Virus record (IMG/VR): IMGVR_UViG_3300028559_000073
Coordinates: 1-43,574 of that record
Length of the DNA stretch: 43,574 bases
Direction: 5' to 3' (one strand)
From: a virus
The position numbers and the translations under genes were made by a program. The notes beneath the pieces are model-generated. The model did not search any database. It was given only the letters and a program-made list of their open reading frames with translations, and was not told where the DNA came from. Positions 1 through 43,574 of this stretch are shown here, one piece after another; the first letter of the stretch is position 1, and each line of letters opens with the position of its first letter.

Positions 1-1
1 T

Positions 2-373
2 TTAATATCACGTTTAAGAGGAACATTTAATAATGTTACAATTGCTCAAGGTTTTGGTTATGCCGGCCCACGATACGGAACAATTAATAGAGAAGCTTTA
101 CGTTCATTTATTAGACAATCAGGTACAAACTATTCTATTGCCGAATTAAGCGCTAATGTAACTTTTGGTACAAGATCATCTTTAGATGGACAAGACAATA
201 CATTACTATTTTCTTCAACTGATACAGGTAGATTTGTTAAAACTAAATTAACAATACCTGCTGAAATTTTTACAATATCTCCTGTAAATAGATTTGATAA
301 CACATTAACTACTTTTGACCAATTAATTGATAATGATGGCAACCCTATAACTTTTGATGATACAACACCGTAA
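2..373 (+). CDS. 3' end of a probable tail/fibre structural protein (5' truncated)
   Basis: An open frame enters from the left edge and runs 123 codons to TAA just before a late promoter. The visible part is rich in Thr, Ser, Asn and Gly with short alternating hydrophobic stretches, as in beta-rich virion proteins. It includes a stretch reading GFGYAGPRYGTINREALRSF and ends in NPITFDDTTP. No catalytic motif or membrane segment is visible and I do not recognise the family. Its position directly upstream of a fibre gene on the same strand supports a tail or fibre role. The start lies outside the window, so length and N-terminal domain are unknown. Confidence 0.65.
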   Translation, partial: LISRLRGTFNNVTIAQGFGYAGPRYGTINREALRSFIRQSGTNYSIAELSANVTFGTRSSLDGQDNTLLFSSTDTGRFVKTKLTIPAEIFTISPVNRFDNTLTTFDQLIDNDGNPITFDDTTP

Positions 374-379
374 AATGAT

Positions 380-387
380 TATAAATA
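380..387 (+). promoter_or_regulatory. T4-type late promoter TATAAATA
   Basis: A perfect TATAAATA lies in the 31-base gap before the fibre gene at 405, with 17 bases between the octamer and its ATG. The sequence continues TATAGAGA, the same extension seen at 27343. T4 late promoters are recognised through this octamer by the gp55-type sigma factor with the sliding clamp. An A-rich GAGAAAG ribosome-binding site follows. Confidence 0.7.
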
Positions 388-404
388 TAGAGAAAGATTA
401 ATCA

Positions 405-2318
405 ATGGCAAAACAAACAATTAGTATAGGTGCAGTACCAAACGACGGAAGCGGCGACAATTTACGTGTCGGTGGTTTAATTATAAATGATAACTTTAAT
501 GAAATTTATGCAGCACTAGGTAATGGTTCATCAATTACTTTAACAGCAACACCTACAGAATTAAATTTACTTACAGGTGCAACAGCAATTGTTACAGATA
601 CAAATTCCATAACTATTTCTAATAAAACAATAAGTGGTTCAAACAATACATTATCAAATATTAGTAATTCTTCTTTAACAAATTCAAGTTTTAGTATTAG
701 AGATGATTCTTCTTCTGCTATTTCTATTGCATTAGGTGGCACTTTAAAAATAAAAAGTAATGATGGTATTACAACTACAGTAAGTCAAGGTGATACTATT
801 ACAATTAGTTTAGATAGTAATGTTTTAACTGAAACTTCAACTGATGTATTAACAAATAAAACTATTGCAGCTTCAAATAATACAATATCAGGCCTTACAA
901 ATACAAATTTAAGTGGCACAGCAGGAATTACAAATGCAAATTTAGCAAATCCTTTTATACAATTTTCTGATGAATCATCTACAGTAAATTCAACATCATT
1001 AGGTGGTAAATTAGAATTTTTAGCAGGCGAAGGTATTAACACACTTGTAGGTCCGAGTTCATTAACTATTTCTGCTGAAGATGCTACATCATCAAATAAA
1101 GGTGTTGCAACATTTAATACGGCCAGTTTTACAGTTACAAGTGGTGACGTTACAATTAAATCAGCTGGTGTATCAAATGCACAATTAGTAAATTCATCAA
1201 TTACTCTAGGTTCTACTTCAACAGCATTAGGAGCTACAACATCTTCTATAGCGGGTCTTTCATTAACAGGTTCTACGAACACAATTGATTTAACAAGTTC
1301 AGGAAATAAATTAAGATTTAATTTTGCAAATACAGGTGTTTTTCCTAACGCTACAACATATCAAGGTCAGTTTGCAATAGCAACAGGTACAGCAAAGGCT
1401 TACTTTGCAGATTCAGGTGCTTATAACGAAATTCTTTCTGAAAACTCTAGTATAAAAGATTTATCTGATGTTGGTTCTACCAATCCTGCAAACGGCCAAA
1501 TTTTAATTTTTAATAGTTCTTTAGGCCGATATGAACCAGGCAATCAAACAGGTGGTGGAGGAAGTTCTACATTAACTGTAGGAGATAATTCATCTACAAT
1601 AGGCACAATAAATTTATCCACAGATACTTTAGGATTTGTAGGCACAAATGGAATTACAACAACTGTTAATGATGCTAACAATACAATTGAAACAAGATTA
1701 ACTGATGATTTTTACGCTGATAACTATTTACCTGCTTCAGCAGTAATTGATGTAACTCACGGTGGAGGTTATTATTTTTTTAATTCTCATTATTCAGGAA
1801 ATAGTCCTACACTATATTTAAAATCTGGTCATACATATGCTTTCAAATTAAATGTAGCAGGACATCCTTTCTTTCTACAAACAATACCAAATCCTTCAGG
1901 AGGATATCCTGTAGCTTATAGTGCTGGCAATCCATATACAACAGGTTTAGTACACGTATCAGCAAATGGTACTGTTACAACAGGTGCTGTAGGCCCACAA
2001 ATAGCAGGTACATTATACATTAAAGTACCGGCAAATTCTAATTCTAAAATTTATTATGCTTGTCAAAATCACGCATATATGGGAAATACAATAGTCTTAG
2101 GTTCTCTTACTGATACTTTTACCGGCGATGGTTCTACTGTAACTTATTCAATAAATAATGGTAGAAATGTAAATGACATTTTAGTTTATGTAAATGGTAT
2201 TTGTTTAGTACCTACAAGTGATTATACAATTACAAATACATCAACATACAATGTTGCAACAATAACTTTTCAAGTAGCGCCAGCGGCGTCTGCTGAAATA
2301 CAAGTAAGGTATCTATAA
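405..2318 (+). CDS. Tail fibre protein with cupredoxin-like insert
   Basis: This 637-residue Ser/Thr/Asn-rich protein starts MAKQTISIGAVPNDGSGDNLRVGG, a common N-terminus of marine T4-like fibre proteins. Repetitive beta-rich sequence fills residues about 40-430. Residues about 450-570 look like a small copper-binding fold: His487 (in GHPFF) and a C-x2-H-x2-M cluster (Cys553, His556, Met559), the ligand set of type 1 copper sites. The last ~70 residues (TFTGDGST...ILVYVNG) match a C-terminal module frequent in phage structural proteins. A segment around residues 180-255 (LANPF, SDESST, LEFLAGEG, FTVTSG) recurs in the fibre gene at 24405. Preceded by a late promoter. Fibre role is well supported; metal binding is inference. 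Confidence 0.75.
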   Translation: MAKQTISIGAVPNDGSGDNLRVGGLIINDNFNEIYAALGNGSSITLTATPTELNLLTGATAIVTDTNSITISNKTISGSNNTLSNISNSSLTNSSFSIRDDSSSAISIALGGTLKIKSNDGITTTVSQGDTITISLDSNVLTETSTDVLTNKTIAASNNTISGLTNTNLSGTAGITNANLANPFIQFSDESSTVNSTSLGGKLEFLAGEGINTLVGPSSLTISAEDATSSNKGVATFNTASFTVTSGDVTIKSAGVSNAQLVNSSITLGSTSTALGATTSSIAGLSLTGSTNTIDLTSSGNKLRFNFANTGVFPNATTYQGQFAIATGTAKAYFADSGAYNEILSENSSIKDLSDVGSTNPANGQILIFNSSLGRYEPGNQTGGGGSSTLTVGDNSSTIGTINLSTDTLGFVGTNGITTTVNDANNTIETRLTDDFYADNYLPASAVIDVTHGGGYYFFNSHYSGNSPTLYLKSGHTYAFKLNVAGHPFFLQTIPNPSGGYPVAYSAGNPYTTGLVHVSANGTVTTGAVGPQIAGTLYIKVPANSNSKIYYACQNHAYMGNTIVLGSLTDTFTGDGSTVTYSINNGRNVNDILVYVNGICLVPTSDYTITNTSTYNVATITFQVAPAASAEIQVRYL

Positions 2319-2321
2319 AAT

Positions 2322-2936
2322 ATGGGAACACGTACACGAGGTTTTGCTAATAAAGTTACAGCTGATGGTGTATCAGGTTTAGATAGTACAGTTATTACTG
2401 GTGCTACTGCCGAAACTTCTATTGCAGGTGGAGATAGTGTTTTAATTTATGACGATAGTGCTAGTGCATTAAGAAAGATGACTAGAACTAATTTTGTTGC
2501 AGGAATTGGTGGAACTAATACTCCAAATTTTAAAGTTAGGAGAGGAACATCTAATCAAAATATTCCTAATGCAACATATACAAAAGTACAATTTAATGAT
2601 GAAGATTTTGATACAGCTTCTGCTTATGATAATTCAACAAATTACAGATTTACTGTACCTTCTGGTCAAGGTGGTAAATATTTAATAGGAACACAAGTTG
2701 GTGGTAATAGTTTTAATTCTACTGTTTATCTTAGGCTTTATAAAAATGGTAATGGAATTAATTATACATATAAATTACTTAGTGGAGGTGCTGATAATTC
2801 AATACAACAAGTAACTATTTTAGACTTAGTAGCAACAGATTATATTGAAGTATTTTTTTATCAAGGAAGTGGTGGTTCTGCACCCATACAAGCTGATACT
2901 TCTACATTTTTTTATGGATTTAAACTAATAGAATAA
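2322..2936 (+). CDS. Probable virion protein with C-terminal C1q/TNF-like domain
   Basis: A 204-residue protein starting 3 bases after the upstream fibre gene. Residues 1-65 form an attachment-like stretch (VLIYDDSASALRKMT, typical of phage fibre N-termini). Residues about 68-204 show the C1q-like pattern: a hydrophobic FKVRR start, TKVQFNDEDFDTASAYD, a YRFTVPSGQGGKYLIG strand, YLRLYKNG, then VTILDLVATDYIEVFFYQ and a final FFYGFKL strand. C1q-like folds trimerise and often form receptor-binding heads of fibres. Role is inferred from the pattern and location; no enzyme motif is seen. Confidence 0.6.
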   Translation: MGTRTRGFANKVTADGVSGLDSTVITGATAETSIAGGDSVLIYDDSASALRKMTRTNFVAGIGGTNTPNFKVRRGTSNQNIPNATYTKVQFNDEDFDTASAYDNSTNYRFTVPSGQGGKYLIGTQVGGNSFNSTVYLRLYKNGNGINYTYKLLSGGADNSIQQVTILDLVATDYIEVFFYQGSGGSAPIQADTSTFFYGFKLIE

Positions 2937-2938
2937 TT

Positions 2939-3259
2939 ATGGCAAATTTATCAACTAAAATAAAACTATATGCAAATAGAGAAGTAGATTTTCTTAAAGA
3001 CGTAAGATTACAAGACAACTCAGATGGAGTGGGAGTATTCATAGTTGAATGGAACTTAGATATTCCTAAACCTACAATGGCACAATTAGATGCCTTTGAA
3101 GCACAAGCTAACATTGTTGAAAGCAATCAGGCACAAGTACAAAACAGAATTAAAGAATATGGTTCTATTGCAGAACAAATAGAATATATAACTGAAAATG
3201 GTTTAGATGCTTGGCAGTCAAAAGTTAATAGTATAAAATTAAAGTACCCAAAGGAATAG
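2939..3259 (+). CDS. Small tail fibre assembly/chaperone-like protein
   Basis: A 106-residue protein. The N-terminus resembles a short domain that describes an expected position or value (VRLQDNSDGVGVFIVEWN). Residues 45-75 are an Ala/Gln/Glu-rich helix, and the C-terminus YGSIAEQIEYITENGLDAW...KLKYPK closely matches the YPSIxEQLD...GLDAWKxxIxxVKxKYPK tail common in small phage fibre-assembly (XkdW-like) proteins. Such proteins usually follow fibre genes, as here. It may be a chaperone or a minor fibre component; the sequence cannot decide. Confidence 0.55.
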   Translation: MANLSTKIKLYANREVDFLKDVRLQDNSDGVGVFIVEWNLDIPKPTMAQLDAFEAQANIVESNQAQVQNRIKEYGSIAEQIEYITENGLDAWQSKVNSIKLKYPKE

Positions 3260-3271
3260 TATGAGAAACAG

Positions 3272-3279
3272 TATAAATA
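3272..3279 (+). promoter_or_regulatory. T4-type late promoter TATAAATA
   Basis: Perfect TATAAATA in the 40-base gap before the gp8-like gene, 20 bases from its ATG at 3300. Downstream bases GTAAGAAAGAA provide a purine-rich leader. It falls in one of only a handful of non-coding gaps, which argues against a chance match. Confidence 0.65.
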
Positions 3280-3299
3280 GTAAGAAAGAATAACAAAAT

Positions 3300-4769
3300 A
3301 TGCCAGCAATTATAACAAATAAATTCAGAATCAACAACGCTGAACAGTTTAGTGAATCGTTTTCTGAAGCCTCACCAGAAGTATATTACCTAGGTATCGG
3401 CCGACCACAGGCCTTCGCAACACAAACAAGAGGTGATTTAAGAACAGAAAATCAAGGTACAGACTCAGCTGCAATTACACCATCAGACAGTGTTATAGAA
3501 GAATTTAATACTTTTGATGATTTATTGGCAGTTAAAAAAATTACAACATCAGATACTTCGTTTGTTATACCTAGAAGAAACTGGACTGCAGGAGTTGTTT
3601 ATGATTACTACAGACACGATTATGGCAATCGTATTACAGGCACAACATCTGTGCAATCATCAAATAGTGGTGCAACAACTTTATTTGATACTACCTTTTA
3701 CGTCTTAAATTCAGAAAGAAATGTTTATAAATGTTTAAATAATAACAACAATGCCGTTGTAGCTAATGAACCAACAGGAACTTCTACTGCTATTATACAA
3801 ACAGCTGATGGATATAGATGGAAATATATGTACACTTTATCAGCATCACAACAATCAAATTTTTTATCAACAGATTTTATGGCAGTTACAACAAACAATA
3901 CTGTATCGGCTGCTGCTGTTGATGGAGCAATCAACATTGTAAAAATTAAATCAGCAGGTACTGGTGGAGCAAATGGAACATTTACAAGTATACCAATTAG
4001 AGGAGATGGCACTGGTGGATTAGTTTCAATTACAGTATCAGGTGGTATTGTAACAACAGTAACTGTAACTTCAGCAGGAACAGGATATACAATTGCATAT
4101 ATTCGTAACGCTGACATTGTAACAGCAGGTGCAACAGGATTATCAGGTGCAGAAATAGATTGTATTATTGAACCAAAAGGTGGACACGGATTTAATGCAA
4201 TACAAGAATTAGGTGGATTCTTTGTAATGTTAAACGTAAGTTTAGAAGGAACAGAATCTACAAACACAGGCGACTTTACAGCAGAAAACGATTTTAGAAG
4301 AATTGTATTAATCAGAAATCCTTTTTCAGGAGGTTCTGCAGCTTCTACTTCAACATTAAGAGGAACAAAAGCAATAAGATTTGCTGCTTCGCCAGCACCA
4401 GGAACATTTACTGTTGATGAAGAAATAAATCAAGCAACAACAGGCGCTGTAGGTAAAGTTGTAGAATATGATGCTGCAAATAGAATATTACATTACATAC
4501 AAACAAGATTTAATGACGAAGGTGTTGACAGTAACGGTAATCGTACAGCATTTAGTGGTGCAAACGTAATTACAGGCCAAAGTTCAGCTGCAACAGGCAC
4601 ACCAAGTGCTGTCGCAAGTGAAACTGCTGACCAAATTACATTTACAAATGGTTACAAAGATACAGAATTAGATAGACATAAAGGCGATGTTTTATATATT
4701 GAAAATAGAGCACCGATAACAAGAGCGGCGGACCAAACCGAAAATATTAAATTAGTAATTGAGTTTTAG
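3300..4769 (+). CDS. gp8: Baseplate wedge subunit, gp8-like
   Basis: A 489-residue protein. The N-terminus MPAIITNKFRINNAEQF followed by YYLGIGRPQAF resembles baseplate wedge gp8 of T4-like marine phages, including the central GYRWKYMYTLSASQ stretch. Gly/Thr-rich beta modules follow (residues about 210-270: GGTGGANGTFTSIPI...VTSAGTGYT), a module also found in the 1014-residue fibre at 27808. It is longer than T4 gp8 (334 residues), consistent with inserted modules. gp8 forms part of the wedge joining baseplate to tail fibres. It lies 8 bases before the large DUF4815 gene, as expected for a baseplate operon. Subunit assignment is moderately sure. Confidence 0.65.
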   Translation: MPAIITNKFRINNAEQFSESFSEASPEVYYLGIGRPQAFATQTRGDLRTENQGTDSAAITPSDSVIEEFNTFDDLLAVKKITTSDTSFVIPRRNWTAGVVYDYYRHDYGNRITGTTSVQSSNSGATTLFDTTFYVLNSERNVYKCLNNNNNAVVANEPTGTSTAIIQTADGYRWKYMYTLSASQQSNFLSTDFMAVTTNNTVSAAAVDGAINIVKIKSAGTGGANGTFTSIPIRGDGTGGLVSITVSGGIVTTVTVTSAGTGYTIAYIRNADIVTAGATGLSGAEIDCIIEPKGGHGFNAIQELGGFFVMLNVSLEGTESTNTGDFTAENDFRRIVLIRNPFSGGSAASTSTLRGTKAIRFAASPAPGTFTVDEEINQATTGAVGKVVEYDAANRILHYIQTRFNDEGVDSNGNRTAFSGANVITGQSSAATGTPSAVASETADQITFTNGYKDTELDRHKGDVLYIENRAPITRAADQTENIKLVIEF

Positions 4770-4777
4770 GGAGATAT

Positions 4778-7700
4778 ATGCCAAGTCCAACAGACTTTAA
4801 CCTCTCACCTTACTTTGATGACTACGCTGAGTCGAAGAAATTTCATAGAGTTCTTTTCAGGCCAGCCTTTGCAGTACAGGCACGAGAGTTAACACAATCA
4901 CAAACAATTCTTCAAAATCAAGTAGAAAGAATATCAGACCATCTTTTTGAAAAAGGTGCTATGATTATTCCAGGTGAAATAGGTTTCGATTTAGAATATT
5001 ATGCTGTTAAATTAACATCTAAAACTTTTGCTACAGTAGCAGAATATGTAGGTAAACAAATTACAGGTGTTACATCAGGTGTTATAGGTATTTGTGTAAA
5101 TGTTGTTGCAACAGACGGTACAGATCCAGATACTTTATATGTTAAATATAATAAAACAGGTTCTAATAATACAACTTTAACTTTTACAAACGGTGAAACT
5201 TTACAAGCCAGAACAATTGGTAATGCTACAGTTCTTGCAACGGCCGTTGTAAATTCAACAGCAACAGGTTCTGCTGCAAATATTGCTGCTGGTGTTTATT
5301 ACATTAATGGATTTCACGTATCAGTAACAGCACAAACATTAATATTAGACAAATATACAAATACACCTAGTTATAGAGTAGGATTAACAATTACAGAATC
5401 TTTTGTTACTTCAAATGATGACACATCATTAGTAGATAATGCTCAAGGTTCTTCAAATTTAAATGCACCAGGTGCTCATAGATTTAAAATAGATTTAACA
5501 TTAGCAAAAAGAACATTAACTTCAACTGATGATGCTGACTTTGTAGAGTTACTAAGATTGTCAAATGGTATTCGACAGAATCAAGTTCGTTCAACTGAAT
5601 ATGCTATTTTAGAGGACACGTTTGCAAGAAGAACGTATGATGAGTCAGGTGATTATACAGTAAGAGAATTTGATTTAGATATAAGAGAACACATTGTTGA
5701 AGGCAATAATAGAGGTATTTTTACTTTAGCGCAAGGCGGCGACCCTAATTTATTAGCTGCAGGTGTTGGCCCCGGAAAAGCATATGTTAAAGGATATGAA
5801 ATAGAAACTATTGGTACAACTTTCTTAAATATGGAAAAAGCAAGAGATTTCGAATCTGAAAATAATTTTGATACGAGATTTGATGTTGAAAATTTTGTAA
5901 ACGTAACAAAGGTTTTCGGAACACCAGATATAGGATTTGTTTCAGGTGAAGTAGAAGCTTTTAAAGAAATTAAATTATATGATACTGCCACTGTTACAAG
6001 AGGTACAGAACAATCAACTGTAGGAGTTACAGTTCCACAAATTGGTCGTGCTAAGTCAAGAGGATTTGAATTAAATAACGGTACGGCCAGTGCAAATATA
6101 TTTTCAAGTTCTTCGTTAACTAGTGCTGTTTACAAACATTATCTATTTGATATAGAAATGTTTACACATTTAAATGTACAAACCGCTCCAGCATTTACAA
6201 ACGGCGAAAAAATAACTGGAGGCACATCAGGTGCCACAGGATTTGTACAAGCTATTTCAACAACAAGAAATACGGCAGTTTCATCTATTACAGTTGCAAG
6301 TCCAGGAGTTGTTACATTAAACAATCACGGATTCAAAGAAGGAATGCAAATCACTTTAACAGGTGGTACTTGGCAGATTAATTCTGCTTCTGCTTCAGGA
6401 GCTGCAGTTTATACTGTAAAAAATACTACAACAAATACTTTTCAATTATTTAACGCTGCTGGCGATACGGCTATTAACGTTACATCTTTTTCTTCAGGAC
6501 CAACAGTTACACACGGTGTTACAGTTTTAAATGACATAACAGGTGTATTTGTGGCAGGCGAAACAATTACGGGTGGAACATCAGCTGCTACGGCAGTGAT
6601 ACAATCAGACAGATACGGATTTAATGGCGTACAATCATTTGACTTTACACAAGTAAAACAAATTGGTATGGCAGGTTCACCAACATATACGGCTGACGTT
6701 GCAACAGATTCAATTTATGGAGAAAGATATCCAGTATTTGGTTCTATTTCAGTTGCAAATAGTGGAACAACAGTTACAGGATTTGGTACATTGTTTAATA
6801 CTGAATTACGTATAAGTGATTCAATTACATTTACTACTGATGCTGGAGCAACTATAACAAGAATAATAGAATCTATTTCTTCAAACACAAGTTTAGAATT
6901 ATCAGTAGCAGTTGGTGCTTCTGATGTATCAACTAAAACAATTTCTTTTAGAAATCGTGGCAAATTACAAGGTTCAAGTAAAAATATTTCAATATTTGAA
7001 TTACCATACAGTGTTATTAAAACATTAAAAACTACAGCAAATGGTGGAGTTACTGATACTAGTTTTAATGTAAGAAGAAATTTTGTTGCTACATTATCTT
7101 CAGGACTGGTAACTATAACTGCCGGCACAAATGAAACTTTTGTAAGTTTATCAGAAAAAGATTATTATGTTTCTATTATGTCTATTGGGTCTGCAACAGC
7201 AGGAGCCACAGGAGACATTTTAAGTTTATCAGGAAATAATCATTTAGGAAATCCAATATTTACAAGAGGCGGTATACCAAACGGAAAAACTTTAACACTT
7301 GATTTTGGTACAAATTATTCAAACGCTAAAATAAAAATATTAGCAACAGTAAGTCGTGGAACAGCAGGTTCAAAAACTAAAACATTAAATGCCAACTCAA
7401 CTTTAGCGGTGTCATCACAATCTGAAATACAATCTGGTGTTATTGGTTTAGGAAAAGCCGATGCTTTTCAAATTAATTCTATTTTTATGTCACCTGACTT
7501 TTCTACTCCCGCTACAACAAGTCATACAAATGTTACAAATAGATTTACTTTAGATACAGGACAAAGAGATAACTTTTACGATATTAGTAGAATTAAATTA
7601 AAAACAGGAGCTATTACACCTACAGGAAGATTATTAGTTAACTTTGATTTTTTCTCTCACGGTTCAGGCGATTACTTTGATGTTGACTCATACACTGGTG

Positions 7701-10700
7701 CTGTTGACTACGAAGGTATACCTGAATATATTTCCGATACATCAGGTAAAACTTATAATTTAAGAGATTGTTTAGATTTTAGGCCTAGAGTTGCTGACGC
7801 TTCAACAATTTCAGGTTCAACATCACATAGATTTTATCAATCATCTCCTTCAGCTATAGCAACAGGAGCTTCTACGGTAGATATAGTTGAATTTAATTCA
7901 GATATAACAACTGATTTAGAATATTATTTATCTCGTGTAGATAAAATATTTTTAGACAAAGATGGTAATTTTAAAATTTTAAAAGGTTCTAGTTCTTTAA
8001 GTCCACAAATTCCTAAAGGCCTTGAAAATGCTATGCACCTTTACACTGTATTTTTAAATGCTTATACTTTAAATGAAAAAGATTTAAGAATACAAAAACA
8101 AGATAATAAACGATACACAATGAGAGATATTGGTCGTTTAGAAAAAAGAATTGAAAATGTAGAATATTATACACAACTATCTTTATTAGAAACGCAAGCG
8201 CAATCTTTACAAATACAAGACGCTGAAGGATTTGATAGATTTAAAAACGGATTTATTGTAGATAATTTTACAGGTCACGGTATAGGAGATGTGGGCAATT
8301 TAGATTATAAAGTTTCTATGGATATGGCAAGAGGGCAATTAAGACCTATGTTTAATTCTGAATCTGTGCAATTAATTGAAGCGGATGATGACGGTACACC
8401 AATTGTTGCGGCTGATAGAACGGCGGCTAACTATCAAAAAACTGGAGATTTAATTACATTACCATATACAGAAACAACAATAATCGACCAACCATATGCT
8501 AGTAGATTTGTAAATGTAAATCCTTTTAACATATTTACTTGGGCAGGTTCAATTACATTAGACCCACCAGGCGATGAATGGAAAGAAACTAATAGAGTTC
8601 CTGATTTATTGGTAAACGAACAAGGTTCGTTTGATACTATGGTTGCAAATTTAGGTAATCCAAATTTAGAAAGTGTAGAAATTGACACTGTATGGAACGA
8701 ATGGCAAGATTTCTGGCAAGGAGCTCCAGTAGAAACAACTACTTCTGGTGGAGAATATATAGGTACAAATCAAGTTGCAGGACAAGGTAGAGGAGTTGGA
8801 GGTTGGACTGTACGTGCAAGAGATATTACTACAACATCAACACAGGATATTGGTCAAACAAGAACAGGTATAAGAACAGCAATTGTACCTCAGGTTGTTA
8901 GAACATCTTTAGGAGATAAAGTATTAAATGTTGCTTTTACACCTTTTATAAGATCACGCACAATAAATTTTACAGCAACAAGAATGAAACCTAATACAAG
9001 AGTTTATCCTTTCTTCGATAATATTAACATAACCCCTTATGTTTCTCCTGTTGGAGGTTCGGTTGGAGGAAGTTTAGTTACAGATTCTAGTGGTGCAGTT
9101 ACAGGTACTTTTACCATTCCTGACCCAACTAATGACAATAATCCTAGATGGAGAACAGGTCAACGAGTGTTTAGATTAACAAGTCAACCTACTAATTCAA
9201 CTAATGATGTTGAAACATCCGCTGAAGCTGATTACCTAGCAAAAGGTACTTTAGAAACAGTGCAAAATACTATTGTATCTACAAGAGAAGCTCAAACAGT
9301 AAGACAAACTACAACTGATACAAGAAGTATTACTAGAACATCTACAAGGTCATCACAAGAAGTTATCACTTGGATTGATCCTATTGCACAAACATTTTTA
9401 ATTGATGATGAAGGAGGTGTTTTTGTAACTTCTATTGATACATTCTTTCAATCAAAAGACCAAAATATACCTGTTACTTTACAAATAAGAGAAGTTATTA
9501 ACGGTTATCCATCTCGCACAATAGTTCCATTTGGTGAAGTTGTATTAAATCCAAGTTCAGTAAATATATCTACTGACGCTACAACAGCTACAAAATTTAC
9601 ATTTACATCTCCAGTTTATTTACAAGAAAAAACGGAATATTGTTTTTGTTTATTAAGTAATTGTGATAGTTACAATGCTTGGGTAGCAACTTTAGGCGAA
9701 ACACAAGTAGGTTCAAATCGTACAATTTCGGCCAATCCTTACGCAGGAGTTTTCTTTAAATCGCAAAATGGTTCTACTTGGACGGCTGACCAAACAACTG
9801 ACATAAAATTTAAAATTAATCGTGCTCAATTTAGTAATGTTACAGGCACAGTTACATTAGTAAATGATGATTTGGAAACTAAAACATTACCTAATAATTC
9901 ATTGAGAACAACAAGTGGTTCAGGTGTAATAAGAGTATTCCATAAAAATCACGGAATGCACGGCACAAATAATAATGTTACAATCTCTGGCGTAGCCGCA
10001 GGCACATATAACGGTATAGTTCACACAGCAATAAACGGAACTTATACAAGTATTTCAAACGTAACACTTGACAGTTATGATATTACAACAAGTGGCACGG
10101 CAAATGCTACAGGAGATATTGGTGGTACAACTGTAACTGCCACGCAAAATAGATTGTTCGATTTATCTTGTTTAAATATATCAACTATGACGATTCCAGG
10201 AACAATAATAAATTACAATATGAGAACGACCTCTGGTAAATCAATACACGGAAACGAAACAGAATTTAGTTTAACTTCAGCGTTTAATGCTATAAATGTA
10301 AATATTGGTAATAATATATTATTTACATCACCACAAATAGTTGCAAGTTCTATTAATGAAACAAACGAAATGGCAGGTGGAAAATCTTTATTTGTAAATT
10401 TAACATTATCGACAACTAATACAAAACTTTCACCAGTATTAGATGTAAAGCGTATGAGTATGGTTGCTGTACAAAATAGATTAAATAATCCTACAGCAGG
10501 CAATACACCTAATTTTGTGGCCGATACAGCAGCTTCAGGTACTTCATCAGCGGCCGTTTATTGCACTAGACCGATTGTATTAGAAAATTCTTCTACTGCT
10601 TTAGATGTAAGATTAACACAAAATGTTAGATCGAGTTCATCAGTAAAAGTTTTTTATAAAATTACAAATGCAACAGAAGTAAGAAATATTAATGAATTAT

Positions 10701-10903
10701 CTTGGATACCATTTAACACTGATGGTAATGAAGATGTAAGTGTAACTCCTGCTGAAAATGATAATACATTTAAAGAGTACAAATACTCAGTATCAAATTT
10801 AAACGAATTTACAGCATTTCAAATTAAAATAGTTATGAAAGGTAGTAATTCATCTTATCCTCCTATTATAAGAGATTTAAGAGGAATTGCTTTAGCAGCT
10901 TAA
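4778..10903 (+). CDS. Very large DUF4815-type structural protein (baseplate/fibre)
   Basis: A 2041-residue protein, the largest gene here, with a strong GGGAG ribosome-binding site before the ATG. The N-terminus (LSPYFDDY, KKFHRVLFRPAFAVQAREL, QTILQNQVERISDHLFEKG) is the DUF4815 signature found in large structural proteins of T4-like marine phages. The body is a string of beta modules; a GExITGGTSGAT-type motif recurs (residues about 475 and 600, related form near 90). Residues about 1100-1180 are more helical (RIQKQDNKRYTMRDIGRLEKR). The C-terminal third has lectin-like beta segments ending IIRDLRGIALAA. It probably spans baseplate wedge and fibre attachment; a gp7/gp10 equivalent is possible but not shown. 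Confidence 0.7.
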   Translation: MPSPTDFNLSPYFDDYAESKKFHRVLFRPAFAVQARELTQSQTILQNQVERISDHLFEKGAMIIPGEIGFDLEYYAVKLTSKTFATVAEYVGKQITGVTSGVIGICVNVVATDGTDPDTLYVKYNKTGSNNTTLTFTNGETLQARTIGNATVLATAVVNSTATGSAANIAAGVYYINGFHVSVTAQTLILDKYTNTPSYRVGLTITESFVTSNDDTSLVDNAQGSSNLNAPGAHRFKIDLTLAKRTLTSTDDADFVELLRLSNGIRQNQVRSTEYAILEDTFARRTYDESGDYTVREFDLDIREHIVEGNNRGIFTLAQGGDPNLLAAGVGPGKAYVKGYEIETIGTTFLNMEKARDFESENNFDTRFDVENFVNVTKVFGTPDIGFVSGEVEAFKEIKLYDTATVTRGTEQSTVGVTVPQIGRAKSRGFELNNGTASANIFSSSSLTSAVYKHYLFDIEMFTHLNVQTAPAFTNGEKITGGTSGATGFVQAISTTRNTAVSSITVASPGVVTLNNHGFKEGMQITLTGGTWQINSASASGAAVYTVKNTTTNTFQLFNAAGDTAINVTSFSSGPTVTHGVTVLNDITGVFVAGETITGGTSAATAVIQSDRYGFNGVQSFDFTQVKQIGMAGSPTYTADVATDSIYGERYPVFGSISVANSGTTVTGFGTLFNTELRISDSITFTTDAGATITRIIESISSNTSLELSVAVGASDVSTKTISFRNRGKLQGSSKNISIFELPYSVIKTLKTTANGGVTDTSFNVRRNFVATLSSGLVTITAGTNETFVSLSEKDYYVSIMSIGSATAGATGDILSLSGNNHLGNPIFTRGGIPNGKTLTLDFGTNYSNAKIKILATVSRGTAGSKTKTLNANSTLAVSSQSEIQSGVIGLGKADAFQINSIFMSPDFSTPATTSHTNVTNRFTLDTGQRDNFYDISRIKLKTGAITPTGRLLVNFDFFSHGSGDYFDVDSYTGAVDYEGIPEYISDTSGKTYNLRDCLDFRPRVADASTISGSTSHRFYQSSPSAIATGASTVDIVEFNSDITTDLEYYLSRVDKIFLDKDGNFKILKGSSSLSPQIPKGLENAMHLYTVFLNAYTLNEKDLRIQKQDNKRYTMRDIGRLEKRIENVEYYTQLSLLETQAQSLQIQDAEGFDRFKNGFIVDNFTGHGIGDVGNLDYKVSMDMARGQLRPMFNSESVQLIEADDDGTPIVAADRTAANYQKTGDLITLPYTETTIIDQPYASRFVNVNPFNIFTWAGSITLDPPGDEWKETNRVPDLLVNEQGSFDTMVANLGNPNLESVEIDTVWNEWQDFWQGAPVETTTSGGEYIGTNQVAGQGRGVGGWTVRARDITTTSTQDIGQTRTGIRTAIVPQVVRTSLGDKVLNVAFTPFIRSRTINFTATRMKPNTRVYPFFDNINITPYVSPVGGSVGGSLVTDSSGAVTGTFTIPDPTNDNNPRWRTGQRVFRLTSQPTNSTNDVETSAEADYLAKGTLETVQNTIVSTREAQTVRQTTTDTRSITRTSTRSSQEVITWIDPIAQTFLIDDEGGVFVTSIDTFFQSKDQNIPVTLQIREVINGYPSRTIVPFGEVVLNPSSVNISTDATTATKFTFTSPVYLQEKTEYCFCLLSNCDSYNAWVATLGETQVGSNRTISANPYAGVFFKSQNGSTWTADQTTDIKFKINRAQFSNVTGTVTLVNDDLETKTLPNNSLRTTSGSGVIRVFHKNHGMHGTNNNVTISGVAAGTYNGIVHTAINGTYTSISNVTLDSYDITTSGTANATGDIGGTTVTATQNRLFDLSCLNISTMTIPGTIINYNMRTTSGKSIHGNETEFSLTSAFNAINVNIGNNILFTSPQIVASSINETNEMAGGKSLFVNLTLSTTNTKLSPVLDVKRMSMVAVQNRLNNPTAGNTPNFVADTAASGTSSAAVYCTRPIVLENSSTALDVRLTQNVRSSSSVKVFYKITNATEVRNINELSWIPFNTDGNEDVSVTPAENDNTFKEYKYSVSNLNEFTAFQIKIVMKGSNSSYPPIIRDLRGIALAA

Positions 10904-10904
10904 T

Positions 10905-11123
10905 ATGAAAATTAAAGTCGAAGGCCATAGTTCTTTAGCAAGAGATGTAAGATCAAATGCAATTGTAAACACAAATAAAACTGAATATCAATTATATATG
11001 AATAGAATTAAAAGTAGAGAACAACAAGGCGACCAAATAAGAAACACTATAAAAGAAATAAATATTTTAAAACAAGAGTTATTTGAGATCAAAAATTTGT
11101 TAAAAGAGGTAATTAAAAAATAA
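10905..11123 (+). CDS. Small conserved-type phage protein with C-terminal coiled coil
   Basis: A 72-residue protein beginning one base after the DUF4815 stop and ending 3 bases before the next fibre gene. The N-terminus MKIKVEGHSSLARDVRSNAIVN looks like that of a small conserved protein of T4-like marine phages. Residues 35-72 form a charged heptad-like helix (IRNTIKEINILKQELFEIKN...). Probably a small structural adaptor or assembly factor; function unknown. Confidence 0.6.
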   Translation: MKIKVEGHSSLARDVRSNAIVNTNKTEYQLYMNRIKSREQQGDQIRNTIKEINILKQELFEIKNLLKEVIKK

Positions 11124-11126
11124 ACA

Positions 11127-12515
11127 ATGGCATTTACAATAATTAATACTAGCGATACACTTGAACAAATGCGAGTTAAGTTAAACAACTTAACTACAAA
11201 TGATTTTGGTGACCCGTCTTTATTACCAGGAGCTGGATTATCGGCTACTTCTATTGTAGGAGCAGTTATTGAAATTGCAGGTGTTGCTTTTTCTGCTGCA
11301 GGTTGGACAATTAGAGATTCAAGTTCTACAATTCAAGTTATAGGTGCTGGACAAACTTTAGATGTTGTAGGTACATCAAATCAAATTAATGCTGTAGTAA
11401 GTTCACCTGACACTTTAACTTTAAGTCTTCCAAATACAGTAATTATTAATACACAAGCAGATATTAGTACAATATCAATATCTTCAGGACTAATTACAAG
11501 TTCAACAGGTGCTATAAGTTTTAGTAATGAAAATTTATTAACGACAGGTACATTAGGTGCAGGAGATACAACAGTTACATCTTTAAATTCTTCAGGTGCC
11601 ATATCAGGAACAACAGGTACATTTACCGGTGCCATATCAGGAACAACAGGTACATTTACCGGTGCAGTATCAGGTACAACAGGCACTTTTTCTAGCACAA
11701 TAGAAGGAACAAGTTTAAATTTAACTTCAGGTGGTATTGTTTTTGAAGGTTCTACAGCAGATGCTTTTGAAACAACATTAAACGTTGTTAATCCTACTTC
11801 TGATAGAACAATAACAATACCAAACGTTTCAGGTACTGTAGTTACAACTGGAGATACTGGCACAGTTACGAGTACAATGATAGCTGATGGCACGATAGTA
11901 AATGCTGATATAGCTGATGGTACGATTAGAGCTGCTAAATTAAATTTATCAGCTGATACGTTAACAGTAAATACTTTAAATGCTACAACAATTACAGGTT
12001 CAGGTTCTACGGCAACCACAGTTTCTTTAACTGCTGATAATACTACAGCAGCTTCTAATTTTATAACCTTTGCTTCAGGAGCAACAGGTTCTCAAGCTTT
12101 AAAAACAGACACAGATTTAACATATAATCCTAGTACAAATGTTTTATCAACAACAGCTGCACAAGCACAGTATGCCGATTTAGCCGAAATTTATAAAACA
12201 GATAAAAATTATAGTATAGGTACTGTTGTAATGATAGGTGGTTCACAAGAAGTAACAGAATGTTTTGTAGGTTATAGAGCATTAGGTGTTATATCTGAAA
12301 AACCTGCTTTTTTAATGAATGCTAAAGCAGAAGGCCAACCAATTGCATTAAAAGGCCGTGTTTTAGTCAAAGTAACTGGTGATATTAAAAAAGGCGATGA
12401 GTTAGTTGCAGGCAACGGTGGTTATGCAACAAAAGTAAGCGATGAATTTAATAAAGTTTTTGCTATAGCATTAGAAGATAATGAAAAAGGCCTAATTGAG
12501 GCAGTTATACTATAA
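11127..12515 (+). CDS. Tail fibre protein with peptidase-G2-like C-terminal domain
   Basis: A 462-residue protein. After an N-terminal ~75-residue domain, residues about 155-190 are three 11-residue tandem repeats (GAISGTTGTFT type). Residues about 205-280 (FEGSTADAFETTLNV, TSDRTITIPN, TSTMIADGTI, IRAAKLNL) are nearly copied in the fibre gene at 26262. The C-terminal ~115 residues (AQYADLAEIYKTD, GTVVMIGGSQEVTE, GVISEKPAFLMNA, IALKGRVLVKV) match the phage fibre domain related to peptidase G2/intramolecular chaperone regions, which in some fibres trimerise and self-cleave. I cannot see whether cleavage residues are kept. Last ordinary virion gene before the modification block. Confidence 0.75.
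   Translation: MAFTIINTSDTLEQMRVKLNNLTTNDFGDPSLLPGAGLSATSIVGAVIEIAGVAFSAAGWTIRDSSSTIQVIGAGQTLDVVGTSNQINAVVSSPDTLTLSLPNTVIINTQADISTISISSGLITSSTGAISFSNENLLTTGTLGAGDTTVTSLNSSGAISGTTGTFTGAISGTTGTFTGAVSGTTGTFSSTIEGTSLNLTSGGIVFEGSTADAFETTLNVVNPTSDRTITIPNVSGTVVTTGDTGTVTSTMIADGTIVNADIADGTIRAAKLNLSADTLTVNTLNATTITGSGSTATTVSLTADNTTAASNFITFASGATGSQALKTDTDLTYNPSTNVLSTTAAQAQYADLAEIYKTDKNYSIGTVVMIGGSQEVTECFVGYRALGVISEKPAFLMNAKAEGQPIALKGRVLVKVTGDIKKGDELVAGNGGYATKVSDEFNKVFAIALEDNEKGLIEAVIL
11595..11693 (+). repeat. Three in-frame 33-bp tandem repeats
   Basis: The 33-base unit starting GGTGCCATATCAGG and ending ATTTACC occurs twice identically (11595-11627 and 11628-11660), then a third diverged copy (11661-11693). 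Each encodes 11 residues of the fibre, GAISGTTGTFT or a variant. Identical adjacent copies suggest recent slippage or recombination that lengthens the fibre shaft. Confidence 0.85.
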
Positions 12516-12520
12516 TTTTG

Positions 12521-12538
12521 CTGTAATAAATATTACAG
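12521..12538 (+). promoter_or_regulatory. Perfect inverted repeat containing a late-promoter-like octamer
   Basis: CTGTAAT-AAAT-ATTACAG is a 7-bp perfect inverted repeat ending two bases before the cupin ATG at 12540. It contains AATAAATA (12525-12532), one mismatch from TATAAATA and within the N-ATAAATA form reported for cyanophage late promoters. It sits at the junction of a fibre gene and the radical-SAM block. It could be a promoter, a transcript hairpin limiting read-through or cupin translation, or an operator. No U-run follows, so a classical terminator is unlikely. Confidence 0.4.
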
Positions 12539-12539
12539 T

Positions 12540-12992
12540 ATGTTAATTGAAGCACTAAATGATGAATTAATATCTTATACAAGATACGAAAATAATCAAA
12601 TAATTTATATAGATAAAGAAGGCAAAGACTATAAAGTTAAGAATGAAATAACTTATAGTAATTGGGTAAAAAATTATAAAAACATTCCTCATATAAAAGT
12701 TGAAGGATTAGAAGATAATAATTATCATTTACAATTATTTAAAGATTATGATTTGAATTTTAAAATGAAAAATGTGCATCTATTTTATAATCAACTAGGC
12801 GGATTTTCTTTTCCTGAACACACAGACGATATAAACGTTCTATTATGTGTTATAAAAGGTAGTAAAAAAGTTTTTGTAGAAAATTATCCCATAATAGTAA
12901 ACGAAGGTCAATCAATATCAATACCTAAAGGTGCAAAACATAAAGTTGAAAGTTTGCCTTTCACGTGGGCATTAAGTATAGGATACAAATAA
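12540..12992 (+). CDS. Cupin/JmjC-like putative Fe(II)-binding protein
   Basis: A 150-residue protein with a C-terminal double-stranded beta-helix. Residues 94-96 give H-T-D, followed by strands VLLCVIKGSKKVFVENY; GQSISIPKGAKHKVE (His134) matches cupin motif 2. The HxD...H set is the facial triad that binds Fe(II) in JmjC and 2OG oxygenases; an obvious 2OG-binding Arg after the distal His is missing, so oxygenase activity is uncertain. First gene of the 15-gene block; its stop overlaps the ATG of the next gene (TAATG). It could oxidise the product of the radical-SAM enzymes or bind a metal or ligand. Confidence 0.65.
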   Translation: MLIEALNDELISYTRYENNQIIYIDKEGKDYKVKNEITYSNWVKNYKNIPHIKVEGLEDNNYHLQLFKDYDLNFKMKNVHLFYNQLGGFSFPEHTDDINVLLCVIKGSKKVFVENYPIIVNEGQSISIPKGAKHKVESLPFTWALSIGYK

Positions 12993-14029
12993 TGAATTGG
13001 ATGTTTTATATAAAGACAACAGAAACTTGCCAATTAAATTGCAAACATTGTTTTACAAACGGCATAAATGGTGCTAAAATTTATTTTAATCCTATACAAA
13101 CCATTGATTTTATAAAAAAATTTAGACATCATTTTAATAGTGAAAAAGATTCTATACATTTTGAGTTTCACGGTGGCGAACCTTTTTTAGCTCCTGTATC
13201 ACATATGAACAAAGTATATGATGAGTGTAAAGATTTGTGGAAAAATAGAACCTTCGGTATTACGTCAAATTTAGTATTTAAATTAAAACAAGAACATTAC
13301 GATTTTATAAAAGGGCCATTAAATAATCGTATGGGCACAAGTTGGGATCCTAAAATAAGATTTGAAAATGATAAACAATATAATTTATGGGAAAAAAATG
13401 TAAAAGATTTACTATTAAAAGGTGTTACTATTAGATTGTTTATAAGTGTAACAAAAGACACTATCAATATAGAACCTATAACACTATTAAAGTGGATTAA
13501 AGAATTAGGTGTACAAGAAGTGTCTTTTGAAAGATTGACAGGTAACGGTAATGCAAAATTACATCCTGAAATATTTCCTGATAATATAGAACAAGATAAA
13601 TGGTTTTTAAAAATGCACCATCAGTCAAAAGAATATGAATGTAGAAGTTGGTTTGATAATGATACTTTAGAGGTTATTTACAGTAAATTTGAAACAGGTT
13701 TTTTAAAGGGTGGCACTTTTTGTAGAGATTGTGAACAAAAAATATTCACGTTAAATGCTGACGGAACCATATCAGGATGCCCTAATTCAGCTCCTGAGTT
13801 TCAATTTGGACATATAACCGACGATATATTAACTGTTATAAATAGTCCCATTAGAATAGAAAACATCGCTTGTGAGCGTGCAAGAAACCCTATATGTTTT
13901 TCTTGTGAAGTTTTTGAGTTCTGTGGAGGTGATTGCCACCAACTTGCTTGGCAAGGAGATATATGTGGTGCACCTAAAAGTTTGATGAAAGAATTAAAAT
14001 TGGGAATTAAATATGGTAACATTAACTAA
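12992..14029 (+). CDS. Radical SAM/SPASM enzyme 1
   Basis: A 345-residue protein read from the ATG overlapping the cupin stop; an in-frame GTG further upstream is less likely. Cys13, Cys17 and Cys20 (CQLNCKHC) form the CxxxCxxC site for the SAM-cleaving 4Fe-4S cluster, and GGEP (61-64) is the SAM-binding motif. The C-terminus is a clear SPASM domain: Cys244, 247, 263, then Cys302-x2-Cys305-x5-Cys311-x3-Cys315 and Cys325, for auxiliary clusters. This architecture is that of peptide- and protein-modifying maturases (anaerobic sulfatase maturase/RiPP maturase type). It overlaps by 17 bases the gene for the Cys-His-x-Ser protein, making that product the prime substrate candidate. Substrate and chemistry are inference. 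Confidence 0.88.
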   Translation: MNWMFYIKTTETCQLNCKHCFTNGINGAKIYFNPIQTIDFIKKFRHHFNSEKDSIHFEFHGGEPFLAPVSHMNKVYDECKDLWKNRTFGITSNLVFKLKQEHYDFIKGPLNNRMGTSWDPKIRFENDKQYNLWEKNVKDLLLKGVTIRLFISVTKDTINIEPITLLKWIKELGVQEVSFERLTGNGNAKLHPEIFPDNIEQDKWFLKMHHQSKEYECRSWFDNDTLEVIYSKFETGFLKGGTFCRDCEQKIFTLNADGTISGCPNSAPEFQFGHITDDILTVINSPIRIENIACERARNPICFSCEVFEFCGGDCHQLAWQGDICGAPKSLMKELKLGIKYGNIN

Positions 14030-14585
14030 TCCAGTTACGCCGCAAAATATAGTTGATAGATTTGCAGATTTTGTATTAGCAGCTGCAAATGCAGGAATAG
14101 TATGGGGTACAAATAATCTACCTTTTCCAGAAATGCCAGGCGCTACATACGCAGGAACTATATCAGGAACAAGTATCACTGCAACAGGAACCACTATAGG
14201 CACAACGGGCAATACAATCACCGCTGCTACCATAAGATCAGTTTTAGAAACTGAAACTGCTTTATATACAAATATTAGACAACAAAGAGCAATATTAAAC
14301 GTAACAGGTGGTGGAGGAAATACAGGTTCAAGGCCAACACCAGGAATTATTTTTGATCAAACAGCAGTTGCCCATTTAGATACCGCAAATAGAGCAGCCA
14401 TTGGTGCCGTTGCAAATGCTAATGTAACCACAGGTCAGAATGTTGATGACACAAATTTAGAAACATATTTTACAAATTTAACAGCAGCTTATACTGCAAT
14501 TAGAACCACAACAGTAACAACCCAAATAGATGTGTGTCACGCAAGTTGCCACAGTTCTTGCCACAGTTCGAGAGGAAGAAGATAA
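14013..14585 (+). CDS. Protein with C-terminal CHxS-repeat tail; candidate modification substrate
   Basis: A 190-residue protein. Residues 1-45 (MVTLTNPVTPQNIVDRFADF...WGTNNLPF) look folded; residues 45-70 are Thr/Gly/Ser-rich like fibre sequence; about 75-165 are helical. The last 17 residues are VCHASCHSSCHSSRGRR: three Cys-His-x-Ser repeats (Cys175, 179, 183) then RGRR. These are the only cysteines in the protein. The spacing is what a RiPP-like core or metal-binding tail would show. The His-x-Ser rhythm recalls HxsA-type His-Xaa-Ser peptides, which are also paired with radical-SAM maturases, but no homology is shown. The start overlaps radical-SAM gene 1 and the stop overlaps the next ATG. 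It may be a virion protein whose tail is modified, or a carrier for a cleaved peptide. Confidence 0.75.
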   Translation: MVTLTNPVTPQNIVDRFADFVLAAANAGIVWGTNNLPFPEMPGATYAGTISGTSITATGTTIGTTGNTITAATIRSVLETETALYTNIRQQRAILNVTGGGGNTGSRPTPGIIFDQTAVAHLDTANRAAIGAVANANVTTGQNVDDTNLETYFTNLTAAYTAIRTTTVTTQIDVCHASCHSSCHSSRGRR

Positions 14586-15277
14586 TGAACATAATTGAAA
14601 CAATAGCACCAATATCAATAGAAAATTTAAAAAAACATTTCACGGATAAAGAAGTTTTTTATTTAATTGACTATAAGAATAGCGAGTTAAAAGGTAAAAA
14701 ATTATTAACTTATTTAAGTAATTTAGATTTACCTGCTGATATAAAAGAACCAGATTTAGAATTAGTTAAAGAATATTTACATAGTGTTACTTTGGTTAAT
14801 ATAGAGTCATTAGAAAATATTATTATTGATATATTATTAGAATATAAAAATATTTTAAAAACTGAGAATTACAAGAATTTTATAAATGAAAATACTGATA
14901 TAATTTCTAAATGGTCTGATAAATTAGATAGCTTAAGTATATTTAATATGTACATTGTCAATTCTGACGAATTTAAAGATTATGCTAAAACATTTCCAGC
15001 AGATGACACAAATAGTTTAGAAGGTGTAAATTTTGTAAGTTTACTAAAACAAGAAAGGTTTTATCTTTTTTTTAATAAACTAAATAATAACATAAAATTT
15101 TATACACGATATTTTGATGATTATATGTTTAGAGGCAAAAACCTTTTTGAATTTTGGTCTACACCAAAAAATCCTATGTTTTTACTCACTTGGGGTATAA
15201 CGCAAGGAAAAGGTAAAGAGTATATAGAAGCTAAAATAAAAGATAAGGAAATTATAAAAAATGTTGCATCTATTTAA
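14585..15277 (+). CDS. Unrecognised protein A of the radical-SAM block
   Basis: A 230-residue protein started at the ATG overlapping the previous stop (TAATG) with an AGAGGAAGAAG ribosome-binding site; a longer in-frame start inside the CHxS gene is rejected. It is mostly helical, acidic/lysine-rich and cytoplasmic in character, with no Cys pairs, HxD or transmembrane segment. A conserved-looking aromatic patch lies near the C-terminus (YTRYFDDYMFRGKNLFEFW). I do not recognise the family. Its place directly after the candidate substrate suggests a binding partner, leader-recognition factor or chaperone, but this is only context. Confidence 0.6.
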   Translation: MNIIETIAPISIENLKKHFTDKEVFYLIDYKNSELKGKKLLTYLSNLDLPADIKEPDLELVKEYLHSVTLVNIESLENIIIDILLEYKNILKTENYKNFINENTDIISKWSDKLDSLSIFNMYIVNSDEFKDYAKTFPADDTNSLEGVNFVSLLKQERFYLFFNKLNNNIKFYTRYFDDYMFRGKNLFEFWSTPKNPMFLLTWGITQGKGKEYIEAKIKDKEIIKNVASI

Positions 15278-16364
15278 TAAAACATATTTAGAACTTGACG
15301 ATAAGATAGAATTAAATTTTGACCGAGTTGTTATTTCAAATATAAACGGAGTGAACATATCGGATTTTTTAGATAAAGTTATACAAGGAAAATTAATAAA
15401 ATATGGTAGAAATTTAGATGATTTAAATTTCACAAATTTAATAACCGAATTATCTTCTTATGGGCAAACTTCTAATAAAAAAATTATAATTTATTGCGAC
15501 AAAACAAACTATATTAAGTTTTTAGTTAAATGGATTAAAACAATATTACCATCTATAAATTTAGAAAGTTTTAACCGTTTTGTTAATCTAACGGTTTACA
15601 AAGAAAAAATAACTCAAAATACTCGACTGCAATCTGTTGTACCATTAAAATTAGATACTTTAAAAGAAGGACTAGGAGATTTAACTGAAAGCTTTAATTC
15701 AGAAACGATAACAGACGAAAATAGAAATTCTATTAAAAATTTGAATTTAAATTATTCATATGAGTTTTTATTAGCTGATTATTTTAGTAATTCTACTAAT
15801 TACACTAACTCATTAAAAAGTGTATTACATTTATTTTTAAGAAGATGGTTAAAAGAAGCTTTCACTGATAATAGAGAAATGATATTATTAAACTTATTAA
15901 ATAAAAATTTTCAAACAACATTAGGATTTACAGAAAATGATTTAAATTTAAATTCTAATAATCCTATTTCAGGTGTTTCTTCTTTACAATATTATGCAGA
16001 TGAAACAATATGGAAACAAAATGAAAAAACAGGCATATATGACGTTTGCAATATAGAAAATTTATCACAAGAAAAAATAAATGGATTAAGAAACTTATTA
16101 AAAAATATTTATTTAAATGTTGAAGAAATGGAAATTAATAGAACATTGTTTAGCGCTTTTGATTATTTAGAACTAGCTGCTAAAGATACTATTACTGAAA
16201 CAGAAATGAATACGGTTTTAAATTTTGTAGTTCAAAATCCTTTTGATACTTGTTTAGTTTCAACATTTGATTTTCAAAATGTAAATTATGTTTTTTTACA
16301 TCACATATTAAACTTAAAGAGAGATAATAATATAGAGGCGCTTACTAAGTTTAGATTATTATAA
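15261..16364 (+). CDS. Unrecognised protein B of the radical-SAM block
   Basis: A 367-residue protein overlapping protein A by 17 bases. Residues 1-130 alternate beta and alpha (VVISNINGVNISDFLDKVI, KKIIIYCDKTNYIKFLVKW), a Rossmann-like or nucleotide-binding feel without a Gly-rich loop I can name. Residues 180-365 are helical. No radical-SAM or 2OG motif. It ends 7 bases before radical-SAM gene 2. Together with protein A it may form a substrate-handling complex; function unknown. Confidence 0.6.
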   Translation: MLHLFNKTYLELDDKIELNFDRVVISNINGVNISDFLDKVIQGKLIKYGRNLDDLNFTNLITELSSYGQTSNKKIIIYCDKTNYIKFLVKWIKTILPSINLESFNRFVNLTVYKEKITQNTRLQSVVPLKLDTLKEGLGDLTESFNSETITDENRNSIKNLNLNYSYEFLLADYFSNSTNYTNSLKSVLHLFLRRWLKEAFTDNREMILLNLLNKNFQTTLGFTENDLNLNSNNPISGVSSLQYYADETIWKQNEKTGIYDVCNIENLSQEKINGLRNLLKNIYLNVEEMEINRTLFSAFDYLELAAKDTITETEMNTVLNFVVQNPFDTCLVSTFDFQNVNYVFLHHILNLKRDNNIEALTKFRLL

Positions 16365-16371
16365 TATTAAA

Positions 16372-17424
16372 ATGCGTGAATTTTTGATTGATCCTAAAAG
16401 AGATCCTGAGCAAGAATACACCATACATTTATTTGAGTTTTGTAATTTAAGTTGTGCTTTCTGTTGGCAAAATCACCAAGATAAAATAGGCATAGACACA
16501 GTTTTAAACAAATTAGAACCTATTGAAAAACTTATAAGTAAAGAATTTAAAAATAAAATCACTTTAAACATAATGGGTGGTGAGGTATTTGCACCAAGCA
16601 TTTACACAAAAGAAATAAACGAAGCTTATAAGCAGTTATCATTAGGTATATCCCAAATAGCAAAAAAGTATAATAAGTTATTTTCATTGAATTGGGTATC
16701 TAACTTAGTTACTGATAAAAAAGGTATTGACCAAATAGAAGAATTATTAAAATACTCTAAAGATAACGATATTCCTGCAAGACTTACAACATCATACGAC
16801 CCAAGAGGCCGTTTCAATAAAATACAGTTTGAAATATTTAAAAGTAATGTAGATTATTTTGGTGATAGAGTTACTTGTTTCTCTTGTTTATTAACTAAGC
16901 CTAACATAGAACATTATTTAAATAACGGTGATGAATATTTTGATTATCTTTATAACAGTGGTAAATACATTTACTTTGATTACTATATGCCAGATGAACA
17001 CGCCAAGTTTAATATGCCTAGTGATGAATTACTATTAAAATTTTTTAAACATTGTGTAGATAATTACCCTCACGTGCATCCTGTAAAAGATTGGATTTTT
17101 AATAAAAAAAACTATTCTTCTTGTAGAGTGAGTAAGTTGGTTTTAGCTGATGGTACTTTATGTATGTGTGGTAATTTAGTACAAGATAAAAAGTCTTTAA
17201 GTATGTACAAATCGCCTATTAAACGTATGGACAATAGTATTATTGAAAATAAGTTTTTAGAAAAATATAATTGTGTTTCTTGTGAGTTTTTAGATAGATG
17301 TACATTAGGTTGTTTTATGAATCACGATTACAGATATAGAGAGGAGTTAGATGAGTGTGTCTATAAACTTACGCACAGATATATCGAAGATGTACGACTA
17401 CAAAGAAACTACATCGCCAGTTAA
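16372..17424 (+). CDS. Radical SAM/SPASM enzyme 2
   Basis: A 350-residue protein. Cys24, Cys28, Cys31 (CNLSCAFC) form the radical-SAM motif and MGGEVF (68-73) is the GGE-type SAM-binding loop. The C-terminus has CRVSKLVLADGTLCMCGN, then Cys301-x2-Cys304-x5-Cys310-x3-Cys314 and Cys329, the SPASM pattern for auxiliary iron-sulfur clusters. Sequence between motifs differs strongly from the other radical-SAM proteins nearby, so it is not a recent duplicate. Likely modifies a peptide or protein; substrate unknown. Its last 74 bases overlap the next gene in another frame. Confidence 0.87.
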   Translation: MREFLIDPKRDPEQEYTIHLFEFCNLSCAFCWQNHQDKIGIDTVLNKLEPIEKLISKEFKNKITLNIMGGEVFAPSIYTKEINEAYKQLSLGISQIAKKYNKLFSLNWVSNLVTDKKGIDQIEELLKYSKDNDIPARLTTSYDPRGRFNKIQFEIFKSNVDYFGDRVTCFSCLLTKPNIEHYLNNGDEYFDYLYNSGKYIYFDYYMPDEHAKFNMPSDELLLKFFKHCVDNYPHVHPVKDWIFNKKNYSSCRVSKLVLADGTLCMCGNLVQDKKSLSMYKSPIKRMDNSIIENKFLEKYNCVSCEFLDRCTLGCFMNHDYRYREELDECVYKLTHRYIEDVRLQRNYIAS

Positions 17425-17923
17425 AATAGATATATCAAACGTTGATGTTGTAATGGACACTTTACCTATAAGTTATCCATATTGTCCTAGAATATGTGAT
17501 AGACAAGCCCATTTTCTTATTTGGTGGGGAACAAAAGAAACTGATCCTGATATTTACGAAGATACTATAAAAAATAAAAATGAAGAACAGTGGGTTACCT
17601 GTGAAGAAAATTGGAAATTAGAAAAAGGTATTGTTATGTTACACATTTACGAAAAAGAAATTATAATAGGAGGTGTAAAAACTTCAGGTGTTTTGAGAAA
17701 ACGACCTAGAACAAGTATTAGAAAACTTATAAGACAGATGTATTCTGATATAATTAAAACTTTTTCTCATTACAAAATTATAATACCTACAGGTTCTTAT
17801 ATGGAACAATTACATTTAGTAATGAATCAAATGAGAATACAAAAAGAACCTTACCATAGAGAGATAATGCAGCAATTTGGTTTTAAAAAACAAGATAAAT
17901 ATTATATACGTTATGCAAATTAA
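17351..17923 (+). CDS. Unrecognised protein C (possible acetyltransferase-like C-terminus)
   Basis: A 190-residue protein. The start at 17351 overlaps radical-SAM gene 2 by 74 bases but has a good GAGGAG ribosome-binding site 4 bases upstream; ATG at 17390 is the main alternative. Residues 40-50 hold a Cys-x3-Cys (YCPRICDR), then a WWGTKETDPD stretch. The end (IKTFSHYKIIIPTG...MQQFGFKKQDKYYIRY) vaguely resembles the last strands of GNAT acetyltransferases, but no acetyl-CoA loop is clear. Function unknown. Overlapped by the next oxygenase gene by 11 bases. Confidence 0.6.
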   Translation: MSVSINLRTDISKMYDYKETTSPVKIDISNVDVVMDTLPISYPYCPRICDRQAHFLIWWGTKETDPDIYEDTIKNKNEEQWVTCEENWKLEKGIVMLHIYEKEIIIGGVKTSGVLRKRPRTSIRKLIRQMYSDIIKTFSHYKIIIPTGSYMEQLHLVMNQMRIQKEPYHREIMQQFGFKKQDKYYIRYAN

Positions 17924-18491
17924 ATTTATAGATACTATTGAAATTATTGATAATCTTATTGAAGATAAAAATTTAATCAATGACCTGAAAACGGAAAGTA
18001 CCATTCCTTCTACCATAAAAGGACAAGACATTTTTAATTTAACAGCTCCTCAAAAAAGATTTTACGAAATAGCGAGTAAATTGGTTATAAATTACTGTTT
18101 TCAAAATAATATTAATTTTGATAATATGAGATTATCAAACTTTCAAAAAGGTAATTTACAAAAATATAATCAATCAAAAGTTTCAAATCATCTATATGAA
18201 CCACATCACGATATGGTTGAAAGTTCTTTTATTACGGCTATATATTATATAGACAGTGATTATGATGATAAAAATTGGACAGGAGGAGAATTAACAATTT
18301 ATAAAAATTTAACTTTTGCTGAATACCCAAATAATGCAATAAACATACTTTCTAAACAAAATAGATTAATTATATTTCCAGGTTTTTTAACACATAGAGT
18401 AAAACCTTATTTTGGCGAAAAGCCTAGAACATCCATAGTATTAGGATGGGCCGTAAAAGACGCTGAAGAAACATCTCCAATAATTATATGA
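17913..18491 (+). CDS. Fe(II)/2-oxoglutarate-dependent oxygenase 1
   Basis: A 192-residue protein using the ATG at 17913, which overlaps the previous stop; an upstream in-frame ATG at 17877 would only add a tail read through the neighbour. The double-stranded beta-helix core shows His98-x-Asp100 (EPHHD), AIYYID, WTGGELTIY, then RLIIFPGFLTHRV with His161 and PRTSIVLGW with Arg172, a complete HxD...H...R set for Fe(II) and 2OG. The pattern fits the prolyl-hydroxylase/2OG-FeII_Oxy superfamily. It shares ATGA with radical-SAM gene 3. Likely hydroxylates a protein or peptide side chain; substrate unknown. Confidence 0.82.
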   Translation: MQIKFIDTIEIIDNLIEDKNLINDLKTESTIPSTIKGQDIFNLTAPQKRFYEIASKLVINYCFQNNINFDNMRLSNFQKGNLQKYNQSKVSNHLYEPHHDMVESSFITAIYYIDSDYDDKNWTGGELTIYKNLTFAEYPNNAINILSKQNRLIIFPGFLTHRVKPYFGEKPRTSIVLGWAVKDAEETSPIII

Positions 18492-19555
18492 AAGAAGATA
18501 ATATAAAAAAGTTAATTGATTTTTCTTTGGAAATAACCAACGGATGCCAGTTTAATTGCACAGGTTGTAGTGTAGACAAATCAGGTAATAATTGGCCTAC
18601 TGATAATGAGTTTAATAAAATAATGCTTTTAATTGATGATCTTAAAAAAAACGAATTTAGACCTATGAATTTACAAATAGGGCCTACAGATGTAATGACG
18701 AGTTCAAATGTTGATAAAATTTTGACTGATGAAAGAATTAAACAAATAACTAAAAAATTTTTTAAGACGGCAATAAATTGTGCCTTTTTAGATCCTTTTG
18801 ACGAAAACTATGAAAAGTTTGGTAAAAAACTCAACTGGTTATTAGAAGGTGGTTTTGTTAAATTTATAATACCGTTTGAAGCTTATCATATAGATAATAA
18901 AGATTATGTAAACAGAATTAAAAAACGTATTAAAATAACTTTAGATAATATGCCAGACGTAACACATACTAAAACTTATTTAATAATGAATTATGAATCT
19001 ACATCTATATATGACCGTACACAAAATAAAAATTTAACTGAAGAACTTATATTAAAAACACACGAATCGGATTTATTAAAAGGTTTTGATGTAGGGTTTA
19101 ATCTAGCACATTCACGTTTAAACCTACAAAAACCAGAAAATGCAAAAGGATTTTATGACTCCGTAATGAGTCTTAAAAAATATTTTACGAGCGCTAAGTT
19201 AAAATATGGAGATAAGGTTGATGTATATGATTTAATGCCACACGAAGGAACAGATTGGGACATTTTTTATAAATCAGGCAAACTTTATATGACACCATTT
19301 TTCCTTGAAGGTGTGGCCAGTTTTGATGAAGAATTTGAAGTTAAAAAAAATTGGACCTTTGCAGGACTATATGAAACATATTTAGAAGGTTTTTTAAATC
19401 AAGTTGATTGGGCTCATAAAAATAAAGATTGTCAAGATTGTCAATTCGTGCATATGTGTGCTGAAAGAGGTATACACTCTTTAATGAAAATAATTAAAAC
19501 AACTAATTGTATAAGTCCTATTAAATCACTCGAAGATAAAGTGATTTGGAGATAG
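18488..19555 (+). CDS. Radical SAM enzyme 3 with C-terminal auxiliary-cluster Cys
   Basis: A 355-residue protein overlapping the oxygenase stop (ATGA). Cys20, Cys24 and Cys27 (CQFNCTGC) make the CxxxCxxC site. The usual GGE loop is replaced by QIGPTDV, a divergent SAM-binding segment. The C-terminus carries Cys315-x2-Cys318-x5-Cys324 and Cys341, a shortened SPASM/twitch-like auxiliary cluster region. It is clearly diverged from enzymes 1, 2, 4 and 5. It ends 2 bases before radical-SAM gene 4, so the two may act as a pair. Substrate unknown. Confidence 0.82.
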   Translation: MKEDNIKKLIDFSLEITNGCQFNCTGCSVDKSGNNWPTDNEFNKIMLLIDDLKKNEFRPMNLQIGPTDVMTSSNVDKILTDERIKQITKKFFKTAINCAFLDPFDENYEKFGKKLNWLLEGGFVKFIIPFEAYHIDNKDYVNRIKKRIKITLDNMPDVTHTKTYLIMNYESTSIYDRTQNKNLTEELILKTHESDLLKGFDVGFNLAHSRLNLQKPENAKGFYDSVMSLKKYFTSAKLKYGDKVDVYDLMPHEGTDWDIFYKSGKLYMTPFFLEGVASFDEEFEVKKNWTFAGLYETYLEGFLNQVDWAHKNKDCQDCQFVHMCAERGIHSLMKIIKTTNCISPIKSLEDKVIWR

Positions 19556-19557
19556 TA

Positions 19558-20658
19558 ATGGATCTTATCATCAAACCTACAGAAGCTTGTAATTTTAAAT
19601 GTACTTTTTGTTCTAGTACTAAAATCGCTATGCACAAAAGTGATTTGTTAAATCACAATTATATTTTTCGTTTTTTAAAAAGATTTCCTCATACAAAAAC
19701 AATTATAGTTAATGGTGGCGATCCATTAATGGTAGAACCAGATTATTATTGGCAGATTATTAATTGGTTAGATGAACACAATTATGATACATCAATATCA
19801 CTTACTACCAACCTATGGCCGTTTTATAAGAAACCTAAGAAATGGGCAAGTCTATTTAATAACGATAGAATAGGAGTTAATACATCTTTTCAATATGGCG
19901 GTGGCCGTTTAAAAGGCGATTACTCAGAATTTACAGAAGAAGATTTTTGGAAATGTTCAGATACTATGTTAGAATATTGTGGTTATCGGCCTGATTTTAT
20001 TGCAGTCATTGTTCCTGAAAATGAACATCTAGCACTAAAAAATGTAGAGTTAGCTTATAAAATGTCTGACGGTAGAATACCTTATGGTACAACACACAAC
20101 TTATTAAAGACAGGTAAGATAGGTGTAGAGTGTAAATTAAACTATGCTATGTCAAGTGGCGCACAAGATAAACCTTATTTGTTAAGTAAGATATATCAAA
20201 AGTATGTAGAGATATGGGAACAAAATTTATATCATTGGGAATTTAATACCAAACAAATGATGAAAAGAGTAAGAGGTGAACACACTCTTTGTCCTCAAAA
20301 TAGAAAGTGTGATGAAGGCATACGTGCATTAAATCCTAGTGGAGATTATTATTCTTGTGGTGCTTTTGGTGACGATAAAGATAAGTCAATTGATTTTGAT
20401 AGAGAAATGAATGGTGAATTTTTTAAACCATTACAATCAGATATGAATTTATATAGTATGAAAAGAGCTTGTTTCGAATGTCCTATGTTTAGTATATGTA
20501 ACGGTTGCAGAAAAACGATTAAAGATTTTAAAAAACATAATGTTGTAGAAGAACATTGTAAAATTATGAAAAGTATTGCACCAAAAGTATTGATGGCAAA
20601 TGGTCTAAATAATATTGAGTTAACGCCTTATATTGATGAAAGTGTAAATGTTGGATAA
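19558..20658 (+). CDS. Radical SAM/SPASM enzyme 4
   Basis: A 366-residue protein starting at ATG 19558, two bases after the previous stop; an in-frame TTG 12 bases upstream is disfavoured. Cys11, Cys15 and Cys18 (CNFKCTFC) form the radical-SAM site; NGGDPL (52-57) is the SAM-binding loop. The C-terminal third has LCPQNRKCDEG, ALNPSGDYYSCGAFG, CFECPMFSICNGCRK and a final EEHC, a full SPASM domain. Overlaps the next oxygenase gene by 11 bases. Expected to modify a peptide or protein side chain; the exact bond formed cannot be read from sequence. Confidence 0.87.
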   Translation: MDLIIKPTEACNFKCTFCSSTKIAMHKSDLLNHNYIFRFLKRFPHTKTIIVNGGDPLMVEPDYYWQIINWLDEHNYDTSISLTTNLWPFYKKPKKWASLFNNDRIGVNTSFQYGGGRLKGDYSEFTEEDFWKCSDTMLEYCGYRPDFIAVIVPENEHLALKNVELAYKMSDGRIPYGTTHNLLKTGKIGVECKLNYAMSSGAQDKPYLLSKIYQKYVEIWEQNLYHWEFNTKQMMKRVRGEHTLCPQNRKCDEGIRALNPSGDYYSCGAFGDDKDKSIDFDREMNGEFFKPLQSDMNLYSMKRACFECPMFSICNGCRKTIKDFKKHNVVEEHCKIMKSIAPKVLMANGLNNIELTPYIDESVNVG

Positions 20659-21169
20659 TTTTTTAACACAAGGTTATGTTATAGAAAATGACAAAGACGT
20701 TTTTAAATTTATAAATTTAGATAACATTAAATGGATAGAAGATAAAAATTTAGGTTTACAAATTTGTAAAAAAGAAAAATTAATTAAAAATCAATTATTG
20801 GACACACAAAAATATTTAGGTGAAAAATATGTAAAACTAATTGACAAAAATTATAAATTATCTAAAAAAATAGATTTAGTAAACGGCATAGATAGAGATA
20901 CAATGTTTTGGCATAACGATTTAATTGAAGGACCTAACCTTTGTATATTACTGTATTTTGACACTATGAATAATAATATTGGCGGAGATATAAGTTTTAG
21001 AGAAGCCTTGACAAAAAATAAACTCGTAAAACACTATCCAACACAATATGATATATTAATAATGAATCAAAGTAAAAAATATCAACATATTGTATCTCCA
21101 TTAAAAGTTAATTTACCCAGACGTGTTGCAAGTTTTAATTACTTTGTAGATGAAAGGTTAACAAAATGA
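20648..21169 (+). CDS. Fe(II)/2OG-type oxygenase 2
   Basis: A 173-residue protein. FWHND gives His89-x-Asp91; NLCILLYFD and GGDISFRE are core strands; YQHIVSPLK gives His147; LPRRVASFNYF gives Arg158/159. The set matches the 2OG oxygenase facial triad plus 2OG-binding Arg. It is clearly related to the product of 21751: both have WHND, a one-strand-shorter core and a short C-terminus. Overlaps neighbours on both sides, so it is translationally coupled within the block. Confidence 0.75.
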   Translation: MLDNFLTQGYVIENDKDVFKFINLDNIKWIEDKNLGLQICKKEKLIKNQLLDTQKYLGEKYVKLIDKNYKLSKKIDLVNGIDRDTMFWHNDLIEGPNLCILLYFDTMNNNIGGDISFREALTKNKLVKHYPTQYDILIMNQSKKYQHIVSPLKVNLPRRVASFNYFVDERLTK

Positions 21170-21744
21170 TCGAAGGTTTTAATAATTTATGGCCTACTAT
21201 TATATTTAAAGACATTATAAGCGATAAATTATTATTAAATGATGTAACAAATTATACATTATTAAAATATGGTCAAGATAATAAGGTGTCAGCAGATATT
21301 AAAGATGAAAATTTATTTGATGATAATTATTTTGACAATTTTAAAAATAATACAGTTATACCATCTTTTCAAAAATATTTACAAAAAACGATAGGTGTAA
21401 ATTTAAAAGACAAAAAATATAAATTAAGAGCGTGGTTGACAGGATATGGAGTTTCTTATTCTATGCCTAAACATAATCATTCAGGTTCACATCTAAGTGC
21501 TGTATTTTATTTACTATCTGAAGATAAACATTTAGGAGGATCTTTAGTAATAAATGACCCTCGTTTTAACGCTAATAGAGGTTATACTCCTGAATTTAAT
21601 CCTTGGTTTGAAAAAAAAATTTTTATTCCAAAAACAGGCGATATTTTAATATTTCCTAGTTTTGCTTATCATAGTGTTGATACATATTATGGAAAATTAA
21701 GGTTAGCTATGCCTGTTGATTTAATATTTTATAATGAAGAATAA
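21166..21744 (+). CDS. Putative 2OG-Fe(II) oxygenase 3 (2OG-FeII_Oxy_5-like)
   Basis: A 192-residue protein. MPKHNHSGSHLSAVFYLL gives His103-x-His105; GGSLVINDPR follows; KTGDILIFPSFAYHSV gives His169; RLAMPVDL carries Arg179. The HxH...H version with the SHLSAVFYL strand is typical of the putative 2OG oxygenase family PF13759, abundant in marine phages and cyanobacteria. A related gene lies at 36678. It shares ATGA with oxygenase 2. Substrate unknown; hydroxylation of a protein or peptide is the likely chemistry. Confidence 0.8.
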   Translation: MIEGFNNLWPTIIFKDIISDKLLLNDVTNYTLLKYGQDNKVSADIKDENLFDDNYFDNFKNNTVIPSFQKYLQKTIGVNLKDKKYKLRAWLTGYGVSYSMPKHNHSGSHLSAVFYLLSEDKHLGGSLVINDPRFNANRGYTPEFNPWFEKKIFIPKTGDILIFPSFAYHSVDTYYGKLRLAMPVDLIFYNEE

Positions 21745-21750
21745 TAAAAT

Positions 21751-22221
21751 ATGATTATAAAATCAAAAAAATTATTAAACGGAGTTTATAGTTTATATTT
21801 TAAAAATTATAACTTGAACAATTTAAAAAATACAAATAAAAATATTTTGAAATTATATTTATTAGAAATAATAAGTAATTTAAACTTAAAATTGATTGAT
21901 TTTGATGTGTGGAACGATAATTTAATGAAACAAGATAATAAAGTTATATTTAATTGGCACAATGATATGTCTAATAAAATAGATACTTTACTACTCATAT
22001 ATTTTACGGATAAAGTTTTAAACGAAAAAACAGGTGGACGAATTGGATTTAAATATAATAATATAGAAAAAATGTATAATATAAAATCTCATAGATGTTT
22101 TTTATCTAAACAAGATGAAAGACATTTACATAAAGTTGAAAGCGCAAAATTAAATTTTAAAAACAGAATTTGTGTCAGCGTTAGTTTATCTGGCTGGAAA
22201 GATTTACAACTAAATGAATAA
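21751..22221 (+). CDS. Fe(II)/2OG-type oxygenase 4
   Basis: A 156-residue protein. NWHND gives His70-x-Asp72, LLLIYFTD and TGGRIGFKY are core strands, HLHKVE gives His127 and NRICVSVSL gives Arg139. It is shorter than most family members but has the complete HxD...H...R set. Together with oxygenase 2 it looks like a diverged pair (shared WHND and equal spacing to GGxIxF). Starts 6 bases after oxygenase 3 and overlaps radical-SAM gene 5 by 8 bases. Confidence 0.72.
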   Translation: MIIKSKKLLNGVYSLYFKNYNLNNLKNTNKNILKLYLLEIISNLNLKLIDFDVWNDNLMKQDNKVIFNWHNDMSNKIDTLLLIYFTDKVLNEKTGGRIGFKYNNIEKMYNIKSHRCFLSKQDERHLHKVESAKLNFKNRICVSVSLSGWKDLQLNE

Positions 22222-23158
22222 AATAACTGTTTCTATAAATCCTAGTTACTTTTGCAATTTTAGATGTAATTTTTGTTATTTAACTTCTAAACAATTAGGA
22301 GATCAAAAACAAATACCTTTACCTATATTAGATAAAAAATTAAAAGAAATCAGTAAAGTAAGAATTATAGAATGGGTTGATTTATATGGTGGAGAAATAG
22401 GCGCTTTAAAAAAAGATTACTTTTACGGTCTTAAAGATACTATTCGAAAATATTATAAACATAAAATAAATATCATAACAAACTATTCTATGTTACACGA
22501 AGGATTTTTTAGAGATGATTATTATTTAAGTGTAAGTTATGATTTTGAAGCCAGAGAAAAATCTGACTTGGTGTATAACAATATGTTTCAAAGTACTGTG
22601 CCCATAGCAGTTTTAATATTAGCAAGTGAAAAGGTATTAAGTATGAATGTAGATGAAATGATACATAAATTAAATTTGTGTTCAAGTATTGAGAGTGTGG
22701 AAATAAAACCATATTCTATAAATCAGGCAAACAATCAACCTGTAACACATAAAGATTTTGAGTTGTTTGTACAAAAGTGGATTGAAAGTGATGTAAAGAA
22801 AAAATTTGATTTTATAAATGAGGGTAAAATAATTAATAGTTTAAATAAAAAATATAACGCATTTTCAAATAATCACGTTTACATAACACCTAATGGAAAC
22901 TTTGGCGTATTAGAGTTTGATGAAAATGATAAAGAATATTTTTTAGAGTTAAAATCTTTTAAAGATTATTTAAAATGGGCAGATAATGAACCATTAAAAA
23001 ATATATCTGACATTTGTAAGAGTTGTAAATACTATGGACATTGTTTAACGGAACATTATCGTTACGTAAAAGATTTAAATAACAGTTGTAATGGATATAA
23101 AGGACTATTAGATTACTATGATAAAAGAATGGAAAATCAGGCAAGCGTTATATCATAA
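22214..23158 (+). CDS. Radical SAM enzyme 5 with C-terminal auxiliary-cluster Cys
   Basis: A 314-residue protein, the shortest of the five. Cys14, Cys18, Cys21 (CNFRCNFC) form the radical-SAM site; LYGGEIG (57-63) is the SAM-binding loop. The C-terminus has Cys268-x2-Cys271-x5-Cys277 and Cys292, a reduced SPASM-like region preceded by an ITPNGNFGVLEF strand pair. Overlaps oxygenase 4 at its start and protein D by 41 bases at its end. Likely a peptide or protein modifying enzyme of this block. Confidence 0.85.
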   Translation: MNKITVSINPSYFCNFRCNFCYLTSKQLGDQKQIPLPILDKKLKEISKVRIIEWVDLYGGEIGALKKDYFYGLKDTIRKYYKHKINIITNYSMLHEGFFRDDYYLSVSYDFEAREKSDLVYNNMFQSTVPIAVLILASEKVLSMNVDEMIHKLNLCSSIESVEIKPYSINQANNQPVTHKDFELFVQKWIESDVKKKFDFINEGKIINSLNKKYNAFSNNHVYITPNGNFGVLEFDENDKEYFLELKSFKDYLKWADNEPLKNISDICKSCKYYGHCLTEHYRYVKDLNNSCNGYKGLLDYYDKRMENQASVIS

Positions 23159-23513
23159 GTTGAATAACGACCATACTGATGATTTAAAAAAGATTAAAAT
23201 AGAATTTTCTAAAGATATAATAGAAAATGCCATTCGATATTTTTATAATAAAAATATGGGATTTATATATCCTTCTAAAAGTTATGTAGTAGCTATATGT
23301 TATGCACACTGGTTATCAAAAGATTTTAAAGAAGATTTTATAGAATTATTAAATGATAAAGATTTACTTTATGGAAATGATCCATATTTTAAAACATATG
23401 ATGAAGATACATATACATATGATGAAATATTAAAAAAAATTACACCTTTTAATGAAAATAAAGGTATAATACCAGATATAAGAAATTATTATAATGTTGA
23501 ATTTTTTATATAA
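23118..23513 (+). CDS. Unrecognised protein D, last gene of the radical-SAM block
   Basis: A 131-residue acidic, aromatic-rich protein (YGNDPYFKTYDEDTYTYDEI). It is predicted cytoplasmic, with a helical N-terminus and no cysteine pair or HxD motif. The start is inside radical-SAM gene 5 (41-base overlap). The C-terminus ends just before a late promoter, closing the block. It could be a small partner of the enzymes or a separate phage protein; I do not recognise it. Confidence 0.55.
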   Translation: MIKEWKIRQALYHKLNNDHTDDLKKIKIEFSKDIIENAIRYFYNKNMGFIYPSKSYVVAICYAHWLSKDFKEDFIELLNDKDLLYGNDPYFKTYDEDTYTYDEILKKITPFNENKGIIPDIRNYYNVEFFI

Positions 23514-23516
23514 ATA
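23509..23516 (+). promoter_or_regulatory. T4-type late promoter TATAAATA
   Basis: Perfect TATAAATA overlapping the stop region of protein D and 21 bases before the ATG at 23538. A strong AAAGGAG ribosome-binding site follows. It starts a new transcription unit of fibre genes and marks the right boundary of the radical-SAM/oxygenase block. Confidence 0.7.
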
Positions 23517-23537
23517 TAACATAAAAAAGGAGTGAAT

Positions 23538-23747
23538 ATGGCGATTACAATAAATGGTAACGAATATGATGAAACGAAGTTCAGTGATAAATTGAAGAAT
23601 TACATCATAGCAAGACAAGAAATACAAAACAATAAGACAAGATTACTTATTGAAATTGAGAAAATAGACGTATTAACTGAATACTATAATAACAGGATAG
23701 TAGAAGAATTAGGTATAGACGTTAAGGAAACTAAAGAAAAAAAATAA
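23538..23747 (+). CDS. Small coiled-coil phage protein
   Basis: A 69-residue protein started at ATG 23538 behind AAAGGAG; a GTG two codons upstream lies inside that ribosome-binding site and is rejected. Residues 1-15 are MAITINGNEYDETKF, then a long helix (LKNYIIARQEIQNNKTRLLIE...) and a Lys-rich tail. Small proteins of this shape occur beside fibre genes in T4-like marine phages. Function unknown. The next gene starts immediately after the stop. Confidence 0.6.
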   Translation: MAITINGNEYDETKFSDKLKNYIIARQEIQNNKTRLLIEIEKIDVLTEYYNNRIVEELGIDVKETKEKK

Positions 23748-24089
23748 ATGGCAGCTGTAGCAAACCTATCAATAGACCAAGGCGCAACATTTACATCAGA
23801 TATAACAGTTAAGGATATTAATGGTAACGTATTTGATCTAACTGGTTATACGGCCGTTGCAAAATTGGCGAAAGGTTATTCATCTACAAGAACAAGAACA
23901 GCGATGACCACTGCTTTTGCTACAGATAGAACCACTGGAGTTTTAACGATTTCCTTAACGGCCGACCAAACGGCCGCATTAGATCCTGAAAGATATGTCT
24001 ATGACGTTGAAATAATCTCTAGTACTAACACGGTAACAAGAGTATTAGAAGGCATAATAACTGTGAGACCTGAAGTAAGTACCTCTTAA
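23748..24089 (+). CDS. Ig-like/BppU-N-like small structural protein
   Basis: A 113-residue beta-rich protein. The order IDQGATFTSDITVKDINGN, FDLTGYTAVAKLAK, TGVLTISLTADQTAAL and RYVYDVEII...VLEGIITVRPEV matches the immunoglobulin-like domain at the N-terminus of phage baseplate upper proteins (BppU-like). Such domains act as connectors in tail tips or fibres. It directly follows the 69-residue gene with no gap and lies upstream of fibre genes. Confidence 0.65.
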   Translation: MAAVANLSIDQGATFTSDITVKDINGNVFDLTGYTAVAKLAKGYSSTRTRTAMTTAFATDRTTGVLTISLTADQTAALDPERYVYDVEIISSTNTVTRVLEGIITVRPEVSTS

Positions 24090-24116
24090 TTATTCTATAT
24101 TATAGATTAGATTTAA

Positions 24117-24124
24117 TATAAATA
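24117..24124 (+). promoter_or_regulatory. T4-type late promoter TATAAATA
   Basis: Perfect TATAAATA, extended as TATAAATATAAAGA, 22 bases before the ATG at 24147. It lies in a 57-base gap that also holds a short palindrome at 24094-24106. A GAGAGA ribosome-binding site follows. Confidence 0.65.
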
Positions 24125-24146
24125 TAAAGAAAAAAGAGAGATTTGA

Positions 24147-24401
24147 ATGGCTAACATAACTGCTAGAATCAGTTCACCTACATCTGCTGGACCACAAAAA
24201 GTATCAGTAACGATACCATCTGGTGCCACATTACAAAACAGTTCATTACAATTAAAATTATTAGGCGATGTAGATACAACAACTGAAGGCCTTGCTGATG
24301 GTTCTCTTTTACAATATAGAGCAAGTGATCAAAAGTTTGTTACAAGAACAAACATCATTACAACGACAGGAAATTTAACACTGAACGGTGGAGAATACTA
24401 A
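24147..24401 (+). CDS. Small fibre-associated structural protein
   Basis: An 84-residue protein: MANITARISSPTSAGPQKVSV, TLQNSSLQLKLLGDVDTT and DGSLLQYRASDQKFVTRTNI. The DGSLLQYRxxxxKFV stretch is a common phage fibre linker reading (also seen as NGQILIFNSSLGRYEP in the fibre at 405). Probably a virion protein or fibre connector. It ends 3 bases before the 569-residue fibre gene. Confidence 0.6.
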   Translation: MANITARISSPTSAGPQKVSVTIPSGATLQNSSLQLKLLGDVDTTTEGLADGSLLQYRASDQKFVTRTNIITTTGNLTLNGGEY

Positions 24402-24404
24402 TAG

Positions 24405-26114
24405 ATGGCAACTATAATTAAAATTAAAACGTCAAGTGGTTTAGGTAAACCCGCTACAGCCAAAATCGGAGAGCTTTCGTATTCATACGCTGCAGGTGCC
24501 TATAACACATTAGGAGATAAACTCTTTATCGGTGTTGGCCCTATTGACGGTAACGGCGATGCGACAACGCAAGAAGTCATTGGCGGTAAGTATTTTACAA
24601 ATTTATTAGACCATCAACCAGGTGTTTTAACTGCTTCATCAGGACTTATTTCAGATGCTAACAAAGCAATTGATGAAATAATTATAGGAAATAGCACAAC
24701 AACTGGTGGCGGAATAAAATTTAATGAAGGAACAAATAACGGTACTTCATTCGTATCGATTAAATCACCAGATAGTTTAGCTGCTTCATATACATTAACT
24801 TTACCTACAGCAACAGGTACAGCAGGCCAGTTTTTAAAGACAGACGGTTCAGGTAATTTAGCTTTTGAAACCGTATTTTCAAATTTTACAATTACTGGCG
24901 ATACAGGCACAGATACATTTAATACAAACGAAACTTTAGATTTTCAAGGTAACACACAAGTTGTAACTGCTGTTACAAATAATCAAGTATCTTTTTCTAT
25001 CGGCGCTGGTTCGATTGGTACAACACAACTAACAGACGCAAATGTTACAAATGCAAAATTAGCAAATGCTAGTACAACATTAGGAAGTTCTACACTTACT
25101 TTAGGTTCAACAACAACTGATATTGCAGGAATTACTTCTCTAGTTGTAGATGACATTACAATTAATGGCCAATCGATTACAACAACTGCTTCAAATAAAG
25201 ATATAAATTTAACACCACACGGAACAGGTACAGTTGTAGTTCCAGCAGGTTATGAAGGTCGTGCAGGATTTACAGCACAATCTTTAGTTAACAAATCTTA
25301 TGTTGATGCAATTGCAGAAGGCCTACACGTTCACGCTTCAGTTAAAGCTGCAACAACAGATACATTAGCAACTTTATCTGGTGGTTCAGTAACTTATAAT
25401 AATGGTACTTCAGGCGTAGGTGCTACATTAACTCTTTCTTCAGCTCTATCTACACTTGATGGTTACACACTTGTAAATGGAGATAGAGTATTAATAAAAA
25501 ATCAAGCAAACACAGCACATAATGGTATCTATATTAGAACGTCATCTACAGTTTTTACAAGAGCTTCAGATTTTGATACAACTACTGAAATAGCTTCAGG
25601 AGACTTTTTATTTGTATCAGAAGGAACTTTAAATGGTAGTAATGGTTATGTACAAACAGAAGTAACAACTTCTATAGGTACAAGTCCAATTGTATTTGAA
25701 CAATTTTCAGGTGCAGGACAAATTGTAGCAGGAGAAGCATTATCAAAAACAGGCAATCAATTAGACGTAAACGTAGATAATTCTTCTATTGAAGTAAATG
25801 CTGATAATTTAAGAGTAAAAGCATTAGGTGTTACAAATGCTATGTTAGCAGGTTCTATTACAAGAAATAAACTTGCAAATCCTTTTATAAGATTATCAGA
25901 CGAATCTTCAACATTAGGTCAAGTTTTCTTAGAAGATACTTTAGAATTTTTAGCAGGCGAAGGAGTAAATACATCTATATCACAAAACAGAATTACAATA
26001 TCAGGAGAATTAGCAACAGATACAAATATAGGTGTGGCTAATTTCCCTACAGCAAACTTTACAGTTACAAGTGGTTCAGTAGCTGTAACAACAATAGACG
26101 GAGGAACATACTAA
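24405..26114 (+). CDS. Tail fibre protein with shared modules
   Basis: A 569-residue Ser/Thr/Gly/Asn-rich protein. The N-terminus (MATIIKIKTSSGLGKPATAKIGELSYSY) is a GEL-type attachment region. Residues about 285-440 (AQSLVNKSYVDAIAEGLHVHASVKAAT, LVNGDRVLIKNQ, NGIYI) form a module widespread in T4-like phage fibres. Residues about 490-565 (NKLANPFIRLSDESST, LEFLAGEGVNT, FPTANFTVTSG) parallel the fibre at 405. No catalytic motif. Likely a shaft or receptor-binding fibre. Stop overlaps the start of the 46-residue membrane protein (TAATG). Confidence 0.75.
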   Translation: MATIIKIKTSSGLGKPATAKIGELSYSYAAGAYNTLGDKLFIGVGPIDGNGDATTQEVIGGKYFTNLLDHQPGVLTASSGLISDANKAIDEIIIGNSTTTGGGIKFNEGTNNGTSFVSIKSPDSLAASYTLTLPTATGTAGQFLKTDGSGNLAFETVFSNFTITGDTGTDTFNTNETLDFQGNTQVVTAVTNNQVSFSIGAGSIGTTQLTDANVTNAKLANASTTLGSSTLTLGSTTTDIAGITSLVVDDITINGQSITTTASNKDINLTPHGTGTVVVPAGYEGRAGFTAQSLVNKSYVDAIAEGLHVHASVKAATTDTLATLSGGSVTYNNGTSGVGATLTLSSALSTLDGYTLVNGDRVLIKNQANTAHNGIYIRTSSTVFTRASDFDTTTEIASGDFLFVSEGTLNGSNGYVQTEVTTSIGTSPIVFEQFSGAGQIVAGEALSKTGNQLDVNVDNSSIEVNADNLRVKALGVTNAMLAGSITRNKLANPFIRLSDESSTLGQVFLEDTLEFLAGEGVNTSISQNRITISGELATDTNIGVANFPTANFTVTSGSVAVTTIDGGTY

Positions 26115-26254
26115 TGGCATTTTTAGCTTGGCATATTTTAGCAATACTTTCAGTAATGGCCGGTTCATTTATAATCGGATACAGTATTGGTAAAAAAGAC
26201 GAAAAACTTAACTACAGATTTGCAGATAAATTAAAAAATATTTTTAAAAAATAA
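26114..26254 (+). CDS. 46-residue single-span membrane protein
   Basis: A short frame starting at the ATG overlapping the fibre stop (TAATG) and ending 7 bases before the next gene. It reads MAFLAWHILAILSVMAGSF..., giving one hydrophobic segment at about residues 3-24, then a basic, amphipathic tail (GKKDEKL...KNIFKK). The tight fit between two genes supports that it is real. A single span with a Lys-rich cytoplasmic tail resembles small phage membrane proteins (holin-like, lysis regulator or superinfection factor), but nothing identifies which. Confidence 0.65.
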   Translation: MAFLAWHILAILSVMAGSFIIGYSIGKKDEKLNYRFADKLKNIFKK

Positions 26255-26261
26255 TTAAATT

Positions 26262-26954
26262 ATGACAACTGTAATTAAACCAAAACGCTCGGTCGTTCCG
26301 GCATCTATTCCTACAGCAGGTCAACTAGAGGTTGGAGAAATAGCCATCAATATACCTGATGGTAAATTTTACACTAAAGATTCTAGTAACGTTGTTAAAG
26401 AAATTGGAGGTGCTGGTGCTACAACACTTCAAGCTGTTACTAATTCTGGAGCTGTTACAACAAATAATATTACACTTAACGGTGCAAATTTAATATTTGA
26501 AGGTTTAATTGAAAACGCTTTCGAAACAACTTTAACAGTTGCAGAACCTACTTCTGATAGAACAATAACATTACCTAATATAACAGGAACAGTTATAACT
26601 ACCGGCGATACAGGTACAGTTACAAGTACAATGATTGCTGATGGTACAATTGTAAACGGCGATATTGCCGATACTACAATTAGAGCTGCAAAATTAAATT
26701 TAGGTAGTGATACTGTAACAGTAGGTTCATTAAGTTCAAGTGGTGATGTATCAGGAACAACAGGAACTTTTTCTAATTTAAATTTGACTCAAAATGGAGT
26801 TTTGGTGTTTGAGGGTTCGACTAATGATGCTTTTGAAACTACGGTTACGGTAACTAATCCTACAGCTGATAGAACAATAACATTACCTAATTCAAGTGGT
26901 GTGTTAGCAACAGAAGGAGATTCTTTAGCTTACGCTATAGTATTCGGTTCATAA
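26262..26954 (+). CDS. Short tail fibre protein (paralogous modules)
   Basis: A 230-residue protein. The N-terminus MTTVIKPKRSVVPASIPTAG, LEVGEIAINIPDGKFYTKDS is the phage fibre attachment motif (GEIAIN...GK.Y.K). Residues about 80-155 (FEGLIENAFETTLTV, TSDRTITLPN, TSTMIADGTI, IRAAKLNL) are nearly the same as residues 205-280 of the fibre at 11127, and FEGSTNDAFETT/TADRTITLPN repeats again at the C-terminus. It ends SLAYAIVFGS, like the end of the 1014-residue fibre (AIAMSIVFG), suggesting a shared C-terminal tag or junction. Confidence 0.7.
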   Translation: MTTVIKPKRSVVPASIPTAGQLEVGEIAINIPDGKFYTKDSSNVVKEIGGAGATTLQAVTNSGAVTTNNITLNGANLIFEGLIENAFETTLTVAEPTSDRTITLPNITGTVITTGDTGTVTSTMIADGTIVNGDIADTTIRAAKLNLGSDTVTVGSLSSSGDVSGTTGTFSNLNLTQNGVLVFEGSTNDAFETTVTVTNPTADRTITLPNSSGVLATEGDSLAYAIVFGS

Positions 26955-26955
26955 T

Positions 26956-27303
26956 ATGGCTAGTACATTTAAAAATGCAGGTTTAGTAGTAGGCACAACA
27001 GACAATTCATCTGCTGATTTATACACTGCTCCTGGTGCAGGAACGGCAGTTATACACGCTCTTTATGTATCAAATAAGAACGCAAATAATACAGCAGAAG
27101 TAGATATTAAAGTTACAATAGACGGTGGAACAACATTTATTTTTTTAGGAAAATCAATTGAAATTCAGCCAGAAAATACTTTAATATTTGATAAACCTAT
27201 TAATTTAGAAGCAAACGATAAAATTAGGGTAGTAGCAGCTGCAAATTTAGATTCTACAGCACCTGATGTTGAAGCGTTTGCAAGTATATTAGAGGTAACT
27301 TAA
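26956..27303 (+). CDS. Small beta-sandwich virion/adhesin-type protein
   Basis: A 115-residue protein beginning one base after the previous stop. Pattern: YTAPGAGTAVIHALYVSNKN, EVDIKVTIDGGTTFIFLGK, LIFDKPINLEANDKIRVVAA. It fits a small all-beta domain where binding strands alternate with GG turns, like the protein at 30878 (STIYKINSIVVTN...). The two are probably distant paralogues in the fibre cassette. Function unknown; may cap or decorate the fibre. Confidence 0.6.
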   Translation: MASTFKNAGLVVGTTDNSSADLYTAPGAGTAVIHALYVSNKNANNTAEVDIKVTIDGGTTFIFLGKSIEIQPENTLIFDKPINLEANDKIRVVAAANLDSTAPDVEAFASILEVT

Positions 27304-27342
27304 TAAAAAAATTAATACAATATAATTAAAAAGATTATGTTG

Positions 27343-27350
27343 TATAAATA
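27343..27350 (+). promoter_or_regulatory. T4-type late promoter TATAAATA
   Basis: Perfect TATAAATA extended TATAGAGA exactly as at 380, in the largest gap of the window (27304-27378, 75 bases). It lies 28 bases before the ATG at 27379, with AAGGA as ribosome-binding site between them. Apart from the promoter the gap is AT-only low-complexity sequence. Confidence 0.7.
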
Positions 27351-27378
27351 TAGAGATAAAACTAAGGATTTATAAAAA

Positions 27379-27804
27379 ATGTCATATTTGGCGTCAAGTA
27401 ATATAACAAACTCTTTTGAAGAATTAGATCGCTTAAAGAAACTTACTTTTCACGGTTTAAGAAAAGATAGTACAGGTTTATTATATTATAATAAAACGTC
27501 TGTAAATTCTGACGACATAGTTGAAGTTACAACAGGTGAAGGTTTATCCTATGGAGGTTTAGCAGATTTGGAAAACAATAAAGATAATAGTAATGCTTCT
27601 ATAAATTTAAGTCAAAAGGGCGTAACTGAGGGAGTTGCCTCACATTTAAATGATAGAGGAAAAAGAAATTACGATCAAATACAATTTCAAACAAATCCTT
27701 TAACTTATTTTATGAATGAAACTGGATTTTTAGTAGCAAGATATTTTAAAAATTTTACCTTTAGTGAAACAACTAACGGTGTAACGAGAAACTGGAGAGC
27801 ATAA
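27379..27804 (+). CDS. Unrecognised virion-associated protein
   Basis: A 141-residue protein transcribed from its own late promoter and followed 3 bases later by the large fibre gene. It contains ELDRLKKLTFHGLRKDSTGLLYYNK, a short helix then a strand pair, and a C-terminus with aromatic residues (FLVARYFKNFTFSETTNG). No cysteines, no membrane span. Probably an adaptor between fibre and tail or part of the fibre base; the family is not recognised. Confidence 0.6.
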   Translation: MSYLASSNITNSFEELDRLKKLTFHGLRKDSTGLLYYNKTSVNSDDIVEVTTGEGLSYGGLADLENNKDNSNASINLSQKGVTEGVASHLNDRGKRNYDQIQFQTNPLTYFMNETGFLVARYFKNFTFSETTNGVTRNWRA

Positions 27805-27807
27805 CAA

Positions 27808-30800
27808 ATGGCAGATTTCGTATTAGGTAGACTAAAATTTAATTGGAGAGGTAACTGGGCCACTTCAACTTCATATATTAAAGATGATATTATAAAATAC
27901 GGTGCAAACACTTACACGTGTTTAGTAAATCATACTTCACAAGCATCTGCTGCAAATTTCTATACAGATTTATCTTCTGCTTACTGGTCATTACATAGTG
28001 AAGGCTTAGCTTTTGCTGGTGATTGGACTGCGGCAACTTTTTACAAATTAAATGATTTAGTTAAATACGGTGCATATCAATATAGATGTATTTTACAACA
28101 CACATCTGCTTCAGATTTTGCGATTGGTTCAAATTGGGTAATTTATTCAGAAGGTTTACAATTTGAAGATACTTATAATCCAGCAACAACTTACCAAGAT
28201 GGTGATGTAGTAAATTACGGTGGTTATACATATGTTTATGTAAATGCTACTCCAGCTGCTGGTCAAACACCTACTGATAACGCATATTGGGATATTTTAA
28301 CAACAGGTTTTAAAATGCAGGGTGCTTATTCAGCAGGCACGGCATATAAAACAGGAGATGTAGTAAAATACGGAGGAAATACTTACGTATTTGATGTTAA
28401 CACAACTGCAGGACAATTACCAACAAACGCATCATACGCTGATTTATTAGTAGAAGGAATTTCTTTACAAGGAGTTTGGTCGTCAGCTACGAATTATAAA
28501 ATAGGTGAAGTTGTAGTTTATCAAAATAGTTCTTACAGAGCAATTAGAGATAACGTAAATGCTACACCATCTTCAAGTGCAGCTGATTGGGCATTGTACA
28601 ATCAAGGAGATCCAGCAGGTGTTTTAACAACTCGAGGAGACCTTATTACAAGAAGCGATGTCGGTGTTGTTAGACTTCCCATTGGTAGATCAGGTAGTGT
28701 ATTAATATCAAACGGTACAGATGTTTTATGGAATGAAATTTCAAATTCAACAAATATAATTCACGTAGCACAATCAGGAAATGATACGACAGGAGATGGT
28801 TCAGAATTTTTACCATACAGAACCATTAAAAAAGCATCTCAACAAACAAACAAAAATGGTATTAGTTCTATAAATACATTATCTGGCGGTACTGGCGGTA
28901 CTCCAGGAGTTTATAGAGGCGTTTCTGGTACTGGCGGTTCAGGCACAGGCGCTACTTTTGAAGTTGTAAAAGATGGTTCAAGCACAGCTAGTGTTACAAT
29001 TATGAATCAAGGTTCTGGTTTTGCTGCAGGTAATACTATCACAATATCATCAGGTGTTTTAGGTGGTGGAACAAATTTAACTTTTAATGTTACTGCCGTA
29101 ACTGCAGGAGATTTAATACGAGTAAGAAATGGTACTTATTTTGAAAGTCTTCCGATACAATTAACAGCAGGAACAGCTTTAGAAGGTGATTCTTTAAGAA
29201 CAACTATAGTAAGGCCAGCTACAGGAAGTTCAACACAAATTGCCACAGTAAATAATGTGGGAGCAAACAACGCATCAAGAACACCAGGAACTTACTTAAA
29301 TTGTATCAGCACTTCAAGTGGTTCAGGAACAGGAGCTAAATTTACAGTTGTTGTTGACGGTTCAAGTGCAATTTCAGTAACTTGTACACACGGTGGTGTT
29401 GATTATCAAGTAGGAGATACTATTACAATTGCAGATTCTCAATTAGGTTCAGGTGGTGCACCTGCGTTGACTATGACTGTTGCTACAAGAAAGTTAAATC
29501 TTGAAGCAGAAATGTTTTTATTAAATGACTCAGTAAATGTAAGACAATTTACTTTTACAGGATTGATAAGTGGTAGAGTATTTGCATTAGATCCATCTGG
29601 TTCTATTGCAACCGCTTCACCATATATACAAAACTGTACTTCAATTAATACTCAAACTACAGGTATGTACATTGATGGATTATCACAAGTGAGTGGTAAT
29701 AAATCAATGTTAGCAAACGACTTTACACAAATTAATAGTGATGGTATCGGTGTACACGTATTAAGAGGCGGCCGTTGCGAATTGGTTTCTGTTTTCACGT
29801 ATTATTGCGATAAAGGTTTCTTTGCAGAATCAGGAGGTTTCGTAAGAGGTCTAAACTGTTCAATGGCATACGGAGAGGAGGGTGCTGTCGCTGACGGAAC
29901 TCTAGCTTCTGAAACACCAGTTACGGTGCAAGCAAGAGGATTACAATTATATTTCTCAGGAAATATTAGTGGTGGACTTACACCTGAAAATGGAGATACT
30001 TTATTAGGTGGCACTTCAGGAGCTACTGCTACTGTAAGAAATTTTCAAGGAAGTCCTAAAATTCTCTATATTGAAAACGTTACTGGAACTTTTGACCAAG
30101 CTGAAACTGTAACAGGAACAAAAGCAAATTCAACTACTTACACATTTACAGTAGGAAGTATAGAAGGAACTGCTAGTGTTGCTCAAATAGGTCAAAAAGG
30201 TTCTTTATTCTTATTAGATAGTTCTGATGGAACGTTATCTACAACAAGTGTTGTAAAAGTAGGAAGTAACATTCAATTTGCAGGAGATTCTACTGTATAT
30301 GCTGTAACTGCTGTAACAGACGAAGTAACGGCAAATCAACAAGTTACTGTAAGAATAAATCCAGGAAAAACAACTTCTGTAGCTGACAATGCAACTGTTA
30401 CAATTACAAATAGTTATTCAAATGTTCGATTAACAGGACACGATTTCTTAGATATAGGAACAGGTGATATTATAACAACTAATTATCCAGGCGTACCTAC
30501 TCAACCGGCCGATCAAGCTTCAGAAATTGTAGCTACAAACGGAGGTAGAGTATATTTCACATCTACTGACCAAAGAGGAGATTTTAGAGTTGGTGATTTA
30601 TTCAGAATTGAACAGGCAACTGGTGTTGCAACATTAAATGCTGATGCTTTCGATCTTTCAGGTTTAACACAATTACAGTTAGGTTCAATAGGTGCACAAA
30701 TTGGTGCTACAATTAATGAGTTTTCTACTGATGGAACTTTATTAGGAAATTCAGATATTGCAGTTCCCACAGAACAGGCAGTAAAAACATATGTTGATAC

Positions 30801-30852
30801 AAATTCGTTTTCAACAGGAAAAGCTATTGCTATGTCAATAGTTTTTGGTTAA
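27808..30852 (+). CDS. Large tail fibre/spike with five carbohydrate-binding-like repeats and beta-helix-like body
   Basis: A 1014-residue protein. Residues about 12-265 hold five ~50-residue repeats of the type W-x4-T-x-Y-x3-D-x-V-x-Y-G-x2-Y-x-C/Y (for example TSYIKDDIIKYGANTYTC and TAYKTGDVVKYGGNTYVF), resembling chitin-binding CBM5/12-like modules. A linker (TTRGDLITRSDVGVVRLPIGRSG) leads to IIHVAQSGNDTTGDGSEFLPYRTIKKA, the usual start of right-handed beta-helix tailspike proteins, with two Gly-rich GGSGTGATFEV modules inserted. The C-terminus (LGSIGAQIGATINEFSTDGTL, VPTEQAVKTYVDT) is a typical fibre foldon. Likely the main glycan-recognition fibre. Confidence 0.8.
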   Translation: MADFVLGRLKFNWRGNWATSTSYIKDDIIKYGANTYTCLVNHTSQASAANFYTDLSSAYWSLHSEGLAFAGDWTAATFYKLNDLVKYGAYQYRCILQHTSASDFAIGSNWVIYSEGLQFEDTYNPATTYQDGDVVNYGGYTYVYVNATPAAGQTPTDNAYWDILTTGFKMQGAYSAGTAYKTGDVVKYGGNTYVFDVNTTAGQLPTNASYADLLVEGISLQGVWSSATNYKIGEVVVYQNSSYRAIRDNVNATPSSSAADWALYNQGDPAGVLTTRGDLITRSDVGVVRLPIGRSGSVLISNGTDVLWNEISNSTNIIHVAQSGNDTTGDGSEFLPYRTIKKASQQTNKNGISSINTLSGGTGGTPGVYRGVSGTGGSGTGATFEVVKDGSSTASVTIMNQGSGFAAGNTITISSGVLGGGTNLTFNVTAVTAGDLIRVRNGTYFESLPIQLTAGTALEGDSLRTTIVRPATGSSTQIATVNNVGANNASRTPGTYLNCISTSSGSGTGAKFTVVVDGSSAISVTCTHGGVDYQVGDTITIADSQLGSGGAPALTMTVATRKLNLEAEMFLLNDSVNVRQFTFTGLISGRVFALDPSGSIATASPYIQNCTSINTQTTGMYIDGLSQVSGNKSMLANDFTQINSDGIGVHVLRGGRCELVSVFTYYCDKGFFAESGGFVRGLNCSMAYGEEGAVADGTLASETPVTVQARGLQLYFSGNISGGLTPENGDTLLGGTSGATATVRNFQGSPKILYIENVTGTFDQAETVTGTKANSTTYTFTVGSIEGTASVAQIGQKGSLFLLDSSDGTLSTTSVVKVGSNIQFAGDSTVYAVTAVTDEVTANQQVTVRINPGKTTSVADNATVTITNSYSNVRLTGHDFLDIGTGDIITTNYPGVPTQPADQASEIVATNGGRVYFTSTDQRGDFRVGDLFRIEQATGVATLNADAFDLSGLTQLQLGSIGAQIGATINEFSTDGTLLGNSDIAVPTEQAVKTYVDTNSFSTGKAIAMSIVFG

Positions 30853-30858
30853 TAAATA
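30851..30858 (+). promoter_or_regulatory. Late-promoter-like AATAAATA
   Basis: AATAAATA overlaps the fibre stop codon and lies 19 bases before the ATG at 30878. It has the N-ATAAATA form with one mismatch from the T4 octamer. AAAGG follows as ribosome-binding site. Position is right for a late promoter, the match weaker than at the perfect sites. Confidence 0.45.
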
Positions 30859-30877
30859 TAATAAAGGTAAATAAAAA

Positions 30878-31237
30878 ATGGCAAATCCAAATATAGTAAG
30901 TGTCGCAACGATAAGAGGTAAAACTGATAGTGGTAATCTTAGTGCAACATATACAACAGCATTAGTTACAAACAGTGCTGGTTCAAGTACTATTTACAAA
31001 ATTAATAGTATTGTGGTTACAAACGTTGCTGGTACTGATACTACTTTTAGAATTTCTTTTTACGATGGTACAACTGATAGATTTTTAGCTTATAACGTAA
31101 CTTGCCCAGCAAATACGGTAGTTATTGTTACAGATAAAAACTCATCTTTATACCTTGAAGAAGGCGATTCAATAAGAGGTGGCGCAGCTACAACAAGTAG
31201 ATTAGACTACGTTATTTCTTACGAAACAATAGCTTAA
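30878..31237 (+). CDS. Small beta-rich virion/adhesin-type protein
   Basis: A 119-residue protein between two fibre genes. Strand pattern: VSVATIRGKTDSG, STIYKINSIVVTNVAGTDTTFRISFYDG, RFLAYNVTCPANTVVIVTDK, SLYLEEGDSIRGGAAT, LDYVISYETIA. This jelly-roll-like layout resembles the 115-residue protein at 26956. One cysteine only. Likely a fibre accessory domain made as a separate protein. Confidence 0.6.
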   Translation: MANPNIVSVATIRGKTDSGNLSATYTTALVTNSAGSSTIYKINSIVVTNVAGTDTTFRISFYDGTTDRFLAYNVTCPANTVVIVTDKNSSLYLEEGDSIRGGAATTSRLDYVISYETIA

Positions 31238-31251
31238 TAAAAAGGTTTAAA

Positions 31252-32619
31252 ATGTCAGGCGGACCAATAATCGGTAGAAAGCAAGGCAGGAGACTCAATA
31301 ATTCGGAGATCGGTACACAAGAATCGACACACGATGCCGGAGGAACTGCTTCAAAAAGAGCTGAAACTTACGACAATACGTATGCTCGTAATTTTGGTAT
31401 TCGCCACATAAACCAAGTTACTGCTGGAGTTTTTAATTCAACTTATAGAGATTTAGCTGCAGGAACAACTGGCACAGGAACTCAAGCTCACAACGTTTTT
31501 GCAAACACAGTAAATCCAAATACAGAAGTACACGGTGGTGCTGCAACGTCTGAAGGATTTAGTACAGGCGCAAATTATTTAAGAATGTATGGTAATAGTA
31601 GATTTAATCAAGGTAAATATCCTTACTATACTCCATTTTTTTCAGGTAATGATCTTTCTACTCAATTAAGAAGTAATCCTTTCCAAGATGGATATGGTGG
31701 TGCAAACGCACAAGGTTTTAGAGATTCAACTTCACGTGCTGCTCAATGGAAATTTAGACAGATTATAAACGTTGCTTATACTGGTGGCGGTTACAAAGAT
31801 GGTTCACCTTGGAGACAAGTACACAGAACAAACGCCGCTACTCATCAAACTACAAATTTAGGTATTCAAATGGATCATCCTGGTTCATATATTTCAGGTG
31901 CTTGTAGTGATACTACTTTCTTTATGTGGTCTACACCAACAGATAATAGTCATTTTACACCTAGCGTAAGAACATCAGCATTTCATATGTACACTGAAAC
32001 AGGAAAAAGTCATTTAGACCAATACAATTCTTACAGCGATAGAAACGATTCAGGAACATCTTTTAAAGAAACCTATCTATCATTTCACGCAGGTGGAGAT
32101 AGAACAGGTTTAGAAATATTTAACTTAACTACAGAAGCTAGACAAGTAAACCAAGGAGATGACGTTCGAGGTGGCGGTTCTACAAACTCAGCATTTTCAG
32201 ATAGAGATTATGGTTACCATTGGGGTGATACTGCCGGACAGAAAGTTAATTTTCAAACTTATGCAGTTTCTGGTTCATCTCGTTGGTCGGCTCACGGGCA
32301 ACAAAAAGGTATGCCAACAAAAATAAGATTAGGTTATTGTGGTAACGAAGGTTCTTACAATGGTGGATATAATTTAAGAACTTGGAATTTAGTAACAGAT
32401 TCAAGTGTTGACACTTTTTCAAAATATCGTGCAGACTGTGGTGAAGAAAACTTTACAATGGGACAAGATTGGGGCTATATGATAGGTAATTATGACGGTG
32501 CTCAAAATAACGGTACTTGGTTACAATACTATCATACAAACAGTAGAACGGACGTTGGTGGATTACAACCTACAGCGAATGCTGGTCAATCTTCAGGACA
32601 TTGTGGTTGGAGAACATAA
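31252..32619 (+). CDS. Unrecognised Gly/Asn/His/Tyr-rich fibre-tip-like protein
   Basis: A 455-residue protein behind an AAAAGG ribosome-binding site. The N-terminus MSGGPIIGRKQGRRLNNSE is basic; the rest is rich in Gly, Asn, Ser, Thr, Tyr, His and Trp with few hydrophobic runs (YLRMYGNSRFNQGKYPYYT, GGYKDGSPWRQVHRT, HWGDTAGQKVNF). Such composition suits a surface-exposed beta protein that binds glycans or another polar receptor. It closes the fibre cassette, the usual place of receptor-binding tips or adhesins. No family recognised; it is also a possible target for the oxygenases and radical-SAM enzymes upstream. Confidence 0.65.
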   Translation: MSGGPIIGRKQGRRLNNSEIGTQESTHDAGGTASKRAETYDNTYARNFGIRHINQVTAGVFNSTYRDLAAGTTGTGTQAHNVFANTVNPNTEVHGGAATSEGFSTGANYLRMYGNSRFNQGKYPYYTPFFSGNDLSTQLRSNPFQDGYGGANAQGFRDSTSRAAQWKFRQIINVAYTGGGYKDGSPWRQVHRTNAATHQTTNLGIQMDHPGSYISGACSDTTFFMWSTPTDNSHFTPSVRTSAFHMYTETGKSHLDQYNSYSDRNDSGTSFKETYLSFHAGGDRTGLEIFNLTTEARQVNQGDDVRGGGSTNSAFSDRDYGYHWGDTAGQKVNFQTYAVSGSSRWSAHGQQKGMPTKIRLGYCGNEGSYNGGYNLRTWNLVTDSSVDTFSKYRADCGEENFTMGQDWGYMIGNYDGAQNNGTWLQYYHTNSRTDVGGLQPTANAGQSSGHCGWRT

Positions 32620-32629
32620 AAAAGTTTAG

Positions 32630-32637
32630 TATAAATA
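32630..32637 (+). promoter_or_regulatory. T4-type late promoter TATAAATA
   Basis: Perfect TATAAATA just after the 455-residue gene and 22 bases before the preferred ATG at 32660. The GGAG at 32650-32653, 6 bases before that ATG, acts as ribosome-binding site and decides against the earlier in-frame ATG at 32648. Confidence 0.65.
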
Positions 32638-32659
32638 ATAATAAATTATGGAGAATAAA

Positions 32660-33490
32660 ATGAAAAATAGTGAAAGAGTAAACTTTAATGACGATAAAGA
32701 ATTAATTGAATTTGCAAATGGTAATGTTGATAGCTCTGTAGCTGAATTTAAACTAAAACACTTTGTCGGCCATTCACAAGTTACACCTTACCACCGATTA
32801 AAACAAATGTTTTTAGAATTAAGAGTTAGACAAGATTCTTATTTACATATACAATGGGAAATTGAAAGAAAAAATTTAGAACAATTAGTTGAAGAAGAAA
32901 AGCTTAGAAATTCTAAAAACGAAATTGAAAAAAAATACATAGAAATAGACTTATTAAACATTAAAAAAGATTTAAAAAGGCACGAAGATGCTCTTGTAAG
33001 TGCTAATAAAGAAAAAAATAGAATACTAAAAATAATTAAAGAAATGTTGAATAGTCCTACTGCCGTTTTGCCTGATGGCACAAAGTTAATTGATGTTTTT
33101 GGTAACGAAGAATTAGAGGAAAAGTTAGAAAAACAACACTGGATTACTAAATTAGCTAAACAAGCAAGTATGGAAATGTTAGCCTATGGTAAAATAGGTA
33201 CTGGAAATATGGACGCTATAGCTATGATGGCGCCAGAAGATATAGCTGAATGTTTATCTTTAACAAGTGATTACACTGTAAGAGTAGGCACAGGTATGGG
33301 ATTATTAACTGAAAAAGCTATAAATGATTTAAAATTAGGTTATATAAATCCAGTAAATAAACAAAGAATGGAAAATATGGGTATTAGTAATGAATTTATA
33401 TCTGAAAATTTATTAGAAAGTGATATAAGTAAGAATAATACTCTTATAAATAGTAAGTATAACGATATTAAGGATAACACAAATGGCTAA
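32660..33490 (+). CDS. Long coiled-coil phage protein
   Basis: A 276-residue protein started at 32660 because GGAG lies 6 bases upstream. Residues about 45-135 are a long charged coiled coil (EIERKNLEQLVEEEKLR..., KKDLKRHEDALVSANKEK). Residues 140-170 include PTAVLPDGTKLIDVFG, and 180-240 are a helical globular part (MDAIAMMAPEDIAECLSLT). No membrane span. Similar coiled-coil proteins are common in the structural regions of T4-like marine phages; a scaffold, tape or fibre-assembly role is possible. Overlaps the next gene by 8 bases. Confidence 0.65.
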   Translation: MKNSERVNFNDDKELIEFANGNVDSSVAEFKLKHFVGHSQVTPYHRLKQMFLELRVRQDSYLHIQWEIERKNLEQLVEEEKLRNSKNEIEKKYIEIDLLNIKKDLKRHEDALVSANKEKNRILKIIKEMLNSPTAVLPDGTKLIDVFGNEELEEKLEKQHWITKLAKQASMEMLAYGKIGTGNMDAIAMMAPEDIAECLSLTSDYTVRVGTGMGLLTEKAINDLKLGYINPVNKQRMENMGISNEFISENLLESDISKNNTLINSKYNDIKDNTNG

Positions 33491-34223
33491 ACTATTCGTA
33501 TTATTAAAAATTAAAGATGCTTCAGGCATTGGTTGGTTACAAAGCTATACAAGTTACGGTGCGTATACTGTATCTTATATATTAGATGAATACCAAGATG
33601 CAAGATTAGATTTACAAAAATTAAATGCAGATGTTTTAACACACGCACAAGCCAAGTCTGGTATTTTCGCTGACGCATATAGAGGATATATTAATTTAAA
33701 ATTAGGTACAAGTATTGTTGAAGATTTTCCTGAAGTGGTTGTAACTGAAGATGCTCCTAAAGTTAGATACGATATGATTGCGGATGATTTTGCAGCTGGT
33801 GTTAATTTTAATAAAATAGTTTTTAAAAAATATATTAGAGATAGATTTAATGATAAAGTAAAAGAATTAGGAAAAAATTATTCAGTATTAGAACAACTAT
33901 CGTTAGAACAACAAAAAGAAGAAGCAGCAAAATATACTGCTAATAATTCTGCTAGCGTTCCTATGTTAACAACATTAGCAACTGCTAGAGGTATAACTGT
34001 TGCTCAACTTGTAGAAAAAATTAATTCTAAAGTTACAAGTTTCAATAGTTCAGTAGCTACTTTATTAGGCCAACAAAAAGCTTTAGAAGATGAAGTAGAT
34101 GCTTTAACCGATATGGCTTCTTGTCATAGATGGCGACACACAAAATTAGGTATAGGTGCTTCTGCACAACAAATAGCAGCTGAACCTGAATTGGGACCAC
34201 CTGCTTTAAAAATACAGTTTTAG
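33483..34223 (+). CDS. Unrecognised alpha-helical protein
   Basis: A 246-residue protein. Residues 1-25 form a strand pair (KLFVLLKIKDASGIGWLQSY), 35-170 are helical with IFADAYRGYINLKLGTS and DMIADDFAAGVNFNKIVFKKYIRDRF, then a coiled-coil-like stretch (TSFNSSVATLLGQQKALEDEV) and the ending CHRWRHTKLGIG...PPALKIQF. No catalytic motif. It is co-transcribed with the coiled-coil gene and lies before the U32-like/methyltransferase fusion. Role unknown; structural or assembly function is plausible. Confidence 0.6.
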   Translation: MAKLFVLLKIKDASGIGWLQSYTSYGAYTVSYILDEYQDARLDLQKLNADVLTHAQAKSGIFADAYRGYINLKLGTSIVEDFPEVVVTEDAPKVRYDMIADDFAAGVNFNKIVFKKYIRDRFNDKVKELGKNYSVLEQLSLEQQKEEAAKYTANNSASVPMLTTLATARGITVAQLVEKINSKVTSFNSSVATLLGQQKALEDEVDALTDMASCHRWRHTKLGIGASAQQIAAEPELGPPALKIQF

Positions 34224-34255
34224 TCAGTTTCTTTTTTAGAAATTGAATTTATATT

Positions 34256-35935
34256 ATGTTTAGTGTACCTTTAAATCCTAAATTAACACCAGATCAATTT
34301 GATTATTTTTTAAATTTTCTTAAAAAATATAAACATTTAATTTATGATGTTTATTTTACCAGCCGAATACCGCCCTTTACACAAGACGCTATGGGTGATG
34401 TTTTTAACGAAACTCAATTTAATTTACTAAACGAGAACGCATTTATTATACCAAAGGTAACAGGCATTCCTTTATCTGCTACTTTTAATAATATTGAAGT
34501 GCCTCCTACGAGTGAAAATCTAACCATCTTTATAGAAAACTTTAAAAGGTTGTATGATAAAGGTGTACGTATAGTTACAATACCTCATACATTATGGATG
34601 CTTACAGGCCGTTTTCAAAAAGAATATCCTGACGTTCTAATCAAAAATACAATATTAAGAAACACACAAAGAGCTAATGAAGTTATAAAACAAGTAGAAG
34701 CTGGTTTTCATTATATTAACTTTGATAGAGATTTGATGAGAGATGAAGATACCTTGAAAAGGATGCAAGACGTTAAAAAGTATTGTAAAGAAAAATTAGG
34801 TGTAAATGTAAAATATAGTTTACTTGCAAATGAAGGATGTTGGGGAAATTGTCCTGTACAAGATGAACATTTTTTATATAACAATACAAGAAGTAAAGGT
34901 AATCAACCAACTTATTTTCAAACAGATATAAGTTATTTCTCTTGCCCTAAATGGGAAGAACAAGACCCAGCATATCATTGGCGTATAGCAAACTTTCCGC
35001 CTTTCAAAGATGAATGGGATAGATTATTAACTTACATTGATGTTATAAAAATGCACGGCCGTGAAAGTGTTTCACGACTATTTGAAACTTTAAAAATCAT
35101 TGAAAAGTTTGCCAATAATGAACAAATACTATACACAGATTTTGAAATCTTTATAAAAGATAATAAGTTTGCACAAAAAAGAATTGATGTGTGGAAAACA
35201 ACTATAAGAAATTGTAAATTTGATTGTTGGGATTGTAACGTTTGCGATAAAATAGTTGAAAAGAATAATAGTGTAAATCTAATAGATACTGTTAAGACAG
35301 CACTAACAAAGTCTAAAAATAATGAATCAAAGATAAGTGAAAAAACTAAAAACTTACCAGGTCTCACTTCTGAAAAAGTAAAACACTTTATTAACAATTT
35401 GTGCGAATTACCTGATTGTAAATACTTAGAAGCTGGTGTTTTTCAAGGTTCTATATTTGCAGCTGCTGTAGAAAGAAACGATTTAGTGGCCACCGCTATT
35501 GACAATTTCTCAGAAAGTAGTATAATACCAATGGATAATAATGTAAATATTAATAGTGAAAAAGGAAATAATAAAGAAATATTTTTAAGAAATATTAAAG
35601 ATTTAGTTTTAAATAAACAAGTAAATATAATAGATAGTAATGTTTTTGAAGCCGATTTAAATAAAATTTCATTAAAAAGTAATGTTATTTTTATGGATAT
35701 AGAACATACATATGAAAGCCATTATAATTTTTTAAATAAATTTTACGAAAAAATAGATAATACTTTTGTATATGTTGTTGATGACTGGAACTGGTTACAG
35801 GTAAGAGAAGCTACTTTTAAATCAATAGAAGATTTAAAATTAAAAACATTATTTAAAGAAGAAATATTTACTAAAGGCGAAGATAAAAATGATTATTGGA
35901 ATGGATTAGGCATTTTTGTTTTAAATAAAATATGA
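34256..35935 (+). CDS. Peptidase-U32-like iron-sulfur domain fused to a class I methyltransferase
   Basis: A 559-residue two-part protein. Residues 1-335 resemble a TIM-barrel U32-family protein (UbiU/UbiV/RlhA relatives): IPLSATFNN, RIVTIPHTL, FDRDLMRDEDTLKRM and LLANEGCWGNCPVQDEHF with Cys195 and Cys199, plus Cys230 and the cluster Cys320-x3-Cys324-x2-Cys327-x2-Cys330. These can hold one or two Fe-S clusters. Residues about 385-559 look like a SAM methyltransferase: KYLEAGVFQGSIFAAAV (motif I), VIFMDIEHTYESHYNFL and YVVDDWNW. U32 relatives catalyse O2-independent hydroxylations or peptidase-like reactions; the fused domain would methylate. Substrate unknown. Followed by ATGA overlap with the next gene. 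Confidence 0.62.
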   Translation: MFSVPLNPKLTPDQFDYFLNFLKKYKHLIYDVYFTSRIPPFTQDAMGDVFNETQFNLLNENAFIIPKVTGIPLSATFNNIEVPPTSENLTIFIENFKRLYDKGVRIVTIPHTLWMLTGRFQKEYPDVLIKNTILRNTQRANEVIKQVEAGFHYINFDRDLMRDEDTLKRMQDVKKYCKEKLGVNVKYSLLANEGCWGNCPVQDEHFLYNNTRSKGNQPTYFQTDISYFSCPKWEEQDPAYHWRIANFPPFKDEWDRLLTYIDVIKMHGRESVSRLFETLKIIEKFANNEQILYTDFEIFIKDNKFAQKRIDVWKTTIRNCKFDCWDCNVCDKIVEKNNSVNLIDTVKTALTKSKNNESKISEKTKNLPGLTSEKVKHFINNLCELPDCKYLEAGVFQGSIFAAAVERNDLVATAIDNFSESSIIPMDNNVNINSEKGNNKEIFLRNIKDLVLNKQVNIIDSNVFEADLNKISLKSNVIFMDIEHTYESHYNFLNKFYEKIDNTFVYVVDDWNWLQVREATFKSIEDLKLKTLFKEEIFTKGEDKNDYWNGLGIFVLNKI

Positions 35936-36675
35936 AAACAATAGAATTTTTTAGTAAAATACCTGGCGTTGCAGAAGCATTTCCTATTATTGAAGCCAAA
36001 AACTTTAAACCTGAATGGACAAAAGCAGCTATACAAGATTTAATTAATAAAAAAAACAAAGTTATTAATAACAATACAGGTCGTTTTACACACTTAGCTT
36101 ATTGTCCTGGAATATTTGATTTATTTAAAACAGGTTATATTGTGCCAATGTGGTATGATGTTTATATTAAAACTGAAAAAAATAAACCAGGATTTTCTTG
36201 GACGGTGGCAGATAAGAGTTTTAGTAATTTAAGTGATATAAGGTTTATAGATACACATAATGAAGAAATGACCAATTTTATACCAAAAAGAAAAGGAACA
36301 ATTAATAATATAGTAAAAGTCAATACACCTTGGAATGTTATTGTTCCTGAAAATTTAAAATTTTTATGTTTGCCTATAAGTTATCCTGACCATTTTGATT
36401 ATGAGTCAACAAGCGGCGTGTTAGACCCTAGTCAATCCAGTGAGATAAATATTCAGATGAATTGGAATGTAGAAGATGGTGAAAGATTGATTAAAGCAGG
36501 AACACCTTTAATGCACATTATTCCTTTATCCAAAGATACTTTTAACTTAGAGATTAGAACTGCAAATAAAAAAGATTTACAATGGACTAATATTCAAAAA
36601 TATTGTAAAACTTTTTCTTTTTCAACAACAAGACATTTAGTACAAAAACTGTATAGAAATTTTTTTAAAAGGTAA
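35932..36675 (+). CDS. Unrecognised protein, DUF6065-like
   Basis: A 247-residue protein. The segment IVPENLKFLCLPISYPDHFDYESTSG, then INIQMNWNVEDGERLIKAGTPLMHIIPLSKD, resembles the DUF6065-type domain seen in marine phages, where a pyramid of strands ends in a KGTPLxxxIP motif. A cupin-like fold is possible but no metal-ligand set is clear. It overlaps the fusion gene by 4 bases and precedes an oxygenase, so it likely acts with them. Function unknown. Confidence 0.5.
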   Translation: MKTIEFFSKIPGVAEAFPIIEAKNFKPEWTKAAIQDLINKKNKVINNNTGRFTHLAYCPGIFDLFKTGYIVPMWYDVYIKTEKNKPGFSWTVADKSFSNLSDIRFIDTHNEEMTNFIPKRKGTINNIVKVNTPWNVIVPENLKFLCLPISYPDHFDYESTSGVLDPSQSSEINIQMNWNVEDGERLIKAGTPLMHIIPLSKDTFNLEIRTANKKDLQWTNIQKYCKTFSFSTTRHLVQKLYRNFFKR

Positions 36676-36677
36676 TT

Positions 36678-37286
36678 ATGATACAAGCTATTTTTGCAAC
36701 TCCTATATATAAATCTGATAACAAATATGTTTTAACAAAAGAACAATTAACTTATTTAAATGATTTAAAACTATTAAAAAATAAGTTAAATAATTTTATA
36801 ACTATTAAAAAAGACATTTTAGAAGATAAAATTATGGATGATTTTAAAAAATGGTGTTTACTGAATGTTACTGCATTTGCCAAACAATTAGGAGCCAGTG
36901 ATAAAACAAATTTTTATATAACACAATCTTGGATGAATAGAAATCCTCCTTTATCGGCTCATCATACTCATATGCACCCTAATAGTATTTTTAGTTGTAT
37001 ATTTTATGTAGAAGGAGATACTTGCCCTACTTATTTTTATAGATATGATGATAGAACTTCTTTTGGAAATTTTGCTTTTTACAATGGCGAAAAAGGAAGT
37101 AATCCTTATACAGCTTCAAAAGTAGGCATTTTAAACGAAGTTGGCAGATTGGTTATATTTCCATCATCTATGGTCCACGATGTCGATACTAATAAAAGTG
37201 ATAAAGATAGAATTACAATTTCATTTAATACGTTTGTTAAAGGAGAGATGGGCGATCCTGAATGTAGTAATCATTTAATTATTTAA
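36678..37286 (+). CDS. Putative 2OG-Fe(II) oxygenase 5 (2OG-FeII_Oxy_5-like)
   Basis: A 202-residue protein with an AAAAGG ribosome-binding site. SAHHTHMHPNSIFSCIFYVEG gives His98-x-His100 and the SIFSCIFYV strand; GRLVIFPSSMVHDV gives His167; DRITISFNTFV carries Arg178. The ATPIY at its N-terminus and the HxHPNS...FPS..xH order are typical of PF13759, as in the gene at 21166. Lies outside the main radical-SAM block but beside the U32-like/methyltransferase gene, so a second modification pathway may exist here. Substrate unknown. Confidence 0.85.
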   Translation: MIQAIFATPIYKSDNKYVLTKEQLTYLNDLKLLKNKLNNFITIKKDILEDKIMDDFKKWCLLNVTAFAKQLGASDKTNFYITQSWMNRNPPLSAHHTHMHPNSIFSCIFYVEGDTCPTYFYRYDDRTSFGNFAFYNGEKGSNPYTASKVGILNEVGRLVIFPSSMVHDVDTNKSDKDRITISFNTFVKGEMGDPECSNHLII

Positions 37287-37287
37287 T

Positions 37288-37629
37288 ATGACATATAGGT
37301 ACCAAGAACAACCAGGAATTCCACATATAATTAGATTAACTTCTGATGCACAATGGGAAGTTACAAACGAATTTAAAAAAAGTGGAGGAAAAAGATATTG
37401 TTACCTTTTTAATTCACAATTCAAATACGAATATTTTTTTTTCTTTTCTAACAAAAGAAATGTTTTTTATTGGTTAATGGATATTAAAGGACCTAAAATG
37501 CCTAGATGGTGTATTGCAGACGAAATATATCAGGAAATAAAATTTAAAACCTTAGATATTAAAGAAGATATACACGGTATGAGATTGTTTATAAGAAATC
37601 CCGATAATTATGAGGAGTTAAAAAAATGA
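37288..37629 (+). CDS. Unrecognised small phage protein
   Basis: A 113-residue basic, aromatic-rich protein (YCYLFNSQFKYEYFFFFSNKRNVFYW). One base separates it from the oxygenase stop, and its end overlaps the heme oxygenase start (4 bases). The FFFF stretch is too short and polar around it for a membrane span. Function unknown; co-translation with heme oxygenase is likely. Confidence 0.55.
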   Translation: MTYRYQEQPGIPHIIRLTSDAQWEVTNEFKKSGGKRYCYLFNSQFKYEYFFFFSNKRNVFYWLMDIKGPKMPRWCIADEIYQEIKFKTLDIKEDIHGMRLFIRNPDNYEELKK

Positions 37630-38204
37630 GTGATATTAAAGAATACACTTTAGAAGAACATAGAAAAGCTGAATTAGAACCTTTTGTACAAACTCTTATG
37701 TCTGGCCAAATCAATCCAGACCTATATGCTATATACTTGTTTAATCTATTACAGTGTTATGCTACACTTGAAAAATATGCTTTTGCCAATGGCCTCTTTA
37801 GACAAACACCTGGCCTTGACAGAGCTCAAAAAATAGACCACGACTTTCGTTCACTGTGGAACAAACCAGAAAAACCTCACATCACAGACAGCACATTAAG
37901 ATATGTCTATCATTTAGACACAATCAAAGATGATGCAGAAAAGCTGTATGCTCATATCTACGTAAGACATATGGGAGATTTATATGGCGGTCAAATGATT
38001 AAGAGAAAAACACCTGGCCCAAATACATATCTTGTCTTTTTAAAACCTGAAGAAACAAAAAGAGTTGTAAGAGAGTTAATAAATAACTATATGAACACGT
38101 ACCAAGTAAACGTGGTCGCTGAAGCTAAATTATGTTTTGAATATGCTACAGAATTATTTAAGGAAATGAATGATTTGGGAAAATCTTATACAGTGCAAGA
38201 ATAA
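37626..38204 (+). CDS. ho1: Heme oxygenase
   Basis: A 192-residue protein of the usual bacterial heme oxygenase size. It cleaves heme to biliverdin, CO and Fe2+ using ferredoxin electrons. EEHRKAELEPFVQTLMSGQI carries the proximal heme ligand His12; LFNLLQCYATLE matches the family helix; YVRHMGDLYGGQMIKRK (112-128) is the distal helix, where the usual GDLSGGQ reads GDLYGGQ. A GAGGAG ribosome-binding site lies 8 bases upstream. It overlaps the bilin reductase gene by 35 bases, so biliverdin is probably passed on. Such cassettes are known in marine cyanophages and in uncultured oceanic phages. Confidence 0.9.
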   Translation: MSDIKEYTLEEHRKAELEPFVQTLMSGQINPDLYAIYLFNLLQCYATLEKYAFANGLFRQTPGLDRAQKIDHDFRSLWNKPEKPHITDSTLRYVYHLDTIKDDAEKLYAHIYVRHMGDLYGGQMIKRKTPGPNTYLVFLKPEETKRVVRELINNYMNTYQVNVVAEAKLCFEYATELFKEMNDLGKSYTVQE

Positions 38205-38853
38205 CATCATAGATATACTCGATATAAATTGTGTTGAATACTTTGAAGAAGGTATGACACGATTTAATAAAGAAGGTTGGGTCAATCGTACTTGGAAAAA
38301 TGAGAACGTAAGGCGTGCTCACGTGGACGTGGTTGATGCAAGAGAAACAAAAGGCCTTTGGATGATGCACGTTTGTTTATTTCCTGAATTGAATAATGGC
38401 GGGCCAATTTATGGATTTGATGTCATAGCAGGTAAAAATAAAGTAACAGGTGCGTTCCACGATTTTTCACCACTTCTTAAAAAAGAACATCCACTCACAC
38501 AATGGTTTCTTAATGAAACTAAATGGTACAAACCAAGTAAAGAAAGAGAATTGCCAGATTGGGCAAAGGCCATCTTTAGTGGTGGAATGATTGCCGCAGG
38601 TAATATACAGACAGAAGAAGAATTGTTCCAAGTAACAACAATGGCCGAAAGTAATCTACATAATTATTTAGATAAAATTGGCGACTTTAAAAATGACTCG
38701 AAAAGAGAAGATGTGATAACAGCACAAAACTATTATTGTGAACATCAACAACAAAACCCACATACACCTAGAGTAATGTTATCTTTAGGATTAGATGAAA
38801 AAGATGTGTTAGTGTTTAATAAAGACCATCTTTTTCCAAAGATAAATACTTAA
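38170..38853 (+). CDS. pcyX: Ferredoxin-dependent bilin reductase, PcyA/PcyX-like
   Basis: A 227-residue protein. It reduces biliverdin with ferredoxin electrons. AHVDVVDARETKGLWMMHV, CLFPELNNGGPIYGFDVIAG and AFHDFSPLL are the core FDBR motifs; Asp98 in DFSP aligns with the catalytic Asp of PcyA. The C-terminus YYCEHQQQNPHTPRVML...LFP matches the PcyA ending (YCxxQxxN..T.RVL). It looks more like PcyA than like cyanophage PebS (which has DFQHP), which fits PcyX, the oceanic-phage enzyme reported to make phycoerythrobilin. The subfamily and product are inferred. ATG 38170 has AAGGAA upstream and lies inside heme oxygenase. Confidence 0.8.
   Translation: MIWENLIQCKNNIIDILDINCVEYFEEGMTRFNKEGWVNRTWKNENVRRAHVDVVDARETKGLWMMHVCLFPELNNGGPIYGFDVIAGKNKVTGAFHDFSPLLKKEHPLTQWFLNETKWYKPSKERELPDWAKAIFSGGMIAAGNIQTEEELFQVTTMAESNLHNYLDKIGDFKNDSKREDVITAQNYYCEHQQQNPHTPRVMLSLGLDEKDVLVFNKDHLFPKINT
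38841..38848 (+). promoter_or_regulatory. Possible late promoter GATAAATA
   Basis: GATAAATA ends the bilin reductase coding region, 6 bases before the porin-like ATG at 38855. It fits the N-ATAAATA form but is coding sequence with a mismatch and unusually close to the start, so it may be chance. Confidence 0.25.
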
Positions 38854-38854
38854 T

Positions 38855-39955
38855 ATGAAACTAGATAAGAAATTGATTATACAATATTTTGCCATAATTG
38901 TTTTAATCATAATTACTTTATTGGCAACCTCTTTTGTAAAAGCAGACGAAAAGAAAATATCAGATTTAGAGAAAAGAATATCACAATTAGAATCAAACAA
39001 AATTTCAATACCTAAAGGCCTATTCATTACAGGTGAAGTAGAAGGTTATTATGATGACCGTACTTATGATAGTGGTATAGATTCAAGAGCTGAATTACAG
39101 ATAGGTATTAATCACACATTTAAAAATCCCTATATCAATTGGACAGGTGCTTCAATGTTATATGACACTTATTATTCTTTAGATACCACATTAAACAATA
39201 CGATACAAGAAAAACAAATGGGTATTGGTAATGACTATTACAGATTATATCTTGGTGAAACAGACGCACAACGATTAGGTTTTGCAAAGACGCCAAAGAT
39301 AGGTGCGCCATTAATTATTACACAAACAAATTCAAGGTTAGACCATAGAGAGAAAGCAGTTCTAGCTATCGGTGGTTTTAATTGGGATAATCAATTTGAT
39401 TTTGATTCGTATCGTCTAAGACAAGATGTTCCAGCAGGTTTAGTTATTGGTTGGGATAATGAGAGAGATGCTTTATATACAGGTGCAACTGTAGGACTTT
39501 TTGGATATGCCGATTTATCTTATATGCAAATCAAAAATCCAAAAAGTTCAACAAGTGTAGCTTCTTTTAATGAACGTACACAAAAAGGTTGGGCATTAGG
39601 TGGTACTTTATATCGTTGGAATATTCCTTTGATTTGGGGTGCAGAAGTTTGGGACGATATGGACACAGGCTTTGCTGATAAGAACAGATATGATTACGGC
39701 CTATTATATAGTTTTAATGAACGCATTTATGGTACAGTTCACAGAACAGAAAATGATGATTTAGGATTTACAGGTAATTATTGGGGTGTTGTTTATAATT
39801 TACATACAGAAGATGATAAACACAAACGACCAGATAAAAGAGCTGGTTTAGAATTAGGTTTATACTATCACGATAAAGAACAAACATCAGTGTTTACAGG
39901 TGCTTATAAAGACTATAACCCACAGTTATTAGCAACTATTCGTTATAAGTTCTAA
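38855..39955 (+). CDS. Secreted outer-membrane porin-like beta-barrel protein
   Basis: A 366-residue protein. Residues 1-30 are a Sec signal peptide: basic start (MKLDKK), a long hydrophobic core (YFAIIVLIIITLLATSF) and a VKA cleavage site before DEKK. Residues 32-50 are a short coiled coil (ISDLEKRISQLES), as at the N-terminus of trimeric porins. The rest alternates aromatic-flanked strands (FITGEVEGYYDDRTYDSG, GWALGGTLYRWNIPLIWGAE, GLELGLYYHDKEQTSVF) and ends LLATIRYKF with a C-terminal Phe, the BAM insertion signal. This is unlike a virion protein and implies export to a Gram-negative host's outer membrane. Possible roles: nutrient uptake during infection or receptor masking. Confidence 0.72.
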   Translation: MKLDKKLIIQYFAIIVLIIITLLATSFVKADEKKISDLEKRISQLESNKISIPKGLFITGEVEGYYDDRTYDSGIDSRAELQIGINHTFKNPYINWTGASMLYDTYYSLDTTLNNTIQEKQMGIGNDYYRLYLGETDAQRLGFAKTPKIGAPLIITQTNSRLDHREKAVLAIGGFNWDNQFDFDSYRLRQDVPAGLVIGWDNERDALYTGATVGLFGYADLSYMQIKNPKSSTSVASFNERTQKGWALGGTLYRWNIPLIWGAEVWDDMDTGFADKNRYDYGLLYSFNERIYGTVHRTENDDLGFTGNYWGVVYNLHTEDDKHKRPDKRAGLELGLYYHDKEQTSVFTGAYKDYNPQLLATIRYKF

Positions 39956-39964
39956 TTTCTTTTA

Positions 39965-39972
39965 TATAAATA
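39965..39972 (+). promoter_or_regulatory. T4-type late promoter TATAAATA
   Basis: Perfect TATAAATA in the 25-base gap before the gp13 gene, but only 8 bases from its ATG, so the transcript would start at or near the ATG. A leaderless message is possible; otherwise it may serve as a chance AT match. A GTAGAG stretch lies between octamer and ATG. Confidence 0.55.
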
Positions 39973-39980
39973 GTAGAGTT

Positions 39981-40793
39981 ATGGCAAATCCATCTACTAG
40001 AGAAACACTTAAACAATATGCTTTAAGAGCATTAGGTAAACCAGTAATAGAGATAAACGTTGATGATGACCAGTTAGAAGATAGACTGGATGAAGCATTA
40101 CAATACTATGCTCAATATCACTATGACGGTATTAGACGAACATATTTAAAGTATAAACTTACATCACAAGATAAAGACAGATTAAAAGCTTCAACACCAT
40201 CTTCTGAAACACCTACACAAAATGGTGTCAGCACAACTTGGTACGAAGCAAACAATTTTCTTATAGTTCCAAATACAGTTATTGCCGTAACAAATATATT
40301 TCCTTTTTCAGACAAAGCAAGTATGAATATGTTTGACGTAAGGTATCAATTAAGATTAAATGATTTGTATGACTTTGCTTCAACATCAATTATTAACTAT
40401 GATATGGTGTTAAGACATTTAGATTTCTTAGACCAAATTTTAGTAGGTATGAAACCTATCAGATTTCAACAACACGATAATCGTTTGTATATTGATATGG
40501 ATTGGGTGAACGATTTAGAAGTAGATGAATACTTAATTATAGATTGTTATAGAAAATTAGACCCAGCTACTTTTACGGATGTGTTTAATGACCAATGGTT
40601 AAAGAGATATACAACAGCATTATTTAAAAAACAATGGGGTGCTAATTTAAGTAAATTTGATGGAGTAGTAATGTTAGGTGGCGTTAAACTTAATGGCGAA
40701 AAGATTTTTACAGACGCACAAACAGATATTGAAAAATTAGAAAAAGAAATAAGAGATAGTTTCGAAATTGCCCCAGCATTTATGGTAGGTTAA
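39981..40793 (+). CDS. gp13: Neck protein gp13
   Basis: A 270-residue protein matching T4-like neck protein gp13, which with gp14 seals the filled head and joins it to the tail. The N-terminus ANPSTRETLKQYALRALGKP, then VIEINVDDDQLEDRLDEALQYYAQYHYDG, is the family hallmark; WLKRYTTALFKKQWGANLSKFDGV is the conserved later block. It has its own late promoter and is followed 3 bases later by gp14, the canonical 13-14-15-16-17 order. Length is close to the T4 protein (309). Confidence 0.92.
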   Translation: MANPSTRETLKQYALRALGKPVIEINVDDDQLEDRLDEALQYYAQYHYDGIRRTYLKYKLTSQDKDRLKASTPSSETPTQNGVSTTWYEANNFLIVPNTVIAVTNIFPFSDKASMNMFDVRYQLRLNDLYDFASTSIINYDMVLRHLDFLDQILVGMKPIRFQQHDNRLYIDMDWVNDLEVDEYLIIDCYRKLDPATFTDVFNDQWLKRYTTALFKKQWGANLSKFDGVVMLGGVKLNGEKIFTDAQTDIEKLEKEIRDSFEIAPAFMVG

Positions 40794-40796
40794 ACT

Positions 40797-41591
40797 ATGC
40801 CCGTAAATCATTATTTCCAGGGAGGCCAAGGAATTGGCAATCAGGCCGAGAAAACACTTTACGAAGATTTAATTGTAGAAGGCCTAAAAATCTATGGCCA
40901 CGATGTCTATTATTTACCACGAACACTTGTCAATAGAGATTTAATACTAGGCGAAGATACTTCAAGTAAGTTTGATGATAGTTATATGATAGAAATGTAT
41001 TTTGAAACGACTGAAGGATTTGCAGGCCAAAAAGAATTAATTAATAAGTTTGGATTAGAAATAAGAGAAGATACCACTTTCGTTATCGCAAAAAGAAGTT
41101 GGCAAAATCAAGTTGATAATCCAATGACACAGATTGTAGAAGGCCGTCCTAATGAAGGAGATATTATATATTTCCCATTAATGAATAGTTTTTTTGAAAT
41201 ACAGTTTGTAGAGGACCAAGAACCATTATTTCAATTAGGTAGTTTACCTGTTTATAAATTAAGAGTTACACGTTGGGAATACAGTTCAGAAGAATTAAAT
41301 ACAGGCATAACTGAAATAGATGATAAAGAAACTGAATACTCATTAAATCTATTACTCAACAGATTTACACTTGAAGATGAAACTGGTTCATTACAATTAG
41401 AACAAGATCAATCATCAGGTCAACCAAACTTCTTCTTAAACGAAGAAGCAACAACGACAACAACAGTGGCAACTCAATCTGCTTATGCACAAAATTTAGA
41501 TTTAGACACAGAAGCTGGATTTGATACACAATCTATTGCTGATGATATATTAGATTTTACAGAAACAAATCCTTTTGGAGAAATTAATTAA
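40797..41591 (+). CDS. gp14: Neck protein gp14
   Basis: A 264-residue protein of the gp14 family, partner of gp13 in the neck. Hallmarks: PVNHYFQGGQGIGNQAEKTLYEDLI, IYGHDVYYLPRTLVNRD and FVIAKRSWQNQVDN. An Asp/Thr/Ser-rich C-terminal tail (EEATTTTTVATQSAYAQ) probably varies between phages. Its stop overlaps the gp15 ATG (TAATG). Length matches T4 gp14 (256). Confidence 0.92.
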   Translation: MPVNHYFQGGQGIGNQAEKTLYEDLIVEGLKIYGHDVYYLPRTLVNRDLILGEDTSSKFDDSYMIEMYFETTEGFAGQKELINKFGLEIREDTTFVIAKRSWQNQVDNPMTQIVEGRPNEGDIIYFPLMNSFFEIQFVEDQEPLFQLGSLPVYKLRVTRWEYSSEELNTGITEIDDKETEYSLNLLLNRFTLEDETGSLQLEQDQSSGQPNFFLNEEATTTTTVATQSAYAQNLDLDTEAGFDTQSIADDILDFTETNPFGEIN

Positions 41592-42397
41592 TGTTTGGTA
41601 ATTTTTTCTATAATGAAGGAATGCGAAAGATTATAATTGCATTTGGTCAATTGTTTAACAATATAGTTATACAATCAACATCAAGTACAGGTGCAGTTAC
41701 AAAAAGATTAAAAGTTCCTTTAGCTTATGCACCAAAAGAAAAGTTTTTAGTAAGACTAGATCAAAAACCAGATTTAGATGATCGTAGTTTTGCAATTACA
41801 TTACCAAGATTAGGATTTGAAATATCTGGTCTTGCTTATGACCCTACAAGAAAATTAACAAGAGTTCAAAAATTCAGAAAAGTAAAATCTGGTGAATCAG
41901 GTGAAGTTCATAATTTTAATTATGTACCAGTGCCATATAATATAAGTTTAAATCTTTATGCCTTTACAGCAACGGCAGAAAACGGCCTACAAATAGTAGA
42001 ACAGATATTACCTTTCTTTCAACCTGATTATACGATTACTGTAAATGTATTACCTGAATTAAATATTAAAAGAGATATACCGATTATATTAAACAGTGTA
42101 TCATATGAAGATAGTTATAGCGGAGATTTTACAACTCGTAGAGCCGTTATATATACCTTAAACTTTACTGCTAAAACATATTTGTTTGGGCCAATGTCCA
42201 ATCAAGGTGTTATCAAAACGGTACAGTCAGATATTTACACAGATACGGATACAACAACGGCAAAAAGAGAAGAAAGAATTGTGGTCGTACCAGACCCAAC
42301 AACGGCGGATGCAGATGATGACTTTGGATTTACAACAACCATTACTTCTTTTACAGATAGTAAGAAGTATAACCCTACGACTGATACTGATGTTTAA
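41591..42397 (+). CDS. gp15: Tail sheath stabiliser/completion protein gp15
   Basis: A 268-residue protein of the gp15 family, which caps the proximal tail and joins it to the neck. The N-terminus NFFYNEGMRKIIIAFGQLFN, PRLGFEISGLAYDPTRKL and VPVPYNISLNLYAFTATAENG are family features. The C-terminal ~55 residues are Asp/Thr-rich. Coupled to gp14 by a TAATG overlap and followed 2 bases later by gp16. Length matches T4 gp15 (272). Confidence 0.9.
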   Translation: MFGNFFYNEGMRKIIIAFGQLFNNIVIQSTSSTGAVTKRLKVPLAYAPKEKFLVRLDQKPDLDDRSFAITLPRLGFEISGLAYDPTRKLTRVQKFRKVKSGESGEVHNFNYVPVPYNISLNLYAFTATAENGLQIVEQILPFFQPDYTITVNVLPELNIKRDIPIILNSVSYEDSYSGDFTTRRAVIYTLNFTAKTYLFGPMSNQGVIKTVQSDIYTDTDTTTAKREERIVVVPDPTTADADDDFGFTTTITSFTDSKKYNPTTDTDV

Positions 42398-42399
42398 TT

Positions 42400-42876
42400 A
42401 TGACAAAAATAGAAGATAAAGTAAACGAGATATTGGGCATATCGCCTGAAAATAAACCTACATTGGAGTCTTTAGTAAAGATAGATAATCCTTCTGTGCC
42501 ACGTGTAGAAGATAAAACTAAAACTGATATTGAAAATGATTACAAGTTTAGTCGTGATAATTATTATGATTTAATACAAAAAGGACAAGAAGCAATAGAA
42601 GGTATATTAGAAATTGCAAAAGAAGGCCAACACCCACGAGCTTACGAAGTTGCAGGCCAATTAATTACAAACGTTGCACAAACAGTTGATAAGTTACAAG
42701 ACTTACAAAAAAAATTAAAAGAATTAAAAACTGCTACAAAAGGTGCAGACACTAAAATACAAAATGCTTTATTTGTAGGTTCTACTGCTGAATTACAAAA
42801 GATGTTGAAAGTTAAAAATGAAAATACTCAAAGCGAAACGAAATTACCTGAACAAACAGATATTTCAGATAAGTGA
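42400..42876 (+). CDS. gp16: Terminase small subunit gp16
   Basis: A 158-residue protein in the place of gp16 between gp15 and gp17. Central helices (YYDLIQKGQEAIEGILEIAKE and AYEVAGQLITNVAQTVDKLQDLQKKLKELK) form the coiled-coil oligomerisation core typical of T4 gp16, which recognises DNA for packaging and stimulates the gp17 motor. Length matches T4 (164). The last 59 bases overlap the ParB-like gene. Confidence 0.85.
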   Translation: MTKIEDKVNEILGISPENKPTLESLVKIDNPSVPRVEDKTKTDIENDYKFSRDNYYDLIQKGQEAIEGILEIAKEGQHPRAYEVAGQLITNVAQTVDKLQDLQKKLKELKTATKGADTKIQNALFVGSTAELQKMLKVKNENTQSETKLPEQTDISDK

Positions 42877-43147
42877 TTTAACTTATATAACAAGAATGAC
42901 TCCTTTAAAAGAGTTATTAAATGGTGAAGATATGATTGAACCTATTAAAGTATTAAAACACGATACAAGAAAAAATCCTATTGGCCCATTAGGTGAAGAA
43001 TTATTTGATTATTCAAAATATAGAAGTGGTGCTGGTGATTCAAACTTTAAAGAAAAACAATACAGTGTATGGGAAGGCAATCAAAGAGTTCAGGCCGCTA
43101 TACAATTAGGTTACACACATATAGAAGGTATTTTAGTCAATGAATGA
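42818..43147 (+). CDS. Small ParB-like domain protein between terminase genes
   Basis: A 109-residue protein. The segment ISDLTYITRMTPLKELLNGEDM, IEPIKVLKHD and YSVWEGNQRVQAAIQLGYTHIEGILV matches the ParB/sulfiredoxin-like fold (PI.V, then WEGNxRxxAAxxLG), without a DNA-binding HTH. The start at 42818 overlaps gp16 by 59 bases; ATG 42896 would cut the first strand of the domain and is less likely. Its end overlaps gp17 by 8 bases. A nuclease, NTPase or DNA-end regulator of packaging is possible. Confidence 0.65.
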   Translation: MKILKAKRNYLNKQIFQISDLTYITRMTPLKELLNGEDMIEPIKVLKHDTRKNPIGPLGEELFDYSKYRSGAGDSNFKEKQYSVWEGNQRVQAAIQLGYTHIEGILVNE

Positions 43148-43574
43148 AGTATATCTCGGTAATCCGAATCTAAAAAAAGTAAACGTTAAAGTAGAGTTTA
43201 CAGAAGAACAAATAATAGAGTTTGATAAGTGTTCGAAAGACCCTTTATATTTTATTCAAAATTATGTAAAGATTGTTTCGTTAGATGAGGGCCTTGTACC
43301 TTTTAAAATGTATGATTTTCAAAAAGAAATGGTTGGTACAATGCACAACAACCGTTTTACAATATGTAAATTACCAAGACAATCAGGTAAATCAACAACG
43401 ATTGTATCATATCTATTGCATTATGTAATTTTTAATCCAAATACTAATGTTGCCATACTTGCAAACAAATCATCTACAGCAAGAGATATATTAGGCCGAT
43501 TACAATTGGCCTATGAAAATATACCAAAGTTTTTACAACAAGGTGTATTAAATTGGAATAAAGGAAGTATTGAA
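43140..43574 (+). CDS. gp17: Terminase large subunit gp17 (N-terminal part, 3' truncated)
   Basis: The first 145 codons of the DNA-packaging ATPase/nuclease, cut by the window edge. EEQIIEFDKCSKDPLYFIQNY and VPFKMYDFQKEMVGTMHNNR precede Walker A (PRQSGKST, Lys84). The next strand (NTNVAILANKSSTARDIL) fits the motor domain. It starts at ATG 43140, overlapping the ParB-like stop; an ATG at 43144 is out of frame. The nuclease half lies outside the window. Confidence 0.95.
   Translation, partial: MNEVYLGNPNLKKVNVKVEFTEEQIIEFDKCSKDPLYFIQNYVKIVSLDEGLVPFKMYDFQKEMVGTMHNNRFTICKLPRQSGKSTTIVSYLLHYVIFNPNTNVAILANKSSTARDILGRLQLAYENIPKFLQQGVLNWNKGSIE

Follow-up and report, generated by a model that had tools for sequence, protein, structure and literature searches.

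Radical-SAM peptide chemistry is so far known mostly from bacterial RiPPs and from cofactors. In the Hxs systems, paired radical-SAM maturases (HxsB and HxsC, TIGR03978 and TIGR03977) are encoded beside a precursor, HxsA, that carries H-x-S repeats at its C-terminus, and modification of the peptide has been proposed. The SPASM/twitch RiPP maturases (the ranthipeptide enzyme PapB, dynobactin DynA and the anaerobic sulfatase maturase) share a CxxxCxxC core and auxiliary Cys clusters, and phages encode 2OG-Fe(II) oxygenases of the phrog_81 type, which together with the JmjC/cupin protein hydroxylases form a third group of relevant enzymes. The genes described below also occur in the jumbo phages FLC6, S13/SURPRISE13 and Atu_ph07, where they were annotated but left uninterpreted. 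In the accessible parts of the FLC6 and S13 papers, cupin, radical-SAM and 2OG genes are named without a CHxS tail or a link between the genes, and in those of the jumbo phage papers two DHFR-like genes are placed under nucleotide metabolism. Searches of open-access literature found no description of the CHxS motif or of phage radical-SAM/RiPP pathways.

The window analyzed here comprises positions 1 to 43,574 of the virus record IMGVR_UViG_3300028559_000073. A first-pass annotation of its sequence had reported a 15-gene modification block in the fibre region. The block (12540-23513) was found to be real: its 15 ORFs, A to O, all lie on the + strand and each overlaps its neighbour or is separated from it by at most 7 bases. 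The best starts of four genes were corrected (B 12992, D 14585, H 17913, J 19558). The features are as follows.

11127..12515, + strand: y, fibre-like gene with a Peptidase_G2/chaperone-like C-terminus, adjoining CHxS genes in other phages
12540..12992, + strand: A, cupin/JmjC-type protein, H94-x-D96...H134; PF07883 at E 1.2e-5, below cut-off
12992..14029, + strand: B, radical SAM/SPASM protein 1, phrog_1802 (1e-67), 7 auxiliary Cys; TIGR04085 at 32.5 bits
14013..14585, + strand: C, CHxS protein, the proposed substrate, with a body (about residues 1-172) and a disordered tail
14535..14582, + strand: tail of C, 16 residues (175-190), CHASCHSSCHSSRGRR, the proposed modification site
14585..15277, + strand: D, conserved partner of unrecognised fold, phrog_20767, in both cassette layouts
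15261..16364, + strand: E, unrecognised conserved protein, 367 aa
16372..17424, + strand: F, radical SAM/SPASM-like protein 2
17351..17923, + strand: G, unrecognised protein, 190 aa, a variable member
17913..18491, + strand: H, 2OG-Fe(II) oxygenase, PF13640
18488..19555, + strand: I, radical SAM protein 3 with 4 auxiliary Cys; type-2 cassettes hold several paralogues of it
19558..20658, + strand: J, radical SAM/SPASM-like protein 4, the most conserved enzyme
20648..21169, + strand: K, 2OG-type oxygenase by motif (H89-x-D91...H147, R158); PF13640 at E 0.042 only
21166..21744, + strand: L, 2OG-Fe(II) oxygenase, PF13759, H103-x-H105...H169
21751..22221, + strand: M, K-like putative 2OG oxygenase, by motif and K-profile only
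22214..23158, + strand: N, radical SAM protein 5, 4 auxiliary Cys, universal in the cassette
23118..23513, + strand: O, unrecognised conserved protein, 131 aa, phrog_20737

The gene content proposed earlier was confirmed. The five radical-SAM genes, with CxxxCxxC and a C-terminal CxxCx5C, match PF04055 (E 2.8e-3 to 6.5e-7); in a radical-SAM tree each of the five groups forms one branch, and CxxxCxxC is kept across the five families in 107/111, 82/82, 92/93, 63/63 and 53/53 members. Seven SPASM-type Cys are conserved in B, F and J and four in I and N. For TIGR04085 (cut-off 27 bits) only B passes; F (18.2) and J (23.5) keep the Cys pattern. The cupin/JmjC-like gene is A, a probable Fe(II)/2OG-type oxygenase judging from its HxD...H motif, which is present in 97 of 97 relatives. 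Among the four 2OG oxygenases, H and L pass the Pfam cut-off of 27 with scores of 37.1 and 40.2; K and M are recognized by motif and family profile only. Protein C ends in CHxSCHxSCHxSRGRR as described, and the four unrecognised proteins are D, E, G and O. Late expression, also proposed, is indicated only indirectly, by T4-type late boxes on the flanks of the block; the genes inside it have no such box, and gene A has only a tentative late-promoter candidate (AATAAATA, one mismatch, 15 nt upstream).

The cassette matched none of the known RiPP family models. The named radical-SAM RiPP classes were searched with the NCBIfam equivalog cut-offs and none was reached, the best pairs being B with PapB (46.1 bits against 340) and J with DynA (41.4 against 450). 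PapB, DynA and the anaerobic sulfatase maturase are the families that B and J resemble most but, with 37-46 bits against cut-offs of 340-450, neither protein belongs to these subfamilies; the proposed phage substrate is a folded protein and theirs a short peptide. The HxsB and HxsC cut-offs were missed about tenfold (34.1 versus 370 bits for B, 31.3 versus 267.9 bits for J), and no match of C to HxsA was obtained at E<=0.1 in the NCBIfam scan. H-x-S does occur three times in the tail of C, each time after an invariant Cys, and the tail closes with a fixed RxRR. The phage system differs from Hxs in these invariant Cys and Arg residues, in the RxRR end, and in the presence of 4-9 radical-SAM proteins and oxygenases per cassette. 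H and L match the phage and JmjC/cupin oxygenases mentioned above and A, K and M keep their metal-binding motif, but here several such enzymes are fixed parts of one cassette with one proposed substrate. Searches for solved-structure relatives found none for B, H or L, a cupin only for A and MoaA, weakly, for J. D had no significant PDB fold match, and no support was found for D as an RRE or a known domain. A viperin or defence function was rejected: similarity to pVip is confined to 60-90 residues at the start of the radical-SAM core, with about 28 bits versus a cut-off of 180.

The tail of C is the most strongly conserved element of its protein. Its consensus is (C-H-x-S/N/A)x3-R-G/S-R-R-stop, with Cys, His and Arg invariant in all complete relatives found and Ser replaceable by Asn or Ala at -9 and -5, whereas the bodies diverge to about 25% identity. 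At loci picked without reference to the tail, all 57 distinct ORFs with Cys at -16, -12 and -8 read CHxSCHx.CHx.RxRR at the exact C-terminus, so that this conservation is not due to chance. The motif occupies the exact C-terminus across 147 distinct ORFs, and the 5 of 146 motif matches located elsewhere were all spurious. As the codons for the invariant residues differ between relatives, conservation acts at the protein level. The phage tail almost always contains exactly three CHxS units followed by RxRR; in one relative, L152, it is expanded to 13 CH units. AlphaFold2 modelled the body with confidence and the tail with low confidence (pLDDT about 51), and the tail is predicted to be disordered. 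A PDB fold search with C gave no significant match; among viral structure models the matches were members of the C family, one of them an Atu_ph07 protein of 296 residues, and three larger proteins that all come from a single uncultured phage.

To follow the cassette in other phages the enzymes were used as queries, because tblastn with C, whose body has diverged too far and whose tail is too short, gave no match to cultured phages; a type-2 CHxS protein likewise gave no match in phages. C travels with the B, F, I, J and N clades, A, the 2OG oxygenases, D and O in more than 100 metagenomic phage contigs, and the cassette is also present in cultured jumbo phages of Agrobacterium, Sinorhizobium, Burkholderia and Pseudomonas, whose J proteins are 51-64% identical to J. 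The cassettes, which occur in many large phages, carry 4-9 tightly linked radical-SAM genes plus oxygenases. In type-1 cassettes with enough flank, B was found in 72/75, D in 64/68, F in 46/46, J in 33/34 and N in 30/30, and radical-SAM genes are present in every contig with at least 3 kb downstream. Conversely, when loci were chosen by the radical-SAM gene J only, the tail was found in 49 of the 55 with at least 6.5 kb upstream; the remaining 6 have the reversed type-2 order, which places the CHxS pair outside the retrieved flank. Scattering of the enzymes among related phages had been named in the first-pass annotation as the outcome that would speak against a joint pathway; they are linked, and the CHxS gene is present wherever the contig extends to it. 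The block is more coherent than could be seen from one sequence, and enzyme linkage and CHxS co-occurrence give good support to a joint pathway that acts on a virion or peptide product, the modification itself being putative. A bacterial origin was rejected: 84,980 species genomes yielded 19 pattern matches, 7 of them spurious and 12 true tails, all in metagenome-assembled bins, and the contigs bearing these 12 are probably phage contigs.

Gene position relates C to the particle. In 18 of 19 type-2 loci only 3-16 bp separate the CHxS gene from the fibre gene y ahead of it. Of 49 type-1 loci, 38 have y within 6 kb upstream; it was not found near the other 11, which include several complete cassettes. 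In the available part of the Atu_ph07 report, virion proteins detected by mass spectrometry cluster in CDS 170-215 (PMC6102473). By gene count, with gp125, gp132, gp198, gp204 and gp215 as anchors, the CHxS protein AUZ94952 is gp170, the first gene of the virion cluster as given there, and from this cluster boundary we infer that it is in the Atu_ph07 virion. Protein C is most likely part of the virion baseplate or fibre region.

Combined, these results make it probable that the phage carries a RiPP-like pathway for modifying the Cys/His/Arg tail of C, a virion protein associated with the baseplate or fibre. The substrate would be the (CHxS)3-RGRR C-terminal tail, with the body of C in place of a RiPP leader and the disordered tail as the core. 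The universal radical-SAM enzymes B, F, J and N and the JmjC/cupin oxygenase A would have the invariant Cys, His and Arg of the tail as their targets, the paralogues of radical-SAM I and the 2OG oxygenases H, K, L and M may add phage-specific steps, and D and O likely assist as chaperones or in recognizing the substrate. Once finished, the tail would remain on the particle as a chemically unusual tip that probably bears cross-links or hydroxyl groups and may bind metal. Such a tip might serve adsorption, metal binding or hardening; host binding or receptor evasion, proposed in the first-pass annotation, would be conceivable roles.

Pfam, NCBIfam and PHROG searches identified no peptidase or exporter among the 15 genes, and no Pfam match to a RiPP recognition element (PqqD-like) was found in the block; the classical RiPP route is therefore incomplete. 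This weighs against the rather improbable reading in which the tail is cut from its carrier and released as a free peptide aimed at the host cell, at rival phages or at other bacteria. Cys-rich repeats beside radical-SAM/SPASM maturases do recall bacterial RiPP operons, and the 13 CH units of L152 recall multi-core precursors, but the block has no protease, transporter or leader-peptide hallmark, the body of C is modelled by AlphaFold2 as a large well-folded domain linked to fibre genes, and its gene stands, by gene count, first in the virion cluster as reported in the part available. The Cys/His tail, if unmodified, could just bind a metal, and the number of enzymes is greater than 9-12 residues obviously need. 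That the tail is loaded with metal and not covalently remodelled, the radical-SAM proteins building or inserting a cofactor, seems to us unlikely: invariant Cys and His at i, i+4 and i+8 would suit a metal stripe, and iron in phage tail fibres was proposed earlier in the Ferrojan Horse papers, but this leaves unexplained why the tail ends in an invariant RxRR and why the cassette has JmjC/cupin and variable 2OG oxygenases and four universal SPASM/twitch-type radical-SAM enzymes, and the cut-off of no known cofactor maturase family was reached.

Two further readings start from the surroundings of the block. In related phages the y-P slot is variable and holds a desaturase, TauD, an Asp/Arg hydroxylase or a radical SAM, with no CHxS gene seen. 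These different redox enzymes, and y as a frequent neighbour, would fit enzymes whose target is y, another virion protein or a small molecule, with C a mere carrier or a separate adhesin. We consider this very unlikely, since the tail is the sole feature invariant wherever these radical-SAM clades occur and y is missing from the surveyed neighbourhood of 11 of the 49 type-1 loci. The variability of the slot would also suit an ordinary auxiliary island, in which radical-SAM and 2OG genes with no relation to one another accumulated by chance at a fibre hot spot. This idea is scarcely credible given that very distant phages share the gene families and, for the most part, their order, and that five separate radical-SAM clades are co-inherited; the co-occurrence counts already contradict it.

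Modification of the tail of C by the cassette looks like a previously undescribed viral pathway that chemically rebuilds one tip of the particle. More tentatively, it may be a wholly viral protein maturation, without origin in any bacterial RiPP class and shared by several distant phage lineages, in which a conserved radical pathway of several steps builds a non-standard group derived from Cys, His and Arg (cross-linked, perhaps metal-chelating) on a virion tip protein, where it would be needed for adsorption or penetration. If the proposed modification is true, about 11 kb of phage genome are spent on the 16-residue tail of a virion protein, and virus particles carry chemistry that cannot be predicted by translating the genome, with consequences for phage host recognition and for structural work that models standard residues only. 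The pathway is open to direct testing in cultured phages, and among the reactions that its enzymes catalyse on Cys, His and Arg some may be new.

The gene content of the 43.6 kb virus contig, which includes baseplate wedge, tail fibre, head-closure and sheath-related genes, is that of a T4-like myovirus. Fifteen genes (A to O), overlapping or almost so, are placed between two fibre-related genes:

11127-12515: y, fibre gene, 5' neighbour of A-O
12540-23513, + strand: genes A-O
14013-14585, + strand: gene C, encoding the CHxS protein
23748-24089: fibre-assembly-like gene (phrog_3304/BppU-like), 3' neighbour of A-O

The first-pass annotation had proposed this run with five radical-SAM proteins (B, F, I, J and N) and a CHxS protein, and both were recovered; of its four 2OG-type oxygenases, H and L are clear and K and M only probable. 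Gene A encodes a cupin that has an HxD...H triad, and D, E, G and O are unrecognised. The enzyme motifs are conserved across relatives, and the G+C content of the block (0.23-0.31) is below that of the near flanks (0.31-0.37). H (17913-18491), a 2OG oxygenase, is matched by phrog_274 and phrog_1644, which carry the labels DNA endonuclease V and minor coat protein respectively; this suggests that these PHROGs are mislabelled or mixed.

The C protein is 190 residues long, with a body predicted confidently by AlphaFold2 and a predicted disorder of the last ~18 residues; close relatives were found in 29 viral contigs. A DNA pattern for its tail matched at least 119 stretches, and 147 distinct ORFs in all end in CHxSCHxSCHxxRxRR-stop, with Asn replacing the second Ser in four. 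The motif lay at the exact C-terminus in 141 of 146 matches, the remaining five being spurious. Cys, His and Arg are demanded by the pattern itself, so a test free of this bias used loci selected by J together with the cultured phages, requiring three Cys in register and nothing more. CHxSCHx.CHx.RxRR was read in 57/57 distinct ORFs: Cys, His, three Arg and Ser at -13 (counted from the C-terminus) were invariant, whilst Ser at -9 and -5 could be replaced by Asn or Ala. Codons differ at the conserved sites. In one CHxS protein (L152:7832-8512), the tail is enlarged to five blocks with 13 CH units in total, followed by the usual RGRR end.

J, B and D each match the same seven cultured-phage records, representing six phages: Atu_ph07 (two records), Phosso, SURPRISE13 (S13), FLC6, FLC8 and pPa_SNUABM_DT01. 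Direct reading showed the tail in five of these; in FLC8 the gene order is the same, and its locus was included in the 57-ORF scan. A 222,888 bp contig (L062) also carries the cassette, and the FLC6 paper reports RSF1 homologues. Two layouts were observed. Type 1 has one CHxS protein of 170-310 aa after A-B; type 2 usually has a tandem CHxS pair (124-140 aa each) 3-16 bp behind fibre gene y, together with several I-type radical-SAM genes and, close by, the A-B-J-N-O-F set. Type 2 examples include L038, L055, L081, L097 and L098; I-type paralogues can number five or more in this layout. Of 55 J-selected loci with 6.5 kb or more of upstream sequence, 49 show the tail. In the remaining six (L310, L311, L312, L322, L329, L330) the order is the reversed one of type 2, with the CHxS pair beyond the fetched flank; the pair was seen at that far position in L321 and L323, and the contig of L310 has a tail, found as L107 in the tail-pattern scan. 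Linkage counts are near complete, and the five radical-SAM groups form one branch each, spanning very distant phages. The cassette is a unit. Burkholderia phage cassettes contain two DHFR-like genes (L033:7855-9032, L035:7816-9029), classed as nucleotide metabolism by the FLC6 authors; the products of these two genes may be cassette enzymes. The Sinorhizobium phage Phosso has a second F-type radical-SAM gene (L032:15487-16404), ~4 kb past the cassette end.

In Atu_ph07, 131 virion proteins were identified by ESI-MS/MS, chiefly CDS 31-76, 170-215 and 284-329 (PMC6102473). Gene numbers were counted from its record, and the anchors fit the numbers stated or implied in the paper (head completion gp125, sheath gp132, portal gp198, prohead core gp204, major capsid protein gp215), so that the CHxS protein AUZ94952 is gp170. 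By this count the second cluster begins exactly at gp170 and ends with gp215, the virion protein of highest abundance; gp170 was therefore likely detected in the virion. In a Foldseek comparison, the structural model of C from the window was matched by an Atu_ph07 protein of 296 residues, the length of AUZ94952 (E 1.2e-5, probability 1.00), and given this match the two bodies are probably homologous. The link between CHxS genes and fibre gene y agrees with C being a virion protein. The fold of C is also resembled by three proteins of 500-660 aa from a single phage, Myoviridae sp. ctijX18 (BFVD A0A8S5USJ8, A0A8S5USJ7, A0A8S5USV2).

In a scan of the window, no exact T4 late box of their own was found for genes A-O. 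Ten TATAAATA boxes are present in all, every one on the + strand, and eight flanking genes carry TATAAATA 16-38 nt upstream of their start codons (T4-type late boxes at 380, 3272, 23509, 24117, 27343, 32630, 33445 and 39965). Expression of A-O is probably by read-through of late transcripts. The slot that separates the fibre region from genes P-Q-z is occupied by other genes in related phages, among them genes for desaturases, TauD-type and Asp/Arg-hydroxylase-type proteins and other radical-SAM enzymes. As different redox genes share this slot, it is a variable island for redox and modifying enzymes, with the CHxS cassette as one occupant. Examples with fatty-acid-desaturase-like, TauD, Asp/Arg hydroxylase and other radical-SAM genes, in which no CHxS gene was seen, are L206:38-3271, L248:7631-8859, L196:5756-6517 and L204:3362-5133.

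SPASM/twitch radical-SAM enzymes abstract hydrogen from peptide residues; the products are epimers, oxidised residues, or links of the thioether, C-C or C-N type. Side chains, those of His and Arg for example, are hydroxylated by JmjC/cupin and 2OG oxygenases. The tail, with its three Cys, three His and three Arg that do not vary, fits such enzymes. A shared core modification would be made by the universal B, F, J and N with A, and varied by I, H, K, L and M and, in Burkholderia phages, also by the two DHFR-like genes. D and O, which are almost always present, are candidate substrate-handling proteins.

A search of 84,980 species genomes gave 12 true tails, all on metagenome bins; judged by its distribution in these sequences, the cassette is essentially viral. 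In the available parts of their reports, the FLC6 and S13 annotators list some cassette enzymes and draw no link between them. Neither a mention of the tail motif nor a phage pathway of this kind was found in the open-access literature. As far as the genes tell, the cassette works like RiPP systems; it differs in having no peptidase or exporter and a folded protein as carrier, and the block proteins fall in no named RiPP class. On these grounds, the cassette is best seen as a variation on radical-SAM/2OG peptide maturation, with a fair chance of meriting a separate class.
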